The notes beneath the pieces are model-generated. The model had not been told where the DNA came from. It saw only the letters and a list, made by a program, of their open reading frames with translations, and did no database searches. A program made the position numbers and the translations under genes. From Ciborinia camelliae (Eukaryota > Ascomycota > Leotiomycetes > Helotiales > Sclerotiniaceae): a DNA stretch of 64,000 nt. Below are positions 1 through 64,000 of the stretch, piece by piece. How positions within the stretch are numbered: the first letter of the stretch is position 1; every line of letters begins with the position of its first letter. The DNA is taken from positions 666,659-730,658 of the forward strand of contig JANPYM010000017.1 in the NCBI GenBank assembly GCA_025890175.1. Direction: 5' to 3'.

Positions 1-975
1 GAAGCTTAAAGAGGTGAGTCTATCTTTCCCCCTCCCTTACCTTATTCTTGTATTCAAAAATATCTCATGATATCTCTTCTCTCGATATATTGAACACCGG
101 AACTTATTTGGGTTGAATATAGATTCAAGCTTTGTATGCACAACATGCTCAGGCTACCACGGCTCTGAAGGATCATCAAGATCCAAATCAACACGATTCC
201 ACTTCTTCTTCAAGACCAGATAGTAGAGCTTCTACTTCTTCGGATCCTATGATCTTTCCCGGCTTGTACTCTCCAAGTGGTTTCGATGTTTTACAAATCT
301 TGGTACGTCCCTCCGTCTCCGTGTCAATTGTATCCGATCCAATCCGATCCGATCAGATCAGATCGGTGGAAACTTCTTTCTCATCTGATCTCCTCTCACA
401 TCCCCCATCTCTTCGCAACCCTCGAAACCCAAAATATCATGGGATCTTAAATTAACATCCCCCCTCAGTTTCAAGTTCAACGTCGTCCAAACCCTACATA
501 TTCCCTAGGCAATATCGATAGCGGTGTCGCACTCGTTCTCTGTGATTCCTCGCGTCCTCACTGTCCCATCGTTTACTGCAGTGAACCCTTTCAACGCCTA
601 ACCGGTTACTCGCAAACGGAAATCGTGGGGAAGAATTGCAGATTCCTTCAATATCCTTATGTGGATGCGAATACGTTCGAAGCTCTCGGGAATGCACCGG
701 GGCCAACAGAAATCAAGACGGAGACGGAGACGCAGATTCAACAACATCGAAATTCAGATCCTAACGCGGCGGCAAAATCCATCATCCGAAATGCACTGCT
801 GTCGAATCAAGAAGCTCAGGTTACATTGGTTAATTATCGGAAGAATGGAGAGAAATTCCTTAATGTTTTGACGACGGTTCCGGTTAGTTGGAGGACGAAA
901 GACGGGGAGGAAAAAAAATATATCGTCGGATTTCAAGCAGTCGCTCCACCGATGTTTCGTTCTCCATCTTCGTGA
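1..975 (+). CDS. vvd: VVD-like LOV-domain blue-light photoreceptor (5' partial)
   Basis: Small flavin-binding photoreceptor of the Neurospora VIVID type, which in that family damps White Collar-driven light responses. Exons as read: up to 13 (donor GTGAGT), 123-302 (donor GTACGT) and 469-975, all joining in phase 0; the start lies upstream of the window. The N-terminal cap has the family pattern PGLYSPSGFDVLQIL. The LOV core follows with the diagnostic GKNCRFLQ (bases 622-645), whose Cys forms the light-dependent flavin adduct. Near the end are the NYRKNGEKF strand and a GFQ motif with the usual Gln. There is no second domain after the LOV core, as expected for VVD rather than WC-1. The loop after the NCRFLQ helix carries a Thr/Glu/Gln-rich insertion (about 700-770), longer than I expect for Neurospora VVD. 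The assignment is firm for LOV and good for VVD. Confidence 0.85.
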
Positions 976-3000
976 TGGGGAGGTTATATGGGGATGGGGA
1001 GTGCTTAGGGTGATGTGATGATATGTGCGATCGATCCGATTGGTTCATTACCGGTAATACTCTCTATTATCATCTCGATAATATCGGACGATAGTCCCCG
1101 ATACATAAAATGGTTTTCATCATGGCGGGCAGCATCTGACGTTTGGGAACGCCAGATGTATCGAAGGTTCGATACAATGGCATGGGGTGGCTCCTTTGGG
1201 AATTTTTCAGTTTTTTCTGTATTATGGAATGGTTGTGGGTTGTGGGTTGGGGGTTGTAGGTTGTTGGTTGGGGGATGATATACCCATCCATATTATCTAC
1301 CTATGTTTCCAATTATACCTAGGTACCTAATGGGAGTTGGAGATTTTTGGTTGGCACTGGGTCATTGTTGTCATTGTCATTGTCATTGTTAGATGAGATG
1401 GGATGAGATGAGATGAGATGGGATGGGATGGTTACTTTGGTACCTACCTTGGTATGGATTCATTCATTTATGGATTGGAACGGAGCGGAGGGGAGCGGAT
1501 AGGAGCTAGCTAGGGGTGGGCGCGGAGCTGGGAGCTGGGAGATTGGAAAGGGGAGATTGGAGATTGGATCGCGGTCTTATATATGGGATGGGATGGTATC
1601 GGATGGGATGGGTATCGGATGGCTTGGGATGGTATCGGATGGTATCTGATGGGATGGTATTATTGCATACATACATGGCGCAAGAGGGAGGTTTTATTTT
1701 ATTTTATTTTCTTCTTTGATTGGGTAAGGTAAGGTAAGGTACTTTATGCATGTATGTATCTAGGTCTAGGTGTCTGTCTAGGTGTCTAGGTAGGGAGGCG
1801 GGAATTGGAGTTGGGGTGCGGAGTTTGGGTGCGGAGTTTGGGTGCGGAGTTTGGGTGCGGAGTTGGGGTGTTGGTGTATTATATAAATACAGGCATCGGA
1901 TACTATAGGCGGAGTGGAGTGGAGATAGATGTAAATGGAATGAAGATAGAAATGAGGATTAAGATAGGAATGAGGATTAAGATGCAAATGAAGATGGAGA
2001 TGGAAATGAAGATGAAAATGAAGATAGATAAGAAAATGGATGAGGAAATGAATAGGGAAATTCGAGATGTGATTTGACTACCTAGATAGATAGATATGAT
2101 GTGATATAATGTGATATGATTTGCAGGTGGTTGATTGGTAAGGAATGCGGAATGCGGAATGGGGAGGGGGAGGGGAGGGGGGAGGGTTAGATGGGGAAGG
2201 GGGAAGGGGAGACCCGGAGAAGGGGGAGTGAAAAGTGGATGGATGGATGGATGGATGGTATGGATGGTATGGTTAGATAGATAAAGTATTTAATAAATTA
2301 ATAAATGGTTAAAATTGAAAGTAAAAATTGAAAATGAAGAGAGGAAGGGGAAGGGGGAAGGGGAGGGGGAAGGGGAGGGGGGAAGAGTGGAAGGGGAGGG
2401 GGGAAGAGTGAAAAGTGAAGGGAGAGAGAGTCATAGGTAGATAGGTAGTGACTGACCTGACTTGACTTGACTTGACTCGACATGGCACTCCATTTTTCCC
2501 ACAAACAATCTTCCAAGAATGCTGTGGAATTGGAAGCCTCCCAAATGATATATATAGATAACCTACCTATCAACCAACCTCTCGGTGAGGTCTCCAACCC
2601 AACCTAAGTATCGTCATTGTCATCATCATTGTCATTGTCATCATCATTGTCATTGTCATCATCATTATTATTGTCATCATGACGCGAAGAAATCCCATCG
2701 TTAACTTGAAACCTTAACCCCCCAAATTTCTAAACTACTTATCATTTACTATTGCTAAGCATAGCTTAGCATATCCGTAACATACATTCCCTTCGCGAAA
2801 CAAAATAGAGTCACGGGCTGGGCACCCCTTAGAATCATCGGCCATACATAGATTTTGGAATATTCATGGGATGGATGGGATTGATGTGCTATATACAGAT
2901 ACAGCAAGCGCTTATGGCGGCTGAATACCTAGCGGTACCTATGCTTATATTGTATATGTGTGATCTATATATAGGTATCTAGGTATAGATAGTATATTAT
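976..3000. repeat. Low-complexity intergenic DNA
   Basis: No supportable gene. The stretch is dominated by simple repeats and purine-rich tracts: GGATGAGAT/GGATGGTATC units at about 1395-1660, a four-fold GGTGCGGAGTTTG unit at about 1814-1870, GATGAAGATGGA-like runs at about 1940-2050, GGGGAAGG runs at 2160-2410 and CATTGTCAT runs at 2610-2680. Open frames here are products of the repeats. Confidence 0.7.
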
Positions 3001-3380
3001 TGTTGGAATCACCATGGGCGATGGAGAACAAATGTACTATAGTATGTATTGAGGAATCAGGTCACATGGTTTCCGGTCACATGATCAGGGATCACGTGGT
3101 AAGCTATACCGCATAGGGTATGGGGGAGTAGCATATAAGGGCAGCTGGGCTGCCACCAAATACATACTCCTTAGTCAAATCAATATACCATATTCTACCC
3201 CAGTACTTCCTTCCTACCGTATTACTGGTCATCCCAGGATATACGATTAATAGTATGCAGTATATTTGGCTCGAAGCTCTACAAACTATACTACAGATCA
3301 ACTATATAAGCGCGCTAGCGCATGCTAGCGCCGTGCGCTGCATGCGCTTTGCGTGCCGTAGGCACGTGATTTATCCAACA
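3001..3380 (+). mobile_element. Solo LTR of a Copia-like retrotransposon
   Basis: The 380-bp segment starts TGTTGGAATCAC and ends GTGATTTATCCAACA, the short inverted TG...CA termini typical of fungal Ty1/Copia LTRs. The flanking 5-mers are ATTAT (2996-3000) and GTTAT (3381-3385), an imperfect target-site duplication with one mismatch. No internal gag/pol is adjacent, so this is a solo LTR left by recombination. An inverted fragment of the same element lies at 33391-33599. A GC-rich palindromic patch (CTAGCGCATGCTAGCG) lies inside at about 3311-3330. Confidence 0.65.
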
Positions 3381-4126
3381 GTTATAAAATAGTTCTATAT
3401 ATACTAGCTTAGTCATCGAGCTAAGTTCTATAAAATCTCCGATTCTATAGAACTTAGCTTAATATAAAATAATAAGTTTAATAGATATCTCTTAAGCTTT
3501 TGGAAGTTGCAGATACGAAAGGTGTTAAGCGTTCGATTAAGATGAGGTTGAATAATTAGATTAGTAGCTTTCTCTCACTATCTGGAGCAAGATGAGGACC
3601 TACCCGGTGTAAAATTGTCAGTCTACCTCTTTTTGCTGCGAAGCTTCGAGATGGTATAATTAAAAGGTAGATTATTTTATCCGTTTGTGCAATTAATGCG
3701 GAGATATCAAGGAGTGATAGATTGGGATCGGTATATGCAATGCTCTCTAGTGAAGCGCCGATCGCACTATGAACATGTCATTTGTTATATCGAATGGAAA
3801 GTGACAGATTGTGTATTTTGATATAGATTGCACTTGTGTTGAATATTGAGAATTCTGGGTTTTGAAGAACAGGTTTCTCCAGCAAGAACTACTAGTTGAC
3901 ATTATAGGCTTATGCGCTTTACTTTGCAACACCTTTCTTTAAGAAAAATACAAAAGAAGAGCAAGAAATTTGAAGTATACTTTGGAGTGGGTGGTGTAAT
4001 GATCTTTTGCAAGATCAAACCAGACAATGATTCCCGCAGAAAGACTTCCTCAACAAATGTAAGTACAAACTCCACCTGCAGTAATAAATAATATAATCAA
4101 TTAAATGATATATAATTGCCAACAAA
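3381..4126. other. AT-rich intergenic DNA with an inverted-repeat element
   Basis: No gene is supported. At about 3411-3466 a small hairpin-forming element has GCTAAGTTCTATA facing TATAGAACTTAGC around a short loop. A diverged copy lies at about 5319-5372. The rest is AT-rich sequence of the kind left by decayed transposons. Confidence 0.5.
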
Positions 4127-5023
4127 CTATATTCTTTTAACAGCAAAGACGGGTCGAATCTCAAAGATCGAACATCTATTATCCATAATATCAAACCTTA
4201 GCTCTCTACCAACTGCTGTCATTACATCGTAAAGATGATCATTCCGGCTATCTTTACTCCCCTTCCCCTCAAAGATCTTTTTTTCATCATTCCAAACGAA
4301 AGCCCCGCATGGCGCTTCTCTGCACTCCCACTGCGACTGCACAGACGGCACGGGAGGGTGACATGTTTTTTCCATATCCGATCGTGTGTCGATGATAATG
4401 TATAATACTTTGAGATTGATAAAATTAAAATACATCCCCCTTATGTAGTCAGGATCCCTTTCAAGTAAATCTTCCCGTAAAGCAAGACGCGTGACTTCAT
4501 TCCATTTACCATGAGCCAGATTGACCGTATCGAAATATGAATATATATTATAAGGGTAGTGAAAGAGAATCCTCGATTCGTCATACGGTACATAAAGTAT
4601 ATCACTCTCTGGGTCGAAAGGACGTGCTAGGATTGGATATGGTGTTTTCTGACATATTTTGATACCGTGCCTGCGAGCCCAACCAAGAACGATGTCGCGA
4701 GCTTCGCGGTTCACAAATATGAGAGGCGTGCTAATCTGACTATAATCTAGAAGTTCGTGACAAAACCGATAATTTGTTCTAAGATCTTCAGCGATAAAGT
4801 CATCGTTTAATTCGTCATCGCAGGATTCGGGGTCAGACTCGGGGAAAACAATTCGAGCCTGCCAAAGTTCTTCATTGTAGAAATAGAGGGTTGGCGAGAA
4901 TTCTGATGGGAGAGCTTCACGCCATATTTGACTGCGTAGTTCAAATGCAAGGTTGGAGAAGAGGGGAAATGTAGAAGTTGAGGTGCCTGTTTTTGTGGTC
5001 GTTGTCACTGTCGCTGCAGCCAT
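4127..5023 (-). CDS. 2EXR-domain protein
   Basis: Single-exon gene of 298 residues. After a short Thr/Ser-rich start, residues about 19-39 read FPLFSNLAFELRSQIWREAL, the hallmark opening of the fungal 2EXR domain, a family of unknown function found in large numbers in leotiomycetes. Further on are INREARDIVL-like (here VNREARDIVLGW) and DILYVPYDES motifs typical of these proteins. The start ATG at 5021-5023 gives a standard N-terminus. There is no signal peptide or membrane segment. It stands alone between AT-rich regions, consistent with an expanded, mobile family. The family call is firm; no function is inferred. Confidence 0.8.
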   Translation of the reverse strand: MAAATVTTTTKTGTSTSTFPLFSNLAFELRSQIWREALPSEFSPTLYFYNEELWQARIVFPESDPESCDDELNDDFIAEDLRTNYRFCHELLDYSQISTPLIFVNREARDIVLGWARRHGIKICQKTPYPILARPFDPESDILYVPYDESRILFHYPYNIYSYFDTVNLAHGKWNEVTRLALREDLLERDPDYIRGMYFNFINLKVLYIIIDTRSDMEKTCHPPVPSVQSQWECREAPCGAFVWNDEKKIFEGKGSKDSRNDHLYDVMTAVGRELRFDIMDNRCSIFEIRPVFAVKRI

Positions 5024-6591
5024 GATTGTTGGATATCAGATTTCCGTGATTGGTACCCGGTTTAATAAGTGATGTGAAAGACAGTGAGTCTGTATGGGAC
5101 TTGGGGCATGAGATGAGATATGCGTAATCTTAACTGATTTCTCGAATAATTGAGGTTCTGTCAATGTTTCTGATTTTTCGAGTTCTGATTGCAAGTTTTG
5201 TTGCTGTCTATTGCGGCACAGTTTTAGTGGATATAGTTACCACGTCATCCTACACTATTCCACATTGGGATATCTAAAATTTGTACATAGCGGCGCAGCA
5301 ACTTAGATTAGCATTGATTAGTCATCGAGATTCTCATATAGAATCTTCCGATTCCATAGAACTTTAGCTCTTTAGTTACAATAATACAACGATGCATACA
5401 TATATGTTTTACAGTAACGAAAGATTGACGACTTTTGGGGGTACCCCAATATGCAAAAGGCGAACCAACTTGAGAGGATAAAAAATCAAGAAATTGTAAC
5501 GTTATTAAATGAAAGTTAGAGGTGAAAATCATATAGCAAGAAAGATCGTCTCCTTTACTTCGCTTAACGCAAGATTAATTTGCATATAAATATAAGCTAT
5601 CTAACCGAATTAGTCTAAAGATGAAGAATGGATTAGAGCTAATCTCCTTCGAGTATTCATGGCAAACTAGGCCCCAGATGAACAGATCAAAATGTATTTT
5701 CTGCTCCACTTGCAAGGACTAAGAAACCCTTCATGATACAAGCCGCGGGGTGGAGATATTTTTGTCTTCAACTTCGTTTCTCGTACTTCGTTTCCGAAAG
5801 GCTGAGGGAGATGTACTAATGTGTACTCTTCAAAACTTTTGAAGGAATGCTGTTTAATCAAGCGCGAGATCCCCGGCTTCAACATCCATAATAGTTTCAA
5901 CATTTCATATTTCAGAACTTGGTATCATTTCCTCTTTCAGGGACTCCTTCCACTACTTTATACAAATTCTCAAAGATCATATTGAAATTGCCATTGCGCA
6001 TCAGATATAAAGATCTTTTATTTACCACTACGTTCTTTTCAATATCAGGGAATAAAACAATACCGCTAAAATTGCCTTGTTGAGCATCATCAGACGCTCA
6101 ATAGTGTGTATTCGTTCAAATTCTTTTATGTATTAAAAAATGTAACAATGACCAATGTTATATTTCTAGAATTCGCGCCAAAAGACTTACACAGATAGTC
6201 CTGATGAAGTGATACTTGATATCTACTGGTTTTTATTGGAAAATAAATACATTTCACTTTAACTCATGAATAGGTATCCCCCGAGGGTCGTGATGGAAGA
6301 TGCAATAAACGTTTAAAAAATATAAAGGCGTTTCTTCATCTATTAACACAATAATACTCATGAGTGGGACCAGTAGTATCTATCCACTATGTAAGGCTCG
6401 GTTGAACTAGAGTAAGAAGAAGTATCAGGGCTTCAAGTTGAGCGTGACAATTGCAATATCACGAGATATCAACAGCTCCATAACACTTTTTCTAAAACGT
6501 TAACATGATTCTACAATCTGGTGCCATACTCGTATAAATTAACCTTATTGGCGAATAGTTTGGACTATACAGAAACGCATTATGAGCGCAT
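5024..6591. other. Gene-free AT-rich stretch
   Basis: No supportable gene. It contains the second copy of the short hairpin element (about 5319-5372; compare 3411-3466). Short open frames here lack codon or domain character. Confidence 0.5.
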
Positions 6592-8571
6592 TTAAAGACT
6601 GTTAGCTGCAGTCGCAGCTTTGAGCACCTTCTCCACATTCTCGTGCCTTGGCTTCAGATATATATGGAAAGGGACAGGAGATCGACCTGACAGTCCATCA
6701 TATTCCTTGAGATCGATTGGATGTTCAGGTACAGACTCCATTTTAAAGGCCCAAATCATGCGTGAAATAGACAGCCAGATCTCACGCTCAGCGACCCACA
6801 TACCGGGGCAAATACGCCGCCCAGCGCCAAACATCCAGTTATCTCGCTTATATGGATCAGACAAATTGGAGCTATCGGCTGATGTGAGGCTATCATTTAA
6901 GTAGCGGTCAGGCTTTTGTATGAGAGTCTAGTTAGCTCTAAATCTTATTACAAAGACGTTAGATCACTTACGTTGAAAGTCATGGGGTCCGGATGACGCT
7001 TTTCGTCATGATGCATAGTCCATGTGTTGAGGACCAACGCGGTATCTTTCGGAATGAACTTTCCCTTGTATGTGAAGGAATCAGATGAAAAATGTGGTGT
7101 AATCAGCCAAAAAGGGTTGTGGCAACGCTCTACCTCTTTCAAGATGGCGTGGCAGTAAGGTAAATTCTTTTCGTCTTCGACGCTAGGAAGGCGGTCTCTG
7201 CCGACAACACAATCGAGCTCTTCCTGGGCACGCTTCTGGATCTCGGGGTAGGAAGGAATTAATGCCGAGAACCATTGAATAATAGAAGCGGTGGTCTCAA
7301 CGCCACCGATCATAAAGGCGGATGAGAGGATTGCCAAGTCTAGGTCATCAAGATTCTCTTCTGTGCGCACTCGAAGTACAGTCTGAGCAAGACAATCAGG
7401 GACTTCCTCGCCAGCTTGCATACGTTGCTCGATATCCTTGATCATACCACCATAAGTACTAACGAGATCACGATGGAGCTTGCGTCCACGCGAACGTATG
7501 CTTGTGGGCAGATATTGAAGAAGAGGAACAAAATCGACTAGGTTAGACATGGGCCCTGTGAGGTTCCTATATTACAGTAAGTGAATGAGGTTTTGAGGTT
7601 ATATTGTAACGAGAACCTGTTACATGAACTCTCGGCTTAGCCTTAGGGATTCCTTGACTATGGGGTCTTCGACCGTGTTCGTTCTTGTTCCGAAGACAAT
7701 AGTTAACATAACGTTGAGCGAGCAGCGGCCGGCAAATGTCTGAGGATTGACAAGTGCTGTCCCGTTTTTGCTTGCATCGAAAAGGCATTTGACCATGTCG
7801 GTGGCCTCACGGTCTAGCACATGTGTGTATTTGTCGACTTCTTTTATGTGAAGCCAGGTTATGGCAAGGCGGCGGTGCTGCTTCCTAAAGTGAAATGAGA
7901 TGTTAGTCTTAGATTCATGGACTGTGGTTTCAAAATCAAGGCAGCAAAAAGAATATGGAGACAAACCAGGTTTCATTATAAGGTGTGGCTGTGATCCCAC
8001 GACCAACGAAAACGGTTTGGCTCTTGATAAACATTTCCTTGCGTGATGAGAAAACAGCACCGTTAGACACCATTAGATCCTTAGCAATTTCCGGGCTAGA
8101 GATAATGAGAAAAAGCTGATTGCCCAACCAGATGGTATATAGATCGCCGAACTTCCGAGCCCATTTGTCTAGAGTAAGCTCCGGATAATGTGACAGAAAT
8201 GGAAAAGAACCTTAATGTTTGGAAAATTGAGTTAGTGCCGTAGATATTCTTCACAGGAGGTCTAAAAACGAACCAATAATAGGAAGCCCAATGGGTCCAT
8301 CTGGAATTTTGTTGCCCGACGTATCTTTCAAATTGCTGGAATTGTACATGTACGAAGTGAGTAGGACAGCAATTAAAACGGTAAATAAAATAAATGTGAA
8401 ACAGTGGTTGTCTATTGTAGATGGTAGGAGTAATGACTCTGGCATATTAATGCTGGCTTCAGTTGTGTTGTCCATTTTGTAATAGACTTTCTTGAATTGT
8501 AGTTGATAGAAGAGTGTAGAACCAGGTCCAAGTGATATGGTTGTAGAGATGGCAAATAGCTGGATACTCAA
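6592..8571 (-). CDS. Cytochrome P450 monooxygenase (E-class group I type)
   Basis: Microsomal heme monooxygenase. Exons, all frame-consistent: 8274-8571, 7967-8210, 7624-7884, 6972-7566, 6592-6912 (stop TAA at 6592). An N-terminal anchor (CFTFILFTVLIAVLLTSYMY) precedes a hinge with PDGPIGLPIIG. The C-helix has a W followed by KQHRRLA, the I-helix GGVETT, the K-helix ExxR as EVER, the PERF region NPDRYL, and the heme loop FGAGRRICPG with the axial Cys. From the upstream ATG the protein has 572 residues; an ATG at 8475 gives 540, a more usual length, and may be the true start. The donor of exon 1 (GTTCGT) is unusual. The K-helix is followed by CHNPF where WRP-like sequence is common. No secondary-metabolite partners flank it. 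The substrate is unknown. Confidence 0.87.
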
Positions 8572-10297
8572 TGTCAGTTTCCAGTGTCTGAACTGTATAA
8601 TCTGTGATGAAAGAGTTCATTGATACTCATTCTAAGTGAGGAGTATTTTAGTATATATGGACACCATTATGCCCCTTGTCACCAACATGATGTAAGGCCA
8701 TGTATGATATTTCTAGGATTCTATATGTCGCGATACATTTCAAGCATGTGACCACAGTGTGACCTCAGTGTGACCTGTGGTCACGCCCTAGCGGCCGCAC
8801 TACCCGGGGGAGTCTTATGACAATTATAGCTCGTATGATTCTTCAATATCTCAACTTTGGGGTCATCGTTAGATAAGAAGACAGTATTTGCCGAGATTTG
8901 AAAGAATAGATCATTTGAGGCTCAAATGTAGATCAAATTCAAGTTGAACTTAGAAGCTCTTTAGTATATAATTCAATTTGGGATTAGATATTGGATTTAA
9001 TAATAGAAAATCTATTAGCATATTGAGATTAGGGTTAAATAATCGATAAATATTAAGAATACAATCACTATAGTATTACCAGTATGTAATCTGTCACGAT
9101 AGAAGCTAGAAATAGAAAGTATTGTATTGACTAGCGAGTAGAATATATGACTATTGAGCCCCCGCCCTTATATGCCACTCCCCCATCCTCAATATGGCCT
9201 AGTGTCGAACTATATAATCTGACTTCCTTAATAATAAACTTATTTAAAAGGAATGTTAATAGATTTTTTAATAATCTTGTAAAATAATGACTAATATTAT
9301 TAATATCAAATAATATATTCGACGAAAAAAGCCAGAATAAAGAAATTACAAATAAGGATCTTATTTGAAATAGTGGAAATGCAAAAGCGTTTAATACTTA
9401 TTCGGCTAACCGAGGTTCTCATTAGTTCAAAGACCCATCACTCCCTTCGTCATTAAGCATCATCACAACGATAGAACACACAGCCTTTACAGCCCAATAT
9501 AATCTGTGCCCGCCAATAATCGGTCTATCATCATACGACACCACACTATAAAGCCGAAGAAACAATAATAGACAATCCGGTAAGGCTCAGACTCCGCGGA
9601 GATGCGTGATAATCGTGGGTGGGTAGCCCTAATGTCCTAATGTTGCTTGTTTCCAGCACGCTTTTGAAGTGCGAACTTGCACTGAATCAGCGGCAATGAA
9701 GCCACTCATTATCAGATCCTGGGTTAAATGTTACCTAAAGAGAATGCACCATCCAGAACGTATATATATACATACATATGCAATATTGTGGCTTCTCGAA
9801 TATCAAACGGCTCGGGCTTTTTTAGGATCTTCGCGGTGGATGATTCCTTCCATCGTTGCGGTTGCCGCATTCCTAAATTCCGTCTTACAAAATCGTGACA
9901 ATTCATATTAACCATCACTCTTTCGTCGATCTTAATACCTTAGCTAATGGGATCATCTAAACATGTTTGTATAGTACAGTAGTTCAATTTCCATGAACGG
10001 GAAGCGGTTATACATAATGCAAAATAACTTAAAAAGAATCGAAGGTCTGCATCATAATTTTATTTAGGTTTCTAAGGAATTGAATACCTATGCTTTCAGC
10101 CCTATTGTACCCGGTAGATATAAGCAAGGTAATAATAAATATCTCGGACCCGAGTCTCGACCTGCAAATTCTAGATCCTGGGTGACGTGACTTACATGTA
10201 AGGGTTCTACTATGATTTTTTAATCATTGAGCCTAAGGTCCCTTAGTCACTTACGTCTGTTTACCAGTAGCGACCTCGGACTGAAACAATTTCCTTC
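8572..10297. other. AT-rich gene desert with repeat fragments
   Basis: No gene is supported. At 8748-8784 two perfect 10-bp arms (GTGACCACAG / CTGTGGTCAC) flank a 17-bp loop that itself repeats AGTGTGACCT. At 9165-9186 a 22-bp match to the LTR family at 3001-3380 (CCCTTATATGC-ACTCCCCCAT) suggests a third, strongly decayed copy. About 8930-9370 is very AT-rich, as expected for RIP-mutated repeat DNA. Confidence 0.45.
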
Positions 10298-11065
10298 TCA
10301 CTTTTCTTCGATCTCGCGCTCGATGGGCAAAACCGAGACCACTTTCTTAGCCCGAGCCGGTTCCCACCAGAAACTCGGATACTTTTGTTGAATATTATTG
10401 CTAATCAAAGCTATAACAACCATCACCGTAGACGAAAACAATACTACAGGTAATAAATACCAGTTCAGTCGATTAATCGTCGTATCGATAATGGGAAGCA
10501 GAGCCGTTGCACCTGCTGGCGGATGAATCGTCTTAGTCGCTTGCATCACTACAATTGCAATGGAAGCGGCTAGAGAAGCTGCTAACCAACTAAGGCGTGG
10601 GACGGGCTCGTCGTCGGTGAGATTGTGTAATTGGAAAATTTGGCAGATGATGATACCTGTTAAGGCGCTGAGGAAATGGCCTCCAAGGACGGCTCGTGGC
10701 TGCGCCAAAGGTGCTTCTGGGACAGCATAGCATAGCACCGCAGTGGCACCCTTTACGAAGATTTGTTAGCCACCGAACACTGGTAGAATAAGGGAAGTGG
10801 AAGATTCAAATCGAACATGGTTTGGCTCGAGGTCAAAACTTACGTATGAGGCCACGAGTTGCGGTACTCCTCGCTCGATGAAATATGTTGCCTGCCCGAA
10901 AATTGCCTGTAAAATTGATAGACTGCAAAATGCTCCCACAAAGGCCCACACATAAGAAATGTACAATGGTTTCGGCTGTGATGGCTGGTTGCGTACACCG
11001 AACCAGCGTGTGATGCAGGAGGGTAGCCGGTGAAGCCAACTGGTTTGCTTTTTATCGTCTGTCAT
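10298..11065 (-). CDS. HPP-family integral membrane protein
   Basis: Two exons, 10844-11065 and 10298-10750, separated by a GTAAGT...AAAG intron, give 224 residues. The protein carries the motif that names the family, here KTIHPPAGATALLP, in the second half. About four hydrophobic segments are visible: YVWAFVGAFCSLSILQAIF, HFLSALTGIIICQIF, LAASLAASIAIVVMQ and YLLPVVLFSSTVMVVIAL. HPP proteins of plants and cyanobacteria have been linked to nitrite transport; the role in fungi is not established, so no substrate is claimed. The length is typical for a fungal single-HPP protein. The ATG at 11063-11065 is the first in frame. Confidence 0.85.
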
Positions 11066-11824
11066 CGTGGGATTTATGACGCTGGTGGAGGGGCGATTGT
11101 AAAGAGTCTGCTTTTCATGAAAAGAAAAGCGGCTGTGGAAGTTTTGGCTAAGGATTAAGAAGAGTGGACTGAGAATACATTATCTATATACAGAATACCT
11201 AGTGAATTATGATGACAAATATACTAGGTATGATTAATACCTACCTAGGTACTAGCAATCCTTGGAATAGCCTCAATATACAACTAGAGAGACTAGGGTA
11301 TATCCATTCGAAGGTTTCCTCATTACAATTAGACTAAGAATAAAGTATGTTATATGATTACCTACCTAGTACCTATTTAATATTTGAATTTAATGTACGT
11401 ATATCATTTTAAGCGAGGAGAGAAGATAAGATAAGAGCGAAAGCTTATTTGAGATGAGATCTACACGTTGTATAATGCAAGCACGTGCGTGCACGATGTA
11501 GGGTATATATCTACTAAGCCTAAAAAACACACTCCTGTCATCCCCTGGCAACCTCTCCTATAATACTGTAGAGGTATTTAGAGAATCAATAATCTGGCGA
11601 TCATCTAATAGCTATATACCTACCTACCTAATGTGTATAGTCAATTTTCAAAAAGGGCTTTGAATAATCTCATGGATTTTAAAATGAGTTTTCCGTACCA
11701 TCACCATTACCATGTCCTCCCTTCTACTTCTCCTTCTCCTCCTCCCCACTAATATTTTCCAATAACATAATTAATTTCGCGCTCGCTCTCCCCTTCCCCC
11801 CCCTCTTTCCTCACATTTTCTTTT
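11066..11824. other. Intergenic, TAGGTA microsatellites
   Basis: No gene is seen. Several ACCTACCTAGGTA-type tracts (about 11225-11260, 11360-11380, 11615-11635) and a pyrimidine-rich stretch at 11700-11800 lie between two convergently oriented or tandem minus-strand genes. Confidence 0.5.
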
Positions 11825-14399
11825 CTAAAACCCTAATCCCCTCCCCATCCCCCTCTCCCTCACTTCCATCACCTCCATCACCTCCCTCACATGATCTCTC
11901 TCCACCGTAATCGCCATTTTCGGAACCGTTATCCCCTCACCCCTATTCCCTTTCCCATTCCCCACCTTATCCTTATCCTCATCCTGAATCCCACCACTAT
12001 CCTTATCCCCATCATCCTTCTTCAAGAAATTCCTCCCCATTCCCACCCCCGCACTTACAGTCGTCGTAACGGTCCCGGCTTCCGTCGCTAAACCGATATG
12101 CTTTCTCGTGCTATCATATTTATACTTATAGTTATAGTGATTGGTTATTTTGTTACCCGTTGGATTTGGATTGCTAAAGCCCATGGAGTTATAATCCCCG
12201 AATCCCGATTCGGAAATAGGTGAGAGGGGGGTGAGAGGATGAGGACTGTGACAAGGATGAGGATGAGGATTGGGAGAGGTGGGAGAGGTGGGAAGATTAT
12301 TCGTGATTGTAGGGTATGAACAGGTGTGGGGATTGGAATGAGAGTGCGAGTGTGAGTGGGAGTGAGAGTGCGAGCGATGGGGAAGAAAAGTAGACGCATT
12401 ATCTTTGGATGTTATCCAATGCAGGACTAAGACGCTAAAGAGGACTGTAGATAGGTGTGGTGTTAGTAGATAACTAGTTGAGGGAGGAGGAGAAAAATAT
12501 GGATGTATGTGCCTGGGGACCTCAGAGAAGGAGACGTGACGTACTGTCGACATTACAACACATGAGACAAATCCAGCCCGGTTCGCCTTTGAGTACCAAT
12601 AGTAATGACAGATTGCTAAGATACACATTAGATTAGATGTGATTATTACGAATATCTCAGATTGTATCTTATCATCCACTTACACAACGCTCGAGGTGAG
12701 TGTACAACAACTTCCGACAAAAGTACGAAGTGCAACGGTGCGTGTTTGTGAGTTGGGGTTGTTTTTGTATGAATAGAGGCCTTTGATCATTAGCCCTGGT
12801 ATTCTTCCTTTGGGATGGAATGTTGATTGTTACCATGAAGTGGAATGAGAAATAAAGAGGTCAAGTAAACCTGGGTAGATTGGTCAAACGTGAAGCCTGG
12901 GAAATGCATCACGGGCTTACATTAACAAATATATCAAAAGCCTAACAAATTCATTAGTGGAAGGAATCGTCTGATACATAGATAGGGCTATGTATAGGGA
13001 TAGGAAAGTGGAAAAATAAGCGCCCGGGACAGGACAAAACTTACAATAAGAGGTATCATCGCAATCTGTTTCATCCCAATACGACATTCACCATTTTTGT
13101 AATTGGCAAACCGACTACAAGAGAGAGTCTAGATTAGTATGTAGGAACTTACAATAATAATACCTGGGACGATGCCATGCCTACAAGATGAAATTCAACG
13201 CGATGACCACGCAGTAAGGAACTGGTATGATACCATCAGCTTTGAACATTCAGGAAGGCAACAAGATACCCACTGAGCATGCCGAAAGAGTTGAAGAGGT
13301 AAAGAGCATCTTTGATGCGTGGTTTTGACGATAGACGGATGATATACTATTATTTGCGTCAGTATATCGAGTCCATGACAGGATACTACGCGCTTACCAC
13401 TCTTTCGACGAGAAAATAGTAGATGAGCTGTTGGGTTTAGTGATTATTGATTTGAACCCACAGATGGTGTAGAGAAACATACAACCTAAAAACACCATGT
13501 AAGTAATGCTGATTCATGTTAAACTAGATCTTGTCATCTCAATTCGATGTTGGATTGGGGTTGAAAAGCCTATCATGATACTCACTTTAGTTGTCATGTA
13601 ACAAGACAAACAAAGTATGATGGCATTAGAGCACATATGCTTTGAATAATTGACACCATATCCGGCCGAGATAACGGCCGTCCCAAGCACAAAGATGAGG
13701 GAATCCAAATATATCAAAAGAACCACTAATTGATCGACAAACCATGAATCAATCTCAGAAACCTCTACAAGAAGAAGCCATGAAGATAAATATTGAGGAC
13801 TTACGCCAACAAACCAGCGGGTATCGAGACCAATCTTGTACATTTTGAACGCGGCGAGCTACATCAGAGCTTCAGTACATACACAATTCCCAACTTTGAA
13901 GGTTTTGTTAGTTACCGAGCTGAAGAACTTACTCATGCAGATGGCTAAGACTGCCATTGATATCATGGATAAAACAATCGAGAAGACTGTCCCAGCTCTC
14001 GGTTCCTTTGTTGATGCCTCTGCCATTCGATTTATAAGGACTTTCATGATTGACCTTACTATCCACTCAATGAAAATGCATATCACGAGTGGTTGGAGGA
14101 GAAGAGGTAGAATTTGGGCAAAAACGCACACGGAAGGATCCTTCATAGGTATGTCACAATTGCTCGGAAAGTTGGAGATGTTGAGTTATTATCCAATTGT
14201 TATCTTACGGGTGGGTGGATTGATTGTGTAACGCCTGGTCTTACTAATCTCTCCCAAGAAGACACGATGGCGCAGGCCAGCAAACACGATGCGTTTAAAC
14301 CAAGCCCTGGCTTACCTTGCGATTGCCATGGCTTAATGTTGAACAAGAGAGGTTGAAAGAATTCCACAACAGCATCTTTGAAGAAAGCAAGATACTCAT
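11825..14399 (-). CDS. Fungal-specific multi-pass membrane protein with His/Ser-rich tail
   Basis: Thirteen exons join without a frame break (531 residues): 14316-14399, 13916-14140, 13805-13858, 13586-13762, 13398-13427, 13274-13346, 13185-13221, 13045-13114, 12921-12941, 12834-12870, 12684-12780, 12545-12615, 11825-12444. About seven hydrophobic segments can be counted. Conserved-looking blocks are YKIGLDTRWFVG, LIYYFLVERVYIIR, NSFGM, NGECRIGMKQIAMIPLI, VNVYLTSLFLIPLHGLYSY, LRTFVGSCCTLTSSVVNLS and KGEPGWICLMCCNVDILFSV, followed by HWITSKDN. I know this layout from a family of receptor-like fungal transmembrane proteins without assigned function. The cytosolic tail has an (SH)n run and long low-complexity sequence. 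The first exon (start ATG 14397-14399) and the exon 2 donor (GTAACT) are the least certain parts; the central exons are strong. Confidence 0.75.
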
Positions 14400-17300
14400 G
14401 TGGTAACAAGGAATGTAGGTAATACTGAACTGAAGCCAATCCAACGAGTCTAGTATAAAAGTCACATCAACAGCTATGAGAAACAACAACAATAATACAA
14501 TATCCTCCTCCTCCCTCGAAAAGCCAACCAACAAAAATCCATCAAAAACACGGAATAATATTGTGAAACAATGGATTGGCTTTGATCAACAAAATCAAAG
14601 CCATTGTATTACCAAGATGACCGAAGAATTGTGGACGAAGCAAGGGATTGAGAATCCTCTCAAGTTCTCATAATTCCCTCTTCACCTCACTCATCACCAA
14701 AGAGATAAATAAAATCCCCAACCATACATCCTCCTCGACTCCTTAAAAGTCCCAACTGCATAAATATGAATATAAATCTCGAATCGATATGATTCATCCA
14801 TGCGGGAAGGCTTTTCCCGGAACCAACGCTGGTCAGCACCCTACGACCCAAACTAAATAAATAGCTAAAAAAGCAAAAAAGCAAAATCAATCGATGTCAT
14901 ATCAATACATCTACAGACGGCTTCAGAGAAAGTATGGATAGAATTGGGTGATGGGTGCCGTCTTTGAGGATCCATGTTTTACAATGAAGAAAGAATTCAA
15001 TCTGAAGAGACATTTCATGATGAAAAAGCAAAGAAAAGGAAAAGAAAAAAGAAATCCCCGGATTTTGCCGAGGAATATCAAGTAGATAGATGAGATGTGC
15101 CGGTCCCAAAGTTATGGAAGGTAAAGGTAAAGGTGAGTCTTACAAAAAGTTTTGAAACTAGTTGACGAGACACATCAATGATGGTTTTTTCTTTTTTTTT
15201 TAGCTCTTGATTTTTTTGACGGATGATGGGAGCATGAGATTAGATTAGATATTCCAATATAGGTATTTTTATGATAAAATTCTAGGTTGTCATATCATCT
15301 CTATAAACCAGATTAGATATCCATGAAGCTTCATCTTCATCTTCATCTATAAGAATGATTATTTTTATTTTTATTTTTATTTTTCCACGCTCATTATCAT
15401 GACATAATTATAATAGATAGTATCATCAGGATAGAATAGGATAGCTAGCTAGGTGACGCACTCGTCTCATCTGTTCGTTCATCCAGACTGATATAACTAC
15501 ACCTACTCACACAACATTAGGTACCTAGCATCTTTCTCACCTATCTAAATCACCTGCATTTTCTTCTTTTGCAGATTTCTTCTCCAACTTTTCTAATCTC
15601 TTCATTTCTCCATCTATTTCCTCCCCATCTTTCTTCCTTCCTTCTCCTCCATAATCGAACCCACCTCCTTCACCACCATCATCCTAATCCTATCATCCTT
15701 CCAGTATAAACAATACCTAACCCTAACCCTATTCATCAACCCAACCCAACTACAATGAACATAGATACCCATCTACCTAGATACCTAAACAAAACATCAA
15801 GAATCATGAAATACATTTACCGTAATTCATAATATGGTATAAGATTGATTGAGTTCTTGCTTAGCCAAGGCAACATCAACATCAACACCAATTAAGAATT
15901 CTTCTCTAGGTACTCAGTAGTTACTAAGAGATATAATAATTCGAGTGCCGGAAATGAAAACAAAACAGGATGTTTGTTCAAGAGTAGTCTAGTCTAGTAT
16001 CTAATAAGCTACGATTGTTTCTGGTCGATATTTGGCGCTGACTACTTCCTAGATACTTATTAAAATATCCAATGGATATTGAAAATCCAAGGAAGGAAGA
16101 AGGAATTTAAGAAATCCTTCTCGAAGGTCGAGATATTCGGGATTGATTGTTGTATTTATGTATGTATGTACCTAGGGACTTGCTGTTGAGGGATTGTATG
16201 TAAGATACATAGGTAGGTAGGTGCATTTATAGGTACCTAGGTATATTGATAGAACCTTGAACAGCTGAATCATTTTCGATTTGTGTTTCCACACCTGTTC
16301 CGAAGAATAGGTAGGTATGCAGGTAGGTAGGCAAGGTAGGTAGTCTCTGGTGAGATCTCACCTCATTCTTTACCTAGGTAGGTAGGAAGTACCTATATAG
16401 CCATGCAAATAAATCATCAATCACGCGGTTGGGGTGATTTTTAGGTTTTGAATTGAGGAATTCACGAATTAATAACCTTACCCGTGGACCTTGCAGTTGG
16501 TAAAGTCAAGATAGCTACCCCAACCTAGGTATTGTGCGATAAATTTAGAATGCATTGGAAAGATGAAGAGTTTCCAAATACAGTATGATAGAACGGAAAT
16601 ATCTTTTGCTGCACTGGGTTTTCAAATACACCCATGTATGGTGGATGGGTGAGTTCCGTCTTTTTCCAAACACCTACTTGCATATATGCATGCATGCATC
16701 TTAAATGTTCAATGCGGCATTTTTGGTTCCTGGAAACCTAGATGGAAATCCAATGGAGTTTATTACCTAGTAAGGTCAGGTCAGACTTACAAGGTAGGGT
16801 AGGTACCTAGGCAGGTTAACTTTAAGGTTGTTTACCTTACCGTAGGTAGCTCTAGACTTCCCCATCCCTATCCCCAACTCGAGATTCTCAGCAAACACAC
16901 ATATATCAAATCAAATCAAATCAAAACATCAATCCATCAATCTATCAAATTCGTTCTCAGACCCCATTGCCGTCTCAAGTTCTGTTCGAGCATTGCCAAG
17001 AAAACCCAACACTAACACTAACAGCAACACTAACAGCAACACTATCAAAACGCATCGGGTATCAAAACACTAAAGTTCTAACCCCCGCCATCAATTATAT
17101 CAAATGGATCTAAAATAACATGAGCTAAGCTAAGCAGCAAAATAAAGTTTGGGTTTAAGCTTTCCTACTAAGCTTTTTGGCCAAGTCGGGATTTATCCTG
17201 ACACATATGGATGGATAGTAAGGGATTCTGATTGGATGGTTCGGAGGTGCCAAGGCTGGGGTAATTATGAAATGGGTGAAGGGTCTTCAGGGCTGAGTTT

Positions 17301-18836
17301 ATAGTCATTGTTATAGTTATGGATAGTCTAGAAGCATTGGATGGTCTTGATTGACTCTGAGAAGAATTTTTAGTTTTGTACTGTATTCAGATTGGATATT
17401 ATTGTAAAGGGTTAATGGTAATTATAAGAATGAGTAAAGTTGATAAGATAAAATGTATGTTAAATACTTTCGTAGTTAGATACCCTCTTATGTAGGAATC
17501 CTTCGTATTGTAATATCTATATTTATATATATATTTACCTCCACCTTTACCAACAAAACATATATCAGTCTTTGAAATAAAGTGAAGGAATACCGAATAT
17601 ATAATTCCAATTCCAACATCAACTCGGCAGTAAGTAACTGCGCACCAACATCCATTACTTTAGTCCCACCCAAATACCCAAAGCCACCAAACACATGTTG
17701 TAACTTGTAACTTGTAACTTGTACTTCTTCAAAGTTATCAGCCACATTTATTTTTATAGATATCCATTGAGCTAACATGAGGTTCTACCTCCTTTCCTTA
17801 CCTGTTCCTGTAGTAAGTACTAGTCCTAGTCATAGGTAGGGAATCATGCACGGGGCCATCCGTAACTCCGCCACGAAAGGAAATTGCTCGAGCCTCACCC
17901 GAAAAGTATCAAGCATCGTTGGTACTACAATCGTACAATCGTACAATCGCACCTTCCCATCCATCCTCCTCCTCTCCTCTCCCATCTAGCCTCACTCTTC
18001 ACCCAATCAAATCATGTCACAGACATCGTTTACCCAATCAAATCCTCTCACCGACATCTTCACCCATGTCACAATTCCCATTCCAAATCCAAATCAATCC
18101 AAATCCAAAAATATTTCCTCTCACTCTCACTCTTACTCTTACCTTGAATCTTCTCTAGTATCACCATAAGCTTCGTTGGTTTCGTTTCATTCATTTCCAT
18201 TTCCATTTCATCAATGGGGAAAACGAGGTGAGCTAAGGTAATTCCAATTGCGAAGCCTGGAGCTGGAGCTGAGAAAGTGGTTCTTGATTTTCTATTTCTT
18301 TCTTCCCTGACGGAGACTTCTCTCCTCTCTGATTCATTCCGTCCCTCATCCCCATCTTTCTACATAATCTCTACCATGACCCATCAATCGTTCTTTGATT
18401 GAGAATACATTCTGATTGAGATTTCTTTTCTGTGTCACGTACTTACTACTTTTTTTAAAACCTTCTTAAACCCTTCCAAATCTTTACATTCACTCAACGT
18501 TTCCATTGTGATTCGAATATCCAATACAATAATAAATACCATCACTCACTACCTACTTTAAGTTGAGGGCAGAGCCTTGAATTAACTTTCTTTCTTTTCT
18601 TTCCATCTCGCACTTTTGTCTCCGGTTCAAATCATCAATACTTTTTAGATCGATAAGAAAAAAGATTGTCAAATATCTAGTCGATCTAACGTAACGGTCT
18701 TTAATATTTCCATTATACCTTCTATTGATTGATTCAACCATACATTTACACCTCGATCCAATCATATCTACGACCTCAAGCAGCAAGCGCAACTTCACTT
18801 CACTCTATCCCACCACCACCCTACCCCATTACCAAA
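14400..18836. repeat. Long intergenic region, microsatellites, no gene seen
   Basis: No coding exon can be supported in 4.4 kb. It holds ACCTAGGTA/TAGGTAGG tracts (about 15760-16400 and 16790-16850), a TTTTTA run at 15360-15382, CTAACACTAACAGCAACACTAA near 17005-17045 and TAACTTG repeats at 17700-17720. The pyrimidine-rich 18250-18830 stretch just before the next ATG looks like a fungal promoter and long 5' leader. A short TTAGGG-type motif (CCTAACCCTAACCCTA) is at about 15717-15732. Confidence 0.5.
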
Positions 18837-20002
18837 ATGGGCAACATCGACATCGATTCCCCCCATCCGCACATAACCAAAGTCCCTCTCGAAACGATAT
18901 CCAAACTCGCTCCCTTCTCGGGTCTCATCCTCTCCATCATCCTGATCCTCTACTTTGCCATTCGATTCTACCTCCTGGAACCCATCATCCTCCCACGCCT
19001 CTATGGAACCGTCTTCACATCCATGCCTGCAGGCACCCCTCTCCGTCTCGGCTTCATCAATCATCACATCGCCGGTCTCACTAAACTCTTCATCCTTCTC
19101 TTGGCGGCCTATCCCTTCATCTCGGTCACTTTCCTCACTTCTTCTCTGCATACCCCATTTGCCAAAGGAAGCGCGGTGACAATGGGTGATATTTTGATCA
19201 TTGCCGCGCAAATGTTAATCGCAATGTATATATTCGAGTTGTTATATCGACCCAAGATTAGTCCTGTGAGTGTGGGTCATCATGTGGGAACGATTTTGAT
19301 TGGGCAGAGTGCTATTGCTATTAGTTTGGATTTGGTGAAAGAGAGGGATGCTACTATTGAGTTTATTTTGTGTACGGTTTGGGGTATGTTTTTTTTCTTT
19401 CTCTTTTTTTTCTGTTTTCCTCCCTCTCCTCTCTCCCTCCTTAAAAAACCCTACTAACACACATCCCAGGAGCCTTCGACATCATCTCGGAATTCCTCCC
19501 CCATCTAACCATCATTCTCTACCGTGTTTATCCCACCTCGCACGCCTTCCTCCGTAAAATCTTCCGCATCGCCGCCATCACCACCTTCACAGGCACCATT
19601 GCCGAAACCATCCTAACGATGTTTCTCTTCGGGAGTCTCTGGGATCGATGGACCCTAGCGTTTAAAGTGACGACACCCATGTTGCATTTGGTATTCATGG
19701 CGGCGCAATTGTGGGGGACGTGGAATTTCATTGGTCTATATAAAAGACAAGGAGTGCTTTTGAGAGAACAAGAGAAAAGGGATGAAGAGGAGGGAGGGAG
19801 GAGCTTTGGTCGGGAATCGGCAGACGGGAGTCTGAGTGATGAGGATAGGAATCGGGATCGGGATGCTATGAGTGAGAACCCCAGGTTGAAAAATGTCCCT
19901 GCGGTCACGGGTTTGGAACTGCTTTCGGGGAATCATAATCATCGGAGTCTCACTTTGAGTCCGAGAGGTGATGCATTTTCGAATGATGAGAGGATAAGGT
20001 GA
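18837..20002 (+). CDS. Polytopic membrane protein, possibly TLC-like
   Basis: Two exons, 18837-19383 and 19470-20002, flank an intron with donor GTATGT, branch CTACTAACAC and acceptor CCCAG; the protein has 359 residues. The start context is ACCAAAATGG. About seven hydrophobic segments run from residue 20 to about 275, with conserved-looking SVGHHVGTILIGQSA in the middle and WGAFDIISEFLPHL across the splice. The His pair and helix layout resemble TLC-type lipid-synthesis or sensing proteins, but I cannot prove this by eye. The C-terminus (about 285-359) is charged and disordered, rich in Arg/Glu/Asp. The stop codon is the first TGA of a 12-bp minisatellite, so slippage could lengthen the tail. 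Confidence 0.75.
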
Positions 20003-20210
20003 GGGAGGGAGTGAGGGAGGGAGTGAGGGAGGGAGTGAGGGAGGGAGTGAGGGAGGGAGTGAGGGAGGGAGTGAGGGAGGGAGTGAGGGAGGGAGTGAGG
20101 GAGGGAGTGAGGGAGGGAGTGAGGGAGGGAGTGAGGGAGGGAGTGAGGGAGGGAGTGAGGGAGGGAGTGAGGGAGGGAGTGAGGGAGGGAGTGAGGGAGG
20201 GAGGAATGGA
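19999..20210 (+). repeat. 12-bp minisatellite (GAGGGAGGGAGT)n
   Basis: About 17 near-perfect copies of GAGGGAGTGAGG-type sequence in register, ending in diverged GGAGGGAGGAAT units to about 20240. Because the period is a multiple of three, open frames run through on both strands (Arg-Glu-Gly-Val repeats forward, Ser-Leu-Pro-His repeats reverse). These are artefacts, not genes. The array begins at the stop codon of the preceding gene and so forms its 3' UTR. Confidence 0.9.
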
Positions 20211-23200
20211 GGGAGGGAGGAATGAAGGGAGGGAGGAATGTCAAGGTCCCAAGTGGAGGAGGGGGAATATATTATATATACGGTGTTGTTTATTTAATAA
20301 AACACCATGGCAAGGCAAGGCAAGGCGTTCTTTCGAGGCATTTTTTTTGGTATTTGGGATAGCGCTTGGTATGGCAATTGGTATTGTATGATATGTATGA
20401 TATGTATGGTATGAAATGGATGGATGGATGGATGGATGGATGGATGGTACGGAGTTGACAGAAAAAATTTGCGGGTTGATTAATGTATGGGTATGGGTGT
20501 GGGGTATGAGTGTGGTGTAGGGGTATGTGTCATGTGTGAGGATGGGAGTTTTTGGGGATTCATCATCGAAAATGACATGTCTGGATGGATGCATGGATGC
20601 ATGGATGTGTATGTATGTATAATAGAAAGCTGGAGAAGACAAAAAATGGAACTATAAGATAAGATAAGATGAGATGAGATGAGATGAGATGAATTAGGTA
20701 TAGTGATGAGTATAGAATAGTATGTATGATATATATAATGGGGAATAAGAGGATGAGAGGATGATATGTATAATGGGTATGATGGGAATGAGAGGATGAG
20801 AATGAGAGGATGATGTGATATGAGAGGATGATGTGAATGAGAGGATGATGTGTATGAGAGGATGGGAATGAGAGGATGATGTGATGTGATGGAAATTTAT
20901 ATGGTTGATTTATGTTTTATATTAAAAGAGAGAAAAAACAAGAAAAGAGGAAGAGAAAAAGGAAAAAAGGAAAAGAAAGAGGAAGAGGAAGAGGAAGAGG
21001 GGAAAAAAAAGGAAAAGGGGAAAGATAGAGGATATCTATTAAACTCTGATGGATGGATGGATGGGATGTATATACGAGGGTGATATAAGAGGATATTAGA
21101 AGGAGGGTGATAGAAGAAGGATAGAAGGAGGGTGATAGAAGGAGGACAATATAAGGAGGATAATATAGGGAGGATAGTATAAGCCATAAAATGAAATAAA
21201 AGGAAATGCCAACTACTGGTGCCCATCCCATGTAGATTATGTATGTATTTGTGTGTTATATATTGTTCATCGCATTCTTCTTCGAATTGCCTTTTTGATT
21301 TTTGAATTTTTGATTTATTTTCTTATTATTGAATATCTTCTCTAGATGCTAACCGACTAACTAAATTTATTGTGTCCAGTCTGATCCGGGTTGGTTCGTT
21401 CATCCATCATTGTATAGATGTAAGAAAATATAATAAAACAGACATAACATAATATCAATGGCCAGGGGTAGGTATATTATATATATATAGGTATGTATAT
21501 AAGGGTTGAGTACGGCCGCTCGGCCGACCAATAATAATAATATTCCTCTCCCATAGCTCACATATATTATTGGCAACGCCCCTTCACGACCTCGTTCGCA
21601 GCTTGTAGAGCCCTAGGTGTTTTATTCCAAGTATGTTGGAGATCATATATATACAATTATGATAACAAACGACCTATAAAGAATCCCCAATTAGTCTCCT
21701 CATCATTACAACATCATGCATGATACATGTATGAATGAATCAAAATAAAACGGAGGGAAAACATCGAAAGATAAAGATGTAAAAAAATCAGAAGCTGAAC
21801 GCGTTCTCAGCAATTGCAACTTTGTGCATCTGAGTGAGCTGGGTATAACGTATGTGTTGATCATCATATTTTTTTTTGTGTGGTCTTTTCTTTGGTCTTT
21901 TGGGGGGAGGGGGGAATGTGAGGGGGAGAGAAGGAAGAAAAGGGAGAAGGAGAAGGAGAACGTACGGATTGAAGTGGCGAGAGCCGGGTGCTGATGCTGA
22001 TGAATGCATTCTGGAGTTAGTATGCTCATATCATATACCTATCTACCTACCTAATAGATGCCATCGTAGGCAGATTTTTGGCAGGCCTATGGATTCCATT
22101 GGAAAGAACCTTTGCAATGCAAAGCAGAGCAATATGGTATAAACTGATGTTGTTCCAGTTCCGTCCAATCCAATCTGAGTCAATTGGATTCAATCGCGCG
22201 CTCGATCAATTATTAATTAATCAATCAATCAATCGTTTGAGGGCTCCAATTGATCAAGGAAGTGTAACGCAACCATAGGAATCGCAATCGCAATTGCAAT
22301 TCATGGTAATGAATAAACGGCAGCTACCTAGATGTAGTAGGTAGGTATCATTCGTTGTGTGGTTGAATTGATGAGGAAAGAAAAGACTCAGTTCGGGAAA
22401 ACGAAAAGAAGAAATAGAAAATGAGAAAAAAAATTGAAATACGCGCTAAGAACAGAAACTTTTTAGCGGGGTGGGAGTGGGGGTTTGGATAGAGAGGTGC
22501 TATGGCCACACCCTGATTCTGGGATTGTTGGTGGGTAAGGGGAGGTGTGTGCTGAGAAATTTGATCGGTTCACGTCTGGACTTGGGACTTGGGACTTGGG
22601 ACTCTGGTTTTTGAGAGATGGAGGATGGAATTGGTTGCTTTATTAGGTTGTAATCGATATAATAATAATTCTATGAACTTGGTATCTAGGTACATAGTAG
22701 TAGATAGATAGGTAGATAGATATATTTAAAATTATTATTATTACGTAGGCATATATACATGCATATTAGAGAATGAATGGATTTAATATTATACTAGGTA
22801 GATAGTTACTACATACATACACTATCTACGCTACTCTCTCCTCCCCTCTTCGCTTCTTCATACATCAACTCTCATTCCAAAGGTTTTTTAAACCACTCCC
22901 CTTTTCTTCTCTTTTCTCTCTTCTCTCTTCTCAATATCTACCTAATCTTTCGTTATAAGCTGATCAACCCTAACCCTAATCTCATCTCTCTACTTTACAA
23001 AAATAATTCAGACTTAGATTTCATCAAATTCCTCTAGATTTTTTTTATTCATTTATTTATCTATCTATTCTAACTCTTTTTAATACTTTTTTATATCCTT
23101 TTTAAAACTCTAAACTCTTTAATACGAAATAGATAACAGATAACTTAACTTTAATATCCTCTTTAGATTAGATAACTTAGACTATCTATTACTTATAGCT

Positions 23201-24085
23201 TATTTAATGCTTTTCAGGTTTGATTAGACTAGTGCTTTTTGTTAGGTTAGGTTAGACTAGGTTAAACAATTTGAGAGGTTGGATAACTTAGATTAGGGTT
23301 AGGGTTATATAATCTTAAATCTTGATTGATCCTTATTGATCTTTATCGAGAAAGTTTCCATTTGAGGGTGAATTTGTTAATCTGGATGGCTGTGGCTGTG
23401 GCTGGGCGGGGGAGGAGAGGGGTTGGGGAGGTGGTTGATAAATCGTGGATTATTATCGAGATTCGAAGAAGTTACTTGAGTTGCTTGAGAAAGAAAATGG
23501 AAAGGAAAGGAGAGGGGGGAAGGAAAGCTCGGTATGGTGCTGAATGAAATGAAAAAAGTTCGGCCTATCTTGTAAGATTATGTATGAATCTTACCTACCT
23601 ATGATCTATCTCAGTCGTCACGCACTTCTCACAAGCCTGCCAGCCCGCCAGCAAGCGAGCCATGAAAAAAGAACCTTGAAAAAGTGCGGAAGAAAGCCGA
23701 TAAAAAACATTCATTCATTCAATTCAATCAATTCAATCGCCCAAGCTCTAGTACAGTACTATCAAAACCAAAACATCATATCCATTTTCCCCATTCCATT
23801 CCATCTTTCGCTCGCTAGATTGCTTTCCTCTCAATCTGAGCGGTTTCCCTCCCTTCCATCTATCATATCATCTCATATTATCCCAACCATACTATTATCA
23901 TATGCATTATTTTAAAGGGGCGTATATCATTCAGTCATAAAGGAGTCTGTGAGGGAGGAAAGAAATATTAGTCACTGTCTCTGATTGTCAATCGGAATGA
24001 AGAAGAAGACGAAAAACCTACGTCGTATCGTATCAATTACAAAATATCATTTTCTTCTATACCCATTCGTGAAGAAACAGGCGAT
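20211..24085. repeat. Intergenic simple-sequence DNA
   Basis: No gene is supported in almost 4 kb. It contains (GGAT)n at about 20415-20446, GATGAGAGGAT units at 20745-20885, GAAGAGGAAGAGG at 20970-21000, TAGGTAGATAG at 22680-22725 and pyrimidine-rich DNA at 22830-22940. Two short TTAGGG-type tracts in opposite orientation lie at about 22967-22980 (CCCTAACCCTAA) and 23284-23298 (TTAGGGTTAGGG). Confidence 0.5.
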
Positions 24086-25432
24086 TTATTGACCAGCTTC
24101 ACGCTTGTAAGCGCCGTAAGATCCGTAGGCGCCGTAGTTTCCGTAGCCAGTTGGGGCAGCAGTCTCAGTTGGGGCTGCAGTGGTGGTGGTCTCGAAGTAA
24201 GAGTCTGGGCAGGAGCCTTCGTGCGCGGGGTTGCATCCTCCTGGGATTCCGGTGATGCTGGTGAAGGATGCCGTGGTGGTGGTCGAGGTCTCGAAGTATG
24301 AGGATGGGCATGAGCCTTCGTGCGCGGGGTTGCATCCTCCTGGGATTCCGGTGATGCTGGTGAAGGATGCGTCGGCGGTGGGGGTGGGGCATGAGCCTTC
24401 GTGCGCGGGGTTGCATCCACCTGGAATACCGGTGCTGGTGGCGGCGGCGCCGGGGTAGTTTTCGTAGTTGCCGTCTGTGAGTTGGGGAAGAAATTCGTTA
24501 GTGGTGGGTTCTTTTTATGGGGTGGATGGAGTTTGGGGGATGTGATGGGATGGGATAGTATGGAATGGGTTGGGGAAAGGAAATGGGGAATAAAGGAGTC
24601 GACTTACAGTCACCGTAGTCACCGTAGTTTCCATAGTCTTCTGGGTTGGCTTCTGGAGCACGTGCTTTCTTGTTCTTGTATGATCCATCTGGGGGAAATC
24701 ATTAGTTGATGGTCTTGTGCAAACTTGATGCGAAGTTACCTACATCCTACGTATGTACCATAACCGGTTGGGGTTGGGGTTGGAGTGGGGGTAGCAGAGC
24801 TAGTAGTGGCCTCTGGGTAGCTATCGTATTTGCCGTCTGTATGGTTATCATGTTAGCACTGGATTGAGAAAGTCCCTGATGTACAAACAGTTTCCGTAGT
24901 CACCATCTAGAGGGGATGGGGTCAGCATTTCATGGTCATGAATCCAATATTTCAAAGAAAAAATTGATCTTGATATGAAACCCATGAAATGTGTGAGATT
25001 GGCTTTGACTTACAGGCTCCATAGGCTCCATAATCAGCATCACGCTTTGCTACTGGAGCAGCCTCTGGTGCAGCTGCTTCTGCGGCTTTGTCATAGGTGC
25101 CGTCTATGAAAATTGTTAGCCTTTGAAACTTGGAGATTCGATGAAGGAAGGTATCAACTTACAACTGGCATAGCTATCATATCCAGTTGGGGTAGGGGTA
25201 GGGGAAGCAGATGAAGCGGATGGGTATTTCTCATATGTGCCGTAGTTTCCGTATTCACCGTCTGGAAGTCTGTGTCAGTAACTTGATGCAACATCTTCAA
25301 GAAGGTAGACCTACAGTCACCGTATTCGACAGGGGATGCTTCAGCTTTGGCTTCTGGTTGAGCAACTGGTGCAGCTACAACACCAACGGCAGCGAATGCC
25401 AAAAGCATGATAAGGTCTGTTGAGAAAAGCAT
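24086..25432 (-). CDS. Secreted Tyr/Gly-rich repeat protein with Cys-loop modules
   Basis: Seven exons give 295 residues: 25315-25432, 25163-25261, 25014-25103, 24889-24906, 24744-24836, 24608-24688, 24086-24474. A signal peptide is clear (MLFSTDLIMLLAFAAVGVVAA, cleaved near AAP). The mature part is YG repeats (DYGEYGNYGTY, DYGAYGAYGDYGNYG, NYGDYGDYGNY, GYGNYGAYGSYGAY) separated by Pro/Thr/Ser linkers. Exon 7 adds three copies of GGCNPAHEGSCP. Possible Kex2 sites are AKRDAD and the final YKREAGQ. All six introns are phase 1 and each splits a TA(C/T) Tyr codon after T; the internal exons are all multiples of three and one is only 18 bp. The exon 5 donor is ambiguous (GTAGGT at 24743 or GTACAT nearby). 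A structural cell-wall or adhesive protein, or a processed peptide precursor, are both possible. It is divergent from a UstYa-type gene 2 kb away. Confidence 0.82.
24207..24427 (-). repeat. Three direct repeats encoding C-x7-C modules
   Basis: Near-identical 26-bp blocks (plus strand starting GAGCCTTCGTGCGCGGGG) begin at 24213, 24312 and 24393, so the periods are 99 and 81 bp, both in frame. Each encodes GGCNPAHEGSCP. The two C-terminal modules are also followed by related SYFET and TASFTSITGIP segments, pointing to recent internal duplication within the last exon. Confidence 0.85.
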
Positions 25433-27456
25433 ATTGAATGAACTTTGATTGGTGTGGATGAGATGGTAAAGATAGAGATGGATATGGAAGATAGGTAAAT
25501 AGAGATGAGGCTGATGAGAATGATGATTGAATATCGTGGAGGCAATAGATCTTATATAGCTTCAAGATTCCATATTCCATTTTGATGCATTTTCAAAAAT
25601 AGATACTGTACCTATTTGAACATGTACATCTTGCCGAAACGGGCGATACTATCACCTGCGTATGAAAGTATTCAATAACCTTATTTATATCTATTCTTGG
25701 CATAAAATACAGTTTTTTCGATAGGAAAAGTATAATTCCCACGCCATCATCCATGATACTTGCGGATTTTCAACTCGGGCTAACACACCGACATTGATAC
25801 TGATGGCTATTTTGAGCGATATAACAACCCGAAGATGTCATGGTCCATGGACTGTCATGGACATGATGGAATTTGGAAGTAAGGAGTCCGACTATCCGAG
25901 ACCGAATAGATACATCCGACACCACGTACGTAGGTAGGGAAACATCAGTGATTCAGCTCACGCATCGCGGGGTATTGCGTATTTCGTATCTGCATAGCCA
26001 CTTGGCCAATAGTCCGTTGGACGTCGCGGAAATATTATGTCGCCGCAGTAATTTTCATAAATTTCCATCATGGGAAAGCTTATGTGAGGTTGGAATAAAA
26101 GAGGCTGCAGATAAATTGCGGGGTTCAACATGACAAACTCGTGTTGGGTCACTAGGGTGGCTCGTATCTTGATGATCTACGTTCAGGTGATGAGATACGA
26201 GAACGCACGTAGAAGATCCATTCTTCTTCATCTTGGCATTTGGAAAGGCTGGAATCAGGATAATTGGGTATAATCCGTTGTGGGGAAGGAAATGTATCAG
26301 ATTGTAGATATTGATATGGTTAAATTTTGAGTCTTGACTCCATATTCTTGCTATACATACTCATCGTACATATCGGTGAATAACATGGCAGTGTCAACTA
26401 TAGCTTCCGTCCATTCCGTTATCAGAAGGTTATGTTGAAGCGAAATCTCATGGGAATTTTTTTAAACGTTGGAAGTCAACAAGGTACTAGGTAGGGGCTA
26501 GGGATGGTAGGTAAGGTTATGTATATTTAGAAACAAACGCCGTCAACGCCGTCAACACCATCAACGCTGCCAACGCTGCCAGGTTCCAACGCCAAGTAGA
26601 TTGCCAACACACCTCAATGTTAGAGTCTAGATCCTGGAGATCAGACCCTATTTTTTCCATTTTTCCCATCTTTACCATTTTTCCAGGGTGTTTTCTAGCA
26701 TATGCAACTCTAAATCCATAAGCGACATGCACCTATAAAGCTCTCATCCCTGAAATTACCCGCCATTCCCCCCACTAAACTTATCTCAGTAGCGATGGAA
26801 TCATGGAACTTCAATGTTCCAGGTTCCATCATGGAAGTTTGGAACCTTAGAACTTATTAGAACTTAGAACTTAGAACTTAGACTTACCTAGAATCTAGCT
26901 TTTCACAGCTTCTAGCCTTCTTCGGCACCTTAGTTCAACGTCAACCAACCTCTTACCAACCAACCTCGTACCGCAGTACACCATGACACATACAATTGGT
27001 TGTCTTGGAAAATCCGTCATGAGTCTTTTTCATTTTGGTCCTGGTCTATTGTTAAATCACATCATGAAGGCTATTCATATCCGATTATATAGGGCTGGGC
27101 CTAATTGAGATTGACCAGGGACCTAGATAAGGTTAACTTGTAGTAAGTAAGGTTACTGCACCGTATTCTTTCTGTCACTGCTAGGTACTAGGTACTTGCT
27201 ACTTGGTACTTACTTGGATGGTGAAGTCACGGGTCAAGTTGCACGAAAAACCTTCAATGTTCCTCCCAACCTCACTTCATCTCATCCCATCTCATCTCAT
27301 CTTATCTTTCTCTTTCTGAATTTATTTGTATTTGCATTTATTCTCATATCGTCTTATCCTCAAATTTCAATACATTCGAATGATTGATTGTTGTCGACGG
27401 TTCCCTTCATCTTGAGATTCCTATTATTCCCCACTACAGTACACCCTTTGGTCAAT
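25433..27456. promoter_or_regulatory. Shared upstream region of two divergent genes
   Basis: About 2 kb separates the ATG of the Tyr/Gly-rich gene (-) from that of the UstYa-type gene (+). No coding exon is seen. It holds TTAGAACTTAGAACTTAGACTT repeats at about 26845-26885, CAACGCCGTCAACGCC-type repeats at 26535-26580, and TCATCTCATCCCATCTCATCTCATC at 27275-27302 in the leader of the UstYa-type gene. Any co-regulation is an inference from the divergent arrangement. Confidence 0.4.
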
Positions 27457-28489
27457 ATGTCTTATTCTCCATTTTCAGACAAGTACAATGAAGTACCTGG
27501 ATCAGAAGATGGTGAAGGATTACTCCCGAATACCGAGTCAACATATAAACAAACTCCCAGACGAAACAGTATCCTTTGGTATATCTTATCACTACCGGTG
27601 ATATCGTTATTGTCAGTCGCTTTTGGAATTTGGATTGGTGCTCGATTTGTGGCGAATCCTGCCAAATTATGTCCAACCTATGTGCAACATTATTGTATGA
27701 CCTTTCAAAACCCATCAGTCTTGATCTCCCATTCTAATTCGAAAATAGCTCCTATTCTGAAAGATGTTGATACTTCGTATGGACCAGTGATGTTCAATGG
27801 GTCATTCATGAAGGAAAATGACTTCAGATTAAAAGCAGGCCCTGTGGTAGATAAAGCCTGGGCAAGCTTAGGAGTACACTGTCAGTACACTACCACAGTC
27901 AATTGACTCAAGCAAAGCTCACATTCCATAGATCGAAGTTTGGCATTACCGGCGAGCGAAGGAGAAAAATCCGGATTAACATCTGCTCATGTTCAAATCA
28001 ACGAAAAATACGGAGGAGGATTTCCTGTAAACGTGGAAGGACTACATCATCTACATTGTCTCAACCTTGTGAGACAATCCCTCTACTACAACTACGATTA
28101 TTACCACAAACAAGGGAAAGGAGCATTTGTCAATGCAGACAATATCGTTCAATTTCACGTTTGTAAGTTTTTACCCTCAAACCCACCTTTCATTCTTTCT
28201 CCCTTCAAATCCCCTAATCAACCCACAAAAATCTAACACCCCCTCCCCAGCCCACTGCCTTGACATCATCCGCCAACAACTCATGTGCCAAGTCGACACG
28301 GGAGTCCTCGGCCAAGTCTGGTGGGATAAATCCAAACCCCAAGCGTTCGTCGACTTCAACACGGAACACAAATGCAAAAACTTCGATGCGATCAGACAAT
28401 GGGCCGAGGAGAGACAATTGCCCGCGGCAGGACATCCGGATTTCTTGCAGAAACCTAAGGAGAGTGATGTTCTTGAGAGTATCCCTTAG
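27457..28489 (+). CDS. UstYa-family (DUF3328) oxidase-like membrane protein
   Basis: Three exons, 27457-27880, 27932-28162 and 28251-28489, all joined in phase 1, give 297 residues. A single membrane segment (ILWYILSLPVISLLSVAFGIWIGARF) is followed by a lumenal domain. Both family HxxHC motifs are present: HHLHCLNLVRQ in exon 2 and, across the second splice, HVSHCLDIIRQ. Other family signatures are YRSLALP, EGEKSGLTSAHVQINEKYGG and VDTGVLGQVWW. UstYa proteins in Aspergillus and relatives carry out oxidative cyclisation of Tyr-containing ribosomal peptides (ustiloxin-type dikaritins) or other oxidations; many are orphan paralogues. I chose the ATG at 27457 rather than upstream non-ATG codons. 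The Tyr-rich secreted protein next door makes the context interesting but does not prove a cluster. Confidence 0.88.
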
Positions 28490-31400
28490 GTTGGGATGAG
28501 GAACCTTCAGATGAGTTGATGGTTGGAATATAATTTATGATTGATGTTTTGAAGGGGTGAGGTTGCGTTGAGTTGGGTTGATTTGGGTTGATTTGGAGTG
28601 ATTTGGAGTGATTTGATTTGATCAAGGTGTTCTGGGGCGGGATATCTTATCATCCATTTCTTGGATAGATAGATACCTGGGTTATATTATATTACTTGGG
28701 TTTGTACTGAGTTAATGTCAATTTTTAATGTTCACCAACAAATAATGCTATATATATAGATATAGTAGGCCATAAGTTATATCTCCAGTTTTCAGAGATG
28801 GTGAAACGAGAAACTCAAAAGCATCATTATCATCAACTAAAATTCCTTTCATCCATCATGCTTAGAGCTTAGAGTACCTTGCTCAGCTCATTCTCTCCCC
28901 CCCCCCCCAAAGTTTATGAATCCATGCCACGGCATCCATCTACTAGGATCGAAATCCTATCTTCCTATCTTCCTCCCTTTCTTAGTAAAATTTCTCGGAA
29001 AATTAGATTTATAAGGACTATTTTAAAGAGCTCTAACTTAAGTACCTACTAGGTAGATAGCTCAGTTGACTTGAACCCATCCACCTATCCGTTCTTTTAA
29101 TTCACTTCTACAGTCGTAATGGAACTGAGATTCTCATTCAATTTTCCGAGCAAGCTAGTAGCTAGAGCTGCCCGAGCATAAAAGAATCTCTCGTAGTCCC
29201 TGTCATATCTCTTCATCGTATCCTGCCAGCCATCACAGCTCAGCGAGGAGGCGAATTAGCGTGAGAAATTTGGGGGTGTTGTGAATGGAGGCAAATCTAA
29301 CGTTTCTTCGGGTGGGATTTCGGGGGGTTCTTTGTTCTTTGTTCTTTCTCGTCGCGTTTTCTACGGGGAATGGGGATTTTGTTGTTGTTGTGTTTTGTTA
29401 TGTTGTGTTATGTTTCTTTTTTTTGTTGTTGTTGTTATATCGTTATGATTATTATGATTATGGTTATGGTTATATCGTTATGATTACTTTACCTGTATGT
29501 GTAGGGGTGGGAGAAGTTGAAGGTTTTCGCAAAGGGGGATGCGGAGGTGAAGATGAAGGGTGAGGGGGAGGGGGAAAGGTAGAAAAGGATCATATCTCCG
29601 AAAATGACAAGGACGGTGGAGAGAGACTATGTGAGGGAGGTGATAAAGACGGGACTTAGGGTTGTGGAAAACAAGACTCGGGGGAAAGGGAGGGAGGGAG
29701 AATATCAGAGTTATGCTACCGAGGAGGAGGCGTAATAATAGGAGAAAGAAAAGGGAGGAGGGGACGGTGAAGATAATGGTGATAGTGGTAGCGATTAGAC
29801 GGATATTTCTTTTTGAGAAAGGAAATTTATAGGAAGATTGAGATGAGAGAGGAGGATTATATACTATATTATATACATGAATAGGATCTCGAGTTTGAAG
29901 AAATAGGGGGTTCTTGGAAGGAAGGAGGAGGTGCGAGGAAGATGGAAAATGGCAGATGGAAGAATGGGGTTGAGATGAGTTGTATAATACAAATTAAGTT
30001 TGGATATAATTAATGAGAGAACTCTCACGTCGTCTTCAATTTTTCGAAGTTAATGGAATTCCAAGAAAATAGTTTTTCTTTAATATTCCAGGAGGAGAAG
30101 TAGAAGGTAAGTGAGGTTTATAATGGGTATCCTTTGGTGGTCAGTCAAGGTATCATATCATATCATATTTTAGGTAAATCTTACATTTTCATCCTACATC
30201 CTATCATATCAGCCTCTAGTTTTCATTGCCATTTTTCCATTTCTCGGGGTTTTTTTGTTTAATCGTCTTTACTTACCTTACCTTATCTAGTCTAACAAAT
30301 CGTTATCAAATCTACTTTACCGTTACCGTTATAATCAGATGAAATTACTCAGTATAGGTATCAACTCACCATCACCTAGAAACCTTCCAAGGAATTTTCG
30401 ATAATCAACGCTTCAATCGTAGATCAACCAACCCTATAGCAATCCTAACGTTCGTTCTCGTTGGCTAGATCTAGAGATTCCCCTTTTTGTTGCGTCAAGG
30501 CTCGGGTTTGATCTTAAGCTTTTGATCTTTTAACTGCAGGTGCTTCATTTTTTTTCTGGGATTTGTGATCTCTTGAGTTGGGCTAGGCTGGTGGTAGTAG
30601 TATCATGTGATGTGGATTTTTTGGAGGGGTGGAGGGGTTTTGAGGGGTTTTGAGGGGTCGTTATTCACTTGCATTAAAGTTACAGTATAGGTTTTTGGTA
30701 TTCACCTTAACCAAATACCTCCTCGGTAAGAATTTCACTAATCGATTTGAGCATATATTAAGATCTTCGTTTACACTGATCTAAACCATAACAGAAATAA
30801 CACAAATATATCTTCCCAAGATTCTGGAAACTGAAAGTAGGCCTTTTTTTTCCTTTTTGTAAAGTATTGATTAACCTAGTGATTCGAATGCTCTTTCTAC
30901 TTTGTTTTCGTTGCCTGTTCATCTAAAGTTTTCTTATCTTCTACTTGTTATTCTGGGATATTCGGATGATTGTCGTCGGTTTATAAAATTTCTATCGATA
31001 TAAAGATCAATAGTTGATTACTGTCGTCGCAACTCTGGAGCTATAATGCTATGTTTACACCGCAAACTCAATATTCGTTACTTGCAGGTACAAAATCCAC
31101 GAGCTTGGTGGAACTCTAATAAGTTCTGGTTGTCGAAAGCAGAACCTGTACTCGCTGCTCGAGCTTAATTGTTCTTCATTGATGAAAGTCGAAGGTCTTG
31201 GGGATGTGGTCTTTAAATAAAAGTTGCAATCGCTCTTAAGTCGTACAGAGCTTAGTAGCAAATTCACTTGGGTTTTTTTATACAGATGCGGGGTTTGGCG
31301 TTTAACACGATTGGTTACCTAGATACCTCTATATGCAATAGATGAGGTGAACTCTCATTAGTGCGGGGGGAATTCACTAGGGGCTTTGAGTGATTTGATA

Positions 31401-33390
31401 TTCATTTATCGCGGCATGGAAGTGCTAGTACCATTTTCCTTGCTCTCGAAACTTTTTCCTTTACTTGTGTTAAATAGACATGCTTTAGGCCCAGTAGGTA
31501 ATTTCTGCAACAAGCGTTCGCACCTCGCCCAAGACGACAATATCCGTTTAATTAGAAATGCTGAATATACAGACTGGTTCCGGGCTACGCTGGCATACTA
31601 CGATGAGAAGAGACAGCAGGGCTACAAATTAGCGATTAGATCAATAATTATCTGATTAGCCAAAAGCAGGATTACTTTTCGGCGAAGAGTAATATTATGG
31701 TGTATTGTTGTCATCTGTCGAACTTTGCTGTGGGATGATATTCTCACCGCCGTATTTACGATTGTGTTTTGGAATAGATTCCCGACGAGGCTATGTCGCG
31801 GAGCAGGCTGTACATCAAGAGGAAAAAGGCTGTTTAGATCATGGGATAGCCTACCCTTCCCCATCTCCTGTGATTCGGCCATCAAGTTAGAGTATGTTTA
31901 TTTGTTTTGGAGATGAAGGATATGGATTGAAGATAACTGTAGCTGCTTATAATCCAAATCCTAAGCTAATTCTATGCTGGACTAGTGCTCGAGTGACTTG
32001 ATAAAACTACCCCTGCGACATCCATTGTGATAGATAGTAATGTGGTTAGGAAGGCAAAGCTTATATAGATCCATGGCTTTTTTAACTCCGATGCGGGGAG
32101 GGTATTTTCTCAACCATATCCGGGTGGTATTCACCAATTACTGCCTGTGAATCATCCTAAACAAACTCCGTATGTCTCTTTTATGTCCCAATATCTTGTC
32201 TTCACCAGCCGCAAAGTGAATCATTAACATGTCCTATTTAGTAGATGGGGTTTGATAATGGGGTTTGATAATCATGGATGAATGTCCTGCCCCGCTCGTT
32301 ATTCAATACGATTATAGATCAAGGAGGCAATACGGCGTTATATATAGATCTCTTCAACCAGGTCTAAGATAGTCACATTGCAAACCGCAAATTGCATCAT
32401 ATGGTATCATGACCTCTTTTCTTCACGCTCTTAATCTCGAGCGATGGCTAGAGCTTGACCCTAGAATACGATTGTCTCAGAGATATGTTCCCGCTGCGGT
32501 TACTAAAAATTGTGCGTCCAAAATCCTCATTCTCATTGTCATTTTCGATTAATGTTATCTGTTTTATTACACAAATAGAGGGGTTCTAATTTGTACTCCA
32601 TCTTCCAAGTTTAGCTTCCAAATATAAATGAGATAAGTTCGACATCTTAGAAACTAGTTCCGTTGCTCGGAATAAAATATATTTAAAATACATATATTCA
32701 ACAAAAAAAACTTCTGAAACTTTGTTCTTTAGTTTTTCAATTGCTACTATATATAAATCTTTGAAAATAGTTATACTGCTGCTTTTGTAATGCTTAGTTG
32801 AGAATATTTAAGATTTTATAAATGAATGATATACAATCTTACCTATTGTATATATTCCCTTACTAATTGTGCTTTACCTCTCTATTACTCACTACATTTA
32901 TCTATACCAAAATTTGGTGTTACACTCTATTAGTGGTTATATATAAAGCTCTCCGGTTAAGGATTGGGAAGTTATACAATAATAGACATGGCGTATCGTT
33001 TAAATTCAAGTCTTGCCAGTTTGCCAGTGGCATTGGAATTTCTTAAAATTTTAGATTCCATTGTAGTTGAACTATCACGATATCATTCTATTTGATGATG
33101 ATTACTATCATCCAAGGTTTTCCTTTTGCTGTCATTTTCTGCGAGCGTTGTCTATTTCGTTCTATGATATACCAGAGCCTCTTTTCAAGAATCGAGCTTC
33201 CAAAACTCTTCTCAAATCAGCCATTCCAAAGTATTGTAGTTCATTGTTGAGACACACTTTCAAGAAGCAGCCATGGTTAGTTATTTTTCTGCTATTGAAT
33301 CCTTGTTTATGTTTGCAATTCGAATTCGACATCTGGTACAGATAAGAATATACCAAGACCTGCTGATGCTGTACCTTTTATATTAAGAAA

Positions 33391-33599
33391 ACTATTAATC
33401 GTATATCCTGGGATGACCAGTAATACGGTAGGAAGGAAGTACTAGGGTAGAATTATGGTAGATTGATTTGACTAAGGAGTATGTATTTGGTGGCAGCCCA
33501 GCTGCCCTTATATGCTACTCCCCCATACCCTATGCGGTATAGCTTACCACGTGATCCCTGATCATGTGACCGGTAACCATGTGACCTGATTCCCCAATA
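33391..33599 (-). mobile_element. Truncated inverted copy of the 3001-3380 LTR
   Basis: This segment is the reverse complement of about 3047-3254 with only a few differences (for example CCGGTAACCATGTGACC here against the complement of GGTCACATGGTTTCCGG). Homology stops abruptly at both ends, so neither LTR terminus survives. The two copies are 30 kb apart in opposite orientation. Confidence 0.8.
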
Positions 33600-36500
33600 A
33601 AAACTGCATTTCTTTTAGCACATAGTGGGGTTCTGAAAGAGGAAAGGTACTCCTCACTTTAAGGACTATGATATGTATATTGGAATATTCACTATATATT
33701 CTCCACATTGGTTTCAGCTTCGAGAGCATATTGAGGACTCACTAAATTTCTTTACGGGATTTCTGGCTATTTAAAGTCCTAATAGTATACGACTTTGATA
33801 TCAGCAGTTTCAGAAAAGACTTCATAGGTGTAAGTGCAGGGCAGCGGTGGTGTCAGAACAAATCATAGTTGTGTATATATCTTTGCAGGTTTTGCTAAAA
33901 TGTATCCTAAATTCGAAGGAACAGATAATATGCTCTTACTGCTATCGCTAAAAAAACTTACTGTTATAGACTTGAGATCATTATCACTATCAACATTTGC
34001 GACGAGATAAAGCCTCTGAAATCATCTAGATTTTTCCAAAAGCTTATCTAGCAAATCTATAATCCCCCGTCACTATTATAAGAAAACCTTCATTCTGTCG
34101 TGTTGCATGTAGCACAACTTTAGTATTGCAGAGCTATTCTGTCCTCGAAGCGACGTAAACTTTATATCGATGAATTAATTTTCCAATGTAAACCAATCTC
34201 ACAATGAAAGTCCCCGTTGTGTATCCCTGGAAGAGGACTGTTATTTTATTAAATCATGACTGAGCGGGTATTACGTCTTTATGGATATATAAGATAGGAT
34301 CTTGAAGAGACTAAAAGTAAAAGTCTCTCGAATACCCAGAAGAGAAAAGAAGAATATACAGAGGAATATGGTTCGGTCGAGGGGACAGCAAACAAATCCA
34401 GCATATGGATTTCCATAAAGTTTTTATTATTAGGGGTCGAGCTATGTATATAGCATACTACTCAGTGGAGGCGGCGGCGGGATTTATCATGGATTGTAGG
34501 TAGATTCAATTTTAGAAACTCCCATTTTACTGGCAACAAACTTAAATCTGCGATTGAGGCTGTTGTTGTTATCTTCGTTTTTGCTGTCTTTCAAAGCTAG
34601 TTCTTTGCTGTGATTATCTGGGAGCTCATCCCCTAATATAATATTCCCTACAGATTTTTTAAAATCACTGCAGTATAGTATACATAACACTGGTATCATC
34701 TTCAACCCTTATTACTATCTTTCTCGAGGGCTTCGCAATGTTTAAAGATGATCAATTTGAATGTTTAAGAAGTTTATTATAGGCCCCCAGAATGGGTTTG
34801 ATTTTGAATCACAGGTCATGTGATGTGCTACCTGCTAGTGAATGATCCCCTCAGAATCACCTCATAATTGTACTTTCTGGTGTATAAAATTCCTCACAGA
34901 ATATACATACCATACATGATAGTACCATAGTTCTGGGAATGTTTCCCGAATAAGCAAGTCTGGGAGTGAATGGAATATTGCTTAAATTTTGCGGTTCTCT
35001 TAATGACCGAAACTATAAGTTGGTGACTTTAAATCTTGTAATTACTCGACTTTGAACTTGAGAAGAGATCTCAGATCACTTACTTCTGAAGAATAACTGC
35101 TTAAAATTCATTGGAATGTAGAATTTTTACTTGGCTGTGATATGATTTATATGCGAGTTTAGTTGACTACTATCCGCTGTTGGGGGGTAATAGCTAATTA
35201 GCTGCAAATGAAATCTTTCATTGATAGAGAGTGATTCAGCTACAAGTTTTGGTTAAATAGTGAATCATGATAGGTATGTTGCATCGACGTTGCGAGTTTC
35301 CTCTTATACATATAGCTGCGCACTGTACCATCATAGCTCATCAGTTACATAGAAACTGAATAAGGAGATACGGCGTATCGACTCTCAAACTATTCGTCAT
35401 TTCTCCGTGCCTAATGTTTTGGCATCCATGATAGTCGTAGTTTTACGAGCCAGCCAAGTCTTGAGCTCCTCACTTCTGCTGTTGTCGGTTTTCCTCCAAG
35501 CTACTATTATTACCATTTGAGATGTTTGATTATCAGATGAGAAGCAATATGTTCTTATTTTCTTATGTCCGTAGGTCAGCACGAATCCTAAACTTCTGAA
35601 GTTTTCCGCTAGCTGAGAATAGAGCAAAGATATGCAACACCTGGCAGATACGAGACTTCAACCCGTGGTAACATGGATTGGAAAGTGTGTATTTCGGTAT
35701 AAGCATTATCCTATGCCAATTTTTGTTGTCATCTTTGGGGCTACTATCATCTCAATATGTCGAAGCGGCAATAAAAAATCGTTGATCTGTAGACCATAAT
35801 GGTATAATGAGCGCGCATGGTCTAGTGAGCGCTTCACCGAGATATACAATATCGGGCAAACAAACATTAGGGGCGGCATCTTTGGCAGATAATTTTCGTA
35901 GTACGATTCTCCAACCCCCAAGGGGAAGAAATCTATATCCCACTGATCCTATTCCAACTTCGGTGGAATTTTGTCCCGTCTGAGATCTTATTTGATCTTG
36001 ATCCCCGCAGAATCTACCTCCTGCCCCGCTCCTTGGAAGATCTTTCGGGCGGAGACTACCCGCTTCTAAGACTGATACTAAACTTCCTCAACTATTTATA
36101 TTTTTCACTTTCTGGGCTATATAAGCTGACTACTCATAGCTAGCAACAATATCTAACACTATCAATATGGAATTATGCGTGGATTTAAGCCCCGTGCAAG
36201 AAGGTGCCTGGTACATACGTGAATGTTGGCACTAAACGTTCGTTATATCAAGTCATTACCTCTCGGTTGGGTTCCGTAGAAGAGTATTCGAGATTAGCCA
36301 CTGTCATTATCATCCGAGCCTCTTTCCATTGCCGTAAAAACTTTGCTCATCATCGACTTCGCTCTACTCCCGTAACTATCGGAGAGTAGTTTGAATGTAA
36401 TATTCTGCTACTTGGTTTTCATTGTCACTTGCATTTTGTCATTGTCGTTTTATATCATTTTTTCCATACAAATCGTCTACCGTATACTACTCTTCGAGGT

Positions 36501-36833
36501 ATAGTTCGACGAGAGGCTGAAAACCACGTCCTAGTCCCTGTCAATGAGAAACCTAGGTAGCAAAAAGAAATTTGTATTACGACGCCATCAAGCTGACTTC
36601 CTCATATTAGCCCGAATTCCACTTCTTCCTCCTGCTCAGAACTTTTATAATGCCCCCTCGTTAAATTTCCAGTGCCCCTGGAATTTCTTTCAAGAAGCCA
36701 CAGCGCCACATTCCCCCACCATACAGGCCCACCCACAAACATTCAGGCCCTCCTAAGGTGGGGAGCACGTGGGGTAGGTATCCTTATCAGAGAACACACA
36801 AAAGAAATAAAAACAAAAAGAAAGGAAAAAAAC

Positions 36834-36839
36834 AAAAAA
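36834..36839 (-). terminator. RNA polymerase III T-tract
   Basis: Six consecutive T residues on the minus strand, 8 nt after the end of the tRNA, followed by more T-runs (36823-36832). This is a normal Pol III stop and supports the minus-strand tRNA as a real transcription unit. Confidence 0.8.
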
Positions 36840-36857
36840 GAATGGTTGCCGCGAGAG

Positions 36858-36868
36858 GGGTTCGAACC
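36858..36868 (-). promoter_or_regulatory. Pol III B box
   Basis: Minus-strand GGTTCGAACCC matches the B-box consensus GGTTCGANTCC at all but one position and overlaps the T-arm, as usual. Confidence 0.85.
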
Positions 36869-36922
36869 CTCGCATCTTTCGATAATGGTGAGTTCTGAAG
36901 AACTTAAAACCATCGCCTTAGA

Positions 36923-36981
36923 CTATGGGTTGTTTGTTAGTATGGATTGGGATTTGCATAATTTGAAGGGGGACTATTTAC
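36923..36981 (-). other. Spliceosomal-type intron inside the tRNA D-loop
   Basis: 59-nt insertion with 5' GTAAAT, a perfect TACTAAC branch sequence whose branch A lies about 15 nt before the 3' end, and 3' CATAG. The length and branch spacing match introns of protein genes in this window (for example 19384-19469, branch CTACTAAC). It lies directly 3' of the A box, so both internal promoter elements are undisturbed. Removal leaves exactly GAGCGG-TCTAA in the loop. Confidence 0.75.
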
Positions 36982-36992
36982 CCGCTCGGCCA
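36982..36992 (-). promoter_or_regulatory. Pol III A box
   Basis: Minus-strand TGGCCGAGCGG fits the A-box consensus TRGYNNAGYGG completely. Its last base is the last base before the 59-nt insertion. Confidence 0.85.
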
Positions 36993-36999
36993 TCACGGC

Positions 37000-38766
37000 A
37001 GTTGTTTGTTTGATGGAGAGTCCGGCGGAAAGTTTCAATATATATAGGCTTTCAAAACGTGAGGGGGAGTTAAATCAAACACCCCTTTTTGGAAAATGGG
37101 AATTTCGGTTGTATATAGAGGTTTTCTAATGAGGTGATGTAATGGGGATGCTCAATTTCTAAATAATTTGCCGATGACGCTTGGTATAGGGACTAATTTG
37201 ACACTATTTTTGGTGACCACTAATGTTATGATATACTTAACGTCTAGATGATTTCAACATGTCATTGTCTTCACGGATCTGCATTATATATAAAGCATTA
37301 ATTGTCAAAAGGCATTTTTTTCATTGCTAGTAAAATTTCTCGTGGCTGTTATAAAACTAAGAATATCATCCATCCTTTAATTACAAACTCTTCTAGTCGA
37401 TAACCACCTGACAGAATTAACCTGTCTGGACCAAGATAAATAAAACTGCAGAGGGAATGGCAACTGCCACAGCTTAAAGCTAGAATACATCTAGAAAATG
37501 CGAACTGGGTAACGCATTCGCTTTTTTATGCTACGAGGCTACGATGCTACGCATGCTTCCACATATAAGTATCCAGAGTCTCAATACGCAAGGTGCAGAC
37601 GCGGTTAAATGAAGTGGTATTTGTAGACCTGTAGTTAGATCCAATGCAATGTAGAATATTGTAATCAGTACTTTCGCCGAGTTAACTTCCTCGCATGAAG
37701 CCGCAAAATCGTATAAATACTCCAACATAATAAGGATGTCCAGGATCAAAAGGCAGTATGAAAGTCAAAGGGTGACTTGCCAGAAACTCTGTCCAGCGCA
37801 TCATTTTGGTTGTTTAGCACTGAACTAAAATAAGGTCCCTTGACTTCTACCTTCAAGGTTATCATTTGTCCCGTCATTGAATAATCGCTGTGTTGAGCGT
37901 TCCCATTGCTCATTTTTACATTGACCTTACTGTTAGTTAATATAAAAAGTAAACCGACAAAACCCTCGTCAAATCGACCTCGACACATCTTTTGAGTTCT
38001 TGATCGAAATAGATAATTTGTTCGGAAAGTTGTAGAGGATGTCACGGTGGGTTGATTGGTGTATACTAATAACATTGGTTGGCTTTCATTATACTCTTAC
38101 CAATCTAAGGTACATTAATAGAGGATGGATTGAATTGAGATTGAAATTGAATATTACTTTCTAATACTTATAAGTTAATGTTCAGTTTCTTGATCTCAAA
38201 CCAGAGTTTAATCTGATCGAAATAAATATATCAGCTGGGCTACCTCCTACCTATTGATGGATGATTACATAACAGCTTATGGCATAAGTGGCATAAGCTA
38301 ACCCCGCTAGAAATCGTTATCGGTGCCAATCTAAGAAGCCAAGGCGCCAAGGTCTGGTAGCTCTCCACGATATCTTCCCCTCCAACACTTCCGTCTCGTA
38401 AAAGTTTATATCTCTCCTTGAATTGCGAATTTTATATATACTGTACTTAGTAGAGTAGTACTCCTATGATTTATGAGTAGGTAAAAACTGGTAGATGTTC
38501 ATCTTTTCTTCTCTCCTTTGTTCAACAAATCAAGTTCTCGAGGTATGATGTTTAGCGACGTCATAGGTCCGGCCATAGCCATCTGCAAGGTAACGAACGG
38601 GAGATTGATACCAACTTTTCTCTTCAGAGTCAAATTAATGTATTTTCTACTTGCCAGATACATTCTCAGTCAACTCCATCTCTTCAAATATGCATTGATT
38701 TAGAACTCTCATCTACCATTTCACTCATGCCAATTTACTAATCTCCTCAAACCTTCCTCTTGCACC
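37000..38766. other. Intergenic, nothing recognised
   Basis: AT-rich DNA without a supportable gene. Short minus-strand open frames at about 37531-38075 show no domain and no convincing splice structure. Confidence 0.5.
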
Positions 38767-40917
38767 ATGAACGATCCAGGTCTCGATGAACCCATCTCCA
38801 ATGACGCGGATAATGTAGAGAATCAGAAGCGCGATGAGCGGGATGAGACCAAGGAAGATGAGCAAGCTTTCCTCGAGCCAAGGTATGTAGAAGGAAATGT
38901 TCCGCAGATACTTCCCCTTAGGATTGTGGGCTGTGCTAACAAATGATTCTTCAGCCGTTGGTGGTTTGCTAGTACCGCATTTCCTCTCGTCGCTGGTACA
39001 TTTGCACCCATGGCCTCGGCATTCAGTATTTGCGCATTGGTTGTACACTGGAGAGTATCGATACCACCGGGGGGAGTGGAAGAGCATGGAGTATATATCG
39101 ACGATCCGAAATGGTATGCCTCGGATGAATGTCAGAAGGGTGTTATGTTGATACGCTGAAACAGGTTGATCGGTATAAACGCAGCAGAATTGGCAATTGC
39201 TCTCATTTCGAATCTATTTCTACTTTTGAATATGGCGGAAAGAGTTCGGTTTTCGATCGCACAACCCATTACCATCATCGGTTGGTATTTATCCTCATTT
39301 ACATTGATTGGGTTGACAGCTTGTACGCATGCCTCTGGACCTTTAACACTTTCATCACCTCCGGATCATGCCTACACACAAGCATTCTACTATGCCCTAT
39401 TTGCTGCCGGTCTTTACTTCTTAGTGGCCAGTTTGATGGTGGTTACTGTTTATGGAGCATATAAAGGTCATTATCCAAAGGAGTTCAAATTGACTATGAG
39501 TCAGAGAACTTTAATGTTACAAACTATCAGTTTTCTCGTATATCTACTTGTTGGTGCGGCGGTATTCGCCCATATCGAATCTTGGCAATATCTGGATGCG
39601 GTTTATTGGTGTGATTTTACACTTTTAACTGTCGGTATCGGGGATTATGCGCCAATGACACATTTGGGAAGAGGTTTGTTATTCCCATTTGCAATCGGTG
39701 GTATCATCATTCTAGGTCTGGTTATTGGCTCAATTCGATCGTTGGTATTAGAACGTGGAAAGGTTAAGCTCGGCGCAAGAATGGTGGAAAAAGAACGAAT
39801 GCGTATTTTAAAGAAGACTCAGAGAAAAAATGTTCAAGTATTGAAGCCTGTCGCAACAACAGGAGAATCTCCAGAGTCAAGCAACAACCCCATCAACAGC
39901 GATGATCTTACAGAAAGAGAAAGACGTCAACAAGAATTTGACTTAATGAGACGAATCCAAGAAAAAGCAGCTACTAAACGTCGTTGGACTTCTTTAATAA
40001 TCTCTGGAACTACATGGTTAATACTTTGGTTTGTTGGTGGAGCAATATTTCGAGTTACGGAGCATACACAGAACTGGACTTACTTCCAATCTCTCTATTT
40101 CTCGTATACCTCTCTTCTAACAATTGGATACGGTGATTTCTACCCACAATCCAATTCCGGGAAACCATTCTTCGTCTTCTGGTCTCTCCTTGCAATACCT
40201 TCCCTTACAATCCTTATAAGCAATATGGGCGATACAATCATCAAAGGAATCCGTGATTTTACTCTCTGGATTGGAAACTCTACTATTCTACCCGGCGAAA
40301 AAGGGGTCAGACATTCCCTCAAAGAAACAACAAATAAAATGACTTTCGGAAAGCTATTCAAAGTATCCGAACTCCCAGCAGCTCCTCGCAATGTAGACGA
40401 GTCTACTGGGCGTCGTGCCGCGAAAAATGTTCCGGAATCCGAGGCGCAACGCGCGGAAGACAATCTCGAAGATACCGAGACTAAACAGGCCAGAGAACAA
40501 GGAGTGGAAGATGATAGGTTGCCTGAAAATCGACATGATTATCATTGTCTCCTCATCACGGAAATCGGAAAAGTCATGAAACATCTCAATAGTTCTCCAC
40601 CTCGCAAATACACATTCGATGAATGGGCTTGGTATCTTAAATTGATAGGTGAGGATGAGAGTGTGGCGGGGTATCATAGGAGACCGATTGTGAAATTGAG
40701 GAGGAATCATGATGATGATGATGATGAATTGGGTGGTGCGAAAGGTGATGGAAGAGAGGATAGGGGGGAGAAGTGGAGTTGGGCGGGAAATCGAAGTCCG
40801 TTGATGGGGAATAAGGAGGAGAGTGAGTGGGTGCTTGAGAGGTTGCATAGGACGTTGGAGAGGGAGTTGGATGACATGAGGAGGGAGGATATAGAGAGAA
40901 GGGGGAAAGGAGAATAG
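38767..40917 (+). CDS. TOK-type two-pore-domain outward-rectifier K+ channel
   Basis: Plasma-membrane potassium channel of the fungal TOK1 family. Exons 38767-38882, 38955-39113 and 39165-40917 give 675 residues. The first splice falls in a Ser codon and the second in the Trp of the conserved DPKWLIGIN block. Several transmembrane helices precede the first pore. The two selectivity filters are TVGIGDYAP (about residue 247) and TIGYGDFYP (about 411), each preceded by a pore helix (DFTLL, YTSLL). Between them lies a charged, Gln/Arg-rich loop of about 100 residues, and after pore 2 the helix IPSLTILISNMGDT. The C-terminal 200 residues are hydrophilic, with an acidic stretch and a run of Asp. 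The 8-TM/2-pore layout is diagnostic for TOK channels. Confidence 0.92.
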
Positions 40918-42144
40918 AATTGAAAGCAAGGGCCTAAGAATTAAGAGGAGAAAAGTTGGTGATAGAGTCACAGCTGTTTGCATGATTTGGCATGGCGTCT
41001 TGAAATACCATCAATAGCTTATATTTGGGTCGAGATCCGATGTTTGGGAGACATATGCATACATAAGTACGTATCACATGGGCTGGCGTTTTTGAGCATT
41101 CAAGATACCATTTGATATTTCTTCTATCGAGCTGGAGGTATGTTACCGGGAATAGAGCGAGTGGTGGAGGTGTAAGGGTATCTTTTCAGTCAAGGACTCC
41201 CGCGGTATAATTACAATATACCTAATTACAAATTATTAGATACTCGAATATTATACTGATCTGATATATAGGGGTTTAAAATAGAATTTAATTAACTACT
41301 ACTACCTGGGCTAGAAGGAAGTATAATCGAAGGTAGAAACTTATAGTCTCGGCTGAGAGTTTATGGTTTGTTTATTTTATTTTATTCTATTTTTGAGTGG
41401 AAGATATAATTAGTAAGAACAAATTGAGGCGAGGAATGCCACTGCTAGTGAATACTTCATCAAGAAGCGAGATGAGGCCAGGGGCTTTGGGAAGAACTTG
41501 AAGATATTCAAAAGCCTTGGATGTAAAAGAGTTGGAAAAGGAAGGGTTGGAAGAATCATTCGATCATGGGATGGGGTAGGGGAATCTTAAATGGAATCGG
41601 GAATTGGACTAAGAGAGGGTGGAGAATTCTTTAAAGTCTCGGAAAGCAGTGTAGGTTAGCCTTAATTAATGTAGAAGGGCGTTAGATTAATAGTGCTAGT
41701 CTCTCTCTCTTTTAGGTTAGTCTTAATTAATGTAGAAGGGCGTTAGATTAATAGTGCTAGTCTCTCTCTCTTGTCGCAAATGAGTCTGGTTGTTATACGT
41801 TCCTTAGCGGATTCTGATTTCCATGGCCACTACCCTGCTGTCTTGATAAAGGGCCAACTCTCCATTCGGTTCAAGAATGTGCCCCTCTAATGTCGTCATG
41901 GAGTAACGTTAATCCGGGAACCGATCTTTAGCCGACACTCCCACCTTCTGATAAAAACTCTCTTACATATTCCAATATTCACCACCGACAATAACTTACG
42001 AGTTTCAGAGTACATATACTATCCAAACATTCCATTGTATGACGCATCACCAAAGTATCTATTTACTTTTTCGCAAATCCTCTAAGAATCATTCAACCAT
42101 TCCATTTCATCCACTTCCACCGACCCCACCCGTTCATACTCGAC
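40918..42144. other. Intergenic with a 64-bp tandem duplication; promoter of the RGG gene
   Basis: No gene is supported. A unit starting TTAGGTTAG(C/T)CTTAATTAATGTAG and ending in CTCTCTCTCTT occurs twice in tandem at about 41650-41772 with one or two differences. The last 150 bases before the next ATG are C/A-rich, as usual for a fungal leader. Confidence 0.6.
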
Positions 42145-43257
42145 ATGGATGAGTTCGCGCAATCAAGAGAGGATGATGATCTCTTTGGCGATGAGTTCGA
42201 ACCTGCATCTGAACCTACAGTCATAGAAGAGGCACCGATTCAATCTGTTTCAAAACTGTCACCTACAGCAGAGACATACGTGAGCAGCAATGGCGCACAA
42301 TCTACTTTACCAACTGGACCTTCAAACAACAACAACAATAATAATAGAAATCAGCGTGAACGAGTGACAGATAAAAGACGAGGTGGAAGAGGAGGTCGAG
42401 GTAATGCGCCAAATAATGGTCTGAAATCATCGAGATATGCGACTCAAGTACCGGAGCCTGTCACTACCCAATTGACTGAAACCGCCACTGAACAGTTCCC
42501 GGTCGTGGCACCTTCGAACTCTCCTCCTGTACAATCTCCTGTCGAATCGCAACCACAACCGCAACAAAATAGACCTATACCATCTGTTCGTGGCGATCGT
42601 TCTTTAACCGGTGGACCCTCTCATAAGAAACTCACCGAGGAAGAATTAACAGCGAAACTCGAGCGAATGAAGATTATAAATGCGGAAAAGGCCGAATCAT
42701 TCCGGAAGAGTGAGAAAGATAGAGAAGGATATGCGGAAAAAGAGAAAGAAGAGAAGCGCAAGAGGAAAGAGGAGATTGAGAGGGGTAGAGTAATGGAAGG
42801 CGAGAGAATGAAGAACAGGGAGAGAAAGTTAAAGGCCATGGGTGGCAGGGAGTGGGATGAGGGCAAGGACGAGAAAGATTTCGAGGATAATAAGGGAAGA
42901 AGTTCACAATATGTTAGGGGTGGTCATGGTGGTGTTATCAGAGGACGAGGGGGTTTGGCTGGTAGTAGGTTTAATGATGCGCCGGAAGATGATATGTCTT
43001 CGTACATTTATGATGACAACAGAGGACGGGGATCCGGACGTGGAAGAGGAAGAGGTAGGGGGAATGGTCGAGGTGGAAGAGGTGGCTCAACACAACAACC
43101 ACAACCCGTACCTGTGCCAGAGGATTTCCCTTCATTGCCAACAACATCAGCATCCAAAAACACGACATCAGACCTCAATTCTCCATTGGTTGGGGCCGGA
43201 GATTGGGCCGATGAGATGGCTACCCCTATTGAGCAGGAGAAGAAATTTGAGGTTTAG
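42145..43257 (+). CDS. RGG-rich putative RNA-binding protein
   Basis: Intronless, 370 residues. The N-terminus is acidic (EDDDLFGDEFEP, about 9-20). A first RG patch (RRGGRGGRG) lies near residue 80, a long Lys/Glu-rich, probably helical segment spans about 165-250 (KEKEEKRKRKEEIERG), and a second RG-rich block (GRGSGRGRGRGRGNGRGGRG) is near 293-312. It is followed by PVPEDFPSLP and an acidic end with GDWADEM. RGG boxes bind RNA and are targets of arginine methylation. FPSLP-type motifs occur in several translation-related proteins. No folded catalytic domain is visible. I do not recognise the specific orthologue; a translation or mRNP role is inferred from composition. Confidence 0.75.
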   Translation: MDEFAQSREDDDLFGDEFEPASEPTVIEEAPIQSVSKLSPTAETYVSSNGAQSTLPTGPSNNNNNNNRNQRERVTDKRRGGRGGRGNAPNNGLKSSRYATQVPEPVTTQLTETATEQFPVVAPSNSPPVQSPVESQPQPQQNRPIPSVRGDRSLTGGPSHKKLTEEELTAKLERMKIINAEKAESFRKSEKDREGYAEKEKEEKRKRKEEIERGRVMEGERMKNRERKLKAMGGREWDEGKDEKDFEDNKGRSSQYVRGGHGGVIRGRGGLAGSRFNDAPEDDMSSYIYDDNRGRGSGRGRGRGRGNGRGGRGGSTQQPQPVPVPEDFPSLPTTSASKNTTSDLNSPLVGAGDWADEMATPIEQEKKFEV

Positions 43258-43796
43258 ACATGTATATGTCAATTTTGAATTGATGGAGGAGATTCTGAGG
43301 ATAAGGTTGGGATAAATTTGGATGGACAAGGCAGGAGATTTTCCGCAAGGCGTTATAGATGCGCTCGTCTTTGGAAAGACTTGAGCAGCGAAATTTTGGT
43401 GTGCACCGTTTTGGATACCACAATAGCGAACGATATGAATTTTTTTTTCCGCGCTTTTTTTTACTTGAGATTTAAATGCAATGATGCTCTGGTGATTAAT
43501 CATTTAAATTTATATTTTAAATACTGATACTGATACTGATTTATCTGTAATTAATTGCTCGATGCTGCGAAAAGTCGCCTCTTCTATATGCATAAATAAA
43601 GTGCCTACCATCACTCAAAAAATATTTAGGGAAAGCCTTTTGGTAGTGCTATTAATCTTTCATAAAAGAGTGTTGTTATCCACCCTCTTACTGTTTAAAT
43701 AGATGCGCTAAATGAAGGTCGAAGACAACGTTTGGGGTATTCACCCTATAAATAGGACATTTGGTCGATATCAGGGTTAACATTACCTACAGTTAC
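43258..43796. other. Intergenic, no gene seen
   Basis: 3' flank of the RGG gene, AT-rich. A GATACTGATACTGAT triplet repeat is at about 43525-43540. Confidence 0.4.
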
Positions 43797-44471
43797 CTAG
43801 TTATTTACAGGACAGCTTTGTCCAGTACGAAGGAGGAATGCCACGTGGAGTGTAGGTGGTTTCCATGCGCTCCAATTGATGTACTGAGAGCGCCCTGAAT
43901 TTGGTTTCTTATGTGAGTGTATCAGTTGTTCTTGAACTCCTTTCACTTCGGCAAATGCGGCGAGGTAGTCTGCTTTGATAGCGGACTCGTCGTGGAAGTG
44001 CGTGGATTTGTTCTCCCAAAAAGGTCTTCCGCCTGCTGCAATTCTGCAGGAAATGTCTACGAGTGCGAAACCGCTTTCTCCACGGGGGATTCGGTGATCT
44101 TCGAGTTTACGGTCGGATTTATGGATCGTCGATTGGGGAATGGGTACATAGCAATGGAAGGGATCTTTCATCATGCGGATTCTATCTTTACTTATTCCTA
44201 GCCGCCTGACCGACACCACCTCAGAGTCGTCATCCGTGGACTCACGGGGCATCATTCTGTAACCCTTGGCTTCTTCTTTTCCACGCTGATGTCCAGATCG
44301 ACTATTCGAACCGTGGCCCGCGGTTTGCATTCTCACTCGTCCATAACCCTCACGAAGTCTCACCTCTCCCTCATGCTCGTCCTCGGGATCATCATTGTTC
44401 CTCCGCAAAGCCCGCTCATCGACATGGACCGAAAATTCCAAACCATCCCTAAAAATCCCGCCGTGCCACAA
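43797..44471 (-). CDS. Uncertain hypothetical reading frame, no usable ATG at its 5' end
   Basis: An open frame of about 224 codons with mixed, non-repetitive composition but no recognised domain. The frame opens without an ATG, just after a TGA in the same frame, and the first in-frame ATG is well inside. Upstream on the same strand, 44640-44825 encodes a Cys-rich stretch (HQCKCEHDCQNP...GCRES) in another frame. The region may be a multi-exon gene or a decayed one; I could not join the pieces with good splice signals. Confidence 0.25.
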   Translation of the reverse strand: MWHGGIFRDGLEFSVHVDERALRRNNDDPEDEHEGEVRLREGYGRVRMQTAGHGSNSRSGHQRGKEEAKGYRMMPRESTDDDSEVVSVRRLGISKDRIRMMKDPFHCYVPIPQSTIHKSDRKLEDHRIPRGESGFALVDISCRIAAGGRPFWENKSTHFHDESAIKADYLAAFAEVKGVQEQLIHSHKKPNSGRSQYINWSAWKPPTLHVAFLLRTGQSCPVNN

Positions 44472-44895
44472 TGGTCAAATTCTCCACCCCCGGTTTTTGA
44501 AGCACTGACATAGGTAGGCGAGAACCTCTTAAATTGCCACCGTTTATTTCCATCTACCTTCATGCACTCTGCCCAGACATCTTCATGCATTGCAAGATTT
44601 TGCACCTTTCCTCGTCCTCTGGCTAGCCAATTTGCCTTTAGGAGTCTTCAATTATGCACATGTCCGGCCCGATCACCAATATCTAGAGTGTCCCTTCTAA
44701 AATTCATCCAAGTGCCCAAACACTTCGAATATGGACCTTGCTCGCGCTTGAAAATCTCCCGAGATTCTCGACATCCTTGGGCAACGAAAAGTGGATTTTG
44801 GCAGTCGTGTTCGCATTTGCATTGATGGATGGGTATACCATCTATTCCCCATTACTTCATATGTAAAATATTCAGAATGGGCAATTTTTTAATGA

Positions 44896-45036
44896 AGAGT
44901 GTCGATTGATTTTTGATTTTTGATTTTTGATTTTTGATTTTTGATTTTTGATTTTTGATTTTTGATTTTTGATTTTTGATTTTTGATTTTTGATTTTTGA
45001 TTTTTGATTTTTGATTTTTGATTTTTGATTTTTGAT
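44896..45036 (+). repeat. 7-bp microsatellite (TGATTTT)n
   Basis: About 19-20 near-perfect copies of TGATTTT between about 44903 and 45036. The reverse strand reads as Lys-Ile-Lys-Asn-Gln-Lys-Ser repeats because the 21-bp super-period keeps the frame open; this is not a gene. Confidence 0.92.
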
Positions 45037-45039
45037 TTA

Positions 45040-48000
45040 CGTCGTTCATGATATACTTCGATCAAGCGTGGTCCTGGGCAAGAAAGCTTCCAAAATTAAG
45101 ATCGAAGCTCGTAGGGCAGTGATGGGAATAGCGTTCATTCGCAAAGTTTATTCATGGTTGGAGTTTGTTCAGTGCCTGGTGAGGGCATGTTTTTCGAGGC
45201 GAAGAAAAAGAAGATAAGAGAAGAAATAGAAGAGAAGGATTCTGCTATTGACGTAAGGAATCCCTACTTAGTCACCAATCAGTCGCTCCATCATGTGAAA
45301 TCTAGTGAACATCCTCCAATCCACATTGCCGGGGGCAAGCCCTTATTTTAGTTCGGATTATCTCCACTTACTGGTTCTTGTTGTTTATTAAACCCTACCC
45401 ATTTTGCGAGGAAATATGGTTGAATTTGATCCCAAAGAAACCTCATTCGAAGTGAGGGAAGTGGACTGGATCAAGAAGTGGATTATGGGTCTTAAACGTG
45501 TAGGTACAGGAGAAAATGTATACGAATTGGTAAGTTCAAATCTTGTTGTTGTGGGAAGAGGCCCTTTGAATAATTTTCTAAACAGATTATTAGTCAATCT
45601 CGTCCAGGACAGCCGAGAAAAAAGTAAAATCTCCCCGTGGAAATATAATTGCAGAACTCTTACAATGGCAAGTCTACTACGCAACCCTGTTTAGTTGTGG
45701 CACATCAGCTTTTAGATACCCAAATATTCATACTCGGGAATTCAATTTTCGTTAGGATATACATGACATTGGGTTGTATCTAAGTTCCCGCTTCAGTCCC
45801 GTTGCCTCTAGAGAAGCTCTTGATTGCACTATGTTCTCTGAGGAGTCTTAAGCACCTTTATCAACATAATAGAACTTCAGCATGCACGGAATTTGGCTAG
45901 TTTGATTTAGCAAAATTGGTGTCTTCTTGGCCTAACTCCGGACAGGAAGTATCCCCTATATATTGTAAAGAGCATATGCTAATAGGACTTCCTAGTCATA
46001 TATTGCAGAGGACGCAACTCAATGGATCAATCACTTCAAGATTACCGGACTGCCGATCTAGATATTTCAGCTACCTGTGACATCGAATCTGTCACCTTTG
46101 GGCGCTTGACTGGAGGCTGTTAGTTGATAACTCTTGTATTTACTGCATCTGTGAATAGTCTTACAAGATCCGAGGCCCAGGCGTTCAATTTTGATTTGAG
46201 ATCTGCTGATCAGTCCTACCCTATATGAGTCTTATCTGCAATTATTCTTCCCAAGTTGATAACCCTTTTAAAAATAGATTGATCTACTTCTCCTTCCCGT
46301 TCTTCAGAAGATCCAAACAATCAGAATTAGTGGCGTTCACCATCCTCCATCAAAGTTTCTCGCCAGGGAACTTTCCAATGCGCCTAACCTCCAGACCATC
46401 ATATTCAGAGGAAATAATGTGAAAAATAACGAGACATCTCATAAGGCACTTGCTTGGGAACTCAAAAGAAGGCTCTTTGCCCTCGTTGGGCGATATTGTT
46501 GCTGGAGAACGAACGGCGCCATGGAGGAGTGGATGTGGATGCAGGTCTAAGACGCGTTATCACAAAGTCTACCGAGTTGAGACAGGCCGGTAGAGAAACC
46601 TAAGGCTAGGAAGCACTTGCGGTATCAAGATAGCCAGATAATTTGCTGTATAAAGTCGAAGGTTCTCAGCGAGGGGCTGTTTTTTAGGGCTGTCGTTTAC
46701 TGCATCGGCGAGCAAATGGGCTCCGTCTTGAGGATATAGTATTTGACGAACTTGAGTAATATAGCATGTCCACCAGTGGCGGATTCTACCATTTCATTGT
46801 GCCAGATGAAACTGGAGAATCAAACGTGTTGAAATTTCTTTATATTCTGTTCATTTGTAAAAATATCATCTTTGTGAAAGGTATATGAATCTGTCCGCGA
46901 AAAAAGTGGCCGATTGTATAATTTCATTGTTCCAAGTAGAACTAAACAACCAGAATTCTCGAATCTGATTAACATCCTACAAAATACTTACAAAAAATAT
47001 TTGTTATTTTATTCTGTTATAGACGTGATTTGATTTGAAAGCATTTTGATGCATAAACACGGACGAAGTGGTGTACCTACTACGCGAATGTTTACGCGAT
47101 AAGCCTGTACGCGCAAGGAAAGTGAACGGAGGCGAGAACTTCTTGATTAAAAGGATACATCCTCGACCAGTGCTGATGTCTTCGGATGGATTTGAAAAGG
47201 GGCGCATTGGTGTCACCCGAAAGATGAGTGAACTGGACATGAATAGGGTGAAACACTGAAGTGAGAGTAAACTCTGGTGGAGGCTCGTGGCGGTTATGAG
47301 GTGAAAATTGATGGTCAAATTTCCATTAAGGGCGGAAGATTAATTGAACCCATTTGAGGATGCCTCCGCTACGCTCTATGCGTTTTTGAGCAACGATTAG
47401 ACTAACAAGAAAGAATTAAACCCCTAGTAATCAAAAGCAAAAGTTATCAGTTCTTACAGATGGAGAGGTAGCACGTGGCTGGTTAGCTTTGGGACAAGAT
47501 TTTACATAAGTTTTCACTCATGACGCGGGGTTTCAAGGCAACCCGGAACCGTGGAAGCTTGGAAGTGCATGGACGTTGTTGACAAACTACTCCACTACTC
47601 AGGGGTATTCTGATGGGACAAGGGCTTAGCGAGCATCAAGCATTTCTACCGGAATTTAACCTAATTACTTTCCGCGTATCCATCAATGTTCATTCCCGGT
47701 ACTTCAGTCTTTACCCAATAATGGTTTATGGTAGATCCCAGTCGCCTGATTAAATCAATATGCAGAATGTATCGACGGTGGTGGCACAGCTAACTCGCTA
47801 TTTCAAAATGGATGGTAGCTTTGGCAGGACATACAACATTATCAAAAACTCTCTACATATAAGGATAATTTTTAAAAGCGAAAAATGAGAACCCTTTGAG
47901 ATATTATTCTATCAAATCTCCGAACTAATCCCCATTGAATAATACTGGCTGAGTCTGGCTCACTTTTTTGCAGAAAATCCGAAGATCTCACCCAAAAATA

Positions 48001-48293
48001 ACTACATGTCTAAGCTCATCCAAGCCAATCTCATCTAAATTCCTACCTTTTCCAGTTTAAGCTCCACTCAAATTTGGATTAAAATAAGGATATAGTGAAA
48101 CTATCCTTATATTAAGCTTTTTGACACCAAAAAATCAATGGAGCCAGAGAAATTATCCTCAAAACCGATATCCTTCTATTGGATATCCTTATTTTGATTG
48201 TATGTATATCGATATCCCACCATAACAAAAATCACCCACCTTCTCCTCTTCTCCATCCCAACAATACCGACTCCTCACTCCACCACCACAACC
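45040..48293. other. Gene-poor stretch with decayed sequence
   Basis: No gene is supported in 3.2 kb. Small open frames at 45388-45694, 46225-46422 and 47004-47318 have no start context, domain or splice partners. The last 250 bases, with poly-pyrimidine and CACCACCACAACC before the ATG, are the promoter and leader of the DUF2985 gene. Confidence 0.45.
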
Positions 48294-49439
48294 ATGTCTG
48301 CAAACGAGCGACGACGATCCAGCGTCGTAGAACGCATCCGCGGCACCTCCGTGTCGATGGCGGACGCTGCTCTAAACTTCAACCCTCAATTGGGAATGTG
48401 CGCAGCGACCGGTATCGCCATAGCCTATGCTCCCACTCTCGAAGAACTTCGAGAACCCATTTCCGGTGGTGCAAACATCGAATTCAATGAACATGGCCAC
48501 TCAACCCGTACCGTCACCACCGATGTAAATGGAGACCCCTGCCTCGCCAAAGGTTCATCTGCCACACAAACACATCGATTGAGTTTTGCGCAACCTTTGA
48601 ATATCTCGCCGTCGTTGCAAAAGGGGAATTTGGATGCCGTACCCGAAACTCAACCCGGATTTACGAAGCCTTCGTTAAAAAAGAGGACAACGGTCGTGGA
48701 AGAAGAAAGACATGGATGGGGTCCAGCTATAAAACATGGTCTCGCTGCATTTTGGAAATTCGCTCTGACGCCTACCGGTTTCCTCATCACGATATATGGC
48801 TTAAATATTGTGGGCTGGGGAGCTATGCTCTTCTTTTTACTGATAGATGTAGCGCCAGCTATGGATTATCCAAGCGCGGATTCAATTGATTCGCCCAGGA
48901 AGAAGTGGTTGGAAATCGATTCGCAAATCTTGAATGCTTTATTCTGCGTTACCGGGTTCGGGTTGGCACCATGGAGGTTTAGAGATCTATGGAATTTGTG
49001 TCGGGTGAGATTCGGGAAGAATCGAAACGCGATGAAGAGATTGGCAGAACAGAATAAGAGTTGGTTTAGGCCTGGGGCTTGGTATACAGATTCACTGAAG
49101 AATGATAATGAGGAGAATGGAATTTCAGCCCCAACCACTTTTACTGGAGAAGTTGCACCACCTACTAGCTTATGGAAGCTTAGTTTTGTGGTTTGGATGA
49201 TGATTTTGAATACATTATTTCAGGGAGTATTGTCCGGATTTATGTGGGGATATAATAGAATCAATAGACCATCCTGGGCGACAGGTTTATTTATTGGGTG
49301 TGGATGTATTGTTAGTATGTTGGCGGGAGCAATGATGTGGTGGGAGGGTAGGAAGGTCAAAATGATCGAGGGACCAGTGATTACAATTGTGGAACCGGAG
49401 GACAAAGAGATGCAATTGGAGGATCGTTCAAGTAAATAA
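48294..49439 (+). CDS. DUF2985-family membrane protein
   Basis: Intronless, 381 residues from the ATG in context ACAACCATGTCTGC. An upstream in-frame ATG at 48198 would add 32 residues of poor character and is less likely. The N-terminal 125 residues are hydrophilic. Then come the family signatures: FWKFALTPTGFLITIYGLNIVGWG (first membrane segment), SPRKKWLEIDSQILNALFCVTGFGLAPWRFRDL (second), and near the C-terminus LSFVVWMMILNTLFQGVLSGFMWG and WATGLFIGCGCIVSMLAGAMMWWEGRKV. The layout gives four membrane segments. DUF2985 proteins are fungus-specific and have no known biochemical role. Confidence 0.85.
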   Translation: MSANERRRSSVVERIRGTSVSMADAALNFNPQLGMCAATGIAIAYAPTLEELREPISGGANIEFNEHGHSTRTVTTDVNGDPCLAKGSSATQTHRLSFAQPLNISPSLQKGNLDAVPETQPGFTKPSLKKRTTVVEEERHGWGPAIKHGLAAFWKFALTPTGFLITIYGLNIVGWGAMLFFLLIDVAPAMDYPSADSIDSPRKKWLEIDSQILNALFCVTGFGLAPWRFRDLWNLCRVRFGKNRNAMKRLAEQNKSWFRPGAWYTDSLKNDNEENGISAPTTFTGEVAPPTSLWKLSFVVWMMILNTLFQGVLSGFMWGYNRINRPSWATGLFIGCGCIVSMLAGAMMWWEGRKVKMIEGPVITIVEPEDKEMQLEDRSSK

Positions 49440-49742
49440 AAAGTATGTAATTTGATGTTTATATAGGTATTTATTGTTCTATTATCTATTATCTATTATC
49501 TATTGGTACGGAAGTCTCCAAGCGATTAACCCTATGCAATATAGGAGAGTTCCATGTGCCGGGTCTCCATGCAGAAAACAACATCGAAAGTTTCCAAATT
49601 CCAGCGCCCTTTGCCCGAATTATATCCCTACGTCCAAATCATTATTCAATGAAACTACACCACAAGCGCTCCCACGATTATGATCCGTCATTGTGTTACA
49701 ATTCCAAGACCCAGCATGCAATTTGAGTTATCTCCCAAAGCT

Positions 49743-51098
49743 TCATATCGAGTGCTCTGGCCTGTGTGTACGGCGAGGTTTTGCACTTCTTCCACTCAAA
49801 ACCTCGAATGAAGAATGTCTATTTGGTTCTTTATTTGCCTCCTCTTCGTCCAAGCCCATTAAATTCTTCCAGCTGTCAGGCATAGCAGCAAGATCCACAT
49901 TGATGTGGGGAGCATGCTTTTCCATCCTCGCCTGCAATCTTCTCTCCTTTCCTGCATTCGAATTTTCTTGCGAATGAATATTAACCAAATCATATATGTC
50001 TGCGTCATAGAATGCGATTATATCTTTATCCTGCAATGTCTTTGTATGAATGATTGTCCCATCAATCAGCCTATATGGGAATTTCATTAATTGATGCGCC
50101 GTATGTAAAAAGCCTATATCGTATTCGACCTTGCGCTTTAGACTTGAGATTTCAAACCAAGGAAATTCCATGAGATACTTGCGGTGGAGCGTAATACGTG
50201 TGCGTTTGTAAAGGCCATCCGTGATCCAGGATCCTTCGACATAATCACTTGGATTTGCAGAGATTACTTGGTCATCCGCTAGGTGACCAGCCATCACATT
50301 GGAGTCATGTGGAGGAATCTCGCAATACGATCCCCTGGGATTGTAAAATCGCTGAATATGATGATCAAGCAACCACCCTCCGGTCCTCCAGCGACACTGT
50401 TGAGCCAGCATTTGACAGTCTTTTCGTGCTTTTATACGCACACATCTCTTTGCTCCAGGGATGGCGCTAAGCCAGGGAAAGCCCTCAAGATACCAGCGAT
50501 AGATATCAGCAGACGCCTTTTCAAATTCCTGCTCGCTGGTTGGGACTTCCAGGAAATGAGATCCGTATTCGAGAGGATATAGATCACCACTTGCTATTAT
50601 CCGAGGTAATTGAGCGCCTGGTCTTATGACATACGGATTTATCTGCAGAGATTTCCTACTATCAATTATGGCTGTGGGGGAGGTCGGATCGATAGAATGG
50701 GGTGGTGCAGATCGAGCTGTGAGGATGGTGTAACACTGCCCACTCTTAAAATCCCTGAGCTTCTGTATCCCGAACGCATTGTGAACTGTTTCAATGACAG
50801 CTTTACCGGAGCATCGACGAATTCCCATGATACTAGATACGGTCGGTAAATGAATATAGCTGAACGGCCATTGATCAGGAGGAGGGCGAAGAATGTAATA
50901 TTTGAGGTTTTGTTTATCGTCGATCAGGATATGGAGGTTTGGAGAAAATGGTCGAATCTCGGGAAGTATGGGATTATGCCATGGTGTTATTTCAGTGATA
51001 GCATATGTTAACGCACGCTTGTTTGTAGACGGGTCGCAAACGGTGACGCCGATATATTTTGGAGCAGACGATGAATATATACCATGAAAAAGTGGCAT
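49743..51098 (-). CDS. Hypothetical protein, unrecognised family
   Basis: Single open frame of 451 residues starting ATGCCACTTTTTCATGG. The length, even composition and absence of repeats make it a likely real gene. No signal peptide or membrane segment is seen. Noticeable features are a Trp/Tyr-rich middle (IYRWYLEGFPWLSAIPGAKR), several Cys, and a hydrophilic, basic C-terminus (SGRSAKPRRTHRPEHS). I do not recognise a domain. It lies beside decayed gene fragments, so lineage restriction is possible. Confidence 0.6.
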   Translation of the reverse strand: MPLFHGIYSSSAPKYIGVTVCDPSTNKRALTYAITEITPWHNPILPEIRPFSPNLHILIDDKQNLKYYILRPPPDQWPFSYIHLPTVSSIMGIRRCSGKAVIETVHNAFGIQKLRDFKSGQCYTILTARSAPPHSIDPTSPTAIIDSRKSLQINPYVIRPGAQLPRIIASGDLYPLEYGSHFLEVPTSEQEFEKASADIYRWYLEGFPWLSAIPGAKRCVRIKARKDCQMLAQQCRWRTGGWLLDHHIQRFYNPRGSYCEIPPHDSNVMAGHLADDQVISANPSDYVEGSWITDGLYKRTRITLHRKYLMEFPWFEISSLKRKVEYDIGFLHTAHQLMKFPYRLIDGTIIHTKTLQDKDIIAFYDADIYDLVNIHSQENSNAGKERRLQARMEKHAPHINVDLAAMPDSWKNLMGLDEEEANKEPNRHSSFEVLSGRSAKPRRTHRPEHSI

Positions 51099-52428
51099 GT
51101 TTGTAGTGATTGAGTATATTGGAGTTGTAAGCTAGTGACAAGTAAGTCCAAGAAAAATATATAGAAGACCCTGCTCTCCGGGAAGCAGCTTGAAACGGAA
51201 TTGAAAAATGGAAGGTGCGAGGGACTATTATGGGTGACGGGTGACCACAATGTGAGTAAGCTTGAGATAGAAGGATTCAATCAAGTAAAGTTTAGCCCAG
51301 GTTGATAGAAAAGGCTCCCTTAAAAAGAAAGAGCTTTGTACCAACCTGGTGTGAATCTAATATCTTGAAGTCTAGAAATTATAAGATCAATAGCTGATGT
51401 TGGGGTAAAGCTTGACTTGGTCAAGTGACCGCACAAATGACTGTAACCATTCACATTTCTTTTCATGCTTCGTCTCTCGAACAGTGAATTCAAGAATAGA
51501 AACTGGGGAAGAAATATTATAAAATGGGTCTCCATTACAATGAGAGCAGATGTGTTATGAATCCCAAGCTATGCATTTATAAATAATCGATTATTTTCAG
51601 CATCATCTGGATAGACTACTAAACATTGTGTTGGCAAATCAAACAATCTACTTTCTGGGGGGTGACTACAATTTCAGTTTGCATATAAAAACACTTCAGC
51701 AAGCTTTTCCCGTAATAAGCACATAGGCTTTGTCAAAATCAACCTACAGATGCATACATGATCAGAATGTAATCACCTATTAATTCCTATTACACATATT
51801 TATTACAATTGAGAATGTTGTCATCATATTACCAAAGAAACGTCGTGAGCTGCCATTGCCCCCCTAGGACACCCTTAGGGCTAAGTCGAAGTTATAGCAT
51901 TCCCGTCCTTTTACCCGTGTCACTTGGTCGAGGTACTTCACAATATAGAGCAATGGGCAGAAATAACATCAAGTTAACACAACTTCCTGTGTGAAAGTCG
52001 GTGACAGTTTAGTGAGTAGATTTATAATGGTGGTTGTTGGGGAGGTGGGATTGGTGTTTGGGGGGAGGAGAATGATTGATAGGGCTAGTTGGGGATGGGC
52101 GGACTTATGTTGATGTGTGGGATGGAAAGAGGAGATATTTTTGAGGGGCGTTTTGGGGATATGATGAGAATTTTGAGAGGGATAGGATGGAAGTTGATGG
52201 CGAACGAAGATGGTATCGTGATATTGTTGTGGATAATATAAACCAGATAGAAGAGATTGACTACATTCATATGGTGCCATGCCCACTATCCTTTCCATAT
52301 CTAACCCAGCGTATCCAATAGTCGAGACTAGCATACCAGATCTAAGATACCAATGTTGGAAAAGATTTCAGTATTCAAAATACTCTCAATACTCAAAATG
52401 CTTTCAATGTCTGAACCGTTTTCAATAT
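51099..52428. other. Intergenic, no gene seen
   Basis: AT-rich flank of the hypothetical gene. The minus-strand frame at 51969-52334 is Pro/His/Thr-rich with no domain and was not accepted. Confidence 0.4.
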
Positions 52429-53370
52429 TTAAAAAGCATTAGACGTTAAACTAGGTTTAATATTTGAAACGCTTTTAATGTTCAGAATACTTTTAATGCT
52501 CGAAAAGCTTTCAATGTTCAAAATACTTTGAATATTAAGGAAATTATAAACGTCAAAAACAAATTCAAGGATCAAAAATTGATCATTGTTTGGCTGCAGT
52601 CCGGACTGTTGGACACCCTGGAACCTAACCTTCTTACTCTTACTCAAAACTAGCACAGGGAATGGATAAACCTCCCAACACCCTCTTATATACTCCTTAT
52701 GATGTATCTCGACACCCTTTCCATGTAAATTTTCACTAACCCCCACATTCTTGACATCTTTAAATAGTCCCCCGACACTTTTCTCGCCCTTTACTCCCTT
52801 CCACTCTACTACCACTGGACAAAGTTCCCAAGACCCAGATATGACTTCCAAAGTCCCATGATTTCCAATACAGAATGATGTTCCTTTTTCAAATCTCGTG
52901 CGTTCCAGATAGTTTGTTTCCCATTGTCAAGGATTCTTCAGAATTCTCTTGAAATCCTGTCCATGTATGTTCCGAACAAAATAGTGTTAACATCCATTCC
53001 TCAAAGAATTTGCAAGGATCTAAGTCCACTGATATTAGACTATCTGGTGGTATCGGTAAAAGAGTAGCGGTGGGAATATGCACAGGTGATGTATTGCCAT
53101 TATCATTATCATGATCTTTGGTTGAATCGGGCTGTCCAAGGGAATCATCATCCTCCCCATCCGAATCGCCTCCTCATCAAAAGACTCCACCCAAAAGGCA
53201 CCTAATTCCTGATTATTCTTATCAATGCCTGACTCTTCTAGCTCATCTAAACACTTTGAAATTGCATCTCCAATATTTGCTTGCCAGTCCTTATACGTTT
53301 TCCAGAATTTTCAGAAGCTATTCGGGCAGTGCAATGCTTTCAGGTATGTACTTCCGGAAACTCCCGCGTC
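52380..53370 (-). pseudogene. Decayed protein-coding gene with frame breaks
   Basis: Three stretches on the minus strand have real-protein character but lie in different frames: about 53140-53290 (DAISKCLDELEESGIDKNN), about 52889-53130 (a Glu/Asp-rich part, then CKFFEEWMLTLFCSEHTWTG) and 52429-52930 (QWETNYLERTRFEKG... GNHGTLEVISGSWELCP). At the second junction the frames overlap around 52925-52932 without a clear intron, which suggests a frameshift. The 3' end runs into an AATATT(G/C)AAAG-type repeat encoding Ser-Ile-Leu-Asn-Ile. The family is not recognised. Confidence 0.4.
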
Positions 53371-54122
53371 TCACTTAGATAAAATAGCATGAAGATAATT
53401 GACCATGGTGGCGGATGTCAGGATATTTAGTAGGCGTCGACGACGAGCATTGCGAGAACATAGAGAGGCCTCAATCCCCGAATAAGCTTCAAGATCAATG
53501 GGATTTCTTAGACCATGTCGCCATCTCTCAACCAAAGCATCCTTCATCGTGTGCCTACTTCTTTGTTTATAAGTCACTTGACCTGCCTCAGAAATAAATC
53601 CCATACCACTCCCCTGTATTTGAATGGCATGTAAATCGACATATCGTCAAGCACGAGAAGTATTGGGTGGTTGTAGGGCCTGTTGATCCGACCGTCTGCT
53701 TTTCATGTGCAAGACGCGTTCTGGAGACGGAACGCATTTGTCATTGATGAGAAGGCCATAGTCATTTCGTACGCCAATCAAGAGAGTATCAGAGGATATA
53801 AGGATCAAGAAATTGAAATCTTTGTGGAATTTGAAATGATTGAGTATCCTTTCTCTTCAAGTCCAACGGATATGAGCGCCAACATATGACATTATTGCGA
53901 GTTCAATGATTTGAGTTGTAAATTTTCAAACACTGCTCTTGAGATATAAGAGGGTAATGAGATAGAGATATTATTGAGCACCTCAAGACACATCAGAGTT
54001 AATCGAAACCCCTTTTCATATTTACCTATTATCCAATAATTATCAGCCGTAATTTGCGCATGAAAATATGATCTAGAATAGATCGCGATCAGAGAGGCTG
54101 GAACGATTCTAACGACTCTAGA

Positions 54123-55140
54123 TTACTGTAGATCTTGTACTAATATAGATATATGCCTCCCACAATAACGATTTTCTTGAAGTAAGGTCAAATTATTATC
54201 AGCTAGATGCGCCCTATTATGACAGGTGAGTAGTTCTAATGGTATTTTTGAGCCGGAAGACTTAATATCCAGAAGAAAATCGGTCTGTTCTTGAAAGTAC
54301 AGGTATTTTGATGCAGGAAGATGAAGTAAAGCTTCGTCCTGGGCTGTGCCCCTAGAAATACCGGTTTCATGGATAAATAGTCCCGAGTTATTGAAAATGT
54401 GCCGTTCCAAGAATTCTAACTTCTGAAAATAAGCCTTTGGTTTTATGATCCGTTCTTTGGCTGAAAGTTCAGGATCATCTGGAAGGTTATCAGAATCGTA
54501 ATCAGTGTCCTCCGTGCCGGAGTATGGGGGAGATGAAGGTCTCTGATCCCATTGTCCCACCAGAAAAAGAGAATTGTGTATGTCTAGTTGTTCAATTGCT
54601 TCGTGACATTGCTCGAAAAAGTTTAATTCTTTGCTGGGAGGTAATTCTTCGCTTGGAGGTTGAATTGTTTCGAGGCTTCGAGTTTTGCGTTTAGTTACTA
54701 AGGCCTCAAGCTCTGCCTCGAGCCTTTGGAATTCGTATGCACTTTTCAGTCCCTTAAGATCATGGTGTTATAGAGGACACTCATATAGACGTGGTTAGAT
54801 GATACCAAAAATACCGAGTGGGAGAGGAGAAGAAATTAAGCCATTTGTTGCGGTGGAGAGGGCGGGAGTTAAATCCAGCAAAGGATTAGTAATGTTGAGA
54901 ACATACTGGGACATTGCGTGTCCTTCAAAGTTCACAAAAGCCTAAATACCGAATCAAAGTCGTTTTGGCTTCAGTCACAGGGTCAGCCGTCCTTCTAGAT
55001 CGTTGCGGTACTGCGTTGCCTTGGTAATAGAATGCCTCTTTTCTTTGCCCAGATATCACCGAGGATTCACTGTCGGTATCCGAAGATTCATTAGAGGTAC
55101 CAAATGATATATCTGAAGAAGAGTCTGAGAATAAATTGAA
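54123..55140 (-). CDS. Hypothetical gene fragment(s), unrecognised
   Basis: A frame open from about 54765 down to 54123 has good protein character: a helical, charged N-part (AYEFQRLEAELEALVTKR), then LNFFEQCHEAIEQLDIHNS, a Pro/Ser/Asp linker (SSPPYSGTEDTDYDSD) and a C-part with KLEFLERHIFNNSG. It has no suitable ATG until 54560; its 5' end fits a splice acceptor near 54757. A further piece at 54925-55140 (Ser/Asp-rich, with TADPVTEAKTTLIRYLGF) could be the first coding exon. The model is incomplete and may be a decayed gene. Confidence 0.35.
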
Positions 55141-55814
55141 CACATATGAAAGTGAGGTTGAGAAAGGTGTAATTGACGAAGGTGTAGTTGACGAAGATAG
55201 CCCGCGAACTTGGTAAAACAGGGTTGTTAGGCAAAAAAGTTATTTGGGGATAGAATTTATAGTATTACTTAGGAAACATAGATACTTACAAGGCATAGCA
55301 TTGTTTCGGACGGAATTCACAATACAGATTCAAACAATGTGGGAGTTTATCTGCAGGTATAGGTTTCTTTCCGGTATCAGATGTAAGCATTGAAGAGTAA
55401 GACGATACAGTGTATCACGTTGGAATGGTAGAGAAAGAAGAATTGCTACCATATGCTCAGCGAGGCGGCTGTTCACCAAAACTTCGGTCACAAACCCCAA
55501 TGATTACCTCCAAGCCCCTGTTTGAAATGAAACGGATGATTTCACGGTAGATTCTTTATTGAATAATTAAGGCAGGAGTAGGAACGAACGGCCCTTGGCT
55601 TTACTTCTCATTGCCATTCAGTTTCTGGATCTTATAGTTATTGCCTGCTTTCAAAGCTGACTCAAAATCTTCCCAAGCCGAGGAAAAATCCGTCGAGAAT
55701 ATGGAAGCTGGCGAGGTTTATTGTTATTCCACAGTCGCGTAAGAGAATGTTCTATTGAAAAAGATTGACTAGCGGTACGTAGCCCAAATTTGGCTTCGAA
55801 CAGAGATGTAGCAG

Positions 55815-56460
55815 AGAGATGAGCTTTCATTGATGAAGTCCTTCGGCTTTGGCAAACTGGACCCCATTTTACTCGGCATATCCAAGGAAGGTTTCCAAAT
55901 TACTTACACAACGTACAAAATTTGCAGATCACTTCTTGTACTTATCTTTTGTGGGATATATTTTTGTTTTGATTGGTATCTCGCTGGTCAAAGAACCTTC
56001 ACCCTCCAGCAGATATGGGACATTTGATTTGATTCTGTATGCTGGATCATAATCTTTTGTTCGTCCGCTTTTCCTCTCCGTTTGAGTTTGATAGCAAGCA
56101 GTAATTCAGATATTCCTATAAGCTTTTGAAATGCTTTCTGTTACCATAGGAAGGAAACTTATTGTCATTTCACAGACATAGCAGGACTCACCACGAAACC
56201 CAACATCAACGCCATCTTCTTCATCGGATACTGTGCCGGCAACATTAGCGGATCTCAACTATTCAAATTCCACGAAGTACCAAACTATCATGTAGTAATT
56301 TTTCCAATCTTTGAATGGGAAGTCTTAGGACTAATTAGGGCAATAGACGGAATATTATGGTATGATCGCTTGTTTGGTCATCTCCATTGCACTCACAATC
56401 GTGCTCAAACAATATAGGCACCAGGAGAACAAGCGTTCGTAAAGAGTTTATTTTGCTGAT
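55815..56460 (+). pseudogene. Remnant of a Dal5-like MFS transporter
   Basis: Fragments of the C-terminal half of an allantoate/pantothenate-type MFS permease. SFGFGKLDPILLG at about 55842 resembles the loop after TM6-7. DIAGLTTKPNINAIFFIGYCAGNISG and the following SQLFKFHEVPNYH (about 56176-56290) match the highly conserved late segment of the family. A last helix IACLVISIALTIVLKQYRHQENK, about 56360-56435, is in a third frame. The pieces are out of frame with one another, intervening helices are missing, and no N-terminal half precedes them, so this is a broken copy. Confidence 0.6.
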
Positions 56461-56470
56461 ATTATTATTG

Positions 56471-57152
56471 TGTATCGAGCTAGTGTATGCAGAACTACTT
56501 TATATCAACAGTTTATATCAATCCCGAAGCGAGATATGTAGGGGATATTGATCATGTTGATTTGATGGTCGAACGTTTTGTACTTAACTGTTGAGAGGTT
56601 GTAAATCTGAGCAAAATATCTGATAATTTAGACCAGCAGATTAGATCCAAACTTAAACATACTATTGCTATTTAAGATTTCTAGCGATGGTAGTAACTAT
56701 TAGCAAGTCATTTTTCGCCTTTTTAATGTTTTTAGATCATGTTTAGTTGTATAATTTGCAACCCTTCGTCAGTTCCGAATATAAGAGTATGATTTCGAGA
56801 CAACAATTAAAGTCAATCACGAAGATCACTGTGTGGTTCCCTAGCAAAGGTATCATATTTTGATGGAAAGCAATATTCATAATGATATATGTATCTACAA
56901 CCATTCTTCAGTCTAAACGACACCTAGCTAGCTAGACTAGCTTTTATTTCATTTTCTTGTGAACTATTCACACCTTGAGATTCTTAACATTTGTTTCTTG
57001 ACTGGGACTTTTGTTTTCCCAAATAATTCACTCGTAAGGGAAGGGCTTTCCCGTTTCACTTTCCGAGCACCAAAAAAAAGTTTTTGGCAGGCACTAGGTA
57101 GCTATGAAATAGGGTGTAATGGGTTTAAGGTTTACAATATTTTAGGTTACCA
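56471..57152. other. Intergenic / 5' flank of the F-box-like gene
   Basis: AT-rich, with no gene seen. The frame at 56959-57156 lacks domain features. Confidence 0.4.
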
Positions 57153-58414
57153 ATGACTGTTTTCTTTAAAGAAGTCAGCCGCACCTCCATTGCCGCAAGT
57201 GATATACGATCGAAGACAGGACTGCTTCCGGTCATGAACCAGTTTGCCGAAATTATGGCTCCCGAAAACATCGACCGTCCTGTTGACGATCCAAGTACTT
57301 CCTCCTTGTCGGAACCTGTAACCACGACTGGATTGGAGAATGAACCAACCAAAATAATTGGTCAGGACAATAGCCTTCTGCTCACAAAATTACCAATCGA
57401 GGTTCTTACAAAGATTCTTGAGATTGCTTGCATTAGTGATGAAACTATCCAGATGTGCCCAGTGGAGTGTGTTGAGGATCAGTACCACAGCGTACCACGC
57501 CCAAGGTGCCCCGAAATCCAGAGATACCAAGCTTTGAGAATGACCTGTGTTGCTTTCCATACTATCATGAGCAACTCGAGTATCCTGTTCAAGGACAACA
57601 CATTTGGGTTCTGTCGGTTCAAAACGCTGGACATGTTGAAATTCATTACTTCCAAGCAGCGTAATGCGATTCGCTCAATGTATGTGAATCGTCACCAGTA
57701 CATCCGTCAAATCCTACATTCTGATGACGATGCTGAGGCCAGGATGCAAAGAAATGGTCGGGAGATAAAACGCGGTTACCATATTATTGCCAACTGTCAC
57801 GGTCTGCGCAGCCTGACAATGAACATCGACGAGTTGGCCAACGAGCTCGTGTTACGGGAGGAAATTCCCTTCGTCTGCATGGAAGACTTTTCAGACACGG
57901 AAGAACTATGTAATATCCGGGGTCTTGAAGAATTTAGCTTCGTGACGACTAATCCGGAAGATCCAGAGCGTTCCCTTGATCCAGTAAATTGCATCTTGGT
58001 ACACGAGTTCGAGGACGAAGATGATTACTTCAGCTCTCAACTAGGAATTTACGAGCATGGAACCACTGCTGAACTGCACGAAAAATTCAAACAGGACTGG
58101 TATTCAAAGCTTTCAGAACTGGAGGAGAAAGGTAGGATTTTATAATTAATTCTTTCATTTCACACTCCCCTCATCCAAATCTGGTTGGATATTTCATCTA
58201 ATGTATCTTCTGCATTCTCCTTTACTCTTCAATGCAACCATCGCTTCTCATTTTACCCCATCGCTCTTCTCTTTTAAACGACCACTAACTTTCCAATGCT
58301 ACAACAGTCCGAGAAATCGTGACACGGCCACGCCTAGAGTCCCAGTCACCTCAACTACGAAGACGTGAAATTTTCAATCCTCCTCGTCTTATTTCTCCAC
58401 CCTTGGATCTTTAA
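57153..58414 (+). CDS. F-box-like domain protein
   Basis: Two exons: 57153-58131 (donor GTAGGA) and 58308-58414. The intron has branch CACTAACTT and acceptor ACAACAG, and the second exon adds about 35 residues with a basic, Pro-rich end (RPRLESQSPQLRRREIFNPP) before TAA at 58412. Total 361 residues. An F-box-like motif is at about 75-95 (LLLTKLPIEVLTKILEIACIS), followed by CPEIQRYQALRMTCVAFHTIM, where the second F-box helix and start of the adjoining region are expected. The remainder has no LRR or WD repeats that I can see. F-box proteins link substrates to SCF ubiquitin ligases through Skp1; the substrate is unknown. The start is uncertain, with further in-frame ATGs at 57234 and 57255. Confidence 0.7.
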
Positions 58415-58720
58415 AAGCGTTTCGGGTCCGTGGAATTTGTGATTATGATGGATAGTGGAGTTTAGACTTGAATTCTAATCATGATTTGGGCCATGAAGTA
58501 TCATGCCATGGAGGCATCTGCTGTGTACGATAAAATTAATATATTGACTCCTGGTAACATAATATGAGAATAGACAGGCTGGCGTAATATTCCTTTTTTC
58601 TTTTCTTATGGGAACTAGTATTTTCCCATAATCCTTTGAGCATCCCGATGATCCCCAGTTTACAGCGGGTGACACTTTATCATACTATTCTTTCTCATAC
58701 CTTCAAATTATCCTCTAGTC

Positions 58721-60439
58721 TACAGTTAAAAACACAATACAGTATCTCAAATCAAAATAATCGAGTGGCTTGATAAAATCATTTGACTGTCACCGGTGAG
58801 CTCTCGGTAACCCCTCTCCCAACCCCCCTTCAATCAAGCCACCTCCCCATCTCCCCACCCATCTCCCCACCCATCCCTTTAAACTTAACCCAAACCAAAG
58901 CAATTTCAATTCCAAGTCCAAGAAATCCAATTTAATCAAAATCAAACAATATTGCTTCTCCCAACTCGGTGTCACGGTGCTTCCTAACTTCGTTAGCTGA
59001 AGATTTAATTAGCATTTCACCTTTCATCTTAACTCTACATCTCTTGTTATTATTTTCTGGTTGCCTTGTACATATTCACCCCTATCGTCAATTCAACCTC
59101 ATTCACTATCATCATTCACTTACTATTATTCATGTACCTCCATTATTCTATTCACAATCATTTAGTTAACGTTATTCAATACCATCATTCACTTGTATCA
59201 TTCACTCACCATCATTCACTCCCCTCCATCCTAAAATACACCCCATGTGGGATCCCGTTTCCTTCTCACCCGTCCAACCTCCCTTCCAACCTAACAATAA
59301 CTAGGTAATAATATAAGATCTCCCCCCCCCAAGTCCATTCCATTCCATTCCATACCACTCTCAACTTAAATAAATATTTATTCAAATAAATAAATAAATA
59401 AGATAAATAAGATAAATAAGATAAACAATACCAACTCGAGGACTAAATCCACACAATGGCACACACTCACTCACTTCATAATACAATTTACATTAAACTC
59501 ATGAACTCATGAACTTATAAACTCTTTCAATTTTCTACATCTCAATTAAGACAACAACCCCTCCTTCCCCCCCCTCAAAAAAAATCTCAAAAAAATATCT
59601 CAAAACAGGAAATTAAATTACGCGAGAAGCTAAAGACGAGAGACAGTAGAGTGAGTACTAAGGACAGGAACTAAGGTAAGGTAAGGTAAGGTAAGCTAAC
59701 CGATCTATCTCGGCACTGCATCATGCCCATCCATGCATCCATCCATGCATCCGTATACGCCATCCATCCATCCATCAAGTATAAGGGTCAAATTGTAACT
59801 CCCATCTCGCTCGTGTATTTACAAATTATATCACTCCACTCCAATTCACTCCGATCCACTCCGTTCCACTCCGCTCCACTGCGAGCCTTCCCCCAAGTAA
59901 AGTAAAGTAAACATCCCGCTCTATCATGTACGATCGATCCATCATACCATCCAATCTCTTTGACCGACCCCCTCAAATATATCGTCAAGTATTTTAAATA
60001 CGGTTAGCTATCTTCCTTAATACTCATCATCATCACTCTCCTCATCCAGTAACAAGGCCCTATGCCTTCTTTCCCGCAAATCCTGCTCTAGCCCCCCCTC
60101 ACTTTCATTATCCGCATAACCCTCACCACCACACAAACTAAGCGCCACGGGCAAAAATACAAGCGCATGAGTGGCCGCAAAGATGACCAAGGCAAGCCAG
60201 ATCCGGAAATAATATATTTCGAAAATCTTACTCCGGGTAAACGCCAACACGCTCACTCCCACGAATTTTGTAATCGTGATGCCGCTAAAGACAGAGCCGC
60301 CTACGTTAACGAGAGCTGTCCAGGCACGTGCATCACGGTTGCGGAACTTGTTTTTAGCGCGTTCCATGACGCTACGCGAGGGGAACATAAAGGCTCGGGC
60401 GATGTGGGCGCAGAATTCAACGCCGATTCCCACGCAAAT
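58721..60439. repeat. Duplicate copy A of the NPC1 3' region (left of the gap)
   Basis: 1719 bp that recur at 60450-62168 on the other side of ten Ns. The copies appear identical except for homopolymer lengths (C9/C7 at 59322/61051 and C8/C10 at 59567/61284). It includes the last 139 codons of NPC1 (60017-60433, minus), cut off by the gap. This is most likely the same locus assembled twice. Confidence 0.92.
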
Positions 60440-60449
60440 NNNNNNNNNN
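60440..60449. other. Assembly gap of 10 N
   Basis: Ten unknown bases join two contigs. Sequence on both sides belongs to the same 1719-bp segment, so the gap size and the duplication should not be taken literally. Confidence 0.99.
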
Positions 60450-62168
60450 TACAGTTAAAAACACAATACAGTATCTCAAATCAAAATAATCGAGTGGCTT
60501 GATAAAATCATTTGACTGTCACCGGTGAGCTCTCGGTAACCCCTCTCCCAACCCCCCTTCAATCAAGCCACCTCCCCATCTCCCCACCCATCTCCCCACC
60601 CATCCCTTTAAACTTAACCCAAACCAAAGCAATTTCAATTCCAAGTCCAAGAAATCCAATTTAATCAAAATCAAACAATATTGCTTCTCCCAACTCGGTG
60701 TCACGGTGCTTCCTAACTTCGTTAGCTGAAGATTTAATTAGCATTTCACCTTTCATCTTAACTCTACATCTCTTGTTATTATTTTCTGGTTGCCTTGTAC
60801 ATATTCACCCCTATCGTCAATTCAACCTCATTCACTATCATCATTCACTTACTATTATTCATGTACCTCCATTATTCTATTCACAATCATTTAGTTAACG
60901 TTATTCAATACCATCATTCACTTGTATCATTCACTCACCATCATTCACTCCCCTCCATCCTAAAATACACCCCATGTGGGATCCCGTTTCCTTCTCACCC
61001 GTCCAACCTCCCTTCCAACCTAACAATAACTAGGTAATAATATAAGATCTCCCCCCCAAGTCCATTCCATTCCATTCCATACCACTCTCAACTTAAATAA
61101 ATATTTATTCAAATAAATAAATAAATAAGATAAATAAGATAAATAAGATAAACAATACCAACTCGAGGACTAAATCCACACAATGGCACACACTCACTCA
61201 CTTCATAATACAATTTACATTAAACTCATGAACTCATGAACTTATAAACTCTTTCAATTTTCTACATCTCAATTAAGACAACAACCCCTCCTTCCCCCCC
61301 CCCTCAAAAAAAATCTCAAAAAAATATCTCAAAACAGGAAATTAAATTACGCGAGAAGCTAAAGACGAGAGACAGTAGAGTGAGTACTAAGGACAGGAAC
61401 TAAGGTAAGGTAAGGTAAGGTAAGCTAACCGATCTATCTCGGCACTGCATCATGCCCATCCATGCATCCATCCATGCATCCGTATACGCCATCCATCCAT
61501 CCATCAAGTATAAGGGTCAAATTGTAACTCCCATCTCGCTCGTGTATTTACAAATTATATCACTCCACTCCAATTCACTCCGATCCACTCCGTTCCACTC
61601 CGCTCCACTGCGAGCCTTCCCCCAAGTAAAGTAAAGTAAACATCCCGCTCTATCATGTACGATCGATCCATCATACCATCCAATCTCTTTGACCGACCCC
61701 CTCAAATATATCGTCAAGTATTTTAAATACGGTTAGCTATCTTCCTTAATACTCATCATCATCACTCTCCTCATCCAGTAACAAGGCCCTATGCCTTCTT
61801 TCCCGCAAATCCTGCTCTAGCCCCCCCTCACTTTCATTATCCGCATAACCCTCACCACCACACAAACTAAGCGCCACGGGCAAAAATACAAGCGCATGAG
61901 TGGCCGCAAAGATGACCAAGGCAAGCCAGATCCGGAAATAATATATTTCGAAAATCTTACTCCGGGTAAACGCCAACACGCTCACTCCCACGAATTTTGT
62001 AATCGTGATGCCGCTAAAGACAGAGCCGCCTACGTTAACGAGAGCTGTCCAGGCACGTGCATCACGGTTGCGGAACTTGTTTTTAGCGCGTTCCATGACG
62101 CTACGCGAGGGGAACATAAAGGCTCGGGCGATGTGGGCGCAGAATTCAACGCCGATTCCCACGCAAAT
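60450..62168. repeat. Duplicate copy B of the NPC1 3' region (right of the gap)
   Basis: The right-hand copy, continuous with the full NPC1 frame. It contains the 3' flank of NPC1 with (CCAT)n at about 61455-61503, AAATAAATAAGAT repeats at 61112-61152 and TAAGG repeats at 61402-61424. Confidence 0.92.
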
Positions 62169-64000
62169 GATAAGGTTGACAAGACTGACTGCGTTGAGGG
62201 AGACGTTGAAGATGGCCATCGTACCGATGATATCGGTGACGATCATAATGACCGTGACTGTTATGACTGCGCCGGTCTTGAGGGACCCGAGAAGAATAGA
62301 TGAGATGAATAGGATGAGGACGAGGGCGGAACAGAGGAGGGTGGCGGTTAGACTGATGATTGAGGTGTATTGGTCGAAGAAGATGTAGTATACGCTGTAT
62401 GGGAATACCTCTAAACCGGACTTTTCACTCATTCCATCTGCGATGCGACGTGCGGAAGCGTATGCGGCAATGAAATCTTCCTGGCTGTGGAGTGGTGTGT
62501 GACTTGTGCGGAAGTGGCTAGCAGAGATGGTATCTCTTTCGGCATCAATGACGAGAGCATTGCCATACGCAGCTTGACCACCCAGAGGGCAGTCATCGTC
62601 TGTTGGAGAAGCAATCCATTTCTCGAGATAATGAATAAATTCTTCGCCCTCGGGCATACCATGTAAGGTAATATTCCATGCCGGGTCACGATTCTCAAAG
62701 CAAGCCGAATTACCTTCAACGCAGCATGAATCCAATGAAGGATCGAGCCAACGGAAATAGTCATCTATCCAACTAGCGGGAGTAGCGGCAATATAAGAAA
62801 TCTCGGGTCTCTTTCTTTCAGACTCCAAAATATTTGTAAGGGACTCTGTTTCGCATGTTGTGAACCGAGAGCAAAGTTGTTGCTGATGCTTACGTTCAGT
62901 GACATTCAACTCCCGCGTGACGAAGTACACTGGAGGTCCCGAGTCAAAATAATCATACAAGTCGTTGAAGTATGGAATGAGATATGAGCCGTCCGGAATG
63001 GCTACACGCTGATCCAAACCCAAAGCAACTTCGGGGATCAATGCAATCGCAGCAGCGAATATTCCAAGAAAAACGACCACGATAACGGTCTTTACTTTGC
63101 GTCCAAGTAAAGCTGGAGCATATGTTTTGCGTATGAATTTCTGGAGGAAGCCTTCATCAGAGCCTTCGTAGAATCTGGAATAGGAACTTCCATTGCCATT
63201 TCCAAGGTGAACTCCCGCACTCTTAATCTGAATGCAAGGAATGCAATCTACACGACGATCCTCAACTCGTCGTTGGTTGAGACAGAGAATGGAAACGAAC
63301 ATGGTGATTTGCAAAATAGCATTGATGAATACGGCACCAGCGGCATAGATTGCAAAGTTTCTAACTGCTGGCATACCAACAAAGGCACCAAGTGCAAATG
63401 CGATAGTCTCAGTAGATGCCGACAAAAGAATGGATGGACCCATTCTTCCAAGCGCTTTGGCAATACGAATCTCAACCATTTCATCTGGATGGCTAGTATT
63501 GACCCTTTCGAATTCGTGCACAATCAAGAATATGTTATCGACACCAACTGCAAGAACTATGAAAGGAATAACCTCAGCGATAATAAGTGTAACCTTGACA
63601 CCTGCAAAAGAGAAGAGACCAATCGATGCTGAGATAGACATTAGTACAATCATGATTCCCACTACTCCTAATGAAAATTTAGATTGGATCAAACAGCTAG
63701 CTGGGTTGCGCATCAATGTTTGGAAGGAGATAGTTGTTGAACCTAGTGCCAAAGATGCATAAAAGAACATGATAATGTAACTGATGACGACAATCTTTGC
63801 ATCGGTGTTTGTGGATTTGTTAAGCTCTTGCTCGAGACTTATTTCAGTTGAAAATGATAGTCTCAGGCCACGCTCACTTGCTTCCTCCTGCAAATGTAAC
63901 AATTCATCTCGAAGAGAGGCTTCCCAGTCCATAGCATGTTCGACTTGAGCTGACCCTTCATCATCATTGTTTACTACCCATGTAATAATCAAGGCAGTAG
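61746..64000 (-). CDS. NCR1: NPC1/Ncr1 sterol transporter, C-terminal part
   Basis: Vacuolar/lysosomal membrane protein that moves sterol from the lumen into the membrane. About 750 residues are in the window and the frame is still open at its edge (TALIITWVVNN near the 5' side), so the N-terminal sterol-binding domain and signal peptide lie outside. Visible parts in order: the start of the lumenal region joined to the sterol-sensing domain (KIVVISYIIMFFYASLALGS, LGVVGIMIVLMSISASIG, IPFIVLAVGVDNIFLIVHEFER), a lumenal Cys-rich domain (CSRFTTCETES, DSCCVEGNSACFE), and the last RND-type bundle (INLIICVGIGVEFCAHIARAF-like, here VNLIICVGIGVEFCAH). It ends with an acidic tail ESDDDEY. No intron was seen in this part. 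The terminal 139 codons also occur in the artefactual copy at 60017-60433. Confidence 0.95.
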   Translation of the reverse strand, partial: TALIITWVVNNDDEGSAQVEHAMDWEASLRDELLHLQEEASERGLRLSFSTEISLEQELNKSTNTDAKIVVISYIIMFFYASLALGSTTISFQTLMRNPASCLIQSKFSLGVVGIMIVLMSISASIGLFSFAGVKVTLIIAEVIPFIVLAVGVDNIFLIVHEFERVNTSHPDEMVEIRIAKALGRMGPSILLSASTETIAFALGAFVGMPAVRNFAIYAAGAVFINAILQITMFVSILCLNQRRVEDRRVDCIPCIQIKSAGVHLGNGNGSSYSRFYEGSDEGFLQKFIRKTYAPALLGRKVKTVIVVVFLGIFAAAIALIPEVALGLDQRVAIPDGSYLIPYFNDLYDYFDSGPPVYFVTRELNVTERKHQQQLCSRFTTCETESLTNILESERKRPEISYIAATPASWIDDYFRWLDPSLDSCCVEGNSACFENRDPAWNITLHGMPEGEEFIHYLEKWIASPTDDDCPLGGQAAYGNALVIDAERDTISASHFRTSHTPLHSQEDFIAAYASARRIADGMSEKSGLEVFPYSVYYIFFDQYTSIISLTATLLCSALVLILFISSILLGSLKTGAVITVTVIMIVTDIIGTMAIFNVSLNAVSLVNLIICVGIGVEFCAHIARAFMFPSRSVMERAKNKFRNRDARAWTALVNVGGSVFSGITITKFVGVSVLAFTRSKIFEIYYFRIWLALVIFAATHALVFLPVALSLCGGEGYADNESEGGLEQDLRERRHRALLLDEESDDDEY

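Follow-up and report, generated by a model that had tools for sequence, protein, structure and literature searches.

The analysis of a 64,000-nt stretch of Ciborinia camelliae DNA (hereafter, the window) reveals a nuclear tRNA-Leu(UAA) gene whose D-loop is interrupted by a 59-nt insert, in addition to the standard intron of the anticodon loop. The sequence features of this insert make it probable that it is a real spliceosomal intron of the U2 type residing in a working Pol III tRNA gene. It also appears rather likely that the gene encodes a natural nuclear tRNA that would be matured by the spliceosome and then by the tRNA splicing endonuclease and ligase, two unrelated systems acting in series.

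A tRNA-Leu(UAA) gene with two inserts

The minus strand of the window at positions 36847-36999 matches the Rfam tRNA model (RF00005) end to end, with 35.1 bits over model positions 1-71. Two loops of this match are enlarged: the D-loop spans 63 nt and the anticodon loop 15 nt, where the model has 3 nt in each. The locus presents the cloverleaf, the UAA anticodon, the long variable arm, the A and B boxes and the T-run terminator of a tRNA-Leu(UAA) gene (Table 1). The initial annotation, made from the letters alone, had described a nuclear tRNA-Leu(UAA) gene with a standard 12-nt intron after position 37 and with all stems, both boxes and the T6 terminator intact, and the Rfam match, ARAGORN and the positions of the boxes and terminator agree with it on each of these points. 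The 12-nt intron lies where standard tRNA introns do (position 37/38), and the 59-nt D-loop insert does not.

Table 1. Features of the tRNA-Leu(UAA) gene (positions in the window) and of the two U3 genes (positions in their own loci).
Feature	Location	Strand	Description and evidence
tRNA-Leu(UAA) gene with two inserts	36847..36999	minus	153 nt; spliced body 82 nt; Rfam, ARAGORN
Exon 1	36982..36999	minus	18 nt, ends GAGCGG; acceptor 5' strand, D-stem 5' strand, D-loop through the GG pair
A box	36992-36982	minus	wholly inside exon 1
D-loop insert, proposed spliceosomal intron	36923..36981	minus	59 nt; sequence, intron matrix, paralog gap placement
5' splice site of insert	36981-36976	minus	GTAAAT
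Branch-site motif of insert	36936..36942	minus	TACTAAC, branch A at 36937; sequence
3' splice site of insert	36927-36923	minus	CATAG
Exon 2	36903..36922	minus	starts TCTAAGGC; remaining D-arm, anticodon arm 5' side, through position 37
Anticodon	36906-36904	minus	TAA
Standard tRNA intron	36891..36902	minus	12 nt, after position 37; ARAGORN
Exon 3	36847..36890	minus	anticodon arm 3' side, long variable arm, T-arm, acceptor 3' strand, discriminator A
B box	36868-36859	minus	
Pol III terminator	36834..36839	minus	T6
Upstream TATA-like element	37039..37046	minus	TATATATA; starts at -47 (-47/-45), within the range of other tRNA genes here
U3 gene	L106, 1501 to about 1840	minus	
U3 gene	L107, about 1410-1762	plus	

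Direct reading of the insert confirmed the GTAAAT, TACTAAC and CATAG motifs that had been reported within it, with the branch A lying 14 nt from its end. The splice junction (GG/T) immediately follows the two guanines of the D-loop, at the 3' boundary of the A box, and the internal promoter is hence spared by the insert. ARAGORN, which permits introns in the anticodon loop only, did not report a tRNA in the unmodified gene, with or without introns allowed, and, after excision of the 59 nt, identified a tRNA-Leu(taa) whose anticodon loop holds a 12-nt intron. The program also accepts a 58-nt removal, so the boundary of the insert was set by comparison with a paralog and by the GT-AG ends, and not by ARAGORN.

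Comparison with the uninterrupted paralog

A whole-assembly DNA search with the gene as query returned the gene itself and one further place, locus L072 on contig C5, which encodes a tRNA-Leu(UAA) with an uninterrupted D-loop (GAGTGGTCTAA) and a standard intron of 22 nt. When a single 59-nt gap was slid along the alignment with this paralog, the top agreement (35 of 38 bases) was reached at gap positions k=15, 17 and 18. Positions 17 and 18 yield the same product by virtue of a shared G, and only k=18 leaves GT...AG at the ends of the excised segment; the default gap of MAFFT falls at k=14, four bases further 5', with 34 of 38. Removal of the GT...AG segment gives the D-loop of L072 except for one base, a C for a T. 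Exact removal therefore restores a Leu D-arm, as the initial annotation had stated, and yields a plausible tRNA as judged by its sequence and structure.

The exons of the two genes differ at four bases in the MAFFT alignment, with the D-loop taken according to the best gap placement, a number so small that it constitutes weak evidence when considered alone. These differences include a compensatory pair (C3-G70 in the window gene, U3-A70 in L072) and a base forming a wobble pair in the window gene (U5-G68). None of the four breaks a stem, and the gene thus does not present the damage by which a pseudogene would be recognized.

The insert scored as a spliceosomal intron

The signals of the insert were compared with a matrix of the 5' splice site, branch site and 3' splice site derived from 16 introns of the same genome, namely ten from Ras-type genes, three from the window, one from U6 and two from U3, with the insert left out. 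The ten Ras introns were read by eye from six of 12 Ras-gene stretches, the other six being dropped on account of unclear junctions, and the three window introns were chosen by eye from 50 rows. In one of the dropped stretches, L104, an intron is probably present whose branch site is poor. The insert attained a score of 19.7, and five of the 16 host introns, each scored with itself left out, had equal or higher scores; the matrix is small and leans towards the consensus, since the introns were partly picked by it, and these scores are hence optimistic. Both the length of the insert (59 nt, against 51-98 nt in host introns) and the distance from its branch site to its 3' end (14 nt, against 11-23 nt) are in range. 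Its ends, 5' splice site, branch site and 3' splice site therefore fit those of host U2-type introns, in line with the earlier observation that these signals sit as they do in the mRNA introns of this genome. The A at position +5 of the 5' splice site counts against an intron. The insert has a composition of.41 A,.31 C,.07 G and.22 T.

Among the 497,764 59-mers present in the window and in loci L001-L062 on both strands, 1,461 have the form GT...AG. Five 59-mers score at or above the insert, and they correspond to four distinct strings, the insert itself appearing twice (in the window and in L031); excluding these two copies, three of the 497,764 attain the insert score. The pattern GTR...RCTRAY...YAG was found in 14 of 498,580 59-mers, and in three when TACTAAC was required, the two copies of the insert being included in these counts. 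The true chance rate should lie below these figures, as they contain the copies of the insert and some of the remaining instances may be real introns. A complete signal set at the exact boundary is not expected of a random insert.

Search for introns in U6, U3 and other structured RNAs of the same genome

Pol III transcribes U6, and the mRNA-type introns of some fungal U6 genes had been pointed to in the initial annotation. The genome of C. camelliae provides an instance of its own. A search for U6 that scored 47 of 3418 candidates, and whose gene number is thus a lower bound, identified one gene over the Rfam cut-off, at L092 (G000:C25, match 1810274-1810380; minus strand, about 1501-1680 of the locus). 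The Rfam match covers positions 1-105 with a mispaired 5' stem, because an intron sits in the 5' domain. The gene reads GCCTTCGGGCATT, followed by a 53-nt segment, GTAAGT...AACTAACGATTCAATAG, and then by TGGTCAATTTGAAACGATACAGAG; the signals of the segment (GTAAGT...AACTAAC...AATAG) are those of an mRNA-type intron, and the first exon is judged to be roughly 13-20 nt long. The presence of such an intron in a Pol III gene makes spliceosomal removal from a Pol III transcript very likely here, and it is accordingly very likely that at least one Pol III RNA whose first exon is very short undergoes splicing in this fungus. The genome also contains a decayed U6-like copy, L093 (minus strand, about 1501-1640; G000:C6:53104-53206; 29.9 bits), which keeps remnants resembling the ends of the U6 intron (ATGTGAGTG...GAGTAACGATTTTATGG) and probably arose from intron-bearing DNA.

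At least two U3 snoRNA genes were detected (Table 1), both with an intron at the same place, of 74 and 90 nt; the search scored 24 of 716 candidates, and the number of genes is again a lower bound. One of these introns carries GTGAGT...TACTAAC...CGCAG and has a composition (A.31, C.41, G.07, T.22) near that of the insert. The intron of L106 is strikingly rich in C and A and poor in G. At the single RNase P place and at one of the two SRP RNA places, no GTR...RCTRAY...YAG was detected at the lengths tried, and both places match their models end to end; the corresponding searches scored 15 of 2461 and 26 of 174 candidates, respectively, and their gene numbers are likewise lower bounds.

Fit to Pol III transcription and proposed maturation

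T runs in the insert reach a length of two at most. Runs of four or more T are present in six of 13 curated protein-gene introns, and the average mRNA intron would consequently risk termination by Pol III, unlike this insert. Upstream of the gene lies a TATA-like element (Table 1), and TATAWA occurs in 27 of 71 tRNA flanks of the genome, mostly between -60 and -36. The distance between the starts of the A and B boxes is 124 in the window gene and ranges from 51 to 129 across the 29 tRNA loci measured, where the longest spacings belong to odd, tRNA-like loci; L088 has 109. The body of L088 matches Ala(TGC) genes, yet ARAGORN names it Cys.

From the anatomy of the gene, its restored D-arm, its intron-grade signals and the introns of U6 and U3, we infer a path of transcription, splicing and ordered processing that would lead to a functional tRNA. 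Pol III would transcribe the entire 153-nt unit, given that the A box is in exon 1 and that the T runs of the insert do not exceed two. The spliceosome would then excise the GT...AG segment, with the branch at TACTAAC, and GG would be rejoined to TCTAA, allowing the D-arm to fold. The tRNA splicing endonuclease and ligase would subsequently remove the standard 12-nt intron. The spliceosomal step most likely precedes that of the endonuclease, because Sen54, one of the endonuclease subunits, is probably in contact with the D-arm and the acceptor stem, according to PMC3978253, and because the D-arm introns of a red alga supposedly leave before the anticodon intron: one tRNA of Cyanidioschyzon merolae is described as also having an anticodon-loop intron, with the D- and T-arm introns thought to leave first (PMC9602550). 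Two features of the precursor bear on the spliceosomal step. The first exon comprises only 18 nt and a leader that is presumed to be short and uncapped, which was counted against the intron reading. Structure prediction for the precursor has the GGG at the 5' splice site base-paired to a C run of the insert, which could hinder U1.

Alternative explanations

The same anatomy might have arisen if an intron, or an intron-like sequence, had entered one of two Leu(UAA) genes and were not productively spliced there, the gene on contig C5 supplying the tRNA. Such a dead copy would be tolerable given the intact paralog, and ARAGORN misses the window gene as it stands. The initial annotation had itself named an intact second tRNA-Leu(UAA) gene, combined with a lack of spliced molecules in small-RNA data, as grounds for abandoning its proposal, and the former half of this pair is present in L072. 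Nonetheless, the stems, boxes, upstream TATA and terminator of the window gene are intact, its few differences from L072 include a compensatory pair and spare every stem, and a random insert would not be expected to show the complete set of intron signals precisely at its boundary. The look of a dead copy in this genome is that of the decayed U6-like L093. We hence regard a non-functional copy as an unlikely explanation. An assembly or sequencing artefact seems scarcely credible: the assembly comprises 46.2 Mb in 27 contigs, a misplaced second copy of the insert was not found in it, and splice signals would not be put in exactly the right positions by an error.

The remaining alternatives concern the nature of the insert. 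It might have been copied from the 5' flank of a tRNA gene, perhaps its own, with splice signals that arose by chance or were refined later. An alignment of its 3' part (TCCATACTAACAAACAAC) to the 5' flank of the same gene scores 12.5, a value reached by one of 500 shuffles, and the flank-like log-odds of the insert (0.138) exceed those of 13 protein-gene introns (at most 0.123) and of the U6 intron (0.035), falling in the upper quarter of 71 tRNA flanks. However, the flank of L088, one of 59 other flanks, scores higher (15.0), indicating that the match to the own flank is unspecific, in a ranking that is rough insofar as strand was not corrected for in the flanks of L001-L030, which supply 30 of the 59. 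Moreover, no more than 18 of the insert's 59 nt take part in the top alignment with the own flank, the composition of one U3 intron is closely similar (0.07 G and 0.22 T), and chance splice signals are rare among 59-mers, all of which makes a flank origin improbable. A non-canonical bulge-helix-bulge intron, of the type that the tRNA endonuclease excises in red algae and archaea, has precedent in the D-arm introns described for C. merolae (PMC3978253, PMC9602550). It is nevertheless highly improbable here. The insert alone has no predicted structure (MFE 0 kcal/mol), and its best junction forms two of the four pairs of the central helix, a value equalled or exceeded at 4,791 of 5,000 random positions, whereas the same crude test finds four of four at the 12-nt intron. 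The central 4-bp helix with junction bulges is thus lacking at the insert, and the spliceosomal signals would be left unexplained.

A search with the insert against one assembly, with E values up to 10 and simple repeats skipped, returned only the insert itself and no donor copy. An introner-like mobile intron was also considered and rejected, as multiple genomic copies would be required and only the insert itself was found in the assembly searched.

Relation to known introns

Introns of mRNA type are described in the U6 snRNA genes of Schizosaccharomyces pombe and other fungi (cited in PMC5832005). Like them, the window gene is a small-RNA gene of Pol III that carries spliceosomal signals, a situation also encountered in U6 of the same genome; it differs in its host, since U6 is an snRNA that does not need a second splicing system. 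For U3, a survey reports introns in 138 of 310 genes, short, nearly all GT-AG and with RCTRAC branch sites (PMC5832005), and the same source states that, as of 2017, frequent interruption by introns was known for U3 and U6 alone among small structured RNAs. Short introns with such signals in a structured RNA are common to U3, including both U3 genes found here, and to the window gene, but the U3 host is a snoRNA and is not matured by the tRNA endonuclease. The D-arm introns of C. merolae and archaea share with the insert their location in a tRNA D-arm. Unlike it, they are of the bulge-helix-bulge kind, are cut by the tRNA endonuclease and are devoid of spliceosomal signals.

To our knowledge, natural nuclear tRNAs are treated as beyond the reach of the spliceosome. 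In yeast, a tRNA precursor engineered to contain a pre-mRNA intron was reportedly spliced by the mRNA pathway (EMBO J, 1990); that precursor was an artificial construct, whereas the gene analyzed here is natural. A literature search covering titles and the starts of abstracts among the matches listed, with few subscription journals, did not return any natural nuclear tRNA with a spliceosomal intron. As far as searched, the novelty of this gene therefore resides in the combination of known machinery and a known intron type with a previously unreported host RNA.

If the insert is indeed a spliceosomal intron, part of the tRNA-Leu(UAA) pool would depend on spliceosome activity, and intron gain would extend to tRNA genes. 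A Pol III transcript with a first exon of 18 nt in the gene body could then be spliced, and tRNA maturation could be tied to mRNA splicing. tRNA gene finders that allow introns in the anticodon loop only are liable to overlook genes of this kind, as happened with ARAGORN in the present case.

Other tRNA loci and genomic neighbourhood

No other tRNA with an interrupted D-loop was detected in 59 of the 61 listed tRNA places, where ARAGORN recognizes all 59 at the place itself, each with at most an anticodon-loop intron; this listing scored 62 of 2,182 first-look candidates and omitted the window's own gene, so that more D-loop-interrupted tRNAs are possible. A Leu/Ser-type A box followed by GT (a 13-mer) occurs twice, in the window gene and at one place without a tRNA match. 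Exact 20-mer scans yielded no matches in viral contigs and one in genome contigs, in an Omnitrophota record with no tRNA features around it by eye, and did not identify a fungal ortholog. Five tRNA-like genes (L068, L073, L079, L089 and L090) carry unusually long inserts of about 60-90 nt near the anticodon, and their bodies do not resemble those of the remaining tRNAs of this genome; two of the five, L079 and L089, are separated by 2 kb on C3.

The potassium-channel gene adjoining the tRNA gene (39160-40914) shows 84% identity with a protein of Sclerotinia borealis, 82% with S. nivalis and 77% with Botrytis tulipae, and this one protein comparison points to a probable Sclerotiniaceae-like leotiomycete. 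A fragment of large-subunit rRNA, the sole rRNA match in the window, is located at 47073-47359 on the plus strand (eukaryotic model positions 675-954, 81.2 bits). The window also harbors UstYa-like open frames (27388-28486, plus strand), which appear to belong to a single intron-split gene, and a cytochrome P450 gene that spans two open frames (6951-8072, minus strand), a co-occurrence also seen in fungal secondary-metabolism regions.
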